Source: Planctomycetales bacterium
Lineage (GTDB): Bacteria; Planctomycetota; Planctomycetia; Isosphaerales; Isosphaeraceae
DNA length: 64,000 nucleotides
Direction: 5' to 3'
Assembly (NCBI GenBank): GCA_027449865.1
Contig: DAIDKV010000061.1
Location: 1 to 64,000 of the forward strand
The notes under the pieces were generated by a model. It made no database searches. It worked only from the letters and a program-made list of their open reading frames with translations, and had not been told where the DNA came from. Numbering within the stretch: position 1 is the first letter of the stretch; every line of letters starts with the position of its first letter. The translations under genes and the position numbers were made by a program. Of this stretch, positions 1-64,000 are shown one piece after another.

Positions 1-4
1 GAAT

Positions 5-1512
5 GGCATTAAGGCCGCTAAGTCGAATGGGCATCAGGTCTTGAGATGACAGGGGCCTCCGTGCACCATGGTTTTTTCCCACAACCCATGGCACAGGAGG
101 CCCCTGCGATGCATCGACGAATTTCTACCATCCTCCACCGGCTCCGGCAAGACGTCGCCGCCACCCTCGGCGACGACGTGATTCGTGACGCCTGTCTGGC
201 CGCCGGCCACACCTGGAGCGACTCGGCCTTGCTGACCCCGATCGCGACCATCCACTGGTTCCTCGTCCAGGTTCTCCATGGCAACACCTCTCTGACTCAC
301 GTCTCGCTCCTGGCCGGGCGTGCCTTCAGCGACGCCGCCTTCTGCATGGCTCGCGCCCGGCTCCCCCTGTCCGTCTTCCAGGCTGTCCTTCGCCACCTGG
401 TTCGGGCCGTGATCCCGGACACCGAGGCGACCGGCCGCTGGCGTGGCCATCGCACCTTCCTGGTCGACGGCTCGTCGTTTTCCATGCCCGACACCCCGGT
501 GTTGCAGGACCACTTCGGTCAGCCCGGCAATCAGGCCAGGGGATGCGGCTTTCCCGTGGCCCACCTGCTGGCGCTATTCCATGCCGGCACCGGCTTACTC
601 CTGGAGATCACCGCGGCGCCGTTGCGGACCTCGGACTTCGCGGGCCTCGCCGATGTGCTCAGCCGGCTCACGGCCGGCGACATCCTGGTGGCCGACCGCG
701 GTTTCTGCTCGTTCGCCGGGTTGGCGCTGGCCCTGAGCCGGGGGATTCACGCGTTGTTCCGCGTGCACCAGAAGCAGATCGTCGACTTCACGCCAGGCCG
801 GGCCCACGCCCGTCCGGGCCAGAAGCACGCGCCCCGAGGGATACCGCGAAGCCGCTGGCTCCGGGCCTGTGGGCGGAAGGATCAGGTGGTCGAGTACTTC
901 AAACCGGCGGATCGCCCCGAGCGGATGAGCGAGGCGGAGTATCGGGCCTTGCCCGAGTCGATCGTGGTGCGGGAACTGTGGTATCGGATCGAGATACCGG
1001 GGTTCCGGACGCACGAGGTGACGCTGGTGACGACCCTGCTCGATGCCGAGATGTACCCCGACGACGAGTTGGCATCACTTTATGGGACTCGCTGGCGGGT
1101 GGAGGAGCACCTGAAGGCGTTGAAGATCACGATGAAGATGGATATGTTGAAGTGCAAGACGGTGGATGGAGTGCTCAAGGAGCTGACGATGTACGCGGTA
1201 GCGTACAACCTGGTGCGGATGGTGATGTGCGAGGCGGCGGCGCGGCAGGGGGTCGGGGTAGTGGACCGGGTGAGCTTCATCGACGCGCTGCGGTGGCTGC
1301 GAGATGCGGAGGGCGACGAGGAGGTGCCGGATTTGGTGGTCAATCCGCTGCGGCCGGGGCGGTCCGAGCCGCGGTGCAAGAAGCGACGCCCGAAGCAGTA
1401 CGACCTGATGCGTGTGCCGAGGGCCGAACTGCGCAAACGATTACGGGAACGGGACTTGGCGGCATAAACCGAATGTATACACACACATAATTAGCATAAA
1501 CCCTTTAATGGG
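5..1512 (+). mobile_element. IS4-type insertion sequence
   Basis: The element carries one transposase. Its ends are inferred from a left-end word 'cattaagg' at about 7-14 and an inverted counterpart 'ctttaatgg' at about 1503-1511, each followed inwards by a 'gctaa' word. A degraded copy of the left end at 35419 keeps exactly the same 60-bp spacing from 'cattaagg' to the 'catggtttt' word upstream of the gene, which supports the left boundary. The exact terminal inverted repeat and target duplication cannot be read because the window begins at the left end. Confidence 0.7.
109..1467 (+). CDS. IS4 family transposase
   Basis: DDE-type transposase of 452 aa. The first catalytic Asp lies in 'FLVDGSSFSMPDT', the second in 'DILVADRGFCSF', and the Glu in 'YGTRWRVEEHLKALK', which has the IS4 signature Y-(2)-R-(3)-E-(6)-K. 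The C-terminus is basic. I start it at ATG 109 because AGGAGG at 95-100 precedes it with ideal spacing; the frame is open 21 codons further upstream, but that start lacks a ribosome site. The reading frame is intact, so the element could still be active. Confidence 0.9.
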   Translation: MHRRISTILHRLRQDVAATLGDDVIRDACLAAGHTWSDSALLTPIATIHWFLVQVLHGNTSLTHVSLLAGRAFSDAAFCMARARLPLSVFQAVLRHLVRAVIPDTEATGRWRGHRTFLVDGSSFSMPDTPVLQDHFGQPGNQARGCGFPVAHLLALFHAGTGLLLEITAAPLRTSDFAGLADVLSRLTAGDILVADRGFCSFAGLALALSRGIHALFRVHQKQIVDFTPGRAHARPGQKHAPRGIPRSRWLRACGRKDQVVEYFKPADRPERMSEAEYRALPESIVVRELWYRIEIPGFRTHEVTLVTTLLDAEMYPDDELASLYGTRWRVEEHLKALKITMKMDMLKCKTVDGVLKELTMYAVAYNLVRMVMCEAAARQGVGVVDRVSFIDALRWLRDAEGDEEVPDLVVNPLRPGRSEPRCKKRRPKQYDLMRVPRAELRKRLRERDLAA

Positions 1513-1777
1513 ACAGGGGAAAGGGGAGTGCAGGCGATCAAATGAAGATTCAATCATTGTCTGCTGCGTCCGGGAGAGGCCGGGGCCAGGAAAGGGTGGC
1601 CATTACAACACACGAGTAGATTGAATTCAATTCAATTGCTGCAAGTCATTGCTAGGTTGACTGTTGCGGGCTTTTAGTGCCATTCATCTCCGTCCCCTTT
1701 TCTCCGTCTTGCCTAACCACCGCATGTCGTTAAGTGAAGGATTGTCGTATAGGACCGATTTGGTGCGCTTTCCGATA
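1513..1777. other. intergenic, no gene seen
   Basis: This is the sequence between the IS4 right end and the stop of the leftward PIN gene. It is richer in A/T than the surroundings around 1620-1650 (a 'gaattcaattcaatt' word). I see no convincing coding frame, RNA gene or strong terminator hairpin. Confidence 0.5.
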
Positions 1778-2350
1778 TTACGGGGTCGGCGGAAACTTCT
1801 GGTGCCACCAGGCCGATTCGGGCATCCCCGGTTTCGGCACGAACCTGGCGAGCGTCTGAATGTCGGCCAGGACCCTGATGAGCTCGGCCGGGTCGGGACG
1901 GACCGCGTCAGCCCACGCCTTGACAATCTGTGGACAAGAGATGACCGTGAGCCCCGCCTGCCCGGCGATCCGGATGGCCTTGCGATCGTCGGTCGCCACC
2001 ACCCAGTCTCGACTCTCGGCGAGGGCCAGGCACATCGCCTCGCCATCGGAGCGAAAGGTCATGGCGTATTGAACGAAGAGTGCCCGCTCCTGGGCGTCGT
2101 CCGGCCTGCAGGGCGTCAGCAGGCCCGAGGCGATGAGAGGGGTCAGATCGGCCGGGACGTTGATGAAACTTCCTGGCTGAGCCGGATCGTGCTGTCGGAT
2201 GTACTGGACCTCACCACGAACGGCGTCAGGTAGGTGCCAGACGTGACCAGCCGCCCGCAGGATTGCCTCAGCCTGCCCCGAGGATAGCAGGTCGATCAGG
2301 CAGCAGGCGTCGATGACGGTCGGCGTCATGGAGCGTTTCTGTCGAGTCAC
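1778..2350 (-). CDS. PIN-domain protein (putative RNase)
   Basis: A PIN-like nuclease of 190 aa. Acidic residues typical of the fold are in 'VIDACCLIDLL' near the N-terminus, 'FRSDGEAMCLALAE' in the middle and 'VVATDDRKAIRIA' after it. It is the last gene of a leftward operon: its start is GTG at 2350, giving a four-base GTGA overlap with the stop of the XRE-ImmA gene, which implies translational coupling. An internal ATG eight codons in ('MTPTVIDACC') is an alternative start. Known PIN proteins are often toxins or RNA-cleaving effectors; here the partner would be the upstream XRE/peptidase protein. The target is unknown. Confidence 0.75.
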   Translation of the reverse strand: MTRQKRSMTPTVIDACCLIDLLSSGQAEAILRAAGHVWHLPDAVRGEVQYIRQHDPAQPGSFINVPADLTPLIASGLLTPCRPDDAQERALFVQYAMTFRSDGEAMCLALAESRDWVVATDDRKAIRIAGQAGLTVISCPQIVKAWADAVRPDPAELIRVLADIQTLARFVPKPGMPESAWWHQKFPPTP

Positions 2351-3579
2351 CGCGTCTCACCCAGTAGGGATCGGGGGAAGTCCATCTTGACCGTCCGTTC
2401 CTCGCCCGAGGGTTCGATCTCCCGGCTGGTTAGAGTCCGCTCGGCCTCCTCGCGGGCTGTGACGACATCGCATCGCAGATAGTGGGCGAGGTCGCTGTCA
2501 CCGATCTCGTCCCGCTGGTACGCATGGACGGCGAGCAGCCTGTACCGTTCGGGGACGACGCTGTCGTCGGTCGGGTGCGACGCCAGGCCGAGCATCGCGT
2601 CGGCTTTGCGGGGAGCGAACCCCGACTCATTCAGGTGGTCCCAGGTTCCCTTGGGGATCAAGCCCAACTGCTCCAACCGCAGAGTCATAGCCTCCAGCGA
2701 GACGAAGTAGAAGTGCTTCATCCGGCACAGGTCGGCGACCTGGAAGTCGCCGGTCGTTGTCAGGATCTTCTGGAACTGCTGCCGCACCGACGAGGCTGGC
2801 ATGAGGAAGCTCAGGGCGAACGCCTCGGCAAACCGCTCGTTGGCTGGCTTGCGCCCGGAGATCGTCAGGTAGTCGATACCCGGCTTATACCGATCCGTGC
2901 CCAGGAGGAAGTGGCCGTACTCGTGGAGCATGGACACCCGCCGCCGCTCGGGGGGGTGCTTGCGGTTGATTAGGATGCAGGCCCCGAGTTCCGCCGAGTA
3001 GGCGTACATTCCGGCGATGTTCGACGGCAGGTCGTCGGTGTAGAAGATCCGCAGGCCGACATCCCATTCCAGCGTCTTGCGGAGGTAGATAACCGGCTGG
3101 TCGCCCAGCCCAAGGCGCTTACGCTCCTGCTCGGCGACCACCTCGGCCTGCTCGGTGGGATCGATCCTCGGGTTTTGCATCACCTCGGGCGGGTAGCTGG
3201 GCTGCAACGGGTCATTCCTGATCCGCTCCAGCTCTCGATAATCCTCGGCGAGGCTCTGGAGCTTGTCGATGGCGGCGTTCAGGGCGACCTGGCTTCTATC
3301 GCCGGTCCTCATCTTATCGGCCACGGCCCGGAGGTGGGGCTGCAAGTCGGTGACCGGCTCGCCGGGCCGCACCAGCTCATTGACCTTGCGACCGAAGTAG
3401 GTGGCGAGCTTGATGATCTCGTCGGGCCTGGCCGTCCGGTCCCCCTTTTCAATGGCGATATAGGTCGGGCGGCTGTACCCGAGGAATCCGGCGACCTCCT
3501 CCTGCGTCTTCCCACGGGCCTTACGGGCCTCGGCGATCCGTTGGCCCAGCACGCGGGGATCGGCGTCAAGCGGGGGCAT
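2347..3579 (-). CDS. XRE-family regulator fused to ImmA/IrrE metallopeptidase
   Basis: A 410-aa protein. Residues about 10-68 form a Cro/C1-type helix-turn-helix ('KTQEEVAGFLGYSRPTYIAI'). The C-terminal half is a COG2856 ImmA/IrrE-type zinc peptidase with the HExxH motif at His219-Glu220-His223 ('LHEYGHFLL'). Known members cleave repressors or act as antitoxin-regulators in mobile elements. It overlaps the upstream QueC-like gene by 14 bases and the downstream PIN gene by four, so all are probably translated from one message. A role as regulator and proteolytic switch of the operon is inferred from family and context only. Confidence 0.85.
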   Translation of the reverse strand: MPPLDADPRVLGQRIAEARKARGKTQEEVAGFLGYSRPTYIAIEKGDRTARPDEIIKLATYFGRKVNELVRPGEPVTDLQPHLRAVADKMRTGDRSQVALNAAIDKLQSLAEDYRELERIRNDPLQPSYPPEVMQNPRIDPTEQAEVVAEQERKRLGLGDQPVIYLRKTLEWDVGLRIFYTDDLPSNIAGMYAYSAELGACILINRKHPPERRRVSMLHEYGHFLLGTDRYKPGIDYLTISGRKPANERFAEAFALSFLMPASSVRQQFQKILTTTGDFQVADLCRMKHFYFVSLEAMTLRLEQLGLIPKGTWDHLNESGFAPRKADAMLGLASHPTDDSVVPERYRLLAVHAYQRDEIGDSDLAHYLRCDVVTAREEAERTLTSREIEPSGEERTVKMDFPRSLLGETR

Positions 3580-4315
3580 GGCTGAGTCCTTGTCTGACGG
3601 GGCTGCGGGACGGGTCCAGCAGTCGCGTCCAGGTGAGTCCTTTGCGGCGTCCCTCGGCGGCGATGGCCAGCCACTCGTCCCGGTTCCGGGCCAGCAGGGC
3701 GATCAGGGCGTCGGGCGACTCGACCGGCTTCAGGATTCGGGTATGCCGCAGGTGGCGTTCCACGGCTTCGGGGAGGCGCCCCGTCATCTCGATGTCCGCC
3801 CACTCGGCGACCTGCATGAGAAACGCCTTCAGGTAAGAGAGCTTCATGGGCGGGACGAGTTCGGCCCGCTCAGGAGTACTGAAAAGGTCGAACGAGTATT
3901 CGTCTTCCGCCTCCTCGATCCCGCCGACGAGCATGGCCTGCCGGCGGAACAGGCAGGCCGGGCAGAGACCGCACTGCTCGTATCGGTGATATCCGAGGGG
4001 ATAGCGGGCGCAGGAGACGGTAGCTCGGGCGAGGTCGGCGAGCCCGGCCTCGTTCAGCGCCTTGACCATCTCGCCCTTGGTGCGGTCGAGGAATGGGAGC
4101 ACGAAGGTGATCTCCTTCCCGGCGACCAGCGAGGCTAAGCGGGACATCAGCCGCAGGAACTCGGGGTGACAACCTCGCGTCGCCTTCGAGCCGGTCATCC
4201 CGGCCATCAGCGGGACGTTGATGGCCCCGATCCCGGACTCGAAGACCTCTACTTTCGATCCCCCCGACAGGGCGGCGGCGACAGCGCCGGCCGAGGCGAA
4301 CAGTAATGGCCGCAC
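3566..4315 (-). CDS. QueC-like PP-loop protein, C-terminal part
   Basis: The 249-aa C-terminal part of a QueC/QatC-like enzyme. It has a conserved 'ESGIGAINVPL' stretch, 'TRGCHPEFL', 'PFLDRTKGEMV' and a zinc-binding cluster Cys102, Cys115, Cys118, Cys121 ('CGLCPACLFRRQ'). Its GTG at 4315 lies only 16 bases after a TGA (4331-4333) that ends the N-terminal part, and both halves are in the same frame. The bases between read 'EPSHR' and run into 'VRPLLFASAGAVAAAL', which matches the conserved E-S-x-R-x-R-x-x-LF stretch of the family. The gene therefore looks like one ORF broken by a single nonsense codon. Whether GTG 4315 restarts translation is unknown. Confidence 0.75.
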   Translation of the reverse strand: MRPLLFASAGAVAAALSGGSKVEVFESGIGAINVPLMAGMTGSKATRGCHPEFLRLMSRLASLVAGKEITFVLPFLDRTKGEMVKALNEAGLADLARATVSCARYPLGYHRYEQCGLCPACLFRRQAMLVGGIEEAEDEYSFDLFSTPERAELVPPMKLSYLKAFLMQVAEWADIEMTGRLPEAVERHLRHTRILKPVESPDALIALLARNRDEWLAIAAEGRRKGLTWTRLLDPSRSPVRQGLSHAPA

Positions 4316-4330
4316 CCGATGACTGGGCTC

Positions 4331-4969
4331 TCACTTCACACCGTCGGGGCGGCGCATGCTGGAGTCGATGACGATGGGTTCGATCCTCGCCCCGAGCCCC
4401 GACCTGAGCTGATCGAACTGCTTCTTGATGAGGTCGCGCTGTCCGGGCTGGTGCTTGACGGTCACGGGGAGGGCGGGCCGGTCCGGGCAATCACGTAGCC
4501 GTAAGCCCAGCCCCGCCGCCGAGTCCAGTCCCCCGCTGTACAGGCAGATCAGCGGCGACTCACCGGCGAAGACCTTCGAGAACAATGGGCGACTCCATTC
4601 TCGCCCGAATCGGCCACCGACAAACCCGAAGTCCCAGCTATCGCCGCTAACGAACTCGACGGCCTGCTGCAAGGCATCAAGGATCTCGGCGCCCGACCAG
4701 AAACCGGGGTCGAACACTTCGACCCGGACCAGAAGGTCGCGACCCCACGATTGACTCTCACCCCAACAACGCCGGGCGAGCCGGTCCACGGCGTAAATCG
4801 CCATGCTGACCCGCAGGAGATCCTCCAGACGGGTCGGCACGTCGGCGAAAAAGTAGCGGCCGAGAGCCTTGGAGTCGAGCCAGAAATCCCGGCCGGAGAG
4901 GAGCCTGTCGCGTCCGGCGGCAAAGCCCCCGGCGTACTGGACCCGGTAGCGATCCATCCGAAGTCTCAT
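4331..4969 (-). CDS. QueC-like PP-loop protein, N-terminal part
   Basis: A 212-aa N-terminal part carrying the ATP pyrophosphatase P-loop 'LYSGGLDSAAGLGL' (Ser145-Ser150). It is preceded by about 140 residues with the pattern of defence-associated QueC homologues ('VSMAIYAVDRLARR', then 'FVSGDSWDFGF'). True QueC makes preQ0 for queuosine and lacks this N-terminal extension; QatC and CBASS Cap9 are QueC-like proteins in phage defence. The start ATG at 4969 overlaps the stop of the upstream gene (ATGA). The frame ends at TGA 4331-4333 and continues in frame in the next segment. Possible explanations are a recent inactivating mutation, an assembly error, or a split enzyme. Confidence 0.75.
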   Translation of the reverse strand: MRLRMDRYRVQYAGGFAAGRDRLLSGRDFWLDSKALGRYFFADVPTRLEDLLRVSMAIYAVDRLARRCWGESQSWGRDLLVRVEVFDPGFWSGAEILDALQQAVEFVSGDSWDFGFVGGRFGREWSRPLFSKVFAGESPLICLYSGGLDSAAGLGLRLRDCPDRPALPVTVKHQPGQRDLIKKQFDQLRSGLGARIEPIVIDSSMRRPDGVK

Positions 4970-5595
4970 GGCTTCGGCCCTCCGATCAGTGAGACCGACA
5001 ACTCAGACGCCGTGGGATCGATCTTCGGCTCGCCCTTCTTCGTCCGCACGATCGGCTTCCAATGAGGATCATCGGCAAGCTTGACTGCGACCTTGGTGAG
5101 GTCGTCCTGGAGGTCGTTTCGCACCTCACGGAAGAACGACCTGGTGTCGAAGAAGCTCGGGAATAATTGGGAGCCCCCGAGACCCAAGGCCATCTGATTG
5201 AACACCTTATCGAGGATCGCGTGCCCCCACCGGTCGAGACACTCGCTCGGGGAGGCACCGGGATACGAGTCGATGACCATCACGAGCCGTTCGGCGTCTT
5301 CATGGTCCTTGGTCTGGCGAACGAGTGCTCTCAAGGTTGCGGGCGAACCCCGGCTGGCGAGGAAGTCAGCCGTCGCCACCCCATATTCCTCGAATTCGTG
5401 GAGAACCTTGCGAAGTGCCTTGAGGAAGGTCTTCTTTGTGAGAGAGGCGACCTCCTGACATGATCCGCCCTTCTGGGCGGCATGACGAACCGTGTTCCAA
5501 CGCCGGGCATGGCGGGACGTGAGATCGAGCGACTCGTTCTCGGCCATCGATCGAGTCCATGGGTACGGGTGTGGGACATCCGTGAGCCTGTCCAC
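4966..5595 (-). CDS. unknown protein, first gene of QueC-like operon
   Basis: A 209-aa protein that I do not recognise. It has no membrane segment or signal peptide and looks mostly helical, with a charged N-terminal half and a central 'ILDKVFNQMALGLGGSQLF' region. It overlaps the QueC-like gene by four bases (ATGA), so it is likely an obligate partner or a substrate of that enzyme. It does not show the Gly-Thr-Ser-Ser-rich N-terminus I associate with QatB. Start: ATG 5595 is the longest; ATG 5547 ('MAENESLDL') is also possible. Neither has a strong ribosome-binding site. Confidence 0.6.
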   Translation of the reverse strand: MDRLTDVPHPYPWTRSMAENESLDLTSRHARRWNTVRHAAQKGGSCQEVASLTKKTFLKALRKVLHEFEEYGVATADFLASRGSPATLRALVRQTKDHEDAERLVMVIDSYPGASPSECLDRWGHAILDKVFNQMALGLGGSQLFPSFFDTRSFFREVRNDLQDDLTKVAVKLADDPHWKPIVRTKKGEPKIDPTASELSVSLIGGPKP

Positions 5596-5756
5596 GTCGA
5601 TTATGGGCCTGGCGTTTTACAATGTCAATCCCATGAGCGGATCTCCGGAGCATCGTGTCAACACGCTGGACGAAGCGCTCCGTTGGGTGCATGATGAGGT
5701 GGTCAGCGGCGACGGAGCCCGAGTGCCGATACCCGACTTGACTTGCAGGGCGAGAT

Positions 5757-5984
5757 TTGATGACCGGACTCCTGCAAAGCATCCCATCGCCAACGAAGAT
5801 CCGTGACGAAGTCACGCGCTTGGTCCTCAAGGATCTCCTCGACAAAAAGAACGGAGCAAAAGGGACGGATAATTATCTCCGTCCCGAATGCCACGAAGAT
5901 AAGGCTCAATCGATATCCGGAAAGGGTTTACACGCAGGAATCAGCCGGCTTGTAAATTGGGCGCTTACGCGACAATTTATATAA
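5757..5984 (+). pseudogene. possible relic of a larger gene, unclear
   Basis: A short rightward frame beginning 'MMTGLLQSIPSPTKIRDEV' followed by 'TRLVLKDLL'. The segment resembles the N-terminal start of some large helicase-type proteins, possibly of DISARM type, but this is a memory-based impression. Similarity fades after about 45 codons and base composition becomes A/T-rich, as expected for a decaying remnant. A second small frame just upstream ('MSGSPEHRVNTLDEALRW', from 5634) ends at 5806 and overlaps it. Neither has a credible full-length product. Confidence 0.25.
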
Positions 5985-6293
5985 CAAACCATTTCGCTCA
6001 TCAGAACAAGCTACATGGATCCAGACGAATATCCATTCAAGAATCATTGGATCGCTTCGATGGCGGCCCACAAAGCTTTTGTTTCCAGAGGCTTAGGCCC
6101 CCAAGTGGATGCCATTGGGGACATACATCCTTTATGTCGGAATATCTCCGTCATACTCGGAGAATTCACAAATAATAAAAGATGTATGTCTCTTTTATTC
6201 TTTCCGAGTCGCCCGGGTCCGGTCGGCCGGCGGCCCGGCGCCTGCGGGACGGGCCGGAGTCAGAGTTGGTTCCATTTTCCAAGGCGCGACGGG
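5985..6293. other. A/T-rich intergenic stretch
   Basis: The stretch between the possible relic and vapC. It is richer in A/T than the rest of the window up to about 6200, then returns to high GC. There are short rightward frames with no recognisable protein. It may be remnants of acquired DNA. Confidence 0.4.
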
Positions 6294-6737
6294 TCACGGC
6301 CAGCGAGTGACCGGGAGGCCGGCGATCCGCTGGAAATGGGTGAGATTGTTCGTCACCAGGGTCGCGGCCAGGGCGAGGGCGTGTGCGGCGATGAGCAGGT
6401 CCATGGCGCCGATGGTCTGCCCGGACCGTTCCAGGGCGTGCCGGATGCGGCCGTAGTGGACGGGGCCGGTCACTCCATCGAAATCGAACACCTCGAAGGG
6501 CGTCAGGATCTTTCGGACGGCGGCGATCTCCGTGTCATAGTCCCCGCTTTTGTAGGCTCCGAACTCTAGCTCCGAGACCGTGATGGCCGAGAGGCCGACC
6601 ACGTCGCCCTTCTCCTGGGCCTGCCGGCAGCGCGTCACCAGGGCCATCGCCCGCTCGCGGCGGGATCGCTGGCGGGCCGGCGCCTTGAGGCCCCGCAGCA
6701 TGAAGATGACCATGTCCGTGTCCAGGATGTAGAGCAC
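6294..6737 (-). CDS. vapC: VapC-type PIN toxin
   Basis: A 147-aa PIN-domain endoribonuclease. The expected acidic residues are present: Asp in 'MLYILDTDMVIFML', Glu in 'ITVSELEFGAY', Asp in 'IGAMDLLIAAHALA', and a C-terminal 'TLVTNNLTHFQRI'. VapC toxins cleave tRNA or rRNA. The gene begins five bases after the stop of the VapB-type antitoxin gene, the standard antitoxin-first layout. It lies next to IS elements and the QueC-like operon. Confidence 0.9.
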   Translation of the reverse strand: MLYILDTDMVIFMLRGLKAPARQRSRRERAMALVTRCRQAQEKGDVVGLSAITVSELEFGAYKSGDYDTEIAAVRKILTPFEVFDFDGVTGPVHYGRIRHALERSGQTIGAMDLLIAAHALALAATLVTNNLTHFQRIAGLPVTRWP

Positions 6738-6742
6738 GGCGA

Positions 6743-6964
6743 TCAGTCCCGGGATTCCAGCTCAGGTTGCACCCGCTCGCCGGCCAGGAACCCGTCGGAC
6801 AACTCCTCGACGCCTTCAAAGAAGATCTCCCAGGGGTCCTTGGTGATCACGAGAAATCCCTCGCTCGTGCGTTTGAGCCGGACCGAGTCCGTCTCGACGC
6901 GGAACTCCTTCGGCAGCCGGATCGCCTGGCTGCGACCCGTCCGGAATACCTTGGCAACGGCCAT
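6743..6964 (-). CDS. vapB: VapB-type antitoxin (AbrB fold)
   Basis: A 73-aa protein with an AbrB/SpoVT-type DNA-binding N-terminus ('RTGRSQAIRLPKEFRV') and an acidic C-terminal tail that would occupy the toxin ('DPWEIFFEGVEELSDGF'). A GGAGG site lies just upstream of ATG 6964. It is expected to neutralise VapC and to repress its own promoter through the palindrome about 22 bases upstream. Confidence 0.9.
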   Translation of the reverse strand: MAVAKVFRTGRSQAIRLPKEFRVETDSVRLKRTSEGFLVITKDPWEIFFEGVEELSDGFLAGERVQPELESRD

Positions 6965-6986
6965 GGGACGACCTCCGAGATCTGGT

Positions 6987-7010
6987 GGTATCTACCAAAT
7001 GATAGATGCC
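6987..7010 (-). promoter_or_regulatory. palindromic operator upstream of vapBC
   Basis: An imperfect inverted repeat, 'ggtatctac' at 6987-6995 and 'atagatgcc' at 7002-7010, with seven of nine positions complementary. It lies about 22 bases upstream of the vapB start, where VapB-type antitoxins bind to repress their own operon. A TATCAT word inside it on the minus strand could be the -10 box, so binding would block transcription. Inferred from position and symmetry only. Confidence 0.5.
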
Positions 7011-7384
7011 GCCGACTCGGCCGGCAAGTGGGCCGATTGGGAAGGGAATAAAGGACGCAGTTAGTTCTGGACGCTCCTCTCGATCTTGAAAAACGACTCC
7101 TGACGCCTTAACCCTCCCCGATCAGGACCTTATCTCTTCATGGCGGACCTCTCGGAGCTATATGTGCTTACAAATAACAGATGTAGATTCAAGACGTCTA
7201 TGAATTCTGCAGGACTACCAGGAAAGATGTTAAATTCGTTGGTCCCAGCGTTGGCGAGGCCAGGCCAGCGGTCGTCTCCATGGGACTATTAGATCATGTT
7301 GCGAAAAATGGTTAAGTTACATGAAGCTTCGTCACGAATCCAAGTCGTTGATCGTGTGCCAGGGGAATCGAACAGCCGCACTAA
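7011..7384. other. intergenic, no gene seen
   Basis: This is the DNA between the vapBC promoter and the left inverted repeat of the IS1380-type element. I see no coding frame of interest and no RNA gene. Confidence 0.5.
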
Positions 7385-9134
7385 CCCGGATTATTCAGCC
7401 CGGATCGAATAAGTAGACCTCGTTCGGCGTCTAAGCTCTTGTGCCATGAGAACTTACACGTTCGCGCCGAGGTCTCCCATGAGTTCACAGTCTGTCCCCG
7501 GAACGGCACTCGATTTCTTCCCATCTCGGCCGGTTGAGTTCGAACTCTCCGCCGCGCCGCTCACCAGTGATGCCGGACTCCTGGTGTTTCGTCAGTTCGA
7601 CGAGAAGATCCGCCTCACCGAGCAATTCGCCGCCGCACTCGACGACCGGCGCGATCCCGTCTTCACCAAGCACTCGTTGCTGACCATGGCTCGGCAACGG
7701 ATCTATGGCATCCTGGCCGATTACGAGGATCAGAATGACCACGACACGCTGCGGTCGGACCCCGTCTTCAAGCTCATCGCCGATCGGCTGCCCGACGATC
7801 CCGACCTGGCCAGTCAGCCGACCCTCTCGCGGTTCGAGAACGCCGTCTCGATCGCCGACCTCTGGCGGTTGAGGGACGCCCTGGTCGACGTGTTCCTCCA
7901 GTCGTTCGACCGCCCGCCCAGTCATCTCACGCTCGACCTCGACCCGGTCGATGACCCCGCGCATGGCGAGCAACAGCTCACCATGTTTCACGCATACTAT
8001 GATCAGAATCAATATCTGCCCATCGTCATCACCTGTGCCGACAATGACCGGACGATCCTGGTCGGCCTGCGGCACGGCACCTGTGAGCCGTCGCTGGGGG
8101 TGGACAACGACCTGCGGTACCTGGTGGGACGGCTGCGGGCCGTCTGGCCCGACGTGCACATCCACGTGCGGGGCGACAGCGGCCTGGGCGTACCTCGGAT
8201 GTACCACGTGTGCCGCGAACTGCGGCTGTCCTACACCTTCGGCTTCGGGATGAATGCGCGACTGGAGGTCCTCAGCGAGGATCTGCTCAAGCGCGCCGTC
8301 ACCGATTATGAGGAGACCGGCGTGCCCCAACGGCTGTTCCTCGCGGTGCGGTACCGGGCGTGGAGTTGGCCCGCCGAGCAGCCGATCGTGATCAAGGTCG
8401 AAGTGGACGCGGAGGGGATCAATCGGCGGGCCGTGGTCACCAACCGGCCGGGCTGGGAGGCCATGCCGGCGGCCGTGTACGACGCCTATGTCGAGCGCGG
8501 CGAGAGCGAGAACCGGAACAAGGAACTGAAGCGGGAGCTGCGAGGCGACCGGCTCAGCGACCATCGGTTCCTGGCGAATTTCTTCAGGTTATATCTTCAT
8601 ACCTTCGCGTTGAATCTGCTGGTGGGGCTCCGGCGAGCCGTCGTTCAGGCGCCGCCCACGGCCGCCGAATTGGGCCTGCCGGCCGAGCTGCCGACGGCGG
8701 CGATCGATGTGCCGGATCGCAAGCGGTTCTTCAACAGTCGTCGTTGCCGCGATCCGTTGGGGGAGGGCTTCGCCTGCACCTGGCGGGCGCGGTTGATCAA
8801 GGTGGCAGCCGAGGTGATCACCCGTGCCCGGCGGGTGATCGTGCGGCTGTCGTCGAGCTGGCCGCATCTGGAGGGCTTCTTCGCCGTGAGCCGGGGCGTG
8901 AATTCGATGGCGCCGGTGATCCTCTCCGGATAGGGTCGTGATGCCGCCGCTCCGTGGTCATGTCCTGAAGGAAGTGAGCCGATGACCACCGGGATCGCCC
9001 GGGGGTTAGGGGGTGGTTCGCGCTCGGACCAGAGGAGCGATGGCACCCGACGACTCACTTATGAAGATCCCCCGATCTTGGACGCAGGGACTGCCCTAAA
9101 GTCCAATTGCTTGTGTGGGTGTGAATAATCCGGG
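7385..9134 (+). mobile_element. IS1380-type insertion sequence
   Basis: The terminal inverted repeats are visible: 'cccggattattca' at 7385-7397 and its complement 'tgaataatccggg' at 9122-9134. Outside them are 'ctaa' (7381-7384) and 'ctag' (9135-9138), a near-match to the four-base target duplication expected for this family. The single transposase gene is intact. The flanking remnants of the interrupted target are not recognisable as a gene. Confidence 0.85.
7479..8933 (+). CDS. IS1380 family transposase
   Basis: A 484-aa DDE transposase with family landmarks: 'PLTSDAGLLVFRQFDEK' near the N-terminus, the first Asp in 'LTLDLDPVDDP', the second in 'HVRGDSGLGVPRMY', and the Glu in 'ERGESENRNKELK'. 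I start it at ATG 7479 because a GAGG lies about eight bases upstream; an in-frame ATG at 7446 has no ribosome site. There are no frameshifts or internal stops, so it is probably functional. Confidence 0.9.
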   Translation: MSSQSVPGTALDFFPSRPVEFELSAAPLTSDAGLLVFRQFDEKIRLTEQFAAALDDRRDPVFTKHSLLTMARQRIYGILADYEDQNDHDTLRSDPVFKLIADRLPDDPDLASQPTLSRFENAVSIADLWRLRDALVDVFLQSFDRPPSHLTLDLDPVDDPAHGEQQLTMFHAYYDQNQYLPIVITCADNDRTILVGLRHGTCEPSLGVDNDLRYLVGRLRAVWPDVHIHVRGDSGLGVPRMYHVCRELRLSYTFGFGMNARLEVLSEDLLKRAVTDYEETGVPQRLFLAVRYRAWSWPAEQPIVIKVEVDAEGINRRAVVTNRPGWEAMPAAVYDAYVERGESENRNKELKRELRGDRLSDHRFLANFFRLYLHTFALNLLVGLRRAVVQAPPTAAELGLPAELPTAAIDVPDRKRFFNSRRCRDPLGEGFACTWRARLIKVAAEVITRARRVIVRLSSSWPHLEGFFAVSRGVNSMAPVILSG

Positions 9135-9404
9135 CTAGACGATGGCCGATCGGGCCAGGGGTGCCGATCCCATGTATCCCCTGTTCGGGTGCATAATATC
9201 AGGAGGCACCCTGCTCGGGTGAATCGCGCGAGGCTCCAATCCAACCGGGCCGTGGCTGTCCACGGTGGCAGTGGGGCCCAGGGCGGTAATGGCCGCAAGA
9301 ATGCTTCCACGGGCATCGCCGGTGGCGCCGGCGGACTCCAGGCACCGCCGTCGTCGATCGTCTTGGGATCCGGCTTCGGCCTGACTGTCGCCGTTGATCC
9401 CGGC
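9135..9404. other. intergenic, no gene seen
   Basis: The flank of the IS1380-type element up to the stop of the leftward isomerase-like gene. Frames on both strands are rich in Pro/Arg/Ser and look like shadows. No terminator-like hairpin with a T tract was seen. Confidence 0.4.
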
Positions 9405-10355
9405 TTAATGCATATCGGGCGCGAGCGGGCCGGCGAGGTCAACGTGATAGAACAGCCGACCGGGGAGGGTGGGCATGAACGAACTGGGGACCCAGGGATC
9501 CGGGCCGTAGCGGAGGGTCATCCAGAGGCTGGCGCCTTGCCACTGCATCCCGCGGTCGAAGACCCCCTCGGCGCCGCCGATGATCCGGTCGGCCTGGAGG
9601 AATAGACCCGGGCCGATCGTGTTGGCGAACGCGGGGACGAGTGTTGTCCGGCTCTTGAAGCTGGTGATCGCGTTCTGCTCGATGGTCAGCGGATGCAGGA
9701 CAGCGCCGAGGCGGTGGGTTTGCGCCTTCCACTCGTCGAGGCTCGCGTATTCACCAGCGAAGTGCGGCTCCCAGAACGCGATGTGGCAGACCCGGCCAAT
9801 CCCGAAGATCACGACCAGTTCGGCGCCCTGATTCTTCAGCTCATGGATGCGATCGCCATACTGGGGGAGCCGGTCGGGCGTGGCGAACCATCGCTGCGAG
9901 GCCGGGACGGTCTGATTTCCGAGCGGACCGTAGAAGGCGGCTTCCATCGCGTTCTGGAAGGCGCCCGGGTGGTCGGCGGGGAGGGTCACGCCGTCGCGGT
10001 CGGACCACTCGTCCATGTTGAAGCCGTAAACATGATCGCAGGACACTCCCCATTCCTTGAGGAAGTAGATGGCCCACCGATACATCCCCATCGGCCCGAC
10101 CGGCAGGATCAGCGCGGCGAGCCGGCCCTGGTCTCGGGATCGTCGGATGGTGGAGGCGATCTCGTGGCCCATCATCACGTCGAAGTCGGCCACGGATCCG
10201 CACGCGACCGGCTCAAACTCGGGATGCCACCACGGCTGCCGATCGCCGATCGACCCCGGCTCGCACGCGCAACAGGCGTCGACCCGCGCCAGGTCCCAGC
10301 CCCTCGGCAGGAAGCCTTCCATCATCGATCCGGCATAGGTGGTGAGGAGGTTCAT
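9405..10355 (-). CDS. glucosamine-6-phosphate deaminase/isomerase-like (NagB superfamily)
   Basis: A 316-aa NagB/RpiA-fold protein. The segment '[12 protein letters not shown]' corresponds to the active-site 'NMDEY' region of NagB, and '[16 protein letters not shown]' to the 'GIGxDGHIAFNEP' motif. The substitutions there (RVC for the usual xDG, W for N) suggest a sugar-phosphate isomerase or deaminase with changed specificity rather than classical NagB. No signal peptide. No strong Shine-Dalgarno sequence precedes ATG 10355, because the upstream bases are a simple tandem repeat. Confidence 0.75.
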
Positions 10356-10358
10356 GTG

Positions 10359-10555
10359 TTTTCAGTTTTCAGTTTTCAGTTTTCGGTTTTCAGTTTTCAG
10401 GCCGAGGTGTCGGACGCCCATGTCGGTCCGAGCCGTGGATAGCTCGTCATGGGCGACGCGCCGAAGGATTACAGATTGAATGCTTGAACAAGAGATCACG
10501 CCGGACTTCCGATCTGAAAACTGAAAACTGAAAACCGAAAACCGAAAACCGAATG
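10359..10555. repeat. inverted pair of 7-bp tandem repeat arrays
   Basis: Six units of TTTTCAG/TTTTCGG lie at 10359-10400. Five to six units of the complement (CTGAAAA, CCGAAAA) lie at 10514-10555. The arrays face each other across about 113 bases, so a transcript could fold into a long A/U-rich stem. The left array ends three bases from the start codon of the isomerase-like gene and the right array lies just beyond the stop of the oxidoreductase gene. I see no gene in the spacer. Confidence 0.85.
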
Positions 10556-10564
10556 CCGAAAACC

Positions 10565-11593
10565 CTACTCCACGGAAATCACCACCTTGCCGACGAGTGC
10601 CCCGGCGCCGCCGAGGGTGTTCTGTTCGAGGAAGCGGTGGGCGTCGGCGGCGGCGGAGAGCGGGAACGTCCGGCCGATGAGGACCTTGAGCTGCCCCTCC
10701 TCGATCCATCGGATGATATCGACGGCGCACCGACGCTGCTGCTCGGGGGTGGCGTTGAACATCGCGAAGCCGTGGAGCGAGCAATTCCTCGGGTAGAAGG
10801 CGCCCAGCGGAAGGGCAGGCTTTGCGGTCCGTCCGGCCATCAGGATCATCCGGCCGAACTTGCGGAGCAGCGGGATATTCGTTTCGAGGTCGGGCTCGCG
10901 CTGGGTTTCGAGCCAGACGTCGATCCCCTCGGGGGCGAACTCGCGGAGCTTCGCTGGGATCTCGTCGGTCTTGTAGTTGAGGGTGAGATCGGCGCCGAGG
11001 TTCCGGCAGGTCTCGATTTTCTCGGGGCTTCCGGCGGATGTCGCGACGCGGGCGCCGGCGGCCTTCGCCATCTGGATGGCCATCGAGCCGACACCGCCCG
11101 TCCCGCCCGGGACATAGACCGTCTCGCCGGGCTTGAGCTGGCCGTGCTGGAAGAGGCCCAGGTGCGCCGTGATCCCGACGAGCGCCATGCCGGCGGCCTC
11201 GGCGTCGGGAAGGAGCGCGGGGGTTGGGTAGAGCCAGGTCTCGTCAATCGCGGCGTATTCAGCGGCGACGCCCTGCCGGCCGAGGAGTCCCTGGTTCGAG
11301 CCCCAGACCCGATCGCCGACGCGGAGCCGTGTGCAGCCCGGCCCGACCTTCTCGACCTTCCCGGCGACATCGCTACCGATGATGTAGGGGAAGGCCATCG
11401 GCATTGCGACGAGCCCCGACCGGATATACAGATCGATCGGGTTGAGCCCAACGGCGCAGACCTTCACCAGGACCTGGCCGGGGCCCGGCTCGGGACGGGG
11501 CAGATGGCCGACCTGGATCACCTCGGGGGGGCCGGTCTGCTCGATGTAAGCAGCCCGATGCTCAACGCCTTGCGGCGTCACGGACGTGGTCAT
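10565..11593 (-). CDS. quinone oxidoreductase-like NADPH dehydrogenase (MDR family)
   Basis: A 342-aa medium-chain dehydrogenase/reductase. An N-terminal GroES-like domain ('GLNPIDLYIRSGL', 'IIGSDVAGKVEKVGPG') is followed by a Rossmann domain with the nucleotide loop 'VPGGTGGVGSMAIQMAK'. Zinc-binding cysteines are absent, as in zeta-crystallin-type quinone oxidoreductases that use NADPH. I start at ATG 11593 ('MTTSVTPQGVEHR') because the reading upstream of it is a diverged duplication of the gene's own 5' end. Confidence 0.88.
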   Translation of the reverse strand: MTTSVTPQGVEHRAAYIEQTGPPEVIQVGHLPRPEPGPGQVLVKVCAVGLNPIDLYIRSGLVAMPMAFPYIIGSDVAGKVEKVGPGCTRLRVGDRVWGSNQGLLGRQGVAAEYAAIDETWLYPTPALLPDAEAAGMALVGITAHLGLFQHGQLKPGETVYVPGGTGGVGSMAIQMAKAAGARVATSAGSPEKIETCRNLGADLTLNYKTDEIPAKLREFAPEGIDVWLETQREPDLETNIPLLRKFGRMILMAGRTAKPALPLGAFYPRNCSLHGFAMFNATPEQQRRCAVDIIRWIEEGQLKVLIGRTFPLSAAADAHRFLEQNTLGGAGALVGKVVISVE

Positions 11594-11671
11594 GATCACC
11601 TCGGGGACCCGGTCTGCTCGATGTACGCGGCCGGTGCTCAACGCCCTGCGACGTCCCGGCCCTGGTCATGG
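11516..11671 (-). repeat. tandem duplication of the oxidoreductase 5' end
   Basis: The segment from the start codon to the 'GAGGTGATC' word about 25 codons in (11593 to about 11516) is repeated immediately upstream (about 11669 to 11594), at an offset of 76-78 bases. The upstream copy keeps an ATG and words such as 'GGCGTTGAGCACCGG' and 'TACATCGAGCAGACCGG'. Small indels break its frame, so it adds no protein but now forms the 5' untranslated region. Confidence 0.8.
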
Positions 11672-11789
11672 TACATTATCGGCCAACCGGAGTCCCTCGC
11701 CAGGGGTTAGTGGCGCCTCTCGGGGTTCCGGTGCCCACGCCCACGTTATCACCGGCCACCGATCTCTTGCAACGGGCAGGTCTCGCTCC

Positions 11790-12368
11790 ATGAAATCGAT
11801 CTGCGTGTACTGCGGCTCGGCCGCCGGTACAAACCCGAGGTATGCCGACGCCGCTCGCCGTGTTGGCGCGATCCTGGCCGATCGGGGGCTGGGACTGGTT
11901 TACGGCGGCGGACGGGTCGGGCTGATGGGGGTCGTCGCCGATGCGGTTCTCGACGGCGGCGGGCGAGTCGTCGGCGTGATCCCCGAGGCGCTCGCCTCGC
12001 GCGAGGTTGCCCACGATGGCCTTACCGAGCTGCACGTCGTCGCCGACATGCACCACCGCAAGGCCCTGATGGCCCAGCACTCCGACGCCTTTTTGACCCT
12101 CCCCGGCGGCATCGGGACCTTTGAGGAGTTCTTCGAGACCCTGAGCTGGGCGGCGCTGAGGCTCCATCACAAACCGATGGGCCTGCTCAACGTCGCCGGC
12201 TACTTCGACCCCCTGATCGCGATGCTCGACCACGGCGTCGCCGCGGGGTTGGTCCGCCGCGAGTTCCTCGACCTGCTCGTCGTCTCCGACGACCCGGAGG
12301 CGATCGTCGACGCGATGGCCCGACGATCGCCCGCGCACCGTCCCCGACAGGAGATCGATTTCGAGTAA
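11790..12368 (+). CDS. LOG family nucleotide-5'-monophosphate phosphoribohydrolase
   Basis: A 192-aa Rossmann-type protein of the TIGR00730/LOG family. The phosphate-binding 'GGGRVGLMG' and the catalytic 'PGGIGTFEEFFE' motif are both intact. Plant and bacterial LOG enzymes release the base from nucleoside 5'-monophosphates, producing cytokinins in plants. The cellular role in planctomycetes is not established. ATG 11790 gives the usual N-terminus 'MKSICVYCGSAAG'; the frame is open further upstream but the sequence there is not family-like. Confidence 0.92.
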   Translation: MKSICVYCGSAAGTNPRYADAARRVGAILADRGLGLVYGGGRVGLMGVVADAVLDGGGRVVGVIPEALASREVAHDGLTELHVVADMHHRKALMAQHSDAFLTLPGGIGTFEEFFETLSWAALRLHHKPMGLLNVAGYFDPLIAMLDHGVAAGLVRREFLDLLVVSDDPEAIVDAMARRSPAHRPRQEIDFE

Positions 12369-12406
12369 GATGGAAGTGGGATGGATTCGAGGACGGAGGG
12401 CGGACC

Positions 12407-13540
12407 ATGGCCTTGCTGAAACGACTGCGCCTGGAGGGCTTCAAGTCCATCCGGGAGATGGACCTGGAGCTTCGCCCGCTGAACGTCCTCATCGGCGCTA
12501 ACGGCGCCGGCAAGAGCAACCTCGTCTCGTTCTTCAAGATGATCGGCGAGATGGCGGCCGGGCGGATGCAGAGTTACATCGCGGCGTCCGGACGGGCGCA
12601 TTCGCTGCTTTACTACGGCCCGGGGACAACCTCGGGGATCCATGCGCGACTGGTGTTCGAGGACCCTCGACCGCTCTTCGAGGACGGGTCGCCCGTGGAT
12701 TCGTACGAATTCCACCTGTCCTATGCGGCAGATGATAGCCTCTACTTCCAGACCGAGTGCCTGCTGGCCGAAAAGATGGACAACGAGATCCATGCGAAAA
12801 GGGTCTCTCTGGGTACGGGCCAGCGAGAGGCCCTGTTTCGGGACGATGTCCCCCGAGGAAAGCCGACGGCCATTGCCCTCGACGCACAACTTCGCGGATG
12901 CCGGGCCTATCATTTTCACGATACGTCGGCCACGTCGCGAATCCGGCAATATGGCTACGTCGGGGACAATCAGCAACTCCTATCCGATGGGGCCAATCTC
13001 GCCGCGTTCCTGTACCGGCTGCAAAACACCAGGGAGAGTAGCGCCTACAACCGAATCGTCCGAACGATCCGCCTCGCCGCGCCGTTCTTTCACGACTTCG
13101 ATCTCCTCCCGACCGGCCCGAATGATCGGGAGATCCTCCTCAACTGGCGACATCCGGGATCGGATCAAATCTTCGGCCCGCATCAGCTCTCCGACGGGAC
13201 CCTGAGGGCCATGTGCCTGATCGCCCTGCTGCTTCAGCCCGAGGAGGCACTGCCGAAACTGATCGTCGTGGATGAGCCCGAGCTGGGACTGCATCCCTAT
13301 GCCCTAAACCTCGTTGCCTCGCTCCTCAAGGCGGCGTCACACGACGCCCAGATCCTGGTCACGACCCAGTCGAGTTCCTTCCTCGATCAATTCGACCCGG
13401 AAGACATCATCGTCGTCGATCGCGAGGGGAAGGAATCCAGCTTTCGGCGACCCTCTGTGTCAGAGCTGGAACCGTGGCTCGAAGAATACAGCCTGGGCGA
13501 GGTCTGGGAGAAGAACGTCATCGGCGGGGGACCAGATTGA
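12407..13540 (+). CDS. AAA family ATPase (AAA_21/OLD-like)
   Basis: A 377-aa ABC-type ATPase. It begins with 'LKRLRLEGFKSIREMDLEL' and has a Walker A at residues 30-37 ('GANGAGKS'). A 'QLSDGTLRAM' signature-like segment, Walker B 'IVVDEPELGLHPYA' near residue 288 and a 'TTQSSSFLD' H-loop-like segment follow. A GGAGGGCGG site precedes the ATG. The stop overlaps the ATG of the DUF4276 gene by one base (TGATG), so the two form a coupled pair. ATPases of this type paired with TOPRIM-like nucleases occur in phage-defence systems such as PARIS and OLD/Gabija; that role is an inference here. Confidence 0.9.
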   Translation: MALLKRLRLEGFKSIREMDLELRPLNVLIGANGAGKSNLVSFFKMIGEMAAGRMQSYIAASGRAHSLLYYGPGTTSGIHARLVFEDPRPLFEDGSPVDSYEFHLSYAADDSLYFQTECLLAEKMDNEIHAKRVSLGTGQREALFRDDVPRGKPTAIALDAQLRGCRAYHFHDTSATSRIRQYGYVGDNQQLLSDGANLAAFLYRLQNTRESSAYNRIVRTIRLAAPFFHDFDLLPTGPNDREILLNWRHPGSDQIFGPHQLSDGTLRAMCLIALLLQPEEALPKLIVVDEPELGLHPYALNLVASLLKAASHDAQILVTTQSSSFLDQFDPEDIIVVDREGKESSFRRPSVSELEPWLEEYSLGEVWEKNVIGGGPD

Positions 13541-14223
13541 TGGCGCGGCTCTACCTGTTCGCCGAGGGCGAAACCGAGAGGAAATTCGCCGACAACCTGC
13601 TCAAGCCGCACCTCGCGAACCTCGGCGTCTTTCTCCATCGCCCGGCCTTGATCGCTCACGCGCGGCGGAGAGGAATCGCTCACCGTGGCGGAGGGCACAA
13701 CTACGAGGCTATGCGAACGGATATCCGCAACTTCCTCGTACAGCAGCATTACGGAGATGTTTACTTCACAACGATGATCGACCTCTACGCCATCCATCCC
13801 GGCTTCCCCGGCCTTCAAGATTGCGAAAACCTCCGACACGATCCCCTCGCCCGCGTCGAGGCCCTGGAACGCGCTTTCGCTGACGACATCGGCGACCCGC
13901 CTTTCGTCCCTTACATCCAGCTCCACGAATTCGAGGCCGTCCTGTTTTGCGACCCCGCGGCCTTCCGTCTCCACTACGAACATTGCGATCGGCAGGTTGA
14001 GCAACTCCGGGCCATCGCTGATAGCCACGCCTCGCCCGAGTTGATTGACGACGGCCCCCAAACAGCCCCCAGCAAGCGGATCATCGCCGAGTTCCCCAAA
14101 TACAAGAACGCCAAGCCCGTCGTCGGTCCCGAGGTCGCCGAACTGATCGGCCTGGAGGCGATCCGCTCGAAATGCCCGCACTTCGCCTCCTGGCTCTCGC
14201 GGCTGGAGGGCCTGGCCTCCTGA
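13540..14223 (+). CDS. DUF4276 family protein (TOPRIM-like), ATPase partner
   Basis: A 227-aa protein. It begins 'MARLYLFAEGETERKF', the E-G-x-T-E start of DUF4276/TOPRIM-like proteins, and has a conserved 'FVPYIQLHEFEAVLF' segment and 'APSKRIIAEFPKYKNAK' near the C-terminus. The family fold suggests a metal-dependent nuclease, but activity is unproven. It overlaps the ATPase stop by one base. A likely role is effector of a two-gene defence or stress system, with the ATPase as sensor. Confidence 0.85.
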   Translation: MARLYLFAEGETERKFADNLLKPHLANLGVFLHRPALIAHARRRGIAHRGGGHNYEAMRTDIRNFLVQQHYGDVYFTTMIDLYAIHPGFPGLQDCENLRHDPLARVEALERAFADDIGDPPFVPYIQLHEFEAVLFCDPAAFRLHYEHCDRQVEQLRAIADSHASPELIDDGPQTAPSKRIIAEFPKYKNAKPVVGPEVAELIGLEAIRSKCPHFASWLSRLEGLAS

Positions 14224-14295
14224 AATCGCAACCGTCGCGCCCCGAATTTCGACGATTTTCGAAATAAGCGGCGATCCCCGGCGAATCCACGATGA

Positions 14296-14589
14296 ATGAA
14301 GAACTTCGACCTGGTCTTCAAGGCACTGGCTGACCCGACGCGCCGCGAGGTCCTCCGAATGCTTTCGGGGGGCGAGCGGACGGCGGGGGAACTGTCGGAC
14401 GCGTTCGAGCTGGGCCGGCCGTCGATGTCGCACCACTTCGCGGTGCTGAAGGAGGCCGGGCTCGTCCGGTCGCGTCGCGAAGGGACCCAGGTTTATTACG
14501 CCCTCGATACGACGGTGCTCGAGGACGTCCTGGCGCGGCTCTGGGACCATCTCGGCCTGGGAGAATTCCGGAAGGAAAACCAACCATGA
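14296..14589 (+). CDS. ArsR/SdpR family transcriptional regulator
   Basis: A 97-aa winged-helix repressor of the ArsR/SmtB type. The helix-turn-helix runs through 'GERTAGELSDAFELGRPSMS' and 'HHFAVLKEAGLV', with the wing in 'SRREGTQVYYALD'. No metal-binding Cys pair is visible, which fits the SdpR branch rather than metal sensors. It overlaps the next gene by four bases (ATGA), the SdpR-SdpI arrangement. It probably represses its own operon until SdpI titrates it at the membrane, as in Bacillus. Confidence 0.9.
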   Translation: MKNFDLVFKALADPTRREVLRMLSGGERTAGELSDAFELGRPSMSHHFAVLKEAGLVRSRREGTQVYYALDTTVLEDVLARLWDHLGLGEFRKENQP

Positions 14590-15251
14590 ACCGCATTTAC
14601 TGGATCATCGCCCTCGGTTTGCTGGCCCTCGGGGTTGGCGTAACCGCCTGGTATTACCCGGGGCTCCCCGATCGCATTCCGACCCACTGGAACATCCGGG
14701 GCGAGGTCGATGGTTACGGCGGGAAACGGACGCTGTTCCTTCTCCCGGTAATGAGCCTCCCCTTGCTGGCTCTCTTCTACTTCCTACCCGCGCTCTCGCC
14801 TCGCCACTTCGAGGTCGAATCGTTCCGGGGGACGTATCTCTACCTGATGGACCTCACGATCGGCCTGTTTGTTTATCTTCAGCTCGTGATCCTCCATGCG
14901 ACCGTTCAGGCCGTGCATGGCGACAACACGTTCGACATCGGCCGGGCATTGATGGCGGGAATCTTCCTGTTCTTCGCACTGATGGGGAACGTGATGGGCA
15001 AGGTGCGGAGAAATTTTTATATCGGCATTCGCGTTCCTTGGACGCTCGCCAGCGAGCGGGTCTGGAACGACACTCACCGGCTTGCCGCCTGGGTGATGAC
15101 CGCCTCGGGGACGGTTGGATTTCTCTCGCTCTTTCTCGGAGCGCCGATCTGGGTGGGGTTCGTCCTGCTTTTCGTGCCGATGCTGATCCCAATTGTCTAC
15201 TCGTTCGTCCATTACAAGGCTCTCGAGCGGCGCGGACAGCTCGAAGCCTGA
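14586..15251 (+). CDS. SdpI family membrane protein
   Basis: A 221-aa protein with about six membrane segments. The N-terminal DUF1648 part ('LPDRIPTHWNIRGEVDGYG') precedes an SdpI-type 'RRNFYIGIRVPWTL' segment near residue 140. In Bacillus SdpI is the immunity protein against the SdpC toxin and sequesters the repressor SdpR. No SdpC-like or SdpAB gene is seen nearby, so here the pair may act in stress sensing or as orphan immunity. Confidence 0.88.
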   Translation: MNRIYWIIALGLLALGVGVTAWYYPGLPDRIPTHWNIRGEVDGYGGKRTLFLLPVMSLPLLALFYFLPALSPRHFEVESFRGTYLYLMDLTIGLFVYLQLVILHATVQAVHGDNTFDIGRALMAGIFLFFALMGNVMGKVRRNFYIGIRVPWTLASERVWNDTHRLAAWVMTASGTVGFLSLFLGAPIWVGFVLLFVPMLIPIVYSFVHYKALERRGQLEA

Positions 15252-15362
15252 AAGTGCCGGAATTCGCGAGACCGACTCCTCACCAACACGCGAGGTTCAT
15301 CGTCGGGCGATAGGATGAGGCTCCGATCTCGCCTGAATCCTGTCACCGAGGAGTCGTCCACG

Positions 15363-16397
15363 ATGCGAATCCTGCCGAGCCGCCCGACCCGGGCACTGGC
15401 TCTTGTCCTGGGGATCGCCGGCCTTTTCGCCGCGGCGGCTCACGCTCACCATTACCGGCTCGAGTCGGCGACAACCCCCATGCCGTTCCTTCGAGAGAAT
15501 CGACCGGATACGGCCATCGTCCCGGCCGGAATCTCGACGATCGGCGACGGACAGCGGGCGATGGTCGCCGATGCCCGAGGCGGATCGCTTCACATCGTTG
15601 ACGTGGCCACCAGCGCCATTGTTGGCAGGCCGATGCTTTCGCCGAAGTTTCCCGAGGCGACCGGGACCGGCCCCGACTGGGCGGGCCTTGCGGCCGACTC
15701 GAAGGGGAATTTCTACCTCGTCGGCTCGAACAGCGGACGGACCGATGAGGAACGCGCCGCGAGAGGGTGGCTGGTCCGGTTCCGGCTGAAGGAGGGCGAG
15801 GCCCCGGCGATCGACGACGCCTCGGTCGCCTGCTGGGATCTCTCACGATCGATCGATGAGGCGCTCAAGGCGCTGAAGCTCGACGCGGCGGCCATCGAAG
15901 GACGGAGGGTCGAGGGGCTCGCGATCCGGGAGGGCGGCGGGCGGCGAGAGCTGGTTCTTGGCCTCCGCCGGCCGAGCGATAAGATCCGGGCCCTGGCCGC
16001 CGATATCACCACGCCGCCCTCACCCGGCGCGGCGATGGCCTTCCGGTCGCTCTTCGGGTTCGACGCCGGGCATCCCGAGGGGGGTGTCGAGCAACTTGTC
16101 GCGATGGAGCACGTCGCCGAGATGGGCGGGACGGTGGTCCTCACCTCGGCGATCGGCGACGACGGCGTCTCGCGCGGGAACACGATCTGGCTGGTTCCGA
16201 ATGGCGAGCGACGGCGGGCGAACCGGTACGCGACCCTTGAACCGAGTTCGACGGCCGGCGGCCTCTCGGTGCTGAGCATCCGTCAGGGCGGGCTCGGGAC
16301 CACGATCCAGCTTCTAGTGACCTACGATCGAAACCCGGGCGAGACCGCGGCCCCTGGTCGGTTTCAGAAGGTCACGCTCTTCCATCCGCGGAACTGA
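15363..16397 (+). CDS. DUF3616-like secreted protein
   Basis: A 344-aa protein with an N-terminal signal peptide ending near 'FAAAAHAHHYRLE'. It is a paralogue of the gene at 60000: both share the order 'IGDGxR...VAD/AHD', 'WxGLA/MA...GNxYLxGS/A' and 'RxVEGLAIRE...RRELxLGLRxP'. Such proteins look like beta-propeller-type extracytoplasmic proteins; no reaction is known. ATG 15363 gives the signal peptide. It follows the sdpRI pair on the same strand, with a 111-base gap. Confidence 0.75.
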   Translation: MRILPSRPTRALALVLGIAGLFAAAAHAHHYRLESATTPMPFLRENRPDTAIVPAGISTIGDGQRAMVADARGGSLHIVDVATSAIVGRPMLSPKFPEATGTGPDWAGLAADSKGNFYLVGSNSGRTDEERAARGWLVRFRLKEGEAPAIDDASVACWDLSRSIDEALKALKLDAAAIEGRRVEGLAIREGGGRRELVLGLRRPSDKIRALAADITTPPSPGAAMAFRSLFGFDAGHPEGGVEQLVAMEHVAEMGGTVVLTSAIGDDGVSRGNTIWLVPNGERRRANRYATLEPSSTAGGLSVLSIRQGGLGTTIQLLVTYDRNPGETAAPGRFQKVTLFHPRN

Positions 16398-16526
16398 GCG
16401 ATGAGGTCGTCGGGCGAGGCGTCGGCGTTGTAGGATGGGGATCGCCCGCGGCGTGAAGCGGACCGGTCTGGGGGCGATCTCCGGCCGGCGGTCGCGCCTG
16501 GAATCGCTCCGCGCTGGAGATCTCGC

Positions 16527-17057
16527 ATGGCGGACAGGGCCTATCTCTACTCGGACGATCGGCCCGACGCCTGGGACGCGCCGGAAGTGGGCTATTACGA
16601 CTCGCGCTGGACAATTCCGCTCGCCTGGTTCTTCTTCTTCAGGCCCGGCGATGTCCGCCTCATCGAGGTTGATTACGGCGGGGCGCGCTGGGAGGAGGTC
16701 CGGCTCTCCGCCGAGAAGGATCCTGCCCTGGAGGCGTTCGAACGCCGCAGGCCCCTCCTGCTCTCCGCCATCGACGGACGCCTGCCGGATGAGGCCGTCG
16801 AGGTGTTCCTGTCGAAGGTCGCCGGGAGTTTCGGGCGGTACCTGCTGATGGATCCGGACGAGGTGATCGGCGGGATCAACGGCGGCTTCGACGACGATCG
16901 GGGGCACGCCGGGCGGATCGCCCGAATCCTCGATGTCCTCGGGGACGGCTCATGCTCGGCCAGAGCGGTCCTCGAAGCGACCGGGCCGTATGTGAAGGAA
17001 CTCCCCCCCGATCCGGATCGGTGGGAGGTCTCGATCCTCGGCTACACTTACTGGTAG
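16527..17057 (+). CDS. hypothetical protein
   Basis: A 176-aa soluble-looking protein beginning 'MADRAYLYSDDRPDAWDAP', rich in Trp, Tyr and acidic residues, with 'GRYLLMDPDEVIGG' in the middle. I do not recognise the family and see no catalytic motif, signal peptide or membrane segment. Codon use matches the neighbours. It is followed by a convergent gap before the DUF1080 gene. Confidence 0.65.
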   Translation: MADRAYLYSDDRPDAWDAPEVGYYDSRWTIPLAWFFFFRPGDVRLIEVDYGGARWEEVRLSAEKDPALEAFERRRPLLLSAIDGRLPDEAVEVFLSKVAGSFGRYLLMDPDEVIGGINGGFDDDRGHAGRIARILDVLGDGSCSARAVLEATGPYVKELPPDPDRWEVSILGYTYW

Positions 17058-17150
17058 GACGCACCCGACGGCGGCCTCGCCGAATCCGCCCTCTTGCCGT
17101 TGTCTGCCTCCTCTCGCGCTTTCGCGATCCATTCGCTAATGCACACAGAG

Positions 17151-17178
17151 ACCACGAAAGCACGAGAGGGCGAAAAGG
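17151..17178. repeat. single arm of the CACGAA intergenic repeat
   Basis: The words 'accacgaaagcacgagag' and 'ggcgaaaagg' follow the 9-base CACGAANNN periodicity found in the hairpins at 45133, 52523, 53802 and 61078. No complementary arm is seen within the 17058-17242 gap, so this appears to be a half-copy. It sits between two convergent genes. Confidence 0.6.
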
Positions 17179-17242
17179 AGGGGTCGAGACGATCCATCGA
17201 CCTCTCTTCGACTCGATCGCGACGAGTCCATCCGGCGCCGTC

Positions 17243-18040
17243 TTACCTCGTGCGTCCCGACTCGGCTGGGAGCGACCGGATCTCGACGTCGCGATAAAAC
17301 AGTTCGGCCGCCTCGATCTCCAGCGCGATCCGACCGCGAGTCATCGGCGCCGGTGCGCCGGGCTTCTCCGGATCGACCAGCCGGACGGCCTTTCCACGGG
17401 CCACGACCTGGCCGTTGAGGATATGCGTCGTGGTCGCGCCCCGGGCGATCACCTCGACCGTGTTCCAGCCCTCGCGCTCGTGGTCGCCGGCCAGGTGCCG
17501 CAAATACGCGATCCCTCGGCCGCCCAGGACGTAGGAGGCTCCTCCCTGTTCCTCCGGCTGAAAGGTCGGCATCTTCTCGGATCGCGTCTTCGGATCGATC
17601 GTTGTGTCGAGTTGCATGCCGTACAGCGCGATCAGGTCGCCGACGTTTGTCCGCTCGATCTGAAACTGGAGTGCGCGCGGCCAGACCTTGTCCGGACCGG
17701 TGATGTGGTAATACAGGCCGGCGTCGCGCTTCATCTTGTATCGCGGCTCGAACTTTTTCGCGCCCCACCGATATTTCAGCCGGAAGTGATAATCGCCGTA
17801 CTCACGATCGGTGGAGATGTACCCCATCACAACCCGGCCGCCATCCTTTGCGTGCTTGTAAAGGTGGATCTGACCGTCCTCGATCGTGATAATCTTCTCG
17901 GGGTCGCTGTCCTTGCCGTGTTTTTCGAGGAAGGTGTACCAGCCGTCGAGATTCCGGCCGTTGAAGAGCGGGGTCCAGCTCTCGGACGGGGCCTGCCCGG
18001 CGACGACCAGGCCCAGGAAGGCGGCGGAGAGCGCGAGCAT
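17243..18040 (-). CDS. DUF1080 (3-keto-disaccharide hydrolase family) secreted protein
   Basis: A 265-aa protein with a short signal peptide ('LSAAFLGLVVAGQAPSES') followed by the DUF1080 landmark 'WTPLFNGRNLDGWYTF'. The jelly-roll core continues through 'ISTDREYGDYHFRLKYRWG' and 'DAGLYYHITG'. The fold is a concanavalin-like lectin/glucanase type. Some members hydrolyse 3-keto-glycosides, but the substrate here is unknown. The family is greatly expanded in planctomycetes. Stand-alone, 31 bases upstream of arfB's stop. Confidence 0.88.
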   Translation of the reverse strand: MLALSAAFLGLVVAGQAPSESWTPLFNGRNLDGWYTFLEKHGKDSDPEKIITIEDGQIHLYKHAKDGGRVVMGYISTDREYGDYHFRLKYRWGAKKFEPRYKMKRDAGLYYHITGPDKVWPRALQFQIERTNVGDLIALYGMQLDTTIDPKTRSEKMPTFQPEEQGGASYVLGGRGIAYLRHLAGDHEREGWNTVEVIARGATTTHILNGQVVARGKAVRLVDPEKPGAPAPMTRGRIALEIEAAELFYRDVEIRSLPAESGRTR

Positions 18041-18070
18041 CGAGATTTCTCCTGTTGAATCGGGTTGGGA

Positions 18071-18499
18071 TCAGTCCTCGCCGCCGGTCCGGGGCCCTCG
18101 GCGGCCCTGCTTGGTCTCGCCGCGTCGGCGCTTGCCCTCCAGCCGGCGCTCGCGCGAGGCGGCCGTCGGCCGGGTGGCGCGACGGGCCTTCGGCCGCTCG
18201 CAGGCGCGCTGGATCAGTTCGACGAGCCGGTCGATCGCGTCGCGACGGTTGGCCTCCTGGGTGCGCTCGGATCGGGCATGGATCGTCAGGAAGCCATCGT
18301 CGCCAAGGCGGCGGCCAGCCAGGCGGATCAGCCGGTCGCGAACGTCCGCCGGCAGCGAGGCCGAGCCCCGGACGTCGAACCGGAGCCGGACCGCCGTGGA
18401 AACCTTGTTCACGTTCTGCCCGCCCGGCCCCGAGGCGCGGATGAATTCCATCGCGATCTCGTCGTCAGGGATGGCGATCCGTTCGTTGATCTCGATCAT
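18071..18499 (-). CDS. arfB: ArfB/YaeJ-type peptidyl-tRNA hydrolase
   Basis: A 142-aa class-I release-factor-like rescue protein. The GGQ catalytic motif is intact in 'ASGPGGQNVNKVSTAV' and the C-terminal tail is rich in Arg/Lys ('RRLEGKRRRGETKQGRR'), as needed to enter the empty mRNA channel of stalled ribosomes. I start at ATG 18499 ('MIEINERIAIPDDE'), which fits the family length; the frame runs further upstream but is not family-like. Confidence 0.92.
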   Translation of the reverse strand: MIEINERIAIPDDEIAMEFIRASGPGGQNVNKVSTAVRLRFDVRGSASLPADVRDRLIRLAGRRLGDDGFLTIHARSERTQEANRRDAIDRLVELIQRACERPKARRATRPTAASRERRLEGKRRRGETKQGRRGPRTGGED

Positions 18500-18784
18500 G
18501 GGCTCACCGTCGGGGCGGGTCGGCGAATGGGACGGAGGGCGCGGGCCAGTCCGCCCGGTGCCCCGGACGATCCTAACCGATCCCGCGCCCCGGATCATCC
18601 CGACCTGGCGGCTCGACGGATTTTCAGACCCGTTCCGGAGGCAACCCGATGGATCGATCGTACATCGCCTCTCCGGGTGTAGAAGAATTATGAAAAAGTG
18701 TGTTAGCAATCATTCTTTGAATACGGGGTGGGATGTGCTGGCGAATTCTGTGCCTGGCCTGGTTCCAGGACTGGGGGTGCCATC

Positions 18785-20641
18785 TTACGGGGTTGCCTCG
18801 ACGGTTCTTCCTTCGAGGGCACGCCAGAACCGCCGGAGCGGCGGTAGGATGTCCGGCCCGAAGGACTGCCGGCCGTAGACGATCGCGGTGAAGTACCCAG
18901 CCAGTCGTGCCGCGTCCGGGCCGATCGCCACGCGAGCCTCGACAATCCGACCGGCAAACTCAACCGGCGTCTCGTTTGGCGAGCGTGCAAGGGCGTTTTC
19001 ATAAGACCAGGCTTCGAGAGCCTCGAAGCTGTAGATCACCAGGTCTTCGGGCGAGACCTGGCGATCCATGCCGATGTCGAACGGGTTCGCGTAAGAAGAA
19101 AAGGGTCGGGGCGGCGCCTCGGGCTCCATCTTGTCGGCCTGTTCGTCCTCTTTGCGTCGCCGTGTCCACCCAAACCCGAACCCGCCGAGGATCGATGCCA
19201 GGATGGCGCGTAGGACCGCGACCAGGTCGCGCCAGTACCAGATCACTCCGACGATCACGATCAAAATGCCGACGATCATTATCGGCACCTGCAAAAAACC
19301 GAGCGGTGGGATTGGAAGATTCGGCAGGCTCGGCATCCGGGCGGGGGGAGTCGACGAACCCGGCTCGCTACCGGTCGGCTTCGGCTCGGCGGAGGAACCT
19401 TTGCCGGCGTTCTGATCCTTCGCCTCGGACGAGGTTTCTTGTCCCTTACCGCCCTGGTTTGAGCGGTCCGACTTGGCACCGCTCTTGCCCTCCCGGCCAC
19501 CCTTCGCCGCGCCGGTTTTTCCCTGAGCCTGCCCGGATTTCGCCTCGCCCTTGCCGCCCGCGCCGCCCTCTCGACCGTCGCCGTGGACCTGTTGCTTCGC
19601 GCCGGCGTCGTTCTGCCGGCCCGAGCCCCTGGCCTGGCCCGGCGACTTCTCGCTTCCGTCTGATTTCGCCGCCGCCTTGCCCTCGCTCTGGGCGCCCTCG
19701 CCCTGCGCGCCGCTATCCTTCAGGACGGCGTATTTCGAGGCGTGAAGGCCGCTCGCCCCGCGCGCGGAGTTCCCCTGACGCACCGAGGCCAGCGGGATTG
19801 GCAGCAACGCGGCGACGGCCGTGAGGCCGGCGATCATCAGGGCGCCCGTGGTCAGCCAGGTCGCGGTCATCGCGGCCGGCATCCTGAGTTTCCGACGCCG
19901 GAGATAGCGTCTCAGGTTCAGGAAGCTGGTCGCCAGCAACAGTCCCATCCCGCTACCGATGTACGCGAGGAAATAAATAAACGTCCACCCGAGGCGATCC
20001 TCCGCGACTCCAGGCGCCAGCCATTGCCCGAGTGCATATACCGGCAGCGAGCCGACCGTAAAGTAAATCAGCCAGACCCCCGGCGCATGGGGGCGCCGGG
20101 CCTCGTCCGGCTCGCGGGCCCAGAACTTCCACGAGGGACGATCGGGCATGAGGGTCGAGCTCATCGAATCGGGATCGGGATCGGGCTCGAAATCCGGGCC
20201 GGTCTCATCCTTGTCATCAAGAATGGCCGCTGTGTCGAGTCCGCTCTGCTGGAGCAGGCCGACACCGGCATCCTGATCCTCATCGATGAGGGTGCAATCA
20301 AAGGTGAGCTTGTGTGTGGCCCACCAGACGAAGCCCATCACGAGGAGCAGAACCGGCTGAAACCCGCTCAGCACGGTCCCAACCAGCGCGACGGCCCCGC
20401 CGAGCGCCGCGCCATAGCCCCTGGCGAGTTCGCCGCCGATCTGCATGCTGATTCGGGTGATGAGAACGATCCCAAAAACAAACCAGAAAAGGATCCAGCG
20501 CAGGCGGTCGACGGCCTCGCCCTGATACCAGGTATCGAGGAGGAAGAACATGAGGCTGCCGACCATCACCATAATGAGCGCTGGCTCGATCGCGGCCACG
20601 AGGTAATCGACCAGCGTGCCTCGGGAACGATTGCGGGCCAT
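18785..20641 (-). CDS. membrane protein with DUF4129-like C-terminal domain
   Basis: A 618-aa protein. It has a set of about four N-terminal membrane segments, an acidic cytoplasmic loop, two more pairs of membrane segments, then about 120 residues of low-complexity Gly/Lys/Ser/Glu/Gln sequence. A further segment ('FLQVPIMIVGILIVIVGVIW') leads to a C-terminal DUF4129-like helical domain ('ETPVEFAGRIVEARVAIG'). The start is ATG 20641; a TTG at 20665 would overlap the DUF58 stop. It is third in the MoxR-DUF58-DUF4129 operon. The system's substrate is unknown; related operons include transglutaminase-like proteins, absent here. Confidence 0.8.
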   Translation of the reverse strand: MARNRSRGTLVDYLVAAIEPALIMVMVGSLMFFLLDTWYQGEAVDRLRWILFWFVFGIVLITRISMQIGGELARGYGAALGGAVALVGTVLSGFQPVLLLVMGFVWWATHKLTFDCTLIDEDQDAGVGLLQQSGLDTAAILDDKDETGPDFEPDPDPDSMSSTLMPDRPSWKFWAREPDEARRPHAPGVWLIYFTVGSLPVYALGQWLAPGVAEDRLGWTFIYFLAYIGSGMGLLLATSFLNLRRYLRRRKLRMPAAMTATWLTTGALMIAGLTAVAALLPIPLASVRQGNSARGASGLHASKYAVLKDSGAQGEGAQSEGKAAAKSDGSEKSPGQARGSGRQNDAGAKQQVHGDGREGGAGGKGEAKSGQAQGKTGAAKGGREGKSGAKSDRSNQGGKGQETSSEAKDQNAGKGSSAEPKPTGSEPGSSTPPARMPSLPNLPIPPLGFLQVPIMIVGILIVIVGVIWYWRDLVAVLRAILASILGGFGFGWTRRRKEDEQADKMEPEAPPRPFSSYANPFDIGMDRQVSPEDLVIYSFEALEAWSYENALARSPNETPVEFAGRIVEARVAIGPDAARLAGYFTAIVYGRQSFGPDILPPLRRFWRALEGRTVEATP

Positions 20642-20661
20642 CGCATGCGGCTCCGAGAATC

Positions 20662-21987
20662 TCAAAGGGGCGAAACGAGCGAGAGCTCGCAGAACCGATA
20701 GAGTTCTTCCTCATCGGAGAGGGCCCGGACGGGGATGCCCTCGGCGATGAGTGGGCTGGCGGAGTCGATGCGTTCGACCTCATCGAAGGCGAGCAGCACC
20801 GCGCTGACGGCGAAGCCCTGTCGCCGGAGTCGTCCGAGCGAGACGGCCGCCTCGGGGGTCACGTTCGCCAGCACGGCGACGACGGTGGCGTCGCGTGGCA
20901 GCCTCGGCTCGGCCTCGATCAAGAGATGGTCGAAGGACAGACCGTCACTCAGTTCGACGCGTGCCAGTGTCTCTCGGATGCGGGCAAAGACCTCGGTTCC
21001 GCGTCCGTGAGGAACGACCAGCGGACGGAGCCGGTCGTCGTTTTCTCGCATCGAGGCACGCCGTCGTACGGCGTCTCTCCCGGCCCGGCCGGCGTCGTGC
21101 CGGGCGATCTGGTCGCGGCGTCGGATGCGGTCGGCGGCGTCTCGGCCGTTGGTGATCAATCCGACAGGCTGTCCCATCAGCGCGACGGCGTTTGCCAGCG
21201 CCACCGCGGCGGTGACAGCCAGTTCCGAGCGCCCCGGCTCGTTCCGCGCGGGATAGCTTTCGCGGTGAAAATCCAGGACGATCGAGGCGCCGGCGATGGT
21301 CGATGCATCGTAAACCTTGCTGTGCAAAACGCCCGTCCGGGCGGTCGCGCGCCAGTGAATTCGGTTCAGCGAATCGCCTGGCTGATACGCTCGGACGCCC
21401 GAGATCCGCGTCGGATCCTCGAACAATCGATGAGTCAGCCGGATCTCGCCGATTGGACGTCGCGAGGCGATGTCGTAGCCCGGCAGCGGGACGACCTTCG
21501 GATAGACGATAATATAAACAGGATCCGTAACGACCCGAAACCGCCGATGCAGACCGAAGAGGTCACCTGTTTCAAGGACCATCGGCCCGACCTGGTAATA
21601 GCCTCGCATCGCAAAGTGGAGTTGATAATTCAGCGTCTTTCGCCCGAATGGGCGGAGCATCGCGACGGCGATCCGGCTTCCCTTGACCTCGATCCTCGGC
21701 GGCCGGGAGACGATCGCGCCTCGGGGTAACATGTCCTCGACGAGCGCCCAGGCGATCGGAATCCCGCCTCGGTTCTCGATCGTGACGACAACCGCGATCG
21801 TCTGCCCAACCTCGGCCTCGACGCGGTTGCACTCGCGAGAAACCTCAAGGTTCTCAATCCAGGCCCGGCTGAGGAACCGGCTGACGAGCATCAGGCCCAG
21901 AATCGCCAGCATCGCGCAGGCGATCAGCGCGAGGTCGAGCACGACCGCGAGGAGAAGGATGCCGACAATGACAACGAACCATCGCAT
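20662..21987 (-). CDS. DUF58 domain protein
   Basis: A 441-aa protein with an N-terminal membrane hairpin and a beta-rich region. The DUF58 signature follows ('GDSLNRIHWRATARTGVLHSK' begins near residue 207; quoted in part as 'IHWRATARTG'), then a von Willebrand-A-like fold ('IVLDFHRESYPARNE'). DUF58 proteins are encoded next to MoxR ATPases and are thought to be their clients or adaptors. Its ATG overlaps the MoxR stop by one base (TGATG), implying coupled translation. Confidence 0.9.
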   Translation of the reverse strand: MRWFVVIVGILLLAVVLDLALIACAMLAILGLMLVSRFLSRAWIENLEVSRECNRVEAEVGQTIAVVVTIENRGGIPIAWALVEDMLPRGAIVSRPPRIEVKGSRIAVAMLRPFGRKTLNYQLHFAMRGYYQVGPMVLETGDLFGLHRRFRVVTDPVYIIVYPKVVPLPGYDIASRRPIGEIRLTHRLFEDPTRISGVRAYQPGDSLNRIHWRATARTGVLHSKVYDASTIAGASIVLDFHRESYPARNEPGRSELAVTAAVALANAVALMGQPVGLITNGRDAADRIRRRDQIARHDAGRAGRDAVRRRASMRENDDRLRPLVVPHGRGTEVFARIRETLARVELSDGLSFDHLLIEAEPRLPRDATVVAVLANVTPEAAVSLGRLRRQGFAVSAVLLAFDEVERIDSASPLIAEGIPVRALSDEEELYRFCELSLVSPL

Positions 21988-22940
21988 CAGGCCAGAACCC
22001 TCGCGCCGGTCGGCACGGCGACCATCTCCAGCAGTTCTTCGATCACCTGCCTGGTCGTGACCTTCCGAAGCCGGCTCTCGGGCCTGAGGATCAGACGATG
22101 GCCGAGCACGGCGTGCGCCATTCGCTTGACCTCATCCGGCGTGACATAGCCTTGCCCTCGAATCGCCGCCATCGCCTGCGACGACCGATAGAGCGCCAGC
22201 GAGGCCCTCGGGCTGCCGCCGAGTAAAACATCGGGATGTTCTCGACTCTTCCGGATGATCTCGACGATATAGCGATTCACCTTTTCATCGACGCGAACTG
22301 TCCGGACCTCCTGCTGACACCGAAGGATATCTTCGGCCGTGACGACGGCCTGCAATTCCTCGATCGGGTGCCGGAGCTGGAGCCGGGCGAGCATCGCCGC
22401 CTCCTCCTCGGCCGAGGGATATCCCAGACTCAACCGAACGAGGAACCGGTCGAGCTGTGCCTCGGGGAGCGGAAACGTCCCTTCATGATCGACGGGATTC
22501 TGCGTCGCGATGACGAGAAACGGCGGCCGAAGGTCGTAGGTCGTTCCATCGACCGAGACCCGACGTTCGGCCATCGCCTCCAGCAGTGCGGCCTGAGTGC
22601 GCGGCGTGGCGCGGTTGATCTCATCCGCGAGGAAGATCTGCGAAAAGATCGGACCGGGCCGGAACACAAACTCGGTTGTTTTGGGGTTGAAGATCGAGGC
22701 TCCGGTGATATCGGTCGGGAGCAGGTCGGGCGTGCATTGCACCCGCTTGAAGACCGCCCCGACACTACTCGCCAGCGCCCGCGCCAGCATCGTCTTGGCG
22801 ACGCCTGGGACGTCCTCGAGCAGGATATGCCCCTCGGAAAAGTAGGCGACGAGCGCCAGGACGATCTCCGACCGCTTGCCGATAATCACCTTTTCGACGT
22901 TGCCGAGAATCCGCTTTCCGACCGTCGTGACTTCCGCCAT
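21987..22940 (-). CDS. MoxR family AAA+ ATPase
   Basis: A 317-aa AAA+ ATPase. Walker A is in 'LLEDVPGVAKTMLARALA', Walker B in 'IFLADEINRATPRTQAALLE', with sensor 1 in 'FLVIATQNPVDHEG' and the MoxR-typical 'LPEAQLDRFLVRL'. MoxR proteins are chaperone-like ATPases that help assemble or activate partner VWA/DUF58 proteins. ATG 22940 gives the standard N-terminus; the frame is open upstream but not family-like. First gene of the operon with DUF58 and DUF4129. Confidence 0.93.
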   Translation of the reverse strand: MAEVTTVGKRILGNVEKVIIGKRSEIVLALVAYFSEGHILLEDVPGVAKTMLARALASSVGAVFKRVQCTPDLLPTDITGASIFNPKTTEFVFRPGPIFSQIFLADEINRATPRTQAALLEAMAERRVSVDGTTYDLRPPFLVIATQNPVDHEGTFPLPEAQLDRFLVRLSLGYPSAEEEAAMLARLQLRHPIEELQAVVTAEDILRCQQEVRTVRVDEKVNRYIVEIIRKSREHPDVLLGGSPRASLALYRSSQAMAAIRGQGYVTPDEVKRMAHAVLGHRLILRPESRLRKVTTRQVIEELLEMVAVPTGARVLA

Positions 22941-23358
22941 CGCCCGCCCCCGAAGATGTCTGCCCGCCCGCCGCCCTCGCCAGGCCCGGACATCCAACTT
23001 ACGCATTCCCCTGGCGATTGCAACGGGGTATGTCGGACAAAAGTCGGAATCACGGATCGCCGTTGCGAGAAAACGAGAGCGTCCGCGACCGCGATCATGA
23101 CAGGGGCGAGCTTCATGTGACTTCGTCCGGGTCGGAAGCCGGGGATTTCTCCTACAAGGGCGAACTCTCTCATTCCCACATCCGCCGAGGTTTCTCGCCG
23201 TGTTCCTCAAACCGGGCCTTCTCCCAATCTCGACGTTCCCGGCGCTCGGCGTTCCCTCGCCGCTTGTGTTCGCGCTTCGGCCGGTTACGATGAAACGCCA
23301 GGTCGGCGCCGGATCGGCCCCGCGCCGCGATGTCACCCGGAGCGGAGTTCCGACCGCA
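22941..23358. other. divergent intergenic region
   Basis: This stretch separates the leftward moxR operon from the rightward esterase gene and should hold both promoters. Frames here are open on both strands but show no family-like sequence. I could not fix a -35/-10 pair with confidence. Confidence 0.4.
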
Positions 23359-25812
23359 ATGCCACCGTCCCATTCCTCCCCCCGATTCCTCGGATGGATC
23401 GCAACGCACGCGATCCTCCTCGCCCTGACAACAACCACCCACGCCGCCGAGCCGGTCACCTCGGTCATCTACCCGGCCAGCGACTTCCCCGCGCTCGCGA
23501 ATGGCGTCACCACTGGCCTTGTGGGCGAGGCGACCGTCTCTGTCTGGGCACCCTCGCGCGACGACTGGAGCCTGACCACCGAAGGCGAGACGATCACCCT
23601 CAAGCTCCAGCATCGCCCCGGCGACACCGTCCCTCGATGGCACGATATCGGCACGGCGAAGATCGCCCACGATCGTCGGCTCAAAATCGTCGTCGTTGGT
23701 CCCGAGGAGAAATCGCCGCCGGAGAAAACCGCCGCGAAGAAAAAAGCCAGATCCAGGCCCGCCCCGCGACCCGTCCCCGCGATCCTGCGGCTCAGCACTC
23801 AAAAATCGATAATGCCGAGCCTTGACCTCCTTCGCGGCCGGATCGACACGATCGAGGCTTCACCGGATCGACGCCGAGGCGAGGTCCGGACAAACCAGCA
23901 GGGGGCCGAGTTTGAGGCCCCGTCCACCGCCGAGGCCTGGCTCGATCGCCGGACGCATCTCCGCGACCAGTTGCTGGTCACGCTCGGCCTCTGGCCGATC
24001 TTCCCGAAGGCACCCCTGAAGCCCCGGGTCTTCGGCAAGCTTCATCGCGACGGCTACACCATCGAGAAGATCGTTCTGGAAACGTTCCCCGGCTTCACAC
24101 TGAGCGGCAATCTGTATCGACCCGAAACCGCCTCCGGCAAGATCCCCGGTATCCTCTGCCCACACGGCCACTGGGAAGATGGTCGGCTCAATCCCGAGGT
24201 CCAGCAGCGCTGCATTCGATGGGCAAAGCTCGGCTGCGCCGTCTTCATGTACGACATGGTCGGCTACAACGACAGCAAACCGTTTACGCATGAATTTCTG
24301 AACGACCGCCTCCGCCACTGGGGTCTCAGTTTGCCGACGCTCCAGACCTGGAACAGCATCCGGGCGCTCGACTGGCTGACCTCGCTTCCGGACGTCGATG
24401 TCACCCGGATCGGCTGCACGGGCGAGTCGGGCGGTGGCACACAGACCTTCCTTTTGACCGCGCTCGACGACCGGATCAAGTTCTCCGCGCCCGTGGTCAT
24501 GGTTTCCGACAGCTTCCAGGGCGGCTGCGTTTGCGAGAACGCCGCCGGCCTTCGGATCGGCACCGACAACGTCGAATTCGCCGCGATGTGCGCCCCACGC
24601 CCGCTCTTCATGGTCGGGGCCTCCGGCGACTGGACGAAGCTCACGATGGAGCGGGCTTACCCGGCGATCCGGGGCGTCTATTCGCTGATCGGCTCCACGA
24701 ACCGCGTCGGCGCGCAGGTCTTCGACTTCCCGCACAACTACAACCAGACGAGCCGAAATGCCGTCTACGCGGCGATGGGGCGATGGCTGCTCGGCATCGA
24801 CGAGCCCGAGAAAACCCGCGAAGGGAAGCAGCAGCCCGAGAAGCCCGAAGACCTCCTGACCTTCGGCCCGAACCACCCCGCACCGATGGACCGGAAGACG
24901 CCCGAACAACTCGAATCGTACCTGATCGAGACCCGACGCCGCCAGCTCGACGCGATCGCTCCAACCTCCGACGAATCGCGATGGGAAGCCGGCCGTCGGA
25001 TCCTGAAAACCGCGCTGGCGATACGGACGGGGATCGTCGATCCGCCATATTCCTCGATCGAGTCGCGTGCGATCCGTCGGATCGCGCGAGAGGGCTACCA
25101 GGTCCTGCACGCCGAGCTCGACCGCGAGAAGTCGAGCGAGGCGATTCCGATCGTCCGGCTGATCCCCGCGCGATCGTCGGGGCGGCTCACGGTGATTGTC
25201 CACCCGTCGGGCAAGGCCGGCCTCGCCTCGGGCGACGGCGAGCCGACGAAGCTGGTCCGATCGCTCCTGGCGATGGGCGAACAGGTGGTCGGGCTGGACC
25301 CGCTCTTCGTCGGCGAATCCATCGACCCGCGCGACCCGATCGCACACCGTCCCGAAACCGTCCATTCCGAGACCTACAACCCATCAACAACCGCCGACCA
25401 AATGCAGGACCTGGCGACGGTGCTGACCTGGTGCCGATCGCAGGAAGACGTGCGAGAGTTGAGCCTGGTGGCGCTTGGGGAATCGGGCTATCAGGTGATG
25501 CTGGCGCGTCCGATGTTGCCCGGCCTGGCCCGGACGGCGATCGAGCTCCCGCCCCCACCGACCGGGAGCCACGCGGACGCCTGGCCGTCGACGATCGACC
25601 TTCCCGGTCGCGAGCAATCGGCCGGACTCCGTGGTTCGGCGGCCCTCTCGGCGCCCGAGCCGCTCTGGATCTTTGGCCGTGTCGACGCGATCGATCCGAC
25701 CTGGGCCCGCGCCTCATACGAGAAGGCGGGATCGCCGTCGATGCTGGTCCTCGACGAGCAGGCGCCGACCCCCGAGGCCCTCGCGCGATGGATCGACCGC
25801 GGGACCAATTGA
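23359..25812 (+). CDS. secreted alpha/beta-hydrolase (acetyl xylan esterase-like)
   Basis: An 817-aa exported protein with a signal peptide ('ATHAILLALTTTTHAAEP'). An N-terminal beta-rich part and a Lys/Pro-rich linker precede an alpha/beta-hydrolase domain with the nucleophile elbow 'IGCTGESGGGTQTFLL' and an oxyanion-side segment 'GILCPHGHWEDGR'. The C-terminal third is a second, degenerate hydrolase-like domain ('LSLVALGESGYQVMLA'). Related planctomycete proteins are annotated as acetyl xylan esterases; actual substrates are unknown. ATG 23359 gives the best signal peptide; earlier in-frame starts exist. Confidence 0.8.
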   Translation: MPPSHSSPRFLGWIATHAILLALTTTTHAAEPVTSVIYPASDFPALANGVTTGLVGEATVSVWAPSRDDWSLTTEGETITLKLQHRPGDTVPRWHDIGTAKIAHDRRLKIVVVGPEEKSPPEKTAAKKKARSRPAPRPVPAILRLSTQKSIMPSLDLLRGRIDTIEASPDRRRGEVRTNQQGAEFEAPSTAEAWLDRRTHLRDQLLVTLGLWPIFPKAPLKPRVFGKLHRDGYTIEKIVLETFPGFTLSGNLYRPETASGKIPGILCPHGHWEDGRLNPEVQQRCIRWAKLGCAVFMYDMVGYNDSKPFTHEFLNDRLRHWGLSLPTLQTWNSIRALDWLTSLPDVDVTRIGCTGESGGGTQTFLLTALDDRIKFSAPVVMVSDSFQGGCVCENAAGLRIGTDNVEFAAMCAPRPLFMVGASGDWTKLTMERAYPAIRGVYSLIGSTNRVGAQVFDFPHNYNQTSRNAVYAAMGRWLLGIDEPEKTREGKQQPEKPEDLLTFGPNHPAPMDRKTPEQLESYLIETRRRQLDAIAPTSDESRWEAGRRILKTALAIRTGIVDPPYSSIESRAIRRIAREGYQVLHAELDREKSSEAIPIVRLIPARSSGRLTVIVHPSGKAGLASGDGEPTKLVRSLLAMGEQVVGLDPLFVGESIDPRDPIAHRPETVHSETYNPSTTADQMQDLATVLTWCRSQEDVRELSLVALGESGYQVMLARPMLPGLARTAIELPPPPTGSHADAWPSTIDLPGREQSAGLRGSAALSAPEPLWIFGRVDAIDPTWARASYEKAGSPSMLVLDEQAPTPEALARWIDRGTN

Positions 25813-25888
25813 GCCGGCATCGAGCCCGTGCCCATCCACTTCTGCCGGATGCGGCAGGGGGATGACTGTGATTCTCGCGGTTGGTGTT

Positions 25889-26737
25889 TTACAGTAATTG
25901 GACGCACTGGAGAAGTGCATCGATGGTCGTGGGCTCCGTCGCGGAGAACAGGCAATAGGCCGGATAGGGATCAGTGCCGTCGATGATAATGGTTCGGTGG
26001 TTGGCCTGGCGGAAGCCCTCGTCGCAGGGCTGGTGGCCGCAAACGAAGAGGTCGGCGTCGACCATCGCGGCGAAGCGGTTGGCGACCTCGGGGTCGGTGT
26101 CCCGGCCCCAGGTCATCGCGTAGATCGTTCCCCGGCGCTGCATCGACTCGGCCGGCCAGGAATCGGCCTTCAGAAGCGAGAGATCCAGGCGGTCGAGGTC
26201 GTCCTCGTCGGGGAGCGTGTGGCAGACGAACACCCGGTTCGGTGATCGGACCGCCAGCGGCATCGCGGCGAACATCCCTTTATACGCCTCGTAGATCTCG
26301 TCGGACGAGGCGCCGTAGGCGGTCTTGATCCCCTGTCGGAAGACCAGGTTCAGGGCCTTGCCGTCCTTGCCGATGATCCGGCCGGTCAGCTCGGAAAGCT
26401 CGTGGTTGCCGAGGATCACGTGGACCCGGTCGGGATACTGACACTTCAGCGCCGAGACCACGTCGACAAGCTGGTGCGAGCGGTCGCCGCCCTCGTCCGG
26501 GTACATCAGCCGGCCGTGGATCAACTCCTGGAGGACCAGGTGGCGGCCCGGGTTTTTGTCCAGCGCCGCGATGGTCAGCGCCTTCTTGAAGGCCGGAATG
26601 TTGCCGTGCAGGTCTCCCACGACCATGATCTCGGCCGCCCCGATCGGCTCAACCACCCCACCTCTCCGCCCGGGCGTCGCGCGGAGCAACTCGGTGGCTC
26701 GTCGGATCGTCGTCAGGACTTTGCGGGGGTCGGGCAT
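25889..26737 (-). CDS. metallophosphoesterase
   Basis: A 282-aa calcineurin-like phosphoesterase with the expected metal-binding blocks: 'VVGDLHGN', 'VILGNHELSELTG', 'VFVCHTLPDEDD' and 'LFVCGHQPCDEGF'. This is the Asp-x-His / Gly-Asn-His-Glu / Gly-His order of PPP-type phosphatases. The substrate (protein or small molecule) cannot be told from sequence. It lies upstream of a simple-repeat intergenic region and convergent to the esterase gene. Confidence 0.88.
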   Translation of the reverse strand: MPDPRKVLTTIRRATELLRATPGRRGGVVEPIGAAEIMVVGDLHGNIPAFKKALTIAALDKNPGRHLVLQELIHGRLMYPDEGGDRSHQLVDVVSALKCQYPDRVHVILGNHELSELTGRIIGKDGKALNLVFRQGIKTAYGASSDEIYEAYKGMFAAMPLAVRSPNRVFVCHTLPDEDDLDRLDLSLLKADSWPAESMQRRGTIYAMTWGRDTDPEVANRFAAMVDADLFVCGHQPCDEGFRQANHRTIIIDGTDPYPAYCLFSATEPTTIDALLQCVQLL

Positions 26738-26740
26738 CGA

Positions 26741-26879
26741 ATTGGTTCTTGGTAATTGGTTCTTGGTAATTGGTTCGCCGGCAAGTGATCGTGAGGAGCG
26801 GCGGGTTGCCTTCTCCGGGTAAGCAGGCCGCTCGATGACTCATAACTAATTACAAAGAACGAATTACAAATTACCAATT
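26741..26879. repeat. inverted simple-repeat pair between two genes
   Basis: A 14-base unit 'attggttcttggta' occurs about 2.6 times at 26741-26776. A degenerate complementary array made of 'aattacaaa' and 'ttaccaattgg' words lies at 26848-26881. The right arm contains the stop codon of the ABC-F gene; the left arm abuts the start of the phosphoesterase. The layout is the same as at 10359-10555 with different words. Confidence 0.75.
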
Positions 26880-28784
26880 GGCTTCCAGGGCTGTTTCCCA
26901 GTGTTCGTAGAGGGATTCGAGCTTTTGTTTGAGTTCGCGGTGTCGGTCCTGGGTGGTGATGGCCTTTGAGGGGTCGCGATAGGTTGCGGGCTGGCCGAGG
27001 AGGTCTTCCAGCTCCAGGACTTCCTGTTCGCACTGGCCGATTTCGCGCTCGATCTCGGCGGCCTTGCGGTAGGGGAATTTTCGCTTCGGCCTGCTCGCGG
27101 GGGGCGTGTTTGGTGTGCGAGACGGGGCAGGGGAGGGACTGGCCGCGGCCTGGGCCTTCGCGGAGGCGCGTTCTTTCTCCTTCTGCGCGAGGTGCTGGAA
27201 GGTCTCGTAATCTCCCTCGATCACACGCGCCTTGCCGTCGGCGACCTGGATCAATCGGTCGGCCACCCGGTTCAGGAAATAGCGGTCGTGGCTGACAACC
27301 AGGACCGTCCCCTCGAACTCGTTGATCGAGCGTTCGAGCGCCTCACAAGACCAGATATCCAGGTGGTTTGTCGGCTCGTCCATCACCAGGAGGTTGGCGC
27401 CGGTGGCGCAGAGGCGGGCGAGGGCCGCCTTGGCTTTCTCGCCGCCGGAGCACTGGCCGACCGTGTGGAAGACGATTTCGCCAGAGAGGCCGAAGCGGGC
27501 GAGCAGGTCGCGGACGTCGCCCTCGACCCATTCCGGGTCGTCCTCGGGCCAGACGGCGCGGACGACCGTGGTTTCCGGGTCAAGCGATTGCAGGCCCTGG
27601 TCGTGGTAGCCGATTTGCACCTTATGCCCAAGCCGGACCTCGCCCGAGTCCGGCTTCTCGCGGCCGATCAGGGTGCGGATCAGCGTGGTCTTCCCTGCGC
27701 CGTTGGGGCCGATCACGGCGACGCACTGGCCGCGATCGATGGTCATGTCCAGGTTGGTGAAGAGCGGCCGGTCAAACGCCTTGGAGAGTTTGCGCGCCTC
27801 GACGACGATATCGCCGGAGCGATCGACCTCGTCGAAGCCCATGTAGGGTCCGACGACATCACGCATGGTGTCGACCCGCTCGCGCTCCAGCCGTTCGAGT
27901 TTCCGTTCGCGGTCGTGGGCCTGGGTGGCACGCTGGCCCGCGCCGTATTTTCGGATGTACGCCTTGAGTTTTTCGGCCTTTTCTTCCTGGCGCTCGGCCT
28001 GACGTTCCAGAACCTTGGCCTTTTCGGAGCGGAGTTTCCAGTACTGGCTGTAGTTGCCTGGGTAGGCGGAGAGCCGCCCGTCATGCAGCTCCCAGATCTT
28101 GGTCACGACCTTGTCGAGAAAGTATCGATCGTGGCTAACGACCACCATCGCCACCGGCTGGCGGGAGAGGTAATTTTCGAGCCATTCGGTGGTGGCGATG
28201 TCGAGGTGGTTCGAGGGCTCGTCGAGGAGCATCAGGTCGGGGCTCTGGAGGAGCAGCTTCGCGAGCATCATTCGCGATTGCTGGCCGCCGGAGAAGAGAG
28301 AGGCGTCTCGGTGGAACTCCGACTCGGCGAAGCCGAGCCCCGAGAGGACCTCCTCGACGCGGTGGTCGATCGAGTAGGCATCCTGGTGTTCGAGTTGTTC
28401 GTGGAGGGTATCGTATCGGGCGGCGGCGCGGAGGCGGTCCGCCTCGTCGTCGGCCTCGGCCATTTCCTGTGCGGCCTCTTCCAGCTCGTGCTGGAGCTCG
28501 ATCAGCGAGGCCAGGCCCGCCTTGACGACGTCGATCATCGTCTCGCCAGGTGCGAAATCCGGCTGCTGGCGAAGCAGGCCGACCCGGATTCCCGGGCGGA
28601 TGTAGAGGTCGCCGTAGTCGGGCTTGTCGATGCTGGCCAGGAGCTTCATGAGCGTGGATTTGCCGGCCCCATTGGGTCCGACCAGGCCGATCCGTTCGCC
28701 GGCCCGGACCTCGAACGCCAGGTCCTGGAAGATCGGATCGCCACTGTACTGCCGGCCGAGGCCATTCGCCGAGATCAGGATCAT
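26871..28784 (-). CDS. ABC-F family ATPase
   Basis: A 637-aa soluble protein with two ABC domains. Domain 1 has Walker A 'GLVGPNGAGKSTLMK' and signature 'LFSGGQQSRMMLAK'. Domain 2 has 'VIGPNGAGKTTLIRTLIG' and 'QCSGGEKAKAALARL', each followed by 'LDEPSNHLDI' or 'MDEPTNHLDI'. The charged inter-domain linker and the C-terminal coiled coil ('AAEIEREIGQCEQEVLELED') fit the Uup/EttA-type translation factors that act on the ribosome. No membrane segments. Start ATG 28784 gives the canonical N-terminus. Confidence 0.93.
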   Translation of the reverse strand: MILISANGLGRQYSGDPIFQDLAFEVRAGERIGLVGPNGAGKSTLMKLLASIDKPDYGDLYIRPGIRVGLLRQQPDFAPGETMIDVVKAGLASLIELQHELEEAAQEMAEADDEADRLRAAARYDTLHEQLEHQDAYSIDHRVEEVLSGLGFAESEFHRDASLFSGGQQSRMMLAKLLLQSPDLMLLDEPSNHLDIATTEWLENYLSRQPVAMVVVSHDRYFLDKVVTKIWELHDGRLSAYPGNYSQYWKLRSEKAKVLERQAERQEEKAEKLKAYIRKYGAGQRATQAHDRERKLERLERERVDTMRDVVGPYMGFDEVDRSGDIVVEARKLSKAFDRPLFTNLDMTIDRGQCVAVIGPNGAGKTTLIRTLIGREKPDSGEVRLGHKVQIGYHDQGLQSLDPETTVVRAVWPEDDPEWVEGDVRDLLARFGLSGEIVFHTVGQCSGGEKAKAALARLCATGANLLVMDEPTNHLDIWSCEALERSINEFEGTVLVVSHDRYFLNRVADRLIQVADGKARVIEGDYETFQHLAQKEKERASAKAQAAASPSPAPSRTPNTPPASRPKRKFPYRKAAEIEREIGQCEQEVLELEDLLGQPATYRDPSKAITTQDRHRELKQKLESLYEHWETALEANW

Positions 28785-28844
28785 GGAAGTCGAACTTTCC
28801 CCGGGACGATGCAACGACGGGACCGGCCGGATCGCAGCAGCATG

Positions 28845-29147
28845 TTACCGGCTCGCCTGGGCCGTCACCACGCCTTCGATATGGGCTTGCAGCCACCGCC
28901 AGAGCGGCTCCCACATCGCGAGATGGGTCGGACCGGATTGTCGAATATGGGAAGGTCGCTCAACTTCCCCGTAGTGGACCAGCCCATCGGGCTCCTCGTG
29001 GGCCAGCAGGGAGGGCAGGTTGTGGATATGGTCCGCCTCGATCGCACAACGATCGGCGGCTCCCTCCCACGCGAGGGCCCGAATCCGGATCAGGCCGGTG
29101 GTGATGAGGTCTTGAAGAATATCCTTGATGCCCGAGGGAACGCTCAT
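28845..29147 (-). CDS. small conserved-looking hypothetical protein
   Basis: A 100-aa protein starting 'MSVPSGIKDILQDLITTGLI' with a Trp-rich C-terminus ('MWEPLWRWLQAHIEG'). I do not know the family. It lies 60 bases upstream of the ABC-F gene. The same frame stays open upstream of this ATG for at least 33 further codons, with protein-like sequence ('IVVTRDLVIIDVDHAARVA'), and the other reading of that region shows a possible frameshifted continuation. It may therefore be the tail of a longer or a fused, damaged gene. Confidence 0.5.
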   Translation of the reverse strand: MSVPSGIKDILQDLITTGLIRIRALAWEGAADRCAIEADHIHNLPSLLAHEEPDGLVHYGEVERPSHIRQSGPTHLAMWEPLWRWLQAHIEGVVTAQASR

Positions 29148-29634
29148 CGTGGTCACCGTAGGGAGGTCCAGGATCGAATCACCGCGGGCGGCTGTCGGGA
29201 AATCGCTCACAAGTGCATCCACCGCTCGCCTCTCTTCGGCCGCCACGCGTGCCGCGTGATCTACGTCGATGATAACAAGGTCCCGGGTGACGACGATCGA
29301 GGCTTGACGGTTTGGCCCGAGCGGAGCGGGAGGCTTTGGGGATCCAGTCGGCTGCGATCCAGGTCACCACGGCTCGGCCGCAATCGCTCTGGATCGACAT
29401 CCGTCTAGACCCGCTCCGGATGCGCTGTGATGGGATTCTCCCATTCGTCGGCAGAGACCATCCCGGCTCCGATAGGTTCGACTCGTCATCCACTAGCGTG
29501 CGCTACTTTTGCGACTTCGTCCATCCCGGATCCTTCGACCGTCGTCCCTCGTCTGACCCCAGGGGCTCCTCAGAACGGGCGCGGGAGCTACGGGTCTCTG
29601 GACGGTTTGCACCGCCCGGGGTGAACTTCGGCTC
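29148..29634. other. intergenic with possible gene debris
   Basis: Leftward frames in 29180-29400 carry short protein-like segments ('AVVTWIAADWIPKASRS') that shift frame into the small gene ending at 28845, suggesting a decayed coding region. From about 29430 to 29634 I see nothing recognisable. It borders the IS5-type remnant. Confidence 0.35.
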
Positions 29635-30487
29635 GTGATTCAGCCCTCGCCTCCGGAGCTGCTCATAGACACCCAGCCCCGCCGGCCCTATCCCAGCGAT
29701 CTCAGTGATGCCGAATGGGCCATCCCGGAGCCGATGTTGCCCCCGCCCTTCTCGGTGGGCGTGCCGCGCAAGGCCGACTTCCGTGAGGTCGTCAATGCGA
29801 TCGAATACGTCCTGAGGTCTGGTTGTCCTTCGTCCGCCTTGCCCCCACGACTTTCCCCAGGAGGGCACGGTCCAGGATTACTTCCATCAATGGCGCCGCT
29901 CCGGGCTCTGGCAGCGGATTCATGACGCGCTGCGCTCCCGCGTGCGCCGGGCGGCCGGGAAGGAGTCGGAGCCTCGCGCCGGCAGCATCGATAGCCTGAC
30001 CGTTAAGGCGACACGGACCAGCGGGCAACGGGGCTACGACGCGGGGAAAAAAATCAACAGGGTCAAGCGGCACATTTTTGTGGATACCATGGGGTTACTG
30101 CTGGCGGTGGTCGTCCATTCCGCGAACATCCAAGACCGTGACGGGGCCAAGCTCGTCTTCGCCAGGGCTCGGCTCACCGGCGCGTGGCCGAGGATGGAAC
30201 GGGTCTGGGCCGACGGCGGCTATGCGGGAAAGTTGATCGCCTGGGTCGCCTCCTTCTGTCAGTGGGTCCTGGAGATCGTCAAGCGCAATGACGACTTGAA
30301 GGGCTTCAAACTCCTGCCCAAGCGTTGGGTGGTCGAGCGGACATTCTCCTGGCTGTCGAATGATCGTAGTCTGAGCAATCATTATGGATATTGCAACGAC
30401 ACGGCGGAGACGATAATTTATATGGGGATGATCCGACTGATGCTGCGACGCCTGGCCGACGAAGAAGCAGGCGCGGGGGTTTCCTAG
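29635..30487 (+). pseudogene. IS5 family transposase, frameshifted
   Basis: The N-terminal part ('YPSDLSDAEWAIPEPMLPP', 'NAIEYVLRSGC') is in one frame up to about 29840. The remainder continues in another frame, from 'HDFPQEGTVQDYFHQWRRSG' to 'KRWVVERTFSWLSNDRSLS'. The shift coincides with a run of five Cs at 29845-29849; four would restore the frame. The DDE residues are Asp in 'SIDSLTVKA', Asp in 'VWADGGYAGKL' and Glu in 'VVERTFSW'. Some IS5-group elements use programmed frameshifting here, so the gene might still be expressed. Terminal repeats were not found. Confidence 0.75.
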
Positions 30488-30746
30488 ATTCCCGCGTCCG
30501 TTCTGACGCTTATGACACCAATTGCCCGAACCCTGCCAGGGCCCGGTAGCAACCGCGTCATTGAAAATATCGAGTGGGAAACCATTGAAAATCGTTCTCA
30601 GACCGGCTATAACTTCTACGGATCATTTCAAGGATCACTATCGATGCCTCTCTGATCAGACTTCTTCAAGGGTTGGCTGCATGCTTTTGCGTATTAGTAG
30701 TGGCTTGCTGCCTGTCTTCGATTCGGATGTCGGCGATTGGCGGTCT
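30488..30746. other. intergenic upstream of the C39 cluster
   Basis: This is the region between the transposase remnant and the first gene of the five-gene cluster. It is moderately A/T-rich around 30555-30680 and could hold the cluster promoter. I could not assign a clear -35/-10 pair. Confidence 0.35.
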
Positions 30747-30753
30747 ATGAAAT

Positions 30754-30767
30754 GGGGGGGGGGGGGG
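30754..30767 (+). repeat. homopolymer tract of 14 G near a gene start
   Basis: Fourteen consecutive Gs lie seven bases after an ATG at 30747. Read from that ATG with 13 or 16 Gs, the frame continues directly into the lipoprotein gene and supplies a basic N-terminus ('[17 protein letters not shown]'). With 14 it does not. Such tracts change length by slipped-strand mispairing and are a classic phase-variation device, but they are also prone to sequencing error. Confidence 0.85.
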
Positions 30768-30798
30768 AATCCCCATCTTTCGGCAGTCGCTGTTTATC

Positions 30799-31842
30799 GT
30801 GAATCTCGCCCTGTTCATCGCGGGCTGCTCCTCATCCAAGGGAGAGCCGGACAGATCTGACATTCTGCTCGTCGAGGCAACGGATGCCTCTCGAGCAAGG
30901 GGAATGGCAGCAGTCCAGTTGCGACATGATTTTGGTTCGATCATTTCGGATGGTGAAATACTATCGCACACCTTCCGCTTTCGTAACTCTTCCGGACGTG
31001 TACTGAAAGTCGTTGAGACCTTCGTCGCGAAGCCCTGCTGCTCGGGATTTGGAGAGATCGCCAGCACGGTCTCCCCTTATGGTTTCCTCGATATTCCTAT
31101 CTTCATGAAGACTCTGGGATACGAGGGCCCCGTCGAGGCCAGCTTCGTCGTCCGCACGGATGCGCCGGGTCTAGATCGTTTGAGTCTCGTGGCCCGGGCC
31201 AACCTGATCGAAGAATTTGCGATCCAACCTGTCGGGGACGAGGCGAGCGCGTTCGTCGGACAAGATAGCGAATTCTTCTATCGCCTAATAACACGGCGAC
31301 CGTTGGGCCGGAACCGGTTGCCCTTGAAGCTTTCGATCTCACCACCGTTCCATGCCGGCCTACTCGGTGACGAGACCGAGCATGAATATTCCGCGGGAGT
31401 GATCGAATGGAGCCGTGATTTGTCCGTACGGCTGCCAGCAAGAGAAAAGCCGGGCCCGATTTCAACCTCGATTCGATTGGAATGGGACGAAGGGCGTGTC
31501 TCGACCATTCCTCTCTCGTTGATGGTCCGAGCCAACCTGGAGACGTCACCAGAGGCGGTGATGATCACATCCGCCGAGAGAAACGCGGAGCGTGTCATTA
31601 TCGTCCGCTCTCACAATCGACCCTTCGTGGTCCGAATGGTCGAGGGAACGGCCGTGAGCCGATACACGATCAAGCCCGATGAATCGGGATCGAAGCACCA
31701 GGTCGTCATTTCTATCCGTTTCGATTTAGGCGGTTTACCTAATGGCGAAAGGGTGTCCATCCGGATCGTCACCGACGACCCTGGGTCGCCCGTCTTGACG
31801 GTTCCGGTCGTCGTGGTCGATGAGTCGAGGAACCTTAAATGA
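30799..31842 (+). CDS. DUF1573-like lipoprotein, first gene of the C39 cluster
   Basis: A 347-aa exported protein with a lipobox-like 'LFIAGC' (Cys10 from GTG 30799). The mature part begins with a DUF1573-type immunoglobulin-like domain: '[20 protein letters not shown]' then '[15 protein letters not shown]'. Further beta-rich domains follow, ending in '[19 protein letters not shown]'. From GTG 30799 the signal peptide is too short and lacks basic residues; the natural start is probably ATG 30747, across the 14-G tract. It overlaps the next gene by four bases (ATGA). Confidence 0.75.
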
Positions 31843-32867
31843 ATCGCAACGAGAGACTTCTCTCCTGGCGTGGCAAGCGAGGCGTCACGATTGTCGAACT
31901 GCTGGTCGTGATGGGGATCATCGCCCTTCTAGTCGCACTGTTGCTGCCTGCCGCGCAGTCTTCTCGTACCGCCGCGCGCCGGGCAAGCTGCACGAACAAT
32001 TTGAAGCAGTTGACTTTAGCGATGCATGGCTACCACGACGCTTATGGGAAGCTGCCACCGCCCGTCACTAATTCCAACAGGCCTGATTATATGGGCACCT
32101 ATTCAATTCACGCCAGGATGCTCCCTTACCTGGAATATGGTCCGCTCTACAACGGGATCAACTTCACAATTGGCTCGGCCCCCCTCGAATCGCCCGGGCT
32201 ACCGGAGCCCCTCCCGAGGGACTTGCCCGGGCTCGCAGCTAACGGAACCGCATACCGGACCTCGATCAGCCTCTTCCTCTGCCCCGAGGACGCCGCGGCG
32301 TTCTCCGACACCGGGTGCGACTACCGAGGCAACACCGGGGTCGGATGGTTCATCGCCGCGAATGCCGAGTTCCCGGACAGTGCGAACGGTTTCTTCCCCG
32401 AGACGAAGCCGCGGGTCGGGTTTGCCGACGTGACCGACGGCCTTTCGCATACCGTGGCCTTCAGCGAGCGACTTCGGGGCACCGGTCGTCGTGGAGATCC
32501 CGACCCGTCGCGGGATTTCTTCGCCTTGATGACAATGGTGCAGACGGCCGACCAGCTCCTCACGGCGTGCCGCCTGGCCGCTCGATCCGACGGGCGCAGC
32601 TTCGTCGACGGCGGACGCTGGTGGTTCTGGTCCGGCCGTGAGCGGACGCTCTACAACCATGCTCAGGCGCCAAATGGGCGAGTCCCCGACTGCCTGTTCT
32701 GGTCGATGATCAGTAGCGCCGGGATGGCAACCGCCCGGAGCCTCCATCCCGGTGGAGTTAACGTCGGCCTGGGCGACGGGTCCGTTCGTTTCGTCAAGGA
32801 TTCGATTGTTCCAACCGTCTGGCGGGCCATTGGGACACGCAACGGCGGGGAACTCGTGGATTATTGA
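31839..32867 (+). CDS. DUF1559 pseudopilin-like protein
   Basis: A 342-aa protein with a type IV pilin-like N-terminus. The prepilin peptidase site is after Gly15 in '[19 protein letters not shown]', with Glu at +5, and a hydrophobic helix follows. The DUF1559 landmarks are '[17 protein letters not shown]' early and '[20 protein letters not shown]' near the end. Compared with the paralogues at 56971 and 58314, the middle is different and shorter. It is translationally coupled to the upstream lipoprotein gene (ATGA). A role in an extracellular or periplasmic structure is inferred. Confidence 0.88.
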
Positions 32868-32955
32868 GGTGCGATTATCGTCGATCGGCAGGGCGTCGTA
32901 GTGGTGCGGCGTCGAACAATGCTTTCGGTCTTTTCCAAAGGGAGGCAAGACTTCA

Positions 32956-33513
32956 ATGGTGGCAGTCAAGCAAGGAATTCGGAAGCATGCCTCGTTTTTC
33001 CTGTTCACGACGGGCATTGTCCTGATCCTCGCAGCCGCACTGACGAGCTTGGCCGGCTCTCGGCTCGGCTCTCGTGGAGGAAAGCCAGTTGCGGCTGAGA
33101 CCTTGGATGATATTGCCGGCGCCTCGACGGACTGGGTCGTTCGGGCATCCTACTCATGCGCCCAGCAGACATTAAATGACTTCAATAATGCCGGAAATCC
33201 CAAAGCCAAGGGGGTCGTCGCCGTATGCACGCCGCAAGCCGTTACGAACCAGAGCCCGTGCTGGGTCTGCGCGAACAGTTTGACGAGCAACGTCATTTCC
33301 GGCGGAGGCGATGGCATGGGCCAGAACTTCGGGCCACAAAGCTGCGGCCAGTTATCCCAAGGGACATGCGGAGTACCTCAGCCCGCTCCAATATCTCCGA
33401 TGGGGTCGAGCCTCGGTATGGTTGTCCCGCCCGGGGCGGGGTCGTGCATGAACACTAAGCCACAGGCCAACTTCTTCTGTTCGGCCGCCCAGGTTGGAAC
33501 TGACCAGACCTGA
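32956..33513 (+). CDS. cysteine-rich membrane-tethered protein (candidate C39 substrate)
   Basis: A 185-aa protein. A basic start ('MVAVKQGIRKHASFF') and one membrane helix (about residues 12-33) are followed by 'LAGSRLGSRGG' with Gly41-Gly42, then an exported region with eight cysteines at 68, 91, 102, 105, 130, 138, 164 and 175. The even number suggests four disulfides. A GGAGG site lies 10 bases before the ATG. I do not recognise the family. The Gly-Gly just beyond the membrane and the C39-like peptidase two genes downstream suggest it may be cleaved there and released; this is inference. Confidence 0.7.
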   Translation: MVAVKQGIRKHASFFLFTTGIVLILAAALTSLAGSRLGSRGGKPVAAETLDDIAGASTDWVVRASYSCAQQTLNDFNNAGNPKAKGVVAVCTPQAVTNQSPCWVCANSLTSNVISGGGDGMGQNFGPQSCGQLSQGTCGVPQPAPISPMGSSLGMVVPPGAGSCMNTKPQANFFCSAAQVGTDQT

Positions 33514-33523
33514 GGACCCGATC

Positions 33524-34696
33524 ATGGACCATGCCAACAAGGCAGTCGGCGGCGCGACTATCGCGATCATGATCATGGCTTGCCTTGCCACGGGAGCCGT
33601 CCGTGGCGAGGCTGTCTCCCGCGAAGATCTGCTCCGATTACTTCGGGCGTCTCGGGAGAAGCTCTCCGACGTGGAATTTGTCTATGAGGGATCGCTCAAA
33701 CAATTGCGCAATCCTGATTTTGAGAAGGTACCGAAACGCTTCCGTAATCCCCACCCCCTGGGGCCCGACGACGCGATGCGTTTTCAGGGCCGCTTCGCCT
33801 ACAGGCGGGACGGCCGAGCGCACCTCGATCTCTACACCTGGCAAGCACCTGGGGAACACCCCGTGACGCGGAACGTCGCGTGCCTGATCGGCGATGGGAA
33901 GGTGCATCTCCAAACATTCCATCCCGGCGGCGGCCCGCTTGGGCCAGCACTCTCCGAACCGGGCGGGATCTCATACTTCCTTGGAGGGTATCGCCCTTGG
34001 CACTTTGACGTATTTCCGTGGCTAGTCTCACTGCTATCGGATTCCGGCCACTACGAATACGAGTTCGTCGGCTGGGAGGACCTTGGCGGACGGCGGTGCC
34101 TCGCAGTTCGGCTCCAGGATCTCGCGAAGGTGTATATCAACGAGTTCTGGATCGACCTCGAACGGCATGGAAACGTCCTGCGATTCGACGAGGTGGTGAG
34201 AGGTAAAAGGATTTCACAGGCGATTGATGTCGATCTCGTCCAGGTTAGCGACGCACGAGGAGAAATCTTCTGGCTCCCGACTCGCGGTCGGTACGTCTGC
34301 TTCCAGGATCTCTGGACTCTATTAGATGAACCCGTAACAGAGGAAACATTTGGGATCATTCAAGGAACTCTTTTGATCAATCGTGGGCTGAGGAACGATC
34401 GCTTCATGCTCGCCTACCGACCCGGCGCTACGGCGGCGGTCGCTGTTCAGCGGGCAGGTACGGCGGCGGTCGCTGTTCAGCGGAAGGACTCGACGATTCG
34501 TACAGTGGACGGCTCCAAGAGTCTGGACGATCGACTGGATTCGATGCTTGCGGAGGCGGATCGCCAGTCGAGCGAACTGGAAGCCTCGTCCCCGGATCGG
34601 TCCGGGACACCGAGAAACTTCTGGTCGTGGGCCCTGGCTGGGGCCGGAATAGTGTCTATTCTATCGGCCGCCGTGCTCAGGAGGCGATTCTCGTGA
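33524..34696 (+). CDS. exported, membrane-anchored protein of unknown function
   Basis: A 390-aa protein with a signal peptide ('GATIAIMIMACLATGAVRGE'). A beta-rich body begins 'REDLLRLLRASREKLSDVEF', similar in style to planctomycete LolA-like proteins. A C-terminal membrane helix is followed by basic residues ('WALAGAGIVSILSAAVLRRR'). A 30-base duplication at 34430-34486 gives two copies of 'TAAVAVQR' before the anchor. It starts 10 bases after the Cys-rich gene and overlaps the C39 gene by four bases, so it is part of the same transcription unit. Function unknown. Confidence 0.75.
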   Translation: MDHANKAVGGATIAIMIMACLATGAVRGEAVSREDLLRLLRASREKLSDVEFVYEGSLKQLRNPDFEKVPKRFRNPHPLGPDDAMRFQGRFAYRRDGRAHLDLYTWQAPGEHPVTRNVACLIGDGKVHLQTFHPGGGPLGPALSEPGGISYFLGGYRPWHFDVFPWLVSLLSDSGHYEYEFVGWEDLGGRRCLAVRLQDLAKVYINEFWIDLERHGNVLRFDEVVRGKRISQAIDVDLVQVSDARGEIFWLPTRGRYVCFQDLWTLLDEPVTEETFGIIQGTLLINRGLRNDRFMLAYRPGATAAVAVQRAGTAAVAVQRKDSTIRTVDGSKSLDDRLDSMLAEADRQSSELEASSPDRSGTPRNFWSWALAGAGIVSILSAAVLRRRFS

Positions 34697-35283
34697 TCCG
34701 CAACCGGCCCGTGCGGCACCCAATCATGGCCTGCGCTGTGCTGTTGCTGATTTCTACATTTCATTGTTTTGCCAATATTTCTCCCATCGAGGATCCCCGG
34801 GAGCCTTCCTGCGGCGCCTGGGCCCTGGCCGTTCTCGGCGGACTCCAAGGATTGAAGCTCGATTTTAGCGATCTCGAAAAATCCCTGGGTCCGCAGTCGA
34901 ACCGCGGCCACTCCATGGCTCAAATCGTCGAAGCGGGACGTCGACGCGGTCTTGGGCTCCGGGCCGTCCGTCTCGATCGAGCAGAGTACCCGACCTCGTC
35001 ACCGGCGATCGTCCGTGTCGAGCGGGCAGGCGCGGGCCATTTTGTCGTGATCCGCCCCGTCGGTCTCTCAGGACGGCTCGTGCAAGTTTTCGACCCTCTC
35101 CAGGATGTGCAAGTCATCGATTATACCATCTTGACCGCCCAGGAATGGTGGACAAATGTCGCTATTGTCCCTGAATCCGACCCAGCGGGCCGGTCCGTTT
35201 TCCTTTGGCTACCGCTCGTGACGGCAGTCCTCTTGGTGTCCGTTCAGCGATCCTTGCGGAGCCGGGGTCGTCCGTTCCTTTGA
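34693..35283 (+). CDS. membrane-anchored C39-like cysteine peptidase
   Basis: A 196-aa protein. An N-terminal membrane segment ('IMACAVLLLISTFHCFA') leads to a C39-like papain-fold domain and then a C-terminal segment ('SVFLWLPLVTAVLLVSV'). The catalytic positions are visible: Cys40 in 'PSCGAWALAVLGG', His116 in 'AGHFVVIRP' and Asp134 in 'VQVFDPLQ'. Their spacings (76 and 18) are close to those of C39 domains. The topology puts the active site outside the cytoplasm, unlike ABC-linked C39 domains. Start GTG 34693 overlaps the previous stop (GTGA). Likely substrate: the Cys-rich protein of the cluster. Confidence 0.75.
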   Translation: MIRNRPVRHPIMACAVLLLISTFHCFANISPIEDPREPSCGAWALAVLGGLQGLKLDFSDLEKSLGPQSNRGHSMAQIVEAGRRRGLGLRAVRLDRAEYPTSSPAIVRVERAGAGHFVVIRPVGLSGRLVQVFDPLQDVQVIDYTILTAQEWWTNVAIVPESDPAGRSVFLWLPLVTAVLLVSVQRSLRSRGRPFL

Positions 35284-35418
35284 GAGTGGAGGCGTTCGGC
35301 GGATTTTCCTTTACTTACCATTTGCTCTTCAGCGACCTGATGGTGATGTCGTGCTTAGGCAGGTTCTTTGATCGCTCGAGCCGAGACTCGATGAGTTCTA
35401 TCGCCTTCCTATAAATGT
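35284..35418. other. intergenic between C39 gene and IS4 relic
   Basis: A short stretch with no gene. It shows no strong terminator hairpin. The IS4 left-end word 'cattaagg' begins at 35419. Confidence 0.4.
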
Positions 35419-35595
35419 CATTAAGGTCCATAGAGCAAATATGCCTTGTTCATTTAATATGAAAGATCTTCTGTGCGTCATGGTTTTCCCGCAATCCATG
35501 GCACAGGAGGCGCTCGTGATGCATCGACGAATTACTCCTATCCTCCACCGGTTCCGGCAAGACGTCACCGCCACTATCGGCGACGGCCATCCCTC
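35419..35595 (+). mobile_element. truncated relic of the IS4 element left end
   Basis: It matches the first ~170 bases of the IS4-type element at 5-1512: 'cattaagg', then after 60 bases 'catggtttt', 'ccatggcacaggagg' and the first codons 'atgcatcgacgaatt' of the transposase. About 25 codons remain before similarity stops near 35590. The body and right end are gone. It abuts the 3' end of uvrC. Confidence 0.85.
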
Positions 35596-35644
35596 GCCTC
35601 CCAGAAGGGCGTGGCTCTGGCGGATGATGTCCACTCCGGCGTCC

Positions 35645-36976
35645 TCATTCCTCCTCGCCCAGCGTTCGCTTCTTGCGGAGCATGTGGTGATAATGCTGGG
35701 CGAAGCGGTGGGCCTCGTCGCGGACGTATTGCAGGAGCCGCAGCGCGAACGATCGTCGCGAGAGAACGATCGGCTCCGACCGGCCCGGCAGGTAGATCTC
35801 TTCCTCCTGCTTCGCCAGCGAAATCACCGTCGGCGGCGCGACCTTCAGCGCGTCGAAGGCGGCCATCGCCGATGAGAGCTGCCCCTTGCCGCCGTCGATC
35901 AGCCAGATGTCCGGGAACGGCTCGTCCCGCTCCCGGAGGCTCTTGATCCGCCGCGTCACGACCTCTCGGATCGAGGCGAAGTCGTCGATGCCTGGAACCG
36001 TCTTGATCTGATAACGACGGTAGCCGGGCTTGAACGGGAGGCCGTCGATGAACGTCACCAGCGAGCCCACCATCGCCGTTCCGCCGAGGTGCGCGATGTC
36101 CACGCCGTCGATGGTCCGAGGAATCGAGTCGAGGCCGAGGATCTTCTTGAGACCCTTCAGTCCCCGGCGAGGGTCGACGTAAAAGACCTCCGGCTGGGCG
36201 TGGTCGGCCAGGTTGCCGCGGAGGTTCAGCGATTGCAGCGCCTTGATCTCGTCGCGGAGCCGCGCTGCCTTCTCGAATTGCAGTTCCTTGCTCGCCCGGC
36301 GCATCTCGTCTTCCATCTCGCGGAAGAGCTCATCCTTTTTCCCGTCGAGGAAGAGCATCAGCCGGCGGATGTCGGCCCTGTAGGTCTCGCGGTCGATTCG
36401 AAAGTTGCAAGGGGCCGTGCACTGGTTGATGGAGTGCAAAAGGCAGGGACGGAACCATCGCCAGCGCGGGTCGTCCTCCTGGATGTCGAGCGAGCAGGTG
36501 CGGAACTTGAAGATCTTTTCCAGGACATTCAGCGCCCCGCGGAGGCTCCTTGCTCTGGGGAACGGGCCATACAACTTCACGCCGCGGTCGAGCGGCTCTC
36601 GAGTGAAGTTGACCCGGGGGAAGTCGTCGCCGGTGGTAATCTGGAGGTAGGGAAAGCTTTTGTCGTCCTTGAGGTCGCGGTTGTTCTTTGGCTGGATGTC
36701 CTTGATGAGGCGAGCTTCCATCAACAGGGCGTCGACCTCGCTATCGGCCGGAAGGAAGTCGATGTCGGCGACCTCGTCGATCCAGCCGCAGATCCGCCGG
36801 TCCTCTGCCGCGCCCTTGTGGAAGTACGACCCGGCCCGAGCACGGAGATTCTTCGCCTTGCCGATGTAGATGACTCGCCCCTGGGCGTCCTTCATCAGGT
36901 AGAGGCCGGCGGTGCTGGGGAACTGCTTGACCTTCTCGGCCGGCGAGGTGGTGGCTGCGGAGGTGACATCGGCCAT
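35645..36976 (-). CDS. uvrC: UvrC-type excinuclease subunit lacking the HhH end
   Basis: A 443-aa protein. An N-terminal GIY-YIG nuclease domain ('GLYLMKDAQGRVIYIGKAKN') is followed by a Cys-containing region ('CLLHSINQCTAPC'), a UvrB-binding motif ('MRRASKELQFEKAARLRDE') and the RNase H-like nuclease domain ('DGVDIAHLGGTAMVGS', 'IWLIDGGKGQLSSA'). It ends shortly after 'RDEAHRFAQHYHHMLRKKRT', where full-length UvrC (about 600 aa) continues into a tandem HhH DNA-binding domain. The stop is about 50 bases from the IS4 relic. Either the family is naturally short here or the 3' end was lost with the IS. Confidence 0.88.
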   Translation of the reverse strand: MADVTSAATTSPAEKVKQFPSTAGLYLMKDAQGRVIYIGKAKNLRARAGSYFHKGAAEDRRICGWIDEVADIDFLPADSEVDALLMEARLIKDIQPKNNRDLKDDKSFPYLQITTGDDFPRVNFTREPLDRGVKLYGPFPRARSLRGALNVLEKIFKFRTCSLDIQEDDPRWRWFRPCLLHSINQCTAPCNFRIDRETYRADIRRLMLFLDGKKDELFREMEDEMRRASKELQFEKAARLRDEIKALQSLNLRGNLADHAQPEVFYVDPRRGLKGLKKILGLDSIPRTIDGVDIAHLGGTAMVGSLVTFIDGLPFKPGYRRYQIKTVPGIDDFASIREVVTRRIKSLRERDEPFPDIWLIDGGKGQLSSAMAAFDALKVAPPTVISLAKQEEEIYLPGRSEPIVLSRRSFALRLLQYVRDEAHRFAQHYHHMLRKKRTLGEEE

Positions 36977-37470
36977 GCGGATTCTCTCCCGTTCCTGGGT
37001 CGCCCGCCCACGAACTGGCGTGGCTCGGCGGGAGCCGCACCTTCCTCCGTTCGGAGGCCGGAAGCGACTTTACGCATTGGGCGACCATCCCTCATCGTAT
37101 TTTTCGATCTGGCCGGGGGTTTGGTCAAGTGCGCTCGTCCGGTGGGGCAGGGCCGTTTCCCCTTCACTCGACTCTCTTGTCCACCACCGGGTGCAGGACC
37201 AGCACTGGTTCGCCTCAGAATGAGCACAAGCCAGCCAGGGCCACTCGAATGATCCCGGGGCTACCTGCTCTTCCGATCGTATCGCCTCGGCCTCGGAATC
37301 GGGGGTCGATCCACGAGGGCCGACGCGCCGGGTCCGAATCCGGGTGATAGGTTTAAGGGATACTCCCGGTCCAGGCGACCCGGCGCCGAGATTTCCGGGC
37401 GTCGGCCGGCCCTCGCCGATCGGACGGCGAGTGGTCGCGACCCAGACCGGGCCGGCAAGGAGGATCGTCC
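36977..37470. other. divergent intergenic region
   Basis: It lies upstream of uvrC (leftward) and of the exported gene at 37471 (rightward). No coding sequence, RNA gene or repeat is evident. It should contain both promoters. Confidence 0.4.
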
Positions 37471-38085
37471 ATGTCTGGCGTCTTCATCGCCCTGAGCCTC
37501 GGGCTAGCCGTCCAGGCGACGGCCCAGCCCCCGAGCTACGAGACCAACTCCGGCGGCCCGGGTTACGGCGCTCCGCCGGCACAGATTGCCGCTGGTTACA
37601 ATGCGGCTCCCTACTGGATTCCCCAGGAAAATGGGATGACCTCGGTCCCGTACTATTACCCGTACCAGAAGCGGAGGGCGATGCGGCATCGGGCGTTCAT
37701 CCTGCCGCCCGGCCCCGGCGACGGATGGGGCTTTCCCAACGGCTTCCCCGACGGCTACGGATGGGCCGATTACGGCCCCTACCTCCCGCTCAACGGCGAC
37801 CGGAACTCCGATTATTTCTTTCCTCGATATACCGTCGCGCCCCCCGAGCAAATGTTTCTTCCGACGTATTACAACCCCTACGTGACCCGAGGCCAGCGCT
37901 ATTTACCGTACGTCGGAGCCGACGGAGCGCACCCGGCTGGCGGACCTCCAATCAGCTCGGGCGAGCTGCCGGTCCGGCCCTACGCCACGATGCCCGGCCA
38001 CAATCCTGCGGTGACCGTTCCGCGGCTCAACGGCCGGTCCGAGGCCCCGTTCGTCCCGTCGGGAACCTCGGGGCTGACTCCCTGA
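37471..38085 (+). CDS. exported Tyr/Pro/Gly-rich protein
   Basis: A 204-aa secreted protein with a short signal peptide ('MSGVFIALSLGLAVQATAQP'). It then has a Tyr-, Pro- and Gly-rich body ('TSVPYYYPYQKRR', 'FPDGYGWADYGPYLPL') with no recognised domain. The composition suggests a surface or extracellular-matrix protein. AAGGAGG precedes the ATG with good spacing. Confidence 0.7.
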   Translation: MSGVFIALSLGLAVQATAQPPSYETNSGGPGYGAPPAQIAAGYNAAPYWIPQENGMTSVPYYYPYQKRRAMRHRAFILPPGPGDGWGFPNGFPDGYGWADYGPYLPLNGDRNSDYFFPRYTVAPPEQMFLPTYYNPYVTRGQRYLPYVGADGAHPAGGPPISSGELPVRPYATMPGHNPAVTVPRLNGRSEAPFVPSGTSGLTP

Positions 38086-38624
38086 TCGTATCGCGAAGTC
38101 TCGGGAGACGACGAGCCTGGTCTCACCTGGCCGATCGTCCTCCGATTTTCTGCCTGACCGCCCGGCCCGGCGCGCCTGCTTGTCAAAGTCTGGGGCCTCC
38201 CTGTAGCATGGTGAGGCGCGGTCGCGGCGCCGGTGCCTGACCGGCCGCCGCTGCCCGCGTGGCGCCGGGACGGATACCGCGCGGAAGAGAAACGATCGAA
38301 CCTTCGCCGGGTTCCGATCGTAGCAGGTCAGAGAGGCGGGTCGTCTGACCGCGCCGATTCGGCAACCTGTCCGGATCGGTGGTTCGTTTCGAGGCCGGGC
38401 CATGGGCGTCACGCGCGCCTGGATCGGCGACGCCCGACCGGCCGCCGGCCGCCGACCCGGCGTCGATCCCGTTATCGCTCTAATCTTTTCGTTCCTGATC
38501 GATCCACGATGACCCGATGTTTCCCACCCCGGCGGCACCGCTGCCGGTGGGCGGGAAGGTACCCACAATGGCCACGCTTCCGTCCTTTGCTCCGCACCCG
38601 AGCCCAACACGAGGCGCCCGCGTA
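38086..38624. other. GC-rich intergenic region
   Basis: The gap before the ABC ATPase gene. Frames are Arg/Pro-rich and look like noise. The frame of the ABC gene is open from 38517 but that N-terminal extension ('[14 protein letters not shown]') is not family-like. Confidence 0.4.
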
Positions 38625-39563
38625 ATGAGCCACGAAGTCATCATCGAGACCCGGAACCTCACCAAGGTCTACCGAGATTTCTGGGGTCGCCCCAAGGTCC
38701 AGGCACTCAAGGCCCTCGACCTGAAGGTCCATCGCGGCGAGATCTTCGGCCTGCTCGGGCCCAATGGTTCCGGCAAGACGACGACCATCAAGCTGCTGCT
38801 GGGCCTGCTCTTCCCGACCGAGGGTGAGGCCCTGATCTTCAACGAGCCGACGACCAACGTCGCGAAGAACGAGCGGATCGGCTACCTGCCCGAAGAGTCG
38901 TACCTCTACAAGTTCCTCAACGCCGAGGAAACGCTCCAGTTCTACGGCCGGCTCTTCAAGATGCCCGGCTCCGAGCGGAACAAGCGGGTCGGCCAGCTCA
39001 TTGATATGGTCGGCCTCTCCGCCGCCAAGCACCGCCAGCTTCGCGAGTACTCCAAGGGCATGCAGCGCCGGATCGGGCTGGCCCAGGCCCTGATCAACAA
39101 TCCCGAGCTGATCCTCCTCGACGAGCCGACCTCGGGTCTCGACCCGATCGGCACCGCCGAGATCAAGAACCTGATCCGCGAGCTCCGCGAGCAGGGCAAG
39201 ACGATCGTTCTCTCCGGCCACCTGCTGGCCGACATGCAGGACATCTGCGATCGGATCGCCATCCTCCACCGTGGCGAGCTCAAGGAGATGGGCAAGGTCA
39301 CCGACCTGCTCACCGTTCAGGACGTCACCCAGATCAAGGCGCGGAACCTCCCCGCCGCCGCGATGGACGAGATCCGGAACGTGATCCTTCGGCACGGCGG
39401 CGAGGACGTCGTGGTCGACCACCCGACCACGACCCTCGAGGAGCTGTTCCTCCGGATCGTTCACGAGAGCGATCTGCACCCGGGCCGCCGCAAGGTCGCT
39501 CAGGACGGCGCAGGGCTCAAGCCGCAGGCAAAGAACGAAGGCGAGCTTGCCGCCAAGCGCTGA
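38625..39563 (+). CDS. ABC transporter ATP-binding protein (ABC-2 type)
   Basis: A 312-aa ATPase. Walker A is at residues 45-52 ('GPNGSGKT'), the signature is '[15 protein letters not shown]', Walker B is '[15 protein letters not shown]' and the H-loop is '[13 protein letters not shown]'. The C-terminal extension is typical of ABC-2 exporters. It is followed on the same strand by a large permease-like gene and its partner, which likely form the transporter. Start ATG 38625 gives '[20 protein letters not shown]'. Confidence 0.92.
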
Positions 39564-39783
39564 TCGGGCCTGTCTTTCGTCCCGGCCTCCCGAATCCCTG
39601 GTCCCTGGTGACATATGGATCGGGGAGTCGGGACGATGGGGTTCGCTCCCCGCGCAGGGGGCCGACAAACGGCGGTCGAATCGACGATCCATCTCCGCAG
39701 AATTCATCCCGCGATCATCCGTCCAACGAACGATCCTGGGGATCCCGGGGCCTAGGTCTCAGAGCTTGTGAAGAAATGCATTT

Positions 39784-39960
39784 CAGAGATCAGCGTCCAG
39801 AGATCAGATTTCCGGTCAAAGCACTCATCTGAGATTCTGGAATCTGATCTCTGGACTCTGGAATTCGGGATGCAGCCGAGCCAGTCGCCATTCCTTCACA
39901 AACGCTCCGGGCTCAAGGACCAGGGACTCGAGGACCAGGGACTCAAGGACTCAAGGACCA
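39784..39960. repeat. hairpin and tandem words before the ABC permease
   Basis: 'ccagagatcagatttcc' at 39797-39813 pairs with 'ggaatctgatctctgg' at 39839-39854, and neighbouring 'cagagatcag' and 'ctggactctgg' words extend the symmetry. Directly after it, 39913-39960 contains short direct repeats of 'ctcaaggaccaggga' and 'ctcaagga'. The region lies between the ABC ATPase and permease genes, so it could cause partial termination within the operon. Confidence 0.75.
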
Positions 39961-39967
39961 AGCTAAG

Positions 39968-42577
39968 ATGTCCGTCATCCTCCTGACATTGCACCTCCTG
40001 TGGGCGCAGGCTCCGACGCCCGCTCCCTCGGCGGCCGCGCCCGCGACCAAGGCCGCGCCTGCCGCCGCTGCCGCGCCGACCCCCGGCGCTACCGCGCCCG
40101 GCGACGCTTCGAAGGCGCCCGCCGCCCCGGTCCGGCCCCCCATCCAGATCGACAACCGGACCGCGATCGCGATCGCCTGGCTCTACCTCGCCAGCGACCC
40201 GATCGGCGGCGGCGAGGGGCTCCTCGTCAACTCGATCGTCTGGCTCAAGGCGGTCGGGCTGCTCTGCCTGCTCGCCTGGGTCCTCTCCTGGATCTACGTC
40301 GGGATCAAGGAACGCGTGGTCGGACGCGGTGAGTGGTTCGACTACCTCGGCATCGTCGCCCTGGCGTTGACCCCGGCCACCGTGATGGTCCAGGTCCTCC
40401 AGGCGATGAACCGGTTCACTCCCCCGTCGATCGGCCCGATGTCGATGATCTCGGTGATGTGGCTCACCTCGATCCTGCTCTACGCGGTCTGGATCGAGTT
40501 TGCCCTCTGGCGAGCGACCCGCCGGCTCGGCCATCGGACCGACCGCGTGGTCCTCGTCGGCGTTCACCTGGCCCTGGCGCTCGGCCTGGCCGTTGGTGCC
40601 TGGCTTCAGGTCAAGGGCTATCTGATCGCCATCTTCCTGATGCTCGGCGCCTTCATGCCTCTGGATACCGAACTGACCTGGCGCGAGGGCCTCTCGGTCG
40701 GCACCCGGTTCGCCCTGACCTACATGGGTTACGTCGTCCTGCTCCGGGTCGTGCTCCAGTGTATTGGCGAGGTCTTCAACGACCGGTTCCGCCGCCTCTA
40801 TGCGATCGCCCGGCTGAGCGTTTACGAGGCGACCCGGCGGATGTGGGCGCCCTGGGTGGTGACCACCGTCTTCCTGTTGGTTCTGGCCTTCACCCACTGG
40901 TTTCTCCAGCCGCCCCGGGCCGCCGAGATGGGCCGGCTTTACGTCAGCACGCTGACCCTGCTTTGCTCGGCGCTCCTGACGCTGATGGTGACGATCCTTA
41001 CGCCCCTCTCGCTGCCGACGGACATCCAGCAGCAGACGATCTACACGGTCGTCTCGAAGCCGGTCCGCCGTCTGGAGCTGATCTGGGGCCGGATGATCGG
41101 CTACATGGCGCTGGTGACGGTCCTGCTGGTCGCCTTCGGTGGGATCAGCCTGGCGTACCTCTGGCGGACCGTCGGCCTGACGCAGCGGGACACGATCGCG
41201 AGAGCCGAGGCCGCCGAGAAGGCCGGCCGGATCGCCGAGGCCCGACTCCTCCGCGAGCAGGCCGAACAGCTCTACACCCGAATGACGGCTCGCGAGCCGA
41301 TCAAGGGCTCGCTCTCGTTCCTCGACTCGCGAGGCGTTCCGCACGCGATGGGGATCGACGTTGGCCAGGACGTCTCCACCCGCGAGCCCCGAAGCCACAT
41401 CGAGGGCGCCACTCCCTCGGCGGCGATCTGGAGCTTCGGCCGCGTTCCCGACCCGTTCACCCCACCCGGCCGGCAGCCGAGAATCCTTGACCGGATCATC
41501 CCCGTCGATCGGTTTCTCACGGCCGGTACGCTTGAGGACGACCTCGACCACCTCTACCAGCTTGAGGGCCAGGTCGCCGAGGCTCAGCAGGCCAAGCAGC
41601 AGCCCAACCTCCCGGCCTCCGAGTCGAGCCGGCTCGATCAGGCGATCGCCCGGAACCAGCAGGAACTCGAGCGAGTTCGCTCCAACTACGAGGCCAGAAA
41701 GCGCCAGGCCGACGACCTCGACGCCAAACTCGCCGCCGCCCGGGAGGCCGGCAACCCTCCGGAAATCGAGTCGCTTCTCAAGGAGTACAACCGCCTCCAC
41801 TCGAAGCCGATCGACATCCAGATGACGTTCAACGTTTACCGGACCACCAAGGGGAAGGTCGGCGAGCCGGTCTACGCCGAGCTCACCGCCATCAATCCCC
41901 GGACCAGCGCCCGGTTCGAGCACGACATCTTCGCGATCCGAGAGTATTATACCAACAAGGCGACCCTTCCGGCCTCGGTCCTCGCCGGGTCGAACGGCAG
42001 CCTCCGGATCGAGGTTCGGTGCCTCAGCCCGACGCAGTACCTCGGGATGGCCGAGAGCGACCTGTTCCTCCTACCGGCGCAGGGGAACTTCGGCTTCAAC
42101 TACATGAAGGGGCTCTTCGGGATCTGGCTCCAGGCGCTGGTCCTGACGGCCATCGGCGTCTTCGCCGGCACCTTCCTGAGCTGGCCCGTCGCGCTCTTGA
42201 CGACGATCTTCTTCTTCGTCGCCGGACAGCTCGCCTTCAGCTTCCTGGTCGATTTAACCCGCCAGGCCATCATGGGCGGCGGACCGTTCGAGTCGTTGAT
42301 CCGCCTTCTCACTCACGACAACCAGATGAGCGATCTGGCGCCAACCGCCTCGGTCATCCTCGCCAAGACCCTCGACTCGCTGGTCATGCCCATCATGTCG
42401 ATGCTGGTCTTCGTTGTCCCGAACTTCAACACGCTCGACGTCACCAACCTCGTTGCCGATGGATTCGCCGTGAGCTGGCGCACCCTGGGCATGAACACCA
42501 TGCTCGCCCTCGGCTACGCCATTCCCTTCTCCATCGCCGGTTATTACATCCTCAAGAAGCGTGAGGTGGCTGCATGA
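39968..42577 (+). CDS. ABC transporter permease, ABC-2 type with large insert
   Basis: An 869-aa membrane protein. An N-terminal Ala/Pro-rich segment follows a first hydrophobic stretch. About ten further membrane helices fall in two groups (residues about 75-430 and 715-865). Between them is a roughly 280-residue extracytoplasmic-type insert with a coiled coil ('LDQAIARNQQELERVRSNYE'). The segment 'QQTIYTVVSKPVRRLELIWG' is typical of planctomycete ABC-2 permeases. It pairs with the ATPase at 38625, and its stop overlaps the next ATG by four bases (ATGA). Substrate unknown. Confidence 0.82.
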   Translation: MSVILLTLHLLWAQAPTPAPSAAAPATKAAPAAAAAPTPGATAPGDASKAPAAPVRPPIQIDNRTAIAIAWLYLASDPIGGGEGLLVNSIVWLKAVGLLCLLAWVLSWIYVGIKERVVGRGEWFDYLGIVALALTPATVMVQVLQAMNRFTPPSIGPMSMISVMWLTSILLYAVWIEFALWRATRRLGHRTDRVVLVGVHLALALGLAVGAWLQVKGYLIAIFLMLGAFMPLDTELTWREGLSVGTRFALTYMGYVVLLRVVLQCIGEVFNDRFRRLYAIARLSVYEATRRMWAPWVVTTVFLLVLAFTHWFLQPPRAAEMGRLYVSTLTLLCSALLTLMVTILTPLSLPTDIQQQTIYTVVSKPVRRLELIWGRMIGYMALVTVLLVAFGGISLAYLWRTVGLTQRDTIARAEAAEKAGRIAEARLLREQAEQLYTRMTAREPIKGSLSFLDSRGVPHAMGIDVGQDVSTREPRSHIEGATPSAAIWSFGRVPDPFTPPGRQPRILDRIIPVDRFLTAGTLEDDLDHLYQLEGQVAEAQQAKQQPNLPASESSRLDQAIARNQQELERVRSNYEARKRQADDLDAKLAAAREAGNPPEIESLLKEYNRLHSKPIDIQMTFNVYRTTKGKVGEPVYAELTAINPRTSARFEHDIFAIREYYTNKATLPASVLAGSNGSLRIEVRCLSPTQYLGMAESDLFLLPAQGNFGFNYMKGLFGIWLQALVLTAIGVFAGTFLSWPVALLTTIFFFVAGQLAFSFLVDLTRQAIMGGGPFESLIRLLTHDNQMSDLAPTASVILAKTLDSLVMPIMSMLVFVVPNFNTLDVTNLVADGFAVSWRTLGMNTMLALGYAIPFSIAGYYILKKREVAA

Positions 42578-44076
42578 GCACCCCAGGTTCGTCCTCGTCC
42601 TCCGCCTTCGCGCAGGCCAGCTTCCGCAAGAAGCTGGTCTACGGCATGATCATCGTGGTGCTCTTCGGCATCATGTACCCGTATTCCGCCCGCCTCATCG
42701 AGATCAAGAAGCAACGCGACCTCGGCGAGGCGGCCATCGGCCAGATCGACACCGGCAGCTTCATGATGAAGCTGTTCCTCCTCGGCGGTTTCCGAGGGAT
42801 CGTCGCCGACTACCTCTGGAACCGCGCTGAGGAGTACAAACGCGAGCACGACTGGGACCGCCTCGCACAGACCGTCGAGATGATCACCAAGCTCCAGCCG
42901 CACTTCCTCTCGATCTGGACCTACCAGAGCTGGAACCTGGCGTACAACGTCTCGGTCGAATGGGACGCCCCCGAAGACAAGTATCAGTGGATCAAGAAGG
43001 GAATTCAGTTCGTCCAGCAGGGCGTCGAAAAGAACCAGCGATCCCCCGACCTGATCTGGGATACCGCCTGGTACTACTATCACAAGCTGGGCTTCTCGGA
43101 CGAGTCGATCATCCTTCGCCGCCTCTTCCGCGACGACCCCGATGAAGACTTCAAGCGGTATCAGGACCCCGAGCGCGAACTTCAGTGGACCATCGGCGAC
43201 GATAACTTCAAGCTGGGCTACGGCTGGTTCAGCCGCGCGGTCCGCCTCGTCGATTCGGGCGTCGGCTCGCGGCTCCAGAGCGGAACCGCGGCCAACATCC
43301 AGTACGTCGATCCCTCACCCCAGCGCAAGGGACGACCCGACGACATCGCCTTCCGCTCCATGCCCGCTCACGGCCAGACTCGCTACGCCTCATCGCTGGA
43401 GAAGATGAGCATGCTCGGCATCGAGGCCCGCTTCGGTGAGAAGGCCAAGAGCGAGTGGGCCTCGGCGCTGAACGAGTGGGTCAAGTTCGGTGAGCATACC
43501 TATATGTCTCACAACGAGATCGCCGACGAGACCGGGAAGCTGCACCGCGACCCGATTCGGATCGACGACTCCAGCGACCCGGCCCGTCTCTCCAAGCTGA
43601 CCGACAACCAGAAATACTGGACCCAGCGCTGGGCCGACCAGATGAACTACCGCTACTGGAAAGAGCGGAGCCTCGCCGAGCAGACCGACGAGGCCGTTCG
43701 CGCTAGAGAGCTCTTCTACCAGGGGACCAAGGCGTACAAGACGGGTGACTTCCCCACCGCCGTCGCCAGGTATCGCGAAGGGCTACAGGCATGGAAGATC
43801 GCGCTCAACGACCACCCTACCTTCCGCGACGACGACCTTTGCAAGAAGGACACCGGGCTGATCCTCAAGCGGTATGCCCGGGCTCTTCAGCAGGCCGACG
43901 AGAAGATGCCCGACGACACGCCGTTCAAGGAGACCATGGCGATCGCCCAGAACGACCCGACCGTCGATCCGTTTGACGCGATCGAGATGATCGGTGTTCC
44001 GGGCGGCACCTCGGCGGACGCCACCCCGGCCCCGACCTCAGCCCCGACCGCGCCGCCGACCGGCGGAGGCCGCTGA
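42574..44076 (+). CDS. planctomycete-type membrane protein in the ABC operon
   Basis: A 500-aa protein with one N-terminal membrane helix ('LVYGMIIVVLFGIMYPYSA') and a long helical, TPR-like body ('DWDRLAQTVEMITKLQPHF', 'FYQGTKAYKTGDFPTAVARY'), ending in an Ala/Pro/Thr-rich tail. I know of no function. Translational coupling (ATGA) to the ABC permease makes it a likely accessory subunit of that exporter. A strong terminator follows at 44126, closing the transcription unit. Confidence 0.78.
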   Translation: MSTPGSSSSSAFAQASFRKKLVYGMIIVVLFGIMYPYSARLIEIKKQRDLGEAAIGQIDTGSFMMKLFLLGGFRGIVADYLWNRAEEYKREHDWDRLAQTVEMITKLQPHFLSIWTYQSWNLAYNVSVEWDAPEDKYQWIKKGIQFVQQGVEKNQRSPDLIWDTAWYYYHKLGFSDESIILRRLFRDDPDEDFKRYQDPERELQWTIGDDNFKLGYGWFSRAVRLVDSGVGSRLQSGTAANIQYVDPSPQRKGRPDDIAFRSMPAHGQTRYASSLEKMSMLGIEARFGEKAKSEWASALNEWVKFGEHTYMSHNEIADETGKLHRDPIRIDDSSDPARLSKLTDNQKYWTQRWADQMNYRYWKERSLAEQTDEAVRARELFYQGTKAYKTGDFPTAVARYREGLQAWKIALNDHPTFRDDDLCKKDTGLILKRYARALQQADEKMPDDTPFKETMAIAQNDPTVDPFDAIEMIGVPGGTSADATPAPTSAPTAPPTGGGR

Positions 44077-44125
44077 TCCCAACGGAACTCGCTCCTTTAC
44101 GCGAGGTTCGACGGCCCGTAGACTC

Positions 44126-44171
44126 ACCAGCCCCGGGACGGCCCAGCGCCGCCCGGGGCTGGTTCCATTTT
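44126..44171 (+). terminator. Rho-independent terminator after the ABC operon
   Basis: A 12-base-pair stem, 'accagccccggg' (44126-44137) with 'cccggggctggt' (44152-44163), loops over 14 bases and is followed by 'tccatttt'. It lies 50 bases after the stop of the 42574 gene and just before the PIG-L gene, so it separates the two transcription units. Confidence 0.8.
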
Positions 44172-44192
44172 GGGCACCCAGGAGCGACCACC

Positions 44193-45116
44193 ATGATCCG
44201 AGACGCCTTCCTCACAACGGCCCTGTTCGCGGCTTTGATGGCCGGATCGCCCCGGCCGACCGCCTCCGCCCAGGAGGCGAAACCGGCCTCAGCGGGAGAG
44301 CCGAAGCGGATCATCGTCTTCGGCGCCCATCCTGACGATTGCGAGCTGGAAGCCGCCGGGACGGCGGCCCGGTGGGCCAAGCTCGGCTACAAGGTGAAGT
44401 TCGTCAGCGTGACCAATGGCGACATCGGCCATCACGAGATGGCCGGCGCCCCACTGGCTCGCCGACGGACCGCCGAGGTCAAGCGATGCGCCGAGATCCT
44501 CGGCATCGAGTCCGAGGTGCTCGACATCCACGACGGCGAGTTGATGCCCACGCTGGAGAACCGGCGAACGATCACCCGGAAGATCCGAGAGTGGAAGGCC
44601 GACGTGGTGATCTCGCACCGGCCGAACGACTACCACCCCGACCATCGCTACACAGGCATCCTCGTGCAGGACGCGGCCTTCATGGTCATCGTCCCGAGCT
44701 TCTGCCCCGACGTCCCCGCGCTCCGCAAGAACCCGGTCTTCCTCTACACCGAGGACGGCTTCCAGAAGCCGAACCCCTTTGAGCCGGATGTGGTCGTCCC
44801 GATCGACGAAACGCTGGAAAAGAAGGTCGCGTGCGTCGATGCTCTGGAGTCGCAGTTCTACGAGTGGAACCCGTGGCTCTTCGGCTACCTCGACCAGGTC
44901 CCGAAGGACAGGAAGGCCCGGCTGGAATGGACCCGCAGCCGGACAGCCCGCCGCGCCTCGGCGATCGCGGATCGATTCCGGCCGAAGCTGATGGAACTGC
45001 TTGGCGACGAACGCGGCAAGGCGGTGAAGGCGGCCGAAGCGTTCGAGGTCTGCGAATATGGCACCCAGCCAAACCGCGAGGAGCTGCTCCGGATCTTCCC
45101 TTTCTTTGATCGCTGA
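44193..45116 (+). CDS. secreted PIG-L/LmbE family deacetylase
   Basis: A 307-aa protein with a signal peptide ('LTTALFAALMAGSPRPTASA') and the PIG-L zinc motif 'VFGAHPDDCELEAAGTA'. Later residues 'RPNDYHPDHRYTG' supply the third metal ligand. Family members deacetylate N-acetylglucosamine-type groups, but an exported planctomycete version may act on external glycans. It is followed by the CACGAA-type hairpin. Confidence 0.87.
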   Translation: MIRDAFLTTALFAALMAGSPRPTASAQEAKPASAGEPKRIIVFGAHPDDCELEAAGTAARWAKLGYKVKFVSVTNGDIGHHEMAGAPLARRRTAEVKRCAEILGIESEVLDIHDGELMPTLENRRTITRKIREWKADVVISHRPNDYHPDHRYTGILVQDAAFMVIVPSFCPDVPALRKNPVFLYTEDGFQKPNPFEPDVVVPIDETLEKKVACVDALESQFYEWNPWLFGYLDQVPKDRKARLEWTRSRTARRASAIADRFRPKLMELLGDERGKAVKAAEAFEVCEYGTQPNREELLRIFPFFDR

Positions 45117-45132
45117 GTTCTGAAGAAGAGAC

Positions 45133-45240
45133 ACCACGAAGACACGAAGGGCACGAAAGACAGAAGGGCCGAGCCGGGAATCGAATCCCGGCCTCGGCCC
45201 TTCTCTGGTCTTCTTTCGTGATCTTCGTGTTGTTCGTGGT
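45133..45240. repeat. CACGAA-type intergenic hairpin (with inner stem)
   Basis: The arms are 'accacgaagacacgaagg' plus 'gcacgaaaga' (45133-45160) and the near-complement ending 'ttgttcgtggt' (45213-45240). Inside is a second stem, 'agaagggccgag' (45162-45173) with 'ctcggcccttct' (45193-45204), around a short inner symmetry. It lies between two convergent genes and could terminate both. The 9-base CACGAANNN rhythm recurs at 52523, 53802 and 61078. Confidence 0.85.
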
Positions 45241-45258
45241 TACGGCATTGCCCGGCGA

Positions 45259-45873
45259 TCAAAGCGGCGGGGTATCGGCGGTCGGCGGGCCACCGCAGCG
45301 GCGGAGGTGGTCCTTGTCGATGTAGACGACCTCGACCTTGTGATCCACGTGGTTGAACGGGATCGGATAATCCGACCAGTACAGTTCGTCGTAATAGACG
45401 GTGCACTTGTAGTGGCAGTGGACGAGCTGACAGGGTCCAGCGAGGGGATAGACCTTGCAAGGGTCGATCTTCTCGCCGATCTTCTCGACCAGGATGCGGA
45501 CATTATTCCGCTGGGTTTCGTAGAACGGCGGGCTGCCGTTCTTGAACTTGGGAACCTTGTGCCAGACCTCGGCCTCGCTCGGTGGATCCAGGCAGAGGGC
45601 CGGAGCGAACTCGGCCGGAATCGGGTCGAGGATGGGAACACGATTGTTCCGCTCCTCGCGGTTCATATCCTCTTCCAGCCGCTGTTGCTGGGAGGGGAGG
45701 ATCGGCCAGGCCATCGACCAGCCGGTCAGGTGCAGAGGCGAGACGTTGCGGTAGAGGTAGTCGAGGCCGCAACCGGTCTGGGTGCTGGCGATCACCGCCA
45801 GAGAAGCACTGGCAATCAGGCCGCGAGCCCAGCGCGCGATCTTGGGGCTCCGGTGCCGCGCGGATCGGAACAT
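45259..45873 (-). CDS. exported lipoprotein of unknown function
   Basis: A 204-aa protein with a lipobox-like end of signal peptide ('LAVIASTQTGCGLDYLYRN'). Cysteine pairs follow in the second half ('GPCQLVHCHYKCTVYYDELY'), and it ends 'DHLRRCGGPPTADTPPL'. I do not recognise the family, though the 'NVSPLHLTGWSMAWPI' style is common among planctomycete lipoproteins. ATG 45873 is preceded by AAGGAGGGG with good spacing. Confidence 0.75.
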   Translation of the reverse strand: MFRSARHRSPKIARWARGLIASASLAVIASTQTGCGLDYLYRNVSPLHLTGWSMAWPILPSQQQRLEEDMNREERNNRVPILDPIPAEFAPALCLDPPSEAEVWHKVPKFKNGSPPFYETQRNNVRILVEKIGEKIDPCKVYPLAGPCQLVHCHYKCTVYYDELYWSDYPIPFNHVDHKVEVVYIDKDHLRRCGGPPTADTPPL

Positions 45874-46291
45874 GGTCAACTCCCCTCCTTGGGAACGTGC
45901 GCGAACCCGCCGGGAGGCCGTCCTGCCCCACCGGCCACAGGCGCCGGGACCGTTGTGAACGGGATCATGCGGACGAGGCGACCGATCGTACCGGCGACTG
46001 GCGACGATCCGACGATCGGTCCATGGCTCTAGTTATCGAACGGCGAGCGGCCCGCTGTGAGAAAATCCCGATCGGCTTGACAATTTCCAGGCAGGCCTCA
46101 CACCAGGGTGAGACCCCCGGACCGACCCGGGTCGGCCGCCCCGGCGACGACCTCACCGCCGGGCCCGATCCTGAGATCGGACTGCAAGGCCCTGAAACTT
46201 CGGCGGTTCCGCAAAGGAACCTGGCCGGTCAGGGACGCAATGTCCCCGGTCGGCCAGGCCAGATACCTTCCCATCGATTGGGTCGATCTGA
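45874..46291. other. intergenic, no gene seen
   Basis: The region holds the ribosome-binding site and promoter of the lipoprotein gene ending at 45259, and the downstream flank of the BON gene. Frames are short and Arg/Pro-rich, and no RNA gene was recognised. Confidence 0.4.
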
Positions 46292-47041
46292 TCAGTAGGA
46301 GAAGATCCCGAACGGGTACGGCGTGAAGAACGGACGCGTGTAGTTCTTCTTGAAGTCGAGCCACCAGATGCCGTCATCCCACCGGAGCGTCACCGCCCGC
46401 CAGTCCATCGGCACCTCGGGATACGGATAGAACGGCCCGATGTTCGGCCAGGCCTGCCAGGGGTAGGCGGTCGGGTAGCCGACGGCGGAGAAATTCGGGT
46501 AGGGAGCATAGCTGGGCCACGCATAGTTGGGGTAGCCGGGCATGGAAGCCTGGGTCGCTCCGGTCATCCCGGCAGGACCCTCCGGCATCGGGCCGCCGTT
46601 CATGCCCGGCTGCGCGGCCATCGTCGCCCCGGCGCCCGACTCCTCGTATACCGGCATGCCGCCATCCATGTTGCCCGCGTTGCGGCGGTGGTGACCCATC
46701 GCAATCTGGGGCTGATATTGCGCCGGGCGGACCGAAACATCGGCCACCTGGAGCTGGTCGACCACGCCGTACACGCCCGGGATCTGGCCAGCAATCGCCA
46801 TCGCCTCGGCCTTCTGAGCCGGGTTCGAGAGCGTTCCGGCGAGCGTAACGACGCCGTCCTGGGCCATGATCGCAATCCGCTGCCCCGCCAGCGACTGGCT
46901 GGCCCGGAGCGAGCCGGCCACGGCATCGGCGGTTGCCTGGTTCGAGCCAGGAGCCACCGCGGGCTGCTGCGCCATCGCGGGGGAGACACTCAGCGCCAGC
47001 AGGCCCAGCGCGGTCGAAATCCGTTTCATTCCGAACATCAT
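46292..47041 (-). CDS. exported BON-domain protein
   Basis: A 249-aa secreted protein. After the signal peptide ('LGLLALSVSPAMAQQPAV') comes a BON domain ('IAIMAQDGVVTLAGTLSNPA', 'IPGVYGVVDQLQVAD'), as in OsmY-like proteins that bind membranes or stabilise the envelope. A Gly/Met/Pro-rich linker leads to an aromatic C-terminal tail ('WWLDFKKNYTRPFFTPY'). GGAGAAGGACC precedes the ATG. Confidence 0.82.
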   Translation of the reverse strand: MMFGMKRISTALGLLALSVSPAMAQQPAVAPGSNQATADAVAGSLRASQSLAGQRIAIMAQDGVVTLAGTLSNPAQKAEAMAIAGQIPGVYGVVDQLQVADVSVRPAQYQPQIAMGHHRRNAGNMDGGMPVYEESGAGATMAAQPGMNGGPMPEGPAGMTGATQASMPGYPNYAWPSYAPYPNFSAVGYPTAYPWQAWPNIGPFYPYPEVPMDWRAVTLRWDDGIWWLDFKKNYTRPFFTPYPFGIFSY

Positions 47042-47355
47042 GGGCAGGTCCTTCTCCCGCGGGTATCCGACGCGATCCAGGGCCGAACGGCGAGCGGGAC
47101 ACGTCGTTCGGGTCGGAGTATCGTCCTAACGTGCCGGATGGAACCTCCGCGCGGACCGAGAGCGCCGCTCATGCGCCCGCCGGCTTAACCGGCAGAAGCC
47201 GCATAACGTCTCCTCCTCGCGGGACGAGGGACCACGACGATCGGGATCGAGAGAAAGGCGACTCAGAAGGGGTTGATCAAGAGGTGATCCCGAGCGCGGG
47301 TTCCGCGTCGTCCCGCAACTATGGCGCGCGAAAAACGGCCCGTCAAATCGCGGGC
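47042..47355. other. intergenic, no gene seen
   Basis: This is upstream of the BON gene (leftward) and beyond the terminator of the small membrane gene. It has no clear coding frame. The promoter for the BON gene should lie here. Confidence 0.4.
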
Positions 47356-47384
47356 AAAAAAAATCGGGGCCCGATGGCCCCGAT
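47356..47384 (-). terminator. Rho-independent terminator of the small membrane gene
   Basis: Read on the minus strand, the eight-base-pair stem 'atcggggc'/'gccccgat' (47384-47377 with 47370-47363) with a six-base loop is followed by eight Ts (47363-47356). It lies about 45 bases after the stop of the leftward gene ending at 47430. Confidence 0.85.
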
Positions 47385-47429
47385 GGAAGGAACTTGCTGG
47401 TGTCGAACGATTTGTGTCTCGGAAAATTC

Positions 47430-47759
47430 TCAGGCGACCAGTTCCGCTTCGCTCGCTACACAGGCCGCGACCGGCTCGGCCTTCTCGACCGACGCGCTCC
47501 CCATCGTCATGCCGATCAGCAGGATCGTCATTGTCACTCCAGCGAAGAGGCCAAACTCTGAATCATGGCGGCCACAACCCGCGCCGGCGATCGCCAGACC
47601 AAAGAGCGCCACGATCAAACCCGCCTGGCCCCGCATCGGCCATCGGGTGGTGCGCGGCATCAGCCGATTCAGGCAGAGACCGAAGATCCCGCAGAGCTGG
47701 AACAGGACGACCAGGATCTCGAAGACGGTGCACGACGAGACTTGGGATCCGACAACCAT
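47430..47759 (-). CDS. small membrane protein
   Basis: A 109-aa protein with three predicted membrane segments ('VFEILVVLFQLCGIFGLCL', 'AGLIVALFGLAIAGAGC', 'LFAGVTMTILLIGMTMG') and no recognised domain. I start it at ATG 47759 ('MVVGSQVSSC'), which has an AAGGAG-like site upstream; the frame extends 13 codons further. A clear terminator follows at 47356-47384, which supports this being a real transcribed gene. Confidence 0.7.
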   Translation of the reverse strand: MVVGSQVSSCTVFEILVVLFQLCGIFGLCLNRLMPRTTRWPMRGQAGLIVALFGLAIAGAGCGRHDSEFGLFAGVTMTILLIGMTMGSASVEKAEPVAACVASEAELVA

Positions 47760-48084
47760 ACAGGCTCCTTCCTTGGTTCCTGCGTGGGACCTGGGCAAAA
47801 GATGTCAGGAACGGACCGGGCCGGCTCCCTCCTCGACCGCTCGATCATCGGCGAGCCTGGAGAGGTCAAGATCCCTCCAGATAGCAGATCCTGCGCCATT
47901 CGCTGTCCTTGGTCGATTTCTCCTCAGGGGCCGGCCATTCAAGCCGAATTCTTGAGGAAAAATCGACCATTCATCCCTTTTTCCTTTTTGCTGGGGAAAA
48001 ATTTACACGCTCCGCGGGGTCGTTTTTACAACGGGAGGACCTTCGCAGTGTCTTCGGCCCCGGAATCGTGTCGAGAGCACGGAA
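47760..48084. other. intergenic, A/T-rich patch
   Basis: A leftward gap. The stretch 47940-48010 is A/T-rich with T- and A-runs but no clear stem. No gene was recognised. Confidence 0.35.
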
Positions 48085-49221
48085 TCAACGCTTCCGCTTG
48101 GGAGCGTAGGGATTGTACATCCGTGGCGTCTTGAACTCGGTGGGAATGCCGATGTCGCAGACGCCCCAGCCCTTCTTCTCTTTCCGGACCGTAACAACGA
48201 GGTGATAGTACGGCTGGCCGCCCATGTTCATCATGTTCATGCCACCGCCGCCACCGGTGTTGTTGTTATTGTTGTTCTGGGACGGCGACTTCATCAGCAC
48301 CACCTGGACACGGCCCGTGCTCTTCACCACGTTCTCCATCATGACCCGGTAGCCTTCGAGCTTCTTGGCGAGGCTGTTAAGCTCCGATTCCGAGAGCGTG
48401 CTGTTGTGGATCCGCTCAAAGATGGGTCGGTACTTGGGCGAGGTCTCCTCGACACGACCAGCCCGCAGCGCGGAGGCCTCATCGAGCCGTTCCAGATCGC
48501 GTGCCTTCAGAGCATCCAGAAACGCCTGGACGGCACCCTCGGGTGAGGTGAAGTCCGGTGGTTGATCGTTTCCACCCCCCGCACCGTCCGGACCACCAGG
48601 CATTCCCGCCATGCCAGGCATCCCCGGACCACCGGGTCCGCCGGGTCCACCGCCGCGTTGCATCATCTGATTGCGCATTCCCTGTCGCATGGCGTCCTGC
48701 ATGGCTTGCTGATCCTGGCCAGAGCCTGGAGGTCCACCCGGACCACCAGGTCCACCCGGACCACCGGGCCCACCGGGACCGCCGCCATTGGGCGCGGAAT
48801 CGCCGCTGGCGGGCGGGGCTGGGGGTTCCTTGGTGGCGAGCGCCAGCATTTCGGCGGTCGCCGCACCAGAGCCCGGGCTCGCAGTGGAGCCGCTTCCCGC
48901 GCCGGGGTCGGCCGGCTTGTCGGCCGGTGCGGATGGAGCCTCAGCCGGTGCGGAAGGAGTCTCAGCCTGGACCACGGCGGGACCGCCGGCTTCCCCGGGC
49001 GCCTTCGGGGTCGGGCCCGGCTGGGCCAGTTCCGGCCCAGGGGCCGGCGCCGCGGCCGGCGCTGGTGCGGGGCCCGGTGCGGAGGGTGCGGCTGAGTCGC
49101 CCACAACGGCCGCCTGGCTGTCCGACCCCGGATCCGGGACATCGCCTCCGCCGCATCCGGAGACAATCGCCAAGGCCCCGAGCCACCCGAGGCACGCCAA
49201 CCATGCTCGCCACGGCTTCAT
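48085..49221 (-). CDS. lipoprotein with collagen-like Gly-Pro-Gly repeats
   Basis: A 378-aa protein with a lipobox ('LGALAIVSGCGGGDV'). A long Ala/Pro-rich region is followed by collagen-like tracts of GPGGPGG type at about residues 145-165 and 190-215, with a Gln/Met/Arg-rich stretch between ('QAMQDAMRQGMRNQMMQRG'). A folded C-terminal half carries 'SPEGAVQAFLDALKARDLER', typical of DUF4878-like domains. GGAAGG precedes the ATG. It is probably an envelope-attached protein of unknown role. Confidence 0.75.
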   Translation of the reverse strand: MKPWRAWLACLGWLGALAIVSGCGGGDVPDPGSDSQAAVVGDSAAPSAPGPAPAPAAAPAPGPELAQPGPTPKAPGEAGGPAVVQAETPSAPAEAPSAPADKPADPGAGSGSTASPGSGAATAEMLALATKEPPAPPASGDSAPNGGGPGGPGGPGGPGGPGGPPGSGQDQQAMQDAMRQGMRNQMMQRGGGPGGPGGPGMPGMAGMPGGPDGAGGGNDQPPDFTSPEGAVQAFLDALKARDLERLDEASALRAGRVEETSPKYRPIFERIHNSTLSESELNSLAKKLEGYRVMMENVVKSTGRVQVVLMKSPSQNNNNNNTGGGGGMNMMNMGGQPYYHLVVTVRKEKKGWGVCDIGIPTEFKTPRMYNPYAPKRKR

Positions 49222-49544
49222 GGTCTGCCTTCCTTACATCTGGTTACTGGATTCCCGGGGAACACCACGCCCGGAGCCGGCCCCAAGCCTTGATTATGGT
49301 GAAGCCCACTCTCCCATTGGAAGGGGGGTCATCCCGAAGATTTCAGACCAACCCCCCCCTAACGATCGATCTCCTAATAGAATCCAGATATTTCGAAATC
49401 CTTTATGCCCTTCCCCCGGCCGTCCCGGCGCCGTATGATGGTCGCTGGCGGGTTTCCCGGGGTCGCCGTCCCCGTGGACCGCCCCGGCCTGATGACCGGT
49501 ACTGATTATCGTAGGCGGCAAGGATTCGAGCGCGGGAGTCTCCC
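49222..49544. other. divergent intergenic region
   Basis: The gap between the leftward collagen-like lipoprotein and the rightward response regulator, expected to hold both promoters. It is A/T-richer at 49360-49400. No gene seen. Confidence 0.4.
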
Positions 49545-49952
49545 ATGCCCCCCCATCAACGAACGATTCTCATTGTCGACGACGACCACGAGATCCTGGA
49601 ATCGATGCGAACGATTCTCGAGAACAAGGGTTTTCGGATCCTCGCGGCCCGCGACGGTAACGCCGGGCTGATGATCGCCGAGCGTGAGAACCCCGACCTG
49701 ATCGTCCTCGACATGATGATGCCCAAGAAGAGTGGTTTTCTCGTTCTGGAAAAGCTCAAGAGTCGTCCGGGCGGCCTGATCCCGACGATCATGATCACCG
49801 GAAACGAGGGAAGCCGGCACCGGGCCTATGCCGAGATGCTCGGCGTTCGCGACTACATCCGCAAGCCGTTCGCCATGGAAAAGCTGGTCCGATCCATCGA
49901 GCGGGTCCTCGGTGTGAAGGGCCGCGAGGGGTTTCCCGACGACGAGGGCTGA
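49545..49952 (+). CDS. single-domain response regulator (CheY-like)
   Basis: A 135-aa REC domain without an output domain. The acidic pocket is in 'ILIVDDDHEILES', the phospho-acceptor Asp in 'LIVLDMMMPKKSGFLVL', the switch Thr in 'TIMITGNEGS' and the conserved Lys in 'DYIRKPFAMEKL'. No histidine kinase is encoded nearby, so the partner is elsewhere. Likely a phosphorelay intermediate or an allosteric regulator. Confidence 0.92.
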   Translation: MPPHQRTILIVDDDHEILESMRTILENKGFRILAARDGNAGLMIAERENPDLIVLDMMMPKKSGFLVLEKLKSRPGGLIPTIMITGNEGSRHRAYAEMLGVRDYIRKPFAMEKLVRSIERVLGVKGREGFPDDEG

Positions 49953-50312
49953 TCGCCCCGGGCCGTGCTGTCCCGGCATCGCGCCACGACCTGCTATTTC
50001 TCCCTGCCCCGCCTGGATCCGACCCGCCCCGCCGCGAATCGTCACCGCTCCGCACCGCCCCGGACGTGCCCGACGATCGCTTCTTGCCCGCGTTCAAGGA
50101 ATCCCGGTGACTCAGGAGACCGCGCGCCCGGTCGCGACGGTGGCATGCGATGCGACTCCCACCGCCGCAAGTCCCGGCCAGCGGGTGGATTGCCGTTGAA
50201 GTCGCCTGCTCAATGATCCGAGCTATTTTCAGGAGACGAACTATCTTTCTCCCGGAGGGCTCCAACGCCTGCCCACCGGGACCGCTCGCATCCGCGCCGT
50301 GAAGGGAGAACG
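49953..50312. other. intergenic, no gene seen
   Basis: The gap between the response regulator and the first GH57 gene. It has no recognisable coding frame, RNA or repeat. The promoter of the GH57 cluster probably lies here. Confidence 0.4.
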
Positions 50313-52508
50313 ATGGCACCCATTTCCCTGGCAATCGTCTGGCATCAGCATCAGCCGTACTATCCGGATGACCTCGGGGGCGAAAACCCGATGCCCTGGG
50401 TTCGGCTGCACGCGACCAAGGACTACCTGGGGATGGCGATGCACCTGGAGGAGGTGCCCGAGTTCCGCTGCACGATCAACCTTGTCCCCAGCCTCCTGAC
50501 CCAGCTTGAGGCGTACGTCGCCGGCGCGACCGACGTCCACTTGACCCTCTCGCACCGACCCGCCGGCGACCTGACCGCCGACGAGGCCCGCGCGGTTCTC
50601 GACAGCTTCTTCATGGCCTATTCCGAGACGATGATCCGGCCTCATCCCCGGTATCACGAGCTCTACATGCTCCGTTCCTCGTGGAACACCGGGGCCGACC
50701 AGGCGCTCTCACGCTTCCGGTCGCGCGACCTTCGTGACCTTCAGGTCTGGTCGAACCTTGCCTGGATCCACCCGATCATCTTTGAGAAAGATTCTGAGCT
50801 GGCCGAGTTCCGCGAGAGGGGGCGACACTACAGCGAGTCGGACAAGCTCTGGCTTCTGGCGAAGCAGCGCGAGCTGCTCGCCCGCGTGATCCCCCTGCAT
50901 CGCGAGCTGTCCGACCGGGGCCAGGTCGAGCTGACGACCACTCCGTACTACCACCCAATCCTCCCGCTTCTCCTGGATAAGAACCTGGCGCGCGAGGCGC
51001 TGCCCGACGTCGCGCTGCCCTCTTATCGCGGCGGATACCCCGAGGACGCCGCCGAGCACGTCCGGCGTGCTGTCGCCAGCCACATCGAACGGTTCGGCCG
51101 GGCGCCGGTTGGGATGTGGCCGAGCGAGGGCTCGGTCTGCCAGTCGGTCATCCCGCTCCTGGCCGGTCACGGGCTCCGATGGATCGCGACCGACGAGGAG
51201 ATCCTCGGCTGCTCGACGCACGGCCTCGTCGGTCGGGACAGCCGGGGCCATGTCCGCAACCCCGATCGCCTCTATCGCCCCTGGCGGGTCCGCGAGGGGG
51301 ACTCGGAGCTGGCCATTCTCTTCCGCGACCATTCGATGTCGGACCAGGTCGGGTTCCACTACCAGCGAAGTCCCGGCCACGTCGCGGCGGGCGATTTCCT
51401 GGGGAAGGTTCGGGCGATCCGAGACGCCTGTCGACACGACCCGTCCGCCCTCGTCCCGGTGATCCTCGACGGCGAGAACTGCTGGGAGTATTTCCCCGAC
51501 GGGGGCGTCTCGTTCCTGCGGTCGCTCTATCAAAACGCGGTCCGAGATCCAGCCGTCCGTCCGGTCCGCGTGGATGAGTTCCTCGACGAACACCCGCCTC
51601 GCGATTCCGAGACGCTCCCTCGCCTCTTCGCCGGAAGCTGGATCAGCCACAACTTCGCGATCTGGATCGGCCACCCCGAGGACAACCGCGCCTGGGACGC
51701 CCTCCACGCCGCGCGCGAGTTCCTCGTCCAGGAGCAATCGACCGGCCGCCACGACGCCGACTCGCTCGCCCGGGCCTGGGACGAAATCTACATCGCCGAG
51801 GGGTCCGACTGGTTCTGGTGGTTTGGCGACGACCACTCCAGCGCCCAGGACGCCCTTTTCGACCACCTCTTCCGCAAGCACCTGCGGAACGTCTACGCGC
51901 TGCTGGGCTCCGACCCGCCCGGAAGCCTCTTCGAGCCGATCGCTCGAGGCGCTTCTCACCCGCCGATGCACGACCAGCCGCTGAGCTTCCTCCGCGTCAA
52001 GATTGACGGCCGGGCTCCCTACTTCGAATGGATCGACGCCGCCAGATACGCCTGCGGCAACGATCGCGGCACCATGACGCTTGTCGCGAAGGGCCTGCTG
52101 CGGACGGTCTGGTTCGGCTTCGACGCCGACCGGCTATTAATCCGCCTCGACACCGAAGGAGGCTCCGCCCGCCATCGACTCACCGAGATCGACCGGCTCC
52201 GGATCGGCTTCGTCGACCCGGCCGAGACCGAGGTCGTGGTGATTGGACCCGCCACGCCCCGGCCGACCGCGTACCTCAACCGCCCGGGCTCGCCGCCGAT
52301 CAATGGGGAAACCGTCGAGGTCGCCACCGGCCCGGTGCTCGAGATGGCCATCCCCTTCGGCCCGCTCTGCCGCGCCCCGGGAGAGCCGATCCGGTTCTAT
52401 GTCGAACTCTTTTCGGAGGAATCGAGCCTCGACCGCGCCCCCCGCGAGGGCGTCCTCGAGCTGACCACCCCCTCGCTCGACTTCGAAAAGATCCACTGGC
52501 AGGTGTGA
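50313..52508 (+). CDS. glycoside hydrolase family 57 protein
   Basis: A 731-aa cytoplasmic-type enzyme. GH57 region 1 is 'AIVWHQHQPYYPDD' at residues 7-20. The likely nucleophile Glu is in 'VGMWPSEGSVCQS' near 272 and the general-acid Asp region in 'LRWIATDEEILG' just after. A C-terminal beta-rich domain follows. GH57 enzymes act on alpha-glucans as amylases, amylopullulanases or glucanotransferases. GGGAGA precedes the ATG. It is followed by galT and a second GH57 gene, suggesting a glycogen or maltodextrin module. Confidence 0.9.
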   Translation: MAPISLAIVWHQHQPYYPDDLGGENPMPWVRLHATKDYLGMAMHLEEVPEFRCTINLVPSLLTQLEAYVAGATDVHLTLSHRPAGDLTADEARAVLDSFFMAYSETMIRPHPRYHELYMLRSSWNTGADQALSRFRSRDLRDLQVWSNLAWIHPIIFEKDSELAEFRERGRHYSESDKLWLLAKQRELLARVIPLHRELSDRGQVELTTTPYYHPILPLLLDKNLAREALPDVALPSYRGGYPEDAAEHVRRAVASHIERFGRAPVGMWPSEGSVCQSVIPLLAGHGLRWIATDEEILGCSTHGLVGRDSRGHVRNPDRLYRPWRVREGDSELAILFRDHSMSDQVGFHYQRSPGHVAAGDFLGKVRAIRDACRHDPSALVPVILDGENCWEYFPDGGVSFLRSLYQNAVRDPAVRPVRVDEFLDEHPPRDSETLPRLFAGSWISHNFAIWIGHPEDNRAWDALHAAREFLVQEQSTGRHDADSLARAWDEIYIAEGSDWFWWFGDDHSSAQDALFDHLFRKHLRNVYALLGSDPPGSLFEPIARGASHPPMHDQPLSFLRVKIDGRAPYFEWIDAARYACGNDRGTMTLVAKGLLRTVWFGFDADRLLIRLDTEGGSARHRLTEIDRLRIGFVDPAETEVVVIGPATPRPTAYLNRPGSPPINGETVEVATGPVLEMAIPFGPLCRAPGEPIRFYVELFSEESSLDRAPREGVLELTTPSLDFEKIHWQV

Positions 52509-52522
52509 CTACGAAAAACGCA

Positions 52523-52652
52523 ACCACGAAAAACGCGAAGGGCACGAAAGAAGACCAAATTTAGATTCCTTGATTTTACGTGGAATCTGGAATCTTTCTA
52601 ATTTGAATGCTTGAGTCTTGATTTTTTTGTGCCCTCCGTGGTTTTCGTGGTT
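52523..52652. repeat. CACGAA-type intergenic hairpin
   Basis: The left arm is 'accacgaaaaacgcgaagg' plus 'gcacgaaaga' (52523-52551); the right arm is 'gtgccctccgtgg' plus 'ttttcgtggtt' (52629-52652), largely complementary. The A/T-rich spacer holds a smaller 'agattcc'/'ggaatct' symmetry. It lies between the first GH57 gene and galT on the same strand. Confidence 0.8.
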
Positions 52653-52693
52653 CCATCCGATAGAGAAGATCCCGGTTGGAAGGGAGCGGAACC

Positions 52694-53767
52694 ATGCCCG
52701 AGTTGAGGAAAGACCCGATTGTCGGTCGGTGGGTCATCATCGCGCACGAGCGAGCGAAGCGGCCGCACGACTTCCGCCCCGATCCGCCAGCGACCGAGGC
52801 ACCCGGAAGCTGCCCGTTCTGCGAGGGGAGCGAGGAGCGAACCCCACCGGAGATCCTCGCCTATCGCGAGTTCGGCTCGCGGCCCAACGGTCCTGGCTGG
52901 CGGGTGCGTGTCGTCCCGAACCGCTTCCCCGCGCTCAAGGTCGAAGGGAATCTTCAAAAGCGGGGCGACGGCATCTACGACATGATGGCAGGCATCGGCG
53001 CCCACGAGGTGATCATCGAGAGTCCGCGGCACCACAAGAGCATGGCGACGCTCGGCGAGGACAACATCCGCGAGGTCCTCTGGGCCTATCGCGACCGACT
53101 CAACGACCTCAAGCGAGACAATCGCCTCGTCCACGGAATGCTCTTCAAAAACGTCGGAGCCGCTGGCGGTGCCAGCCTGGAGCATACCCACAGCCAGCTC
53201 ATTGTCACGCCGATCGTCCCGATTTCGGTCTGGGAGGAGATGACCGGCGCCCTGGAGTTTTTCCACTATCGCGGGCGGTGCATCTACTGTGACATTGTCC
53301 AGCAGGAGCTGGCCGGCGAAAAGCGGATCGTCCTGGACACCCCCCACTTCACCGCGTTCTGCCCATTCGCCAGTCGATTCCCTTTTGAGACCTGGATTGT
53401 CCCGAAGACCCACTCCAGCCACTTTGAAGAAATCCCCAAGCCGGCCGTCGACGACCTTGGGCACGTCCTGCATCAGGTGCTTGGCAAGCTGGAGATGGCG
53501 CTCGACTCGCCGGCATACAATTACATTGTGCATACGGCGCCGTTTGACCACGGCGGCCTCCCGCATTACCATTGGCACATCGAGATCATCCCGAGGCTCA
53601 CCCGCGTGGCCGGCTTCGAGTGGGGGTCCGGCTTCTACATCAACCCGGTCCCGCCCGAGGACGCCGCAGGCTTCCTCCGCGACGCCGAGGTCACCGCCGG
53701 CCCCCACGACCATGAGCCCGGCCCAACCCACGCCCGCGCCCCGCAGGCTCAGTCCCTGAACCGATGA
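52694..53767 (+). CDS. galT: galactose-1-phosphate uridylyltransferase family protein
   Basis: A 357-aa HIT-superfamily nucleotidyltransferase. The first zinc ligands are in '[13 protein letters not shown]', and the catalytic His-x-His in '[15 protein letters not shown]' (usually HPHxQ in GalT). A second zinc-type block '[11 protein letters not shown]' and the C-terminal '[11 protein letters not shown]' follow. GalT exchanges UMP between UDP-glucose and galactose-1-phosphate. The Thr in the active motif and the GH57 neighbours suggest it may instead act on a glucan-derived sugar phosphate. AAGGGAG precedes the ATG. Confidence 0.88.
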
Positions 53768-53801
53768 TCCCGGCACCAATGAAGATACCTAAATCCAGGA
53801 G

Positions 53802-53940
53802 AAACCACGAAAATCACGAAGAACACGAAAGAAATGCAAATCCGATTCTCTGGAATCTTTTATCTTTATATTTCCATCCAGAATCTGGCTTCTGGAATAC
53901 AAAATCGGTATTTTTCGTGTCTTCCGTGTTTTTCGTGGTT
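53802..53940. repeat. CACGAA-type intergenic hairpin
   Basis: The left arm is 'aaaccacgaaaatcacgaag' plus 'aacacgaaaga' (53802-53832); the right arm is 'tttttcgtgtcttccgtg' plus 'tttttcgtggtt' (53911-53940), close to the complement. The spacer includes 'ggaatc' and 'gaatctggcttctgg' words. It lies between galT and the second GH57 gene. Confidence 0.85.
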
Positions 53941-53986
53941 CCTCCCCGTCTTCCCGTGAATATCCGTGGTTGCGAGGGCCCAGGGG

Positions 53987-56200
53987 ATGTCTCAGGTCCG
54001 GTTGATCCTGGCGCTGCACGACCACCAGCCGGTCGGCAACTTCGATGGGGTGTTTGAGGAGGCGTATCGGACCGCCTACCGGCCGTTTCTCGACGTGATC
54101 GAGGGTTTCCCGGAGATCCCTTTCGTCCTGCACACGTCCGGGCCGCTGCTGGAGTGGCTGGTCGACCGGAAGCCCGACTACATCGATCGGCTCCGTCGGA
54201 TGGTCGCCGCTGGCCGGGTGGAAATCCTCGGCGGCGGGTTTTACGAGCCGATTTTGACGATGATCCCTCACCGCGACCGCGTCGCACAGATCCGGTCGTT
54301 CTCACGGTACATCGGTGAGAACCTTGGGGCGAAGGTTCGGGGCGCCTGGGTCGCCGAGCGGGTCTGGGAGCAGGGGCTCGCCTCATCGATCGCCGAAGCG
54401 GGGATCGAATACACAGCGCTTGATGATGCGCAGTTCCTCCGCGCCGGTATCCCGGCCGACGACGCCATCGGTTATTATCTTACCGAGGACGATGGCCGGC
54501 TTTTGAAGGTCTTCCCCATTTCCGAGCCGCTCCGATACAACATCCCGTTTCGTGAGCCGCACCAGACCTATGAGTTTCTGAGGAGGCTGGCCGACCATCG
54601 CCCCGGCGCCACGGTCGTCTTTGCCGACGACGGCGAGAAGTTCGGCTCCTGGCCCGAGACCTTCGACCATGTCTACACTCGAGGCTGGCTGCATCGTTTC
54701 TGCGAGATGCTCCTCGGCAACCGAGACTGGCTCGAAGCCACCACGATGGCCCGCGCCGTCGACGCCACGCTTCCCAGCGGCAAGGTCTACCTGCCTGACG
54801 GCTCCTACCGCGAGATGACCGAGTGGGCCCTCGCCCCCGAGGCCGAGGCCGCCTACCGACGCGCCTCGCGCAGGGTCGAGTCGATCGACGACGGCGGAGA
54901 GGTCGCCCGCTTCTTCCGCCCCGGTGGCTCCTGGCGAAACTTCAAGGCAAAGTACGCCGAATGCGATGAAATGTATACGCGGATGCTCGCTGTCTCACGC
55001 CGCCTCGCCGCCGCGGAGGATGCGGGCACCGCCGATCCCGACTACCTTGAAGCCGCACGCCAGGAACTGCACAGGGGCCAGTGCAATTGCCCTTACTGGC
55101 ACGGCTCGTTCGGCGGGCTCTATTTGCCGCACCTTCGGAACGCGATCTACCGGAGCCTGATCGCGGCCGAGAACGCACTCGACGAGGCCGAGGCGAAATC
55201 CGGCCCCCGCGTCCTGATCGAGGCCGCCGACTGGAACCTCGACGCCCGCCAGGAAATCCGGATCGAGAACGAGCATTTCATGGCTCTGGTCCGTCCGGCG
55301 CAGGGTGGGCACCTCTACGAGCTCGACGCCCGAGGTGCCTTGACCAACCTCCTGGCGACCCTCGACCGTCGCCCCGAGCCCTACCACGCCGCCATTCGAG
55401 ACGCCGCCGCCCGATCGCCCGAGGGCAACGGCCCCAGCGCCGAGATCGGCGATCAATGGGGTTCGGACGGCTCGGGCTCCGTCGCCATGAAGCAGAGCGG
55501 GCTGGAAAACCTCCTCGTCTACGACGATCACCCCCGCAAGGCGATGGTCGATCACTTTTACCCGGTCGACGCCACGCCGGACGACCTGATCGCTGGCCGA
55601 TCGATCGAGCAGGGCGACTTCGTCGGCGGAGCCTATCTCGCCCGAATCCGGCGCGAGGCGGGGCGAGTCGCCGCCATTCTGGAACGTCCCGGCCTCGCCG
55701 GCGCGCACGCGATCCGGATCCGCAAGACGATCGAGGCCGCCGCTGGCTCGCCGACCCTCTCCGTCACCTACGAGCTGGAAGACCTCCCCCCCAACGACTG
55801 CCTGCACTTCGCCGTCGAGATCAACCTCGCCGCGATGGCCGGCCACGCCCCCGACCGCTATTATTCCGACCCCTCCGGCGACCGCCTGGGCACCCTCGAC
55901 ACGAGGATCGATCGTCCCCATACCACCGGTCTTTCCCTTACGGACGAGTGGCTTGACCTGGTCGTGGCGCTGGGCTGGTCGCAGGCGGCCGGCCTCTGGT
56001 GCTTCCCGATCCAGACCGTCAGCCGGAGCGAGGGCGGCATCGAAAGCGTCTACCAGTCCTCCGCCATCCTCCCACACTGGCACATCCGCGCCGACGAACA
56101 AGGCCGGTGGGAGGTCCGGATCGACCTCCGTATCTCCTCCTCTCGACTCATCGACCAACTCGACCCCGCCCAGGTCGCCGCTTTTGCCACCACTCCCTGA
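53987..56200 (+). CDS. GH57 alpha-amylase/4-alpha-glucanotransferase
   Basis: A 737-aa enzyme of the GH57 4-alpha-glucanotransferase type. The parts are 'LALHDHQPVGNFDGV' near the start, 'EILGGGFYEPIL', the nucleophile Glu in 'GAWVAERVWEQGLA' near residue 124, the acid Asp in 'VVFADDGEKFGSWP' near 217, and DUF1925/DUF1926-like C-terminal domains. These enzymes rearrange maltodextrins or glycogen. No signal peptide. Third gene of the GH57-galT-GH57 run. Confidence 0.92.
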   Translation: MSQVRLILALHDHQPVGNFDGVFEEAYRTAYRPFLDVIEGFPEIPFVLHTSGPLLEWLVDRKPDYIDRLRRMVAAGRVEILGGGFYEPILTMIPHRDRVAQIRSFSRYIGENLGAKVRGAWVAERVWEQGLASSIAEAGIEYTALDDAQFLRAGIPADDAIGYYLTEDDGRLLKVFPISEPLRYNIPFREPHQTYEFLRRLADHRPGATVVFADDGEKFGSWPETFDHVYTRGWLHRFCEMLLGNRDWLEATTMARAVDATLPSGKVYLPDGSYREMTEWALAPEAEAAYRRASRRVESIDDGGEVARFFRPGGSWRNFKAKYAECDEMYTRMLAVSRRLAAAEDAGTADPDYLEAARQELHRGQCNCPYWHGSFGGLYLPHLRNAIYRSLIAAENALDEAEAKSGPRVLIEAADWNLDARQEIRIENEHFMALVRPAQGGHLYELDARGALTNLLATLDRRPEPYHAAIRDAAARSPEGNGPSAEIGDQWGSDGSGSVAMKQSGLENLLVYDDHPRKAMVDHFYPVDATPDDLIAGRSIEQGDFVGGAYLARIRREAGRVAAILERPGLAGAHAIRIRKTIEAAAGSPTLSVTYELEDLPPNDCLHFAVEINLAAMAGHAPDRYYSDPSGDRLGTLDTRIDRPHTTGLSLTDEWLDLVVALGWSQAAGLWCFPIQTVSRSEGGIESVYQSSAILPHWHIRADEQGRWEVRIDLRISSSRLIDQLDPAQVAAFATTP

Positions 56201-56250
56201 AACCCACCCTCCGAATTCAGGACCACTCTTTCACGTAATCTTCACTACCG

Positions 56251-56284
56251 CTTCACCAATTCCTGCGCAGGGCCCCTGTAGGAT
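56251..56284 (+). promoter_or_regulatory. shared upstream motif, copy 1
   Basis: 'cttcacca' at 56251-56258, followed 28 bases later by 'taggat' (56279-56284). The same spacing to a TA-rich hexamer is seen at 56869 and 58217, upstream of neighbouring paralogous genes. It may be a promoter or activator site. Confidence 0.4.
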
Positions 56285-56397
56285 CGTCGCTTGAAAGGCA
56301 GCGGCGCGATCGCGATCGATCGCGAATGTTCAGGCGACCTCGCCTGACGGGGACCGCATTCCCTCGTTCGGCGCCGTCCCACCACAGGAGCCTCACC

Positions 56398-56814
56398 ATG
56401 CTCACCGCCCCGAGAGCCCTCTCCACGACCGCGCTGTTCGTGCTCCTCACGCTGGCCCCGCTCGGATGCCATTCCCGGGTGAGCAGCGGTGCCGATGTTC
56501 GAACCGAGCTGGTCCCCGTGAAGGGGAAGGTCACGTACAAAGGTCAGCCGGTCTCGAAGGGAACCGTCACCTTCGAGCCCGACGACTACGGCCGACCCGC
56601 CACCGGCCCGATCCAGTCCGACGGCACCTTCACGCTCGGCACCTACAAACCCGGCGACGGCGCCGTCCCCGGCCACCACAGGATCACCATCACCGAGACC
56701 GGCATCAAGAGCCCGCGCGACGCTCTCGCCACGAAGCTTGCCAGCCCGGCCGCCTCGGGACTTTCGGCCGATGTCGACGCCGAACACTCCGAATTTCCCC
56801 TCGAAATCCATTAG
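56398..56814 (+). CDS. small lipoprotein with transthyretin-like fold
   Basis: A 138-aa lipoprotein with lipobox 'LTLAPLGCHS' and a carboxypeptidase-regulatory-like body ('VPVKGKVTYKGQPVSKGTV', 'PGHHRITITETGIKSP'). It is a close paralogue of the gene at 59557; the tails 'LATKLASPAASGLSADVD' and 'IAKKLASPAGSGLTADVD' nearly match. Such small lipoproteins usually accompany DUF1559 genes in planctomycetes, as here. Function unknown. Confidence 0.88.
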   Translation: MLTAPRALSTTALFVLLTLAPLGCHSRVSSGADVRTELVPVKGKVTYKGQPVSKGTVTFEPDDYGRPATGPIQSDGTFTLGTYKPGDGAVPGHHRITITETGIKSPRDALATKLASPAASGLSADVDAEHSEFPLEIH

Positions 56815-56868
56815 CCAGACCCAGACATCCAGTTTCCTCGCAATATCTTCTTATTACATACGCAATCC

Positions 56869-56901
56869 CTTCACCACGAAAGATTTCTGAGGCGATAACA
56901 T
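56869..56901 (+). promoter_or_regulatory. shared upstream motif, copy 2
   Basis: 'cgcaatcccttcaccac' with the core 'cttcacca' at 56869-56876, and 'taacat' at 56896-56901, 27 bases on. It lies 70 bases upstream of the DUF1559 ATG at 56971. Confidence 0.45.
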
Positions 56902-56970
56902 ACGCCGACTACGATTGCGTGATTAACGAATAGCGCTCTGCCGAACACGAACGGATCGAGGGAATCCTCC

Positions 56971-58119
56971 ATGACACTGATGGCCGCCCCCCGGCGTCGC
57001 GACCGCGCCGGCTTCACGTTGATCGAGCTTCTGGTGGTGATTGCGATCATCGCCGTGCTGATTGCCCTGCTCTTGCCCGCCGTCCAGGCCGCGCGCGAGG
57101 CGGCCCGCCGCGCTCAGTGCACGAACAACCTGAAGCAGCTTGGCCTGGCCTTCGCCAACTACGAGAGCTCCAATGGGTCGTACCCGATGACGTCGGTCCT
57201 GCTGCCGATGCCTGGCGGCTCGACGGGGGCCTGGTACATGAATTCGTCGTGGAGCGCGCTGGCCCGGGCGATGGCCTACATGGAGCAGTCGCCGCTGTAC
57301 AACTCGATCAACTGGAGCTGGAACTGTAGCAAGCCGCCGAACACCACGGTCGAGTACACCTCGATCTCGTTCCTCGTCTGCCCGAGCGACCCTGGCGACC
57401 GCTTCGACGATGCCTCGATGGGCGGCACCGGCGACGCCACGACCAGCTACGGAACCTGCGACGGCGACTGGTACGTCTGGTCGGTCAACTGGAACGGGAG
57501 CAGCAACCCGATTGGCCCGATGAACCGATCGATGTTCGGCCCGAACTTCTCGCGTAAACTGGCGATGGTCACCGACGGAACGAGCAACACCGTTGCCGCC
57601 GCCGAGGGCTACATCGGCCACCCGCAGATGCGGAGCTGCCTGAGCCCCGGTTCGACGGTCTCTGACCCGACCACCGGAACCTGGAGCCCCACGAACATCC
57701 CCGCTCCCGGACCCAACTCGGCCGCGGCGCTGGCCTACCTGATCTCGTCCTGCAGTTCCGCGACGGGCAAGGTGAAGGCCGGCGGGCCGATCGGCCACAC
57801 CCGGTGGAACAACGGTGGTGTCTACTATTCGGGGATGACAACGGCCCTGCCGCCCAACATGAATGTCTCGACCGTGAGCCGGGCCACCGGCCGCTCCGAC
57901 GCCGGAGAGAACGTCGCCATGGACTGGGACTCGGTCGACGAGAACGATGGCGGACCGACCTACATGTCTCTGGCCGCCAGCAGCTTCCATCCCGGTGGCG
58001 TCAACGCCGTCTTCGTCGATGGCTCGGTCCACTTCATCAAAAACTCCGTGAGCCCGCTCACCTGGCGCGGACTTGGCACCATCGCCGGCGGCGAGGTCAT
58101 CAGCTCCGACTCCTATTGA
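56971..58119 (+). CDS. DUF1559 pseudopilin-like protein (paralogue A)
   Basis: A 382-aa protein with a basic leader and prepilin site ('[19 protein letters not shown]'; Glu at +5), followed by '[18 protein letters not shown]' and the C-terminal '[19 protein letters not shown]' motif. It is a paralogue of the next gene, with a nearly identical central block. GAGGGAATCC precedes the ATG. DUF1559 proteins are greatly expanded in planctomycetes and are thought to be exported by a type II/IV-pilus-like route. Confidence 0.93.
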
Positions 58120-58216
58120 GCCAGCCCGTACCGCAAAACCCCGGATCGCCGCGGACGACTCGAAAACCCTTTCTGTACGCGGCGATCACCACACCTTTCC
58201 CAAATATTCGCGCAAC

Positions 58217-58250
58217 CTTCACCACAACCACCGGGCCAGGGTTCTAATAT
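58217..58250 (+). promoter_or_regulatory. shared upstream motif, copy 3
   Basis: 'gcgcaaccttcaccac' with the core 'cttcacca' at 58217-58224, and 'taatat' at 58245-58250, 28 bases on and a good -10 match. It lies 64 bases upstream of the DUF1559 ATG at 58314. Confidence 0.5.
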
Positions 58251-58313
58251 AAATGACCTGGACGATCATGTGATCGTCGCTGTCTCTCCAATCGGACATC
58301 ACGAGGTTTTTTC

Positions 58314-59450
58314 ATGCGACTCGGTCTCGTTAGCCGGTCCCGGCGCCGTGCCGGCTTCACGCTCATCGAGCTACTGGTGGTGATCGCGATCATCGCCGTG
58401 CTGATCGCCCTGCTCCTGCCCGCCGTCCAGGCCGCACGCGAGGCCGCCCGCCGCGCCCAGTGCACGAACAATTTGAAGCAGCTCGGCCTGGCGTTCATGA
58501 ACTACGACAGCGCCAACGGCAGCTTTCCCCCGGCGTCATTCCTGACCCCGATGCCCGGCGGCTCGCCAGGCAGCTTCATCTACGCCTCGACCTGGAGCCC
58601 GATCGCCCGCTCCTACCCGTTCGTGGAGCAGGGGGCGCTGTTCAACTCGATCAACTTCGCCAACTGGGCCTACGACGATCCGCCAAACACCACGGTTTCG
58701 ATGACGCCGCTGGCGTTCATGTTCTGCCCGAGTGACCCCGGTTCGCACATCAATGACAACTCGCTCGGCGGCACGTTCTCCTCGACGACCAGCTACGGGA
58801 CCTGCAACGGCGACTGGTACGTCTGGTCGGTCAACTGGAACGGGAGCAGCAACCCGATCGGCCCGATGAACCGATCGATGTTCGGCCCCAATTACACGCG
58901 ACGGATTGCGATGGTCACCGACGGAACGAGCAACACGATCGCGGCCTCCGAGGGCCTCATCGGCCACGCCCAGATGCGGAGCTGCTACAACACGCCGCAG
59001 GGGCCCTCCGGCTGGTCCCCGACGAACATTCCCGCCCCTGGCCCGGCCTCGGTTCAGGCCCTCCTGGCGCAGATCGCCTCTTGCAGCACGCCGAGCTCGA
59101 AGATCAAGGCGGGCGGGCCGATCGGCCACACCCGGGCTTTCGACGGCGGCGTTTACTACTCGGGCTTCACCACCGCGATCACGCCGAATGGTGACCCGCT
59201 GGCCCTCAGCCGGTACACCGGCTCGCCGCTCGCCGGCCGGATGGTCCCCATGGACTGGGACTCGGTCGACGAGAACGACGGCGGCCCGACCTACATGGCG
59301 CTCAACGCCAGCAGCCAGCACGCCGGCGGCGTCAACGCCGTTTTCGTGGACGGCTCGGTCCACTTCATCAAGAACTCGGTCAGCCCGATCACCTGGTACG
59401 CCCTCGGCACCATCGCCGGCGGCGAGGTTGTCAGCTCCGACGCCTATTGA
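58314..59450 (+). CDS. DUF1559 pseudopilin-like protein (paralogue B)
   Basis: A 378-aa protein with a basic leader and prepilin site ('[19 protein letters not shown]'), '[18 protein letters not shown]' and '[19 protein letters not shown]'. Close to paralogue A through most of its length; the block '[18 protein letters not shown]' and the following '[10 protein letters not shown]' are identical. A tandem duplication is the simplest origin. It is followed by the lipoprotein at 59557. Confidence 0.93.
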
Positions 59451-59556
59451 TCGGCCCGAGAACCTGCGCCCAAACCAACGCGAAGCCACGATAACGCCGC
59501 CCGCCCGGTTCCCACCCCGGACGGGCGGCCCGTCCTCGCGCCAGGAGTCGCCTTTT

Positions 59557-59970
59557 ATGCGCATTCAACCGCGAACCACACTTCAAAGCTTGTTCGCCGC
59601 CCTGACGGCCGCCGCCCTTGTCGGCTGCGGAGCCATGGGAGGTACTGGGGCCCCGGCCACCCTGGTCCCGGTCAAGGGGAAGGTGACCTACAAGGGCCAG
59701 CCACTCGCCAGGGGACGCATCCGTTTCACCCCCGACGACGGCTTCGGCCGGCCCGCCTTCGCCACGCTGAAATCGGATGGCACCTACGCCCTCACCACCG
59801 AGAAAGAGGGTGACGGCGTTGTCGCCGGCCATCACCGCGTCACGCTCCAGGACACCGGGATCAAGAGCCCGCGCGACGCCATCGCCAAGAAGCTCGCCAG
59901 CCCGGCCGGCTCCGGCCTCACCGCCGACGTCGACGCCGAGCACTCCGAACACAATTTCGACGTCAAGTGA
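59557..59970 (+). CDS. small lipoprotein with transthyretin-like fold (paralogue)
   Basis: A 137-aa lipoprotein with lipobox 'TAAALVGCGAMGG' and the same 'VPVKGKVTYKGQPLARGRI' body as the gene at 56398. AGGAG precedes the ATG at 59557. The frame is open far upstream through the DUF1559 gene in another phase, but that is a shadow. It probably acts with its DUF1559 neighbour at the outer face of the envelope. Confidence 0.88.
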   Translation: MRIQPRTTLQSLFAALTAAALVGCGAMGGTGAPATLVPVKGKVTYKGQPLARGRIRFTPDDGFGRPAFATLKSDGTYALTTEKEGDGVVAGHHRVTLQDTGIKSPRDAIAKKLASPAGSGLTADVDAEHSEHNFDVK

Positions 59971-59999
59971 CCCCGACTCGACCCCAGGAAGCTCTCGCC

Positions 60000-61052
60000 A
60001 TGTCCGCTCGCTCGACCCTTCTGTTCCGCCTCGCGGCCCTTGCCGCCGCGATCGCTGCTCCGGCCGCCACCAGCGTCAGGGCCGACGACCTCCGGCTTGA
60101 GGCCGCCTCGCTCCCCGCTCCGATGCTCGACGCTTCGGGCCAGTTCGATCTTCTGCTCGAGGCCTCGGGCGTCCAGCCTATCGGCGATGGCCATCGCCTC
60201 CTGGTCGCTCACGACAAACACCCGGCCCTTTACGTGGTCGAGTCGGCCACCGGCCGCATCCTCGGCGCCCCGATCACCTCGCCCCACTTCCCGGCCGCAT
60301 CGAAGCTCGGCGGACCGAAGTGGGAAGGCATGGCCCGCGACGGCGAGGGGAACTATTACCTGATCGGCGCCCACGTCGGCAAGAGCGACGAGGAGCGTGC
60401 CAGCAAGAGCGTCCTGATTCGCTTCCGTCTCGCCGAGAGCGACCAGCCCGCCATCGACGACGCCTCGATCGTCCGGTGGGACATCGCCCGTTCGCTCGTC
60501 GCGGCGCTCAAGGCCGACGGCCTGGACGACAAGGCGATCGCCAAACGGAAGATTGAGGGACTGGCTCTCCGCGACTCCAGGACCGTTGACGGCCGTGCTC
60601 GTCGCGAGCTTCTGATCGGCCTTCGCGCCCCGCACGACAAGGTCCGCGTCTTCGCCGCCGAGGTCACCTCCGCGGCCCCCGGCTCCGAGTTGGACCTCAA
60701 GCCGGCCTTCTCCTTCGACGCCGGCAAGCGAGAGGGCGTCACCTGCGAGCTGACCGCCCTGGAGTACGACCCGGTCCTCGGCGGCTCTCTGATCGTCACG
60801 GCCAGTGAGGACGACAACAACGCCTTCCACGGCAACACCCTCTGGTTCGTCGCCGATGAAGAGCCGATCCACGCCCGAAAGGTCGGTGTTTTCGAGGTCG
60901 CGATGAAGGCCGAGGGCCTGACCGTCCTCAGCGTCGAGAAGACCGGCAACCGAATCGCCGCGAAGCTGCTCATTACCTTCGACAACGACCCCCACGCCAC
61001 GAAGATTCCCAGCCGGTTCCAGACCGCCACCCTGGTCCGCGAGGCCGACTGA
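60000..61052 (+). CDS. DUF3616-like secreted protein (paralogue of the 15363 gene)
   Basis: A 350-aa exported protein with signal peptide ('LAALAAAIAAPAATSVRA'). The shared landmarks are 'GVQPIGDGHRLLVAHDKHP', 'WEGMARDGEGNYYLIGAHV', 'KIEGLALRDS' and 'RRELLIGLRAPHDKVRV'. Compared with the 15363 gene the core is conserved while the ends differ. It begins 29 bases after the lipoprotein stop, with an AGGAAG site, so it is probably in the same transcript. Function unknown. Confidence 0.82.
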   Translation: MSARSTLLFRLAALAAAIAAPAATSVRADDLRLEAASLPAPMLDASGQFDLLLEASGVQPIGDGHRLLVAHDKHPALYVVESATGRILGAPITSPHFPAASKLGGPKWEGMARDGEGNYYLIGAHVGKSDEERASKSVLIRFRLAESDQPAIDDASIVRWDIARSLVAALKADGLDDKAIAKRKIEGLALRDSRTVDGRARRELLIGLRAPHDKVRVFAAEVTSAAPGSELDLKPAFSFDAGKREGVTCELTALEYDPVLGGSLIVTASEDDNNAFHGNTLWFVADEEPIHARKVGVFEVAMKAEGLTVLSVEKTGNRIAAKLLITFDNDPHATKIPSRFQTATLVREAD

Positions 61053-61077
61053 CCGCGGAAAGCTCGGAAGACATTTG

Positions 61078-61166
61078 ACCACGAAAAACACGAAGGACAC
61101 GAAAGAAGAATTACCGGAATTCCGGGGTTCTCTTCTTCTTTCGTGTTCTTCGTGTTTTTCGGGGTT
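61078..61166. repeat. CACGAA-type intergenic hairpin
   Basis: The left arm is 'accacgaaaaacacgaagg' plus 'acacgaaagaagaa' (61078-61110); the right arm is 'ttcttctttcgtgttc' plus 'ttcgtgtttttcggggtt' (61133-61166), complementary over about 30 bases. A perfect 12-base palindrome 'ccggaattccgg' (61114-61125) sits in the spacer. It separates two convergent genes and could terminate both. Confidence 0.88.
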
Positions 61167-61180
61167 GCATCTTTTCTTCC

Positions 61181-62134
61181 TCAATTCACCACGTTCACCG
61201 GCCGCCCCTCGACAAACGCCTCGACATTCGCGATGGTCGCCTCCATCAACCGACGGCGGGCCTCGTCGGTCGCCCAGGCGATGTGCGGCGTGATCACACA
61301 GTTCGGCGCCGAAAGCAGTGGGTTCTCCGGCCGGACCGGCTCGGTCGAGGTCACGTCGACCGCGGCACCCGCCAATCGACCATGGGCGAGCGCCTCGGCC
61401 AGGTCCGACTCGACGACCAGCGCTCCTCTTGCCGTGTTGATCAGGAACGCCGAGGGCTTCATCCGCGCCAGTCGGTGGCGGTCGACCAGTCCGGCGGTCT
61501 TCGGACCCATCGGGCAGTGCAGGCTCACAACATCGGCGACCGAAAAGAGTTCGTCCAGCTCGCACCACCGGGCAGGCCGATCGCCCGTGGTCCAGGGGCG
61601 AGAAGCGTGCGCGATCACCTTCATCCCAAAGGCGAGGGCCAGCTCGCCAACCCGCCGGCCGATCCGCCCGTAGCCGACGATTCCCATCGTCTTCCCCGCC
61701 AGCTCGACCAGCCTTGTCTTCCGAATTGAAAAATCGGGCTGCGACGACCACTCGCCGGCGTGCACGGCGGCGTCGTGTGTCGCGACGTGGTGGCACAGTT
61801 CCAGGAGCAGGGCGAAAACAAACTGAGCGACCGACTCGGTGCCGTACTCCGGCACGTTTGCGACCAGGATTCCCAGGCGCCTGGCTGCCTCGACGTCGAC
61901 GCAGTCGTAGCCGGTCGCGGTCAGGGCGATGAACCGAACCGCCGGCAGGACGCCCAGGACATCGGCACGGATTGGGGCCTTGTTTGTGATCAGAACCGTC
62001 GCACCCGCTGCGCGGGCGGCGACCTGATCGCGCGGCGTGTGGTCGTAGACCTCGACCTCGCCGAATCGTTCCAGACCGGCCCAGGGCGCTCGCCCGACGC
62101 CCATCGGCCGCCCATCCAGGACCACGATCTTCAT
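61181..62134 (-). CDS. D-2-hydroxyacid dehydrogenase
   Basis: A 317-aa NAD-dependent D-isomer dehydrogenase. The NAD-binding loop is 'GIVGYGRIGRRVGELA'. The catalytic Arg is in 'FLINTARGALVVESDL', the Glu in 'AAVDVTSTEPVRPENP' and the His in 'CVITPHIAWATDEARR'. It resembles glycerate/hydroxypyruvate reductases, but the substrate cannot be fixed. ATG 62134 gives the normal N-terminus 'MKIVVLDGRPMGVG'. Confidence 0.92.
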   Translation of the reverse strand: MKIVVLDGRPMGVGRAPWAGLERFGEVEVYDHTPRDQVAARAAGATVLITNKAPIRADVLGVLPAVRFIALTATGYDCVDVEAARRLGILVANVPEYGTESVAQFVFALLLELCHHVATHDAAVHAGEWSSQPDFSIRKTRLVELAGKTMGIVGYGRIGRRVGELALAFGMKVIAHASRPWTTGDRPARWCELDELFSVADVVSLHCPMGPKTAGLVDRHRLARMKPSAFLINTARGALVVESDLAEALAHGRLAGAAVDVTSTEPVRPENPLLSAPNCVITPHIAWATDEARRRLMEATIANVEAFVEGRPVNVVN

Positions 62135-62599
62135 CTCGGATGATTCCTCGATCCGGCCACCCCTCCCAGGCTTTGAGCGGCCTATGATCATTCTAACCGA
62201 TCCGCCCGGGAACCGACACCGCCGCCCGCCCCCAACCGGGCAACGCCGTTTTCTTCTGGGACCGACTGGGAAACGGAGACTGGCTCCGGAGAGAGGTACT
62301 GATGCCCGGTATGTCCGAACGACTCGTCGAAACCTTGTTGAACGCCGAGGTTTTTCCGCTGAGAATCGACGGTCAAAACCCGGGCGGGCAACACAGGCGC
62401 TGTTCCCCCTCTCAACGGCCATCGGCGGTGCCGATTCGAATCGCTGTCGAGTCGCCAGGCCGACGCTCCGATTCCGGCCGTCTGTCTCGATGGAATGCCC
62501 GTCGCCGTACGTGCGAAGGTCTGACTGTTTGGCGGACAACAGGAGGATTGTCCGCCAGCGGCGTGCGCGGCGCGGCGACATCGGACTGGCACGGAAAGA
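62135..62599. other. intergenic, no gene seen
   Basis: The region upstream of the dehydrogenase (leftward). Frames are Arg/Ser/Pro-rich on both strands with no recognisable domain. It probably includes the dehydrogenase promoter and the lost 5' part of the beta-barrel relic. Confidence 0.35.
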
Positions 62600-62842
62600 C
62601 CGTCCCTCGGCGTTCACGGAGCAGACGAGGCCAGGGATTCCGCGCCCGGTACGTTAGATCGCGGTCGGCTCAATCTGGGTGCCAGCAACGTGATGGGCCT
62701 GAACCATGTGACCAACGCCGTTGGGTTTAACTACCATTTCCATTCGCACGTCATTTTTGGGATCGCCTGGGAATATCAGTCGACCAGTCGCACAATGCTG
62801 ATGAACAGAAGGCTGAACATGCAGTTGATCTTCCGGTATTGA
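62600..62842 (+). pseudogene. C-terminal relic of an outer-membrane beta-barrel protein
   Basis: A frame without a usable start ends at TGA 62840-62842. It reads 'GRLNLGASNVMGLNHVTNAV', then 'GFNYHFHSHVIFGIAWEYQ' and 'MLMNRRLNMQLIFRY'. The alternating hydrophobic/polar pattern and the aromatic C-terminal Tyr are those of a beta-barrel's last strands, as needed for BAM recognition. No matching upstream body is visible, so this is most likely a truncated gene. Confidence 0.5.
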
Positions 62843-62856
62843 TTTCGACTGGCGAA

Positions 62857-62887
62857 GCGGCGGGCCCTCGTCAGGGCGGCCCGCCGC
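62857..62887 (+). terminator. GC-rich hairpin after the beta-barrel relic
   Basis: A 10-base-pair stem, 'gcggcgggcc' (62857-62866) with 'ggcccgccgc' (62878-62887), and an 11-base loop. It starts 15 bases after the relic's stop. There is no clear T tract, so it may be a weak or Rho-assisted terminator. Confidence 0.45.
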
Positions 62888-63120
62888 CTTGTCGGCTGAA
62901 CCCAGGAAAGCCCCATCGCCGCTTATGGCGCCGGGCGGTTGTTCGCCCAGTTGAAGCCGTGATAAACTGGCCTTTCCGAATGATCCGTCCCTGGCTTATC
63001 CGTAAGCTTACTGTGCATGTGTAGATTTTTTGTGGTAATCGCAATGGAGTTTTAAGCCAACAATTGTCTTTTTGCAGGTGCGTCTGATCGACGACGAGCC
63101 TGAAGGAAGGTCCACCAGAG
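62888..63120. other. promoter region of the terminal membrane gene
   Basis: The gap between the relic's hairpin and the last gene. It is A/T-rich at about 62995-63075. A GAAGGAAGG ribosome-binding site lies at 63103-63111. Confidence 0.4.
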
Positions 63121-64000
63121 ATGCAAGCGGCACCTGCGAAAGCCCTTTCCGAAACGAAGTTTGCGGTCTGTCGCCGGTTTTCGGGGTGGCCGCTCGATGC
63201 GACGATTCTTTTCGGGCTTGCGGTCCTTTCTTACGGTGTCCTCCTTCCGGGGCTTGGATACTACTGGGATGATTGGCGAATTTTGTGGATTGGGTCGGGG
63301 CGGCTGCCCACCAACCTGCTCGAGAATTATGCGTATCGGCCGGGGTCGGCCTGGTTGTTCGACTTCCTGAACCGATTCGTGGGGATGGACCATCATCTGG
63401 CGCATGGCCTGGCGTTGGCGTCGCGATTTTTTGGCGCCTTGACTCTCTGGCGAATCGTCCGTGTGGTCTGGCCTGGTTGTCCGACGCCGGCTTTTGCGGC
63501 TGCGGCTCTTTTCCTGGTCTATCCCGGATTCACACAGCAATCGATACCGCTGACGTATCAGAATTACCATGTCGGGATTTTGCTCTGTTTGCTTTCGATA
63601 CTGGCGAGTCTGAGATTTTCGTCGTCGGGTCCGCCGGGCATCAGGAGACCGATTGCGCTGGGGGCCGCTCTGATCTTGCAGGTGATGTACCTGCTGGTCT
63701 TCGACGGCATGGTGGCCTGGGAGATGATCCGAGCGACCCTGTTCCTTGTGGTGGCGGCTTCGGTCTCGCCGTCGGCCTGGGGCGCGGTGCGGTTTGCCGT
63801 AAAATGGATGGTACCTTATGTGGTGACGGTCCTTGGGTTCATCGTCTGGCGCGGCGTTTTCGTCAGGGCGACGAGGTCGGACGTCGATGTTTCGGTCGTG
63901 CTTCGGGATTGGCTCTCACTTTCCTGGGGCCAGATGGCCATGAAAATTCCCGCCGACATGTTCAAACTGATTCTCGACAGCGTTGTCTATGCCTGGCCGG
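63121..64000 (+). CDS. polytopic membrane protein, incomplete at window end
   Basis: An open frame of 293 codons runs off the window. Many membrane helices are seen ('DATILFGLAVLSYGVLLPG', 'FAAAALFLVYPGF', 'AALILQVMYLLVF', 'MVPYVVTVLGFIVW'). An early 'GYYWDDWRILWIGSGR' places an Asp-Asp pair after the first helix, as in GT-C-type glycosyltransferases (PMT/ArnT group). That assignment is tentative because the C-terminal part is missing. GAAGGAAGG precedes ATG 63121. Confidence 0.75.
   Translation, partial: MQAAPAKALSETKFAVCRRFSGWPLDATILFGLAVLSYGVLLPGLGYYWDDWRILWIGSGRLPTNLLENYAYRPGSAWLFDFLNRFVGMDHHLAHGLALASRFFGALTLWRIVRVVWPGCPTPAFAAAALFLVYPGFTQQSIPLTYQNYHVGILLCLLSILASLRFSSSGPPGIRRPIALGAALILQVMYLLVFDGMVAWEMIRATLFLVVAASVSPSAWGAVRFAVKWMVPYVVTVLGFIVWRGVFVRATRSDVDVSVVLRDWLSLSWGQMAMKIPADMFKLILDSVVYAWP

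Follow-up and report, generated by a model that had tools for sequence, protein, structure and literature searches.

A G14 tract as a proposed slipped-strand switch of a planctomycete lipoprotein gene, and frame-shifting repeats at the same place in related loci

A run of 14 guanines between the start codon and the body of a lipoprotein gene in a draft Isosphaeraceae genome is, on comparison with related loci, best explained as a slipped-strand contingency switch, that is, translational phase variation of the lipoprotein; we put the probability of this reading at about 0.84. An initial annotation of the window (the whole 64,000-nt stretch of DNA analysed here) had suggested phase variation from the tract. 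Relatives lend support to that proposal: of 28 related loci, 20 have a repeat with a frame-shifting unit in this position, and the units differ.

The switch would operate as follows. Replication slippage would lengthen or shorten the tract. At 13 or 16 Gs, start codon and signal peptide would be joined in frame to the body (ON). With 14 Gs, as assembled, or with 15, translation from the upstream ATGs would stop early (OFF). The state of the tract would decide on display of the lipoprotein, which is encoded by the first gene of a putative envelope-directed cassette. It may also alter translation of the DUF1559 gene, because the start of that gene lies inside the lipoprotein stop codon. We infer that the tract changes length in living cells, that expression switches on and off, that the lipoprotein is exposed at the surface and that downstream genes are affected; the data are single assemblies (those with named records all metagenome-assembled), in which tract lengths are those of the assembly and not of individual reads or clones.

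The G14 tract and the reading frames of the lipoprotein gene

The tract consists of exactly 14 Gs, the first of them lying seven bases past the A of ATG30747 (Table 1). It had been described as striking, and this was borne out: no other run of G or C in the window exceeds 8 bases, and the 8.48-Mb draft genome (278 contigs) has no longer G run. Genome-wide (8,476,534 bases, both strands), seven runs of at least 10 Gs were found, with lengths of 14, 11, 11, 10, 10, 10 and 10. A base-composition model (32% G, hand arithmetic) gives about one run of at least 14 Gs in such a genome. The same model gives roughly 130 runs of at least 10 Gs, so that long runs are far rarer than predicted and the model overestimates them. 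Taken alone, G14 is an outlier and not a proof; its significance comes from its position and from the relatives.

Frames were computed for tracts of 11 to 17 Gs. With 14 Gs, ATG30747 opens 37 codons followed by a stop. With 13 or 16 Gs, translation reads MKWGGGG(G) and continues into the lipoprotein body, exactly as the initial annotation had it. In this 13/16-G frame, a candidate lipoprotein signal-peptide motif with a lipobox cysteine was recognised by eye. The claim that ATG30747 is the only useful start has to be corrected: ATG30681 lies in the same frame, is open to the tract and likewise runs into the body with 13 Gs. Both starts are blocked at 14 Gs, and the correction leaves the conclusion unchanged.

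Table 1. Features of the lipoprotein gene, its leader and the genes downstream (window coordinates)
Feature	Coordinates	Strand	Basis or remark
Alternative upstream ATG, same frame as ATG30747	30681..30683	+	Open to the tract; SD-like letters upstream
Start codon ATG and AAAT running into the tract	30747..30753	+	Sequence, frame computation
G14 tract, proposed slipped-strand switch	30754..30767	+	Sequence, run search, comparison with relatives
Remainder of leader when in frame; lipobox IAGC at 30817-30828	30768..30828	+	Motif by eye
DUF1573-like lipoprotein body; GTG30799 first standard start	30799..31842	+	Open frame; all-beta prediction for 30916-31839
DUF1559 (SBP_bac_10) prepilin-like protein; N-methylation motif, H-X9-DG C-terminus	31839..32867	+	Profile matches
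Small Cys-rich protein; hydrophobic N-terminal segment, then LxxIxG(A)-type motif	32956..33513	+	Sequence
P4, cassette protein	33494..34696	+	No Pfam/NCBIfam match; start possibly an internal ATG
Peptidase_C39-domain protein; putative catalytic C/H/D conserved across loci	34627..35283	+	Profile match, alignment

The body frame itself is closed upstream by TGA30748 and its first standard start is GTG30799. One could propose that the gene starts there, and that the G tract is upstream non-coding DNA, perhaps a promoter or ribosome-binding element. Such a start opens the body frame and retains the lipobox. Moreover, a G10 tract is located upstream of the start in one relative (L021), a plausible GTG start follows C10 in another (L164), and tracts in contigs C20 and C93 of the window's own genome lie just upstream of other starts. 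However, a protein beginning at GTG30799 would have no basic N-terminal region. In addition, the lipobox is located upstream of the tract in L019, L024, L040, L041, L042, L093 and L096, which places the tract within the coding frame of these loci. We regard a start at GTG30799 as very improbable.

The lipoprotein body and its cassette

Similarity of the body to DUF1573 (PF07610) was weak, with 17.6 bits under a gathering cut-off of 26.1, and the protein can only be called DUF1573-like. The structure model of residues 40-347 was all beta with a short C-terminal helix (mean pLDDT 87.6). Among the 50 structural matches listed, axonemal central-apparatus proteins and Ig- or cadherin-domain chains predominated, with query TM-scores of at most 0.34. 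Because no listed query TM-score exceeded this value, we limit the claim to a predicted chain of Ig-like domains and make no more specific one.

The ATG of the second gene overlaps the lipoprotein stop codon. Its product is a clear DUF1559/H-X9-DG member, as judged by scores of 163.5 bits against PF07596 (cut-off 23.3), 24 against N_methyl (21.2) and 40.3 against TIGR04294 (19). The fifth gene product matched Peptidase_C39 (PF03412) with 39 bits (cut-off 22). Its putative catalytic residues, which we chose by the Cys/His/Asp arrangement of the family, were present among alignable matches in 18/18 (C), 20/20 (H) and 19/20 (D or N) cases. In tblastn searches of 30 wide loci of the lipoprotein type (L074-L103), 27 gave a match to the DUF1559 protein, 22 to P4 and 20 to the C39 peptidase; in several of the loci, the contig or the stretch fetched stops early. 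The small third protein gave a similarity match only in L089 and was recognised elsewhere by position. By eye, 22 of 23 small proteins carry [L/M]-x-x-[V/I/L/F/A/S]-x-G after the hydrophobic segment, the exception being L094. This motif resembles the double-glycine leader at which C39 peptidases cut; cleavage here is putative. None of the five cassette proteins matched a PADLOC model.

The lipoprotein gene is the first of a probably envelope-directed cassette that comprises at most five genes. The Cys-rich protein, P4 and the C39 peptidase look like a processed, exported peptide system, and they are retained together with the lipoprotein and the DUF1559 gene. As a guess, the cassette would serve to display or export the Cys-rich peptide after processing, and the lipoprotein would be an exposed receptor or adaptor.

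Transposase-like sequence (29635-30487) is located just upstream of the lipoprotein. DDE_Tnp_1 was found in the ORF at 29942-30487, and the neighbouring ORF (29635-29925) may be the other part of the transposase.

Distribution of the family and repeats at the leader

With a profile (A1) of 18 lipoprotein bodies and E<=1e-25, 28 places were found. They lie in 15 genomes out of 397 sampled from the class, and all 15 belong to the window's own family. A search of 45 family genomes recovered the same 28 places, and a search by gene order arrived at these 45 genomes again. A scan of genome contigs with the single lipoprotein sequence found no relative because the family is too divergent; with a closer subset of the bodies (A2), seven loci were obtained, which correspond to loci already in the set. 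Several genomes carry more than one copy: four in G032, three and one partial in G022, three in G016, three including a fragment in G021, and two each in G000 (the window's genome), G014, G042 and G043. Three partial matches under the cut-off (L101, L102 and L103) were left out of the count of 28 and included in a count of 31; L059, L062, L071 and L105 were dropped as repeats of loci already counted.

Simple repeats were scored in a leader window of 320 nt (-260 to +60 around the body start). The minimal lengths were 9, 12, 15 and 16 bases for units of 1, 2, 3 and 4 nt, and 20, 24, 21 and 24 bases for units of 5, 6, 7 and 8 nt, respectively. Identical thresholds were applied to leaders and controls; thresholds and leader window were picked post hoc, after a first look at the leaders. 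A repeat was present in the leader window at 20 of the 28 loci, and at 21 of 31 when the three partial loci were added. The units in these 21 loci were G (13 loci), C (2), AT (1) and pentanucleotides (5), none being of 3 or 6 nt. Pentanucleotide leaders (L016, L017, L018, L039 and L092) include the units CCTTG, GCTGT and CTGCT. Where several copies occur in one genome, each may have its own tract: all four copies in G032 carry a repeat, the copies in G022 carry G10, G9 and two pentanucleotide tracts, and the two copies in the window's genome carry G14 and G9. One sequencing artefact or one programmed frameshift is hard to reconcile with the units G, C, AT, CCTTG, GCTGT and CTGCT.

No repeat above threshold was found in the leader windows of the other 8 of the 28 loci (L020, L022, L025, L036, L095, L097, L098 and L099). 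Among them, L020 has A8, below threshold, and its leader and body frames differ. In L022, the change of frame falls inside the body start, where three CCGA units are close by. L025 and L036 appear complete and in frame (the L036 genome consists of three contigs), and L095 has C8 and is in frame. L097 is a degenerate lipoprotein, L098 a fragment and L099 a remnant.

In a tree, 7 of 22 inner branches were well supported. Well-supported clades include L014 with L015, with a start-proximal G tract, and L016, L017 and L039, with pentanucleotides. A well-supported group of seven rows has G after the lipobox and includes L025, without repeat. Since the types differ between well-supported clades, repeat types arose or were replaced more than once.

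Beyond the 28, repeats were observed in the lipoprotein-type relatives L101 (G9), L104 (G10 in the start codon), L107 (C9), L150 (AC) and L164 (C10), and none within the leader windows of L102, L108, L151, L152 and L160.

Control sequences

In 382,854 bases of control sequence from the same genomes, six repeats were found, two of them with a frame-shifting unit. The sequence of 30 wide loci beyond their leader windows (203,515 bases) contained ten repeats, nine frame-shifting and one triplet. From the 11 frame-shifting outside events in both sets, the leader windows (9,431 bases) would be expected to hold about 0.18, compared to 21 seen; the Poisson calculation treats related loci as independent and so overstates the contrast. 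Distinct non-lipoprotein homologues of the same family (classed by eye, L167 and L168 being dropped for an unclear N-terminus) differ from the lipoprotein family in this respect: 0 of 33 had a repeat in the leader window. A chance G run, possible for one tract alone, is untenable for the set of relatives, given the leader repeats compared to controls. We also rejected a switchable state of the whole cassette, as none of the ten repeats outside the leader windows of the 30 wide loci recurs at another cassette gene.

The family does contain contigs beginning with long poly-G (G005:C63, G007:C153 and G006:C143), probably a sequencing artefact. A G12 pattern search of the family was kept out of the counts, some genomes having poly-G contig ends. 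Tracts of L030 (G25) and L038 (G23) are located at contig ends, where lengths may be inflated and should not be trusted, and a G21 run near P4 in L088 lies beside an N gap. One could therefore ask whether a homopolymer miscount or poly-G read ends produced the pattern. However, G14 lies in a contig of 72,841 bases (C61) with over 30 kb on either side, AT and pentanucleotide repeats occupy the same place in relatives, and one would expect an artefact to strike the remainder of the same loci as readily as the leader. These observations make an assembly or sequencing artefact extremely unlikely. The G14 count may be in error by 1-2 Gs, which would alter the called ON/OFF state only.

Leader and body frames, and selection on the body

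Leader and body frames differ in 16 of 18 assessable repeat loci and are the same in two, L015 and L042. L030 and L038 (contig ends) and L021 (tract upstream of the start) were left out of this count. Both shifts occur among the 16 out-of-frame loci (6 and 10 loci). Random phase would put 6 loci, one third, in frame, and the two seen fall short of this (binomial P 0.033). OFF may therefore be favoured and be the commoner state in the sampled populations, or there may be another decoding route. The anchor of L015 is hydrophobic and has no lipobox. Some of the loci called OFF have in-frame non-ATG or weaker starts (TTG in L016, GTG in L019, ATG in L024, GTG in L092 and ATG in L096).

Recoding would be such a decoding route. 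RNA-polymerase slippage or programmed ribosomal frameshifting would constantly yield some full-length lipoprotein from unchanged DNA, which would fit a majority of out-of-frame assemblies with bodies nevertheless under purifying selection (see below). Frame-restoring transcriptional slippage is indeed reported, in the part of PMC2831843 available to us, at poly-A tracts of B. aphidicola. However, a recoding site is expected to hold its length and sequence, the required shift varies among our loci, and L015 and L042 are in frame. We know of no slippery sites of the recoding kind made of pentanucleotide or AT repeats, which also counts against recoding. One single programmed frameshift, in particular, is disfavoured by the presence of both shifts and by these non-slippery units. 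Recoding thus appears unlikely as the explanation, and a switch at the DNA level is preferred.

The closest pair of loci, L042 (G022:C214, in frame) and L026 (G020:C231, out of frame as judged by homology to L042, since the L026 contig ends), comes from different species, with 84% mean column identity (DNA). Their bodies differ by gaps of 3 and 6 nt, and the sole other internal gap is one of 2 nt at the tract. The dN/dS of this pair was 0.21 over 304 codons (Nei-Gojobori, own script). The four pairs next in closeness gave 0.23-0.35, and values among the 18 pairs listed reached 0.56, distant ones being partly saturated. This evidence is drawn from relatives, the window's own gene having none close enough. 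The low dN/dS of L042 and L026, together with the 2-nt gap at the tract, shows that the body is kept by purifying selection while the leader frame changes.

The same values bear on the idea that the loci are decaying pseudogenes and the tracts ordinary frameshifts. Degenerate or fragmentary loci do occur (L097, L098, L099, L102 and L103), and the frame change in the body start of L022 could be read in the same way. Decay is nevertheless exceedingly improbable for the family: bodies of ~300 aa are open in most loci, PCCS and other columns are invariant in the 18 aligned bodies, and dN/dS is 0.21-0.35 in the five closest pairs.

Relation to known systems

Phase variation by simple repeats is well known, and the nearest analogues of the planctomycete tracts are the 5' repeats of gonococcal opa and pilC. 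The repeats of Neisseria opa genes sit in the region coding for the signal peptide, and Opa is an outer-membrane barrel. Our loci resemble opa in having out-of-frame 5' repeats in a multi-copy gene for an exported protein, pentanucleotide units, and a tract of their own for each copy. They differ in that the product is a lipoprotein with predicted Ig-like domains, that several unit types occur in one family, and that the hosts are planctomycetes and no pathogen is involved. Opa serves here as a mechanistic analogue only. A surface lipoprotein of Mycoplasma reportedly phase-varies by localized frameshift (Theiss and Wise, in 1997), as is proposed here for a lipoprotein of a different lineage. 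The opa repeat unit is CTTCT, and gonococcal pilC undergoes translational phase variation through poly-G, according to the portion of PMC5320596 consulted. As in pilC, a poly-G near the gene start shifts the frame and would switch the protein; in contrast to pilC, where switching is demonstrated, the planctomycete case is a deduction from sequence and concerns another protein in another phylum. The sections of PMC2831843 at hand put forward homopolymer tracts at 5' ends as a device of general use in prokaryotes and describe poly-A/T, but not poly-C/G, as over-represented.

For the planctomycete lipoprotein family, we found among the papers listed no earlier report of phase variation or slipped strand mispairing in open-licence literature on Planctomycetes or Isosphaeraceae, judged mostly by title and the start of the abstract. 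In the part of PMC3711429 at our disposal, Planctomycetes are mentioned once, in a table row.

Replacement of the repeat type at a fixed place in one gene suggests that selection may act on switchability and not on a particular sequence. The genomes with several lipoprotein copies, each with its own repeat, offer a direct test system. More tentatively, and with somewhat less than an even chance of being right, we propose that Isosphaeraceae possess multi-copy, independently switched envelope cassettes. In these, C39 would process an exported Cys-rich peptide, the Ig-like lipoprotein switched by its simple repeat would gate display, and selection would keep the leader repeat while its sequence is replaced. 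On this reading, bacteria not known as pathogens would have a multi-locus repertoire of phase variation, its driver perhaps being phages, predators or rival cells and not an immune system.

Further repeats in the window's genome and in relatives

In the window's genome, the G9 of the paralogue (L084/L041, G000:C154) is located between lipobox and body, and this locus is out of frame. The same genome has a second short DUF1573 lipoprotein (L104/L008, G000:C76:6032-6041), which scored 26.5 bits against the cut-off of 26.1. Its G10 lies inside the start codon, and the assembled sequence is in frame; a DUF1559 gene follows about 2.3 kb further downstream.

In G004, a one-contig genome, L164 and L107 carry C10 and C9, respectively, in or near the leader. 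The in-frame GTG downstream of C10 in L164 has a plausible leader, which makes this case ambiguous; the frames of L107 are unclear.

Several repeats lie outside the leader window and were left uncounted. They include T24 and G13 farther upstream of L108 (G020), G10 at -351 in L155, a non-lipoprotein homologue, and T9 in L091. Just outside the leader window of L097 (G043:C289), two adjacent pentanucleotide arrays of 106 and 90 nt (196 nt) occupy the stretch between 456 and 260 nt ahead of the body match. A 34-nt CTCGT repeat is located 2075 nt upstream of the body match in L095.
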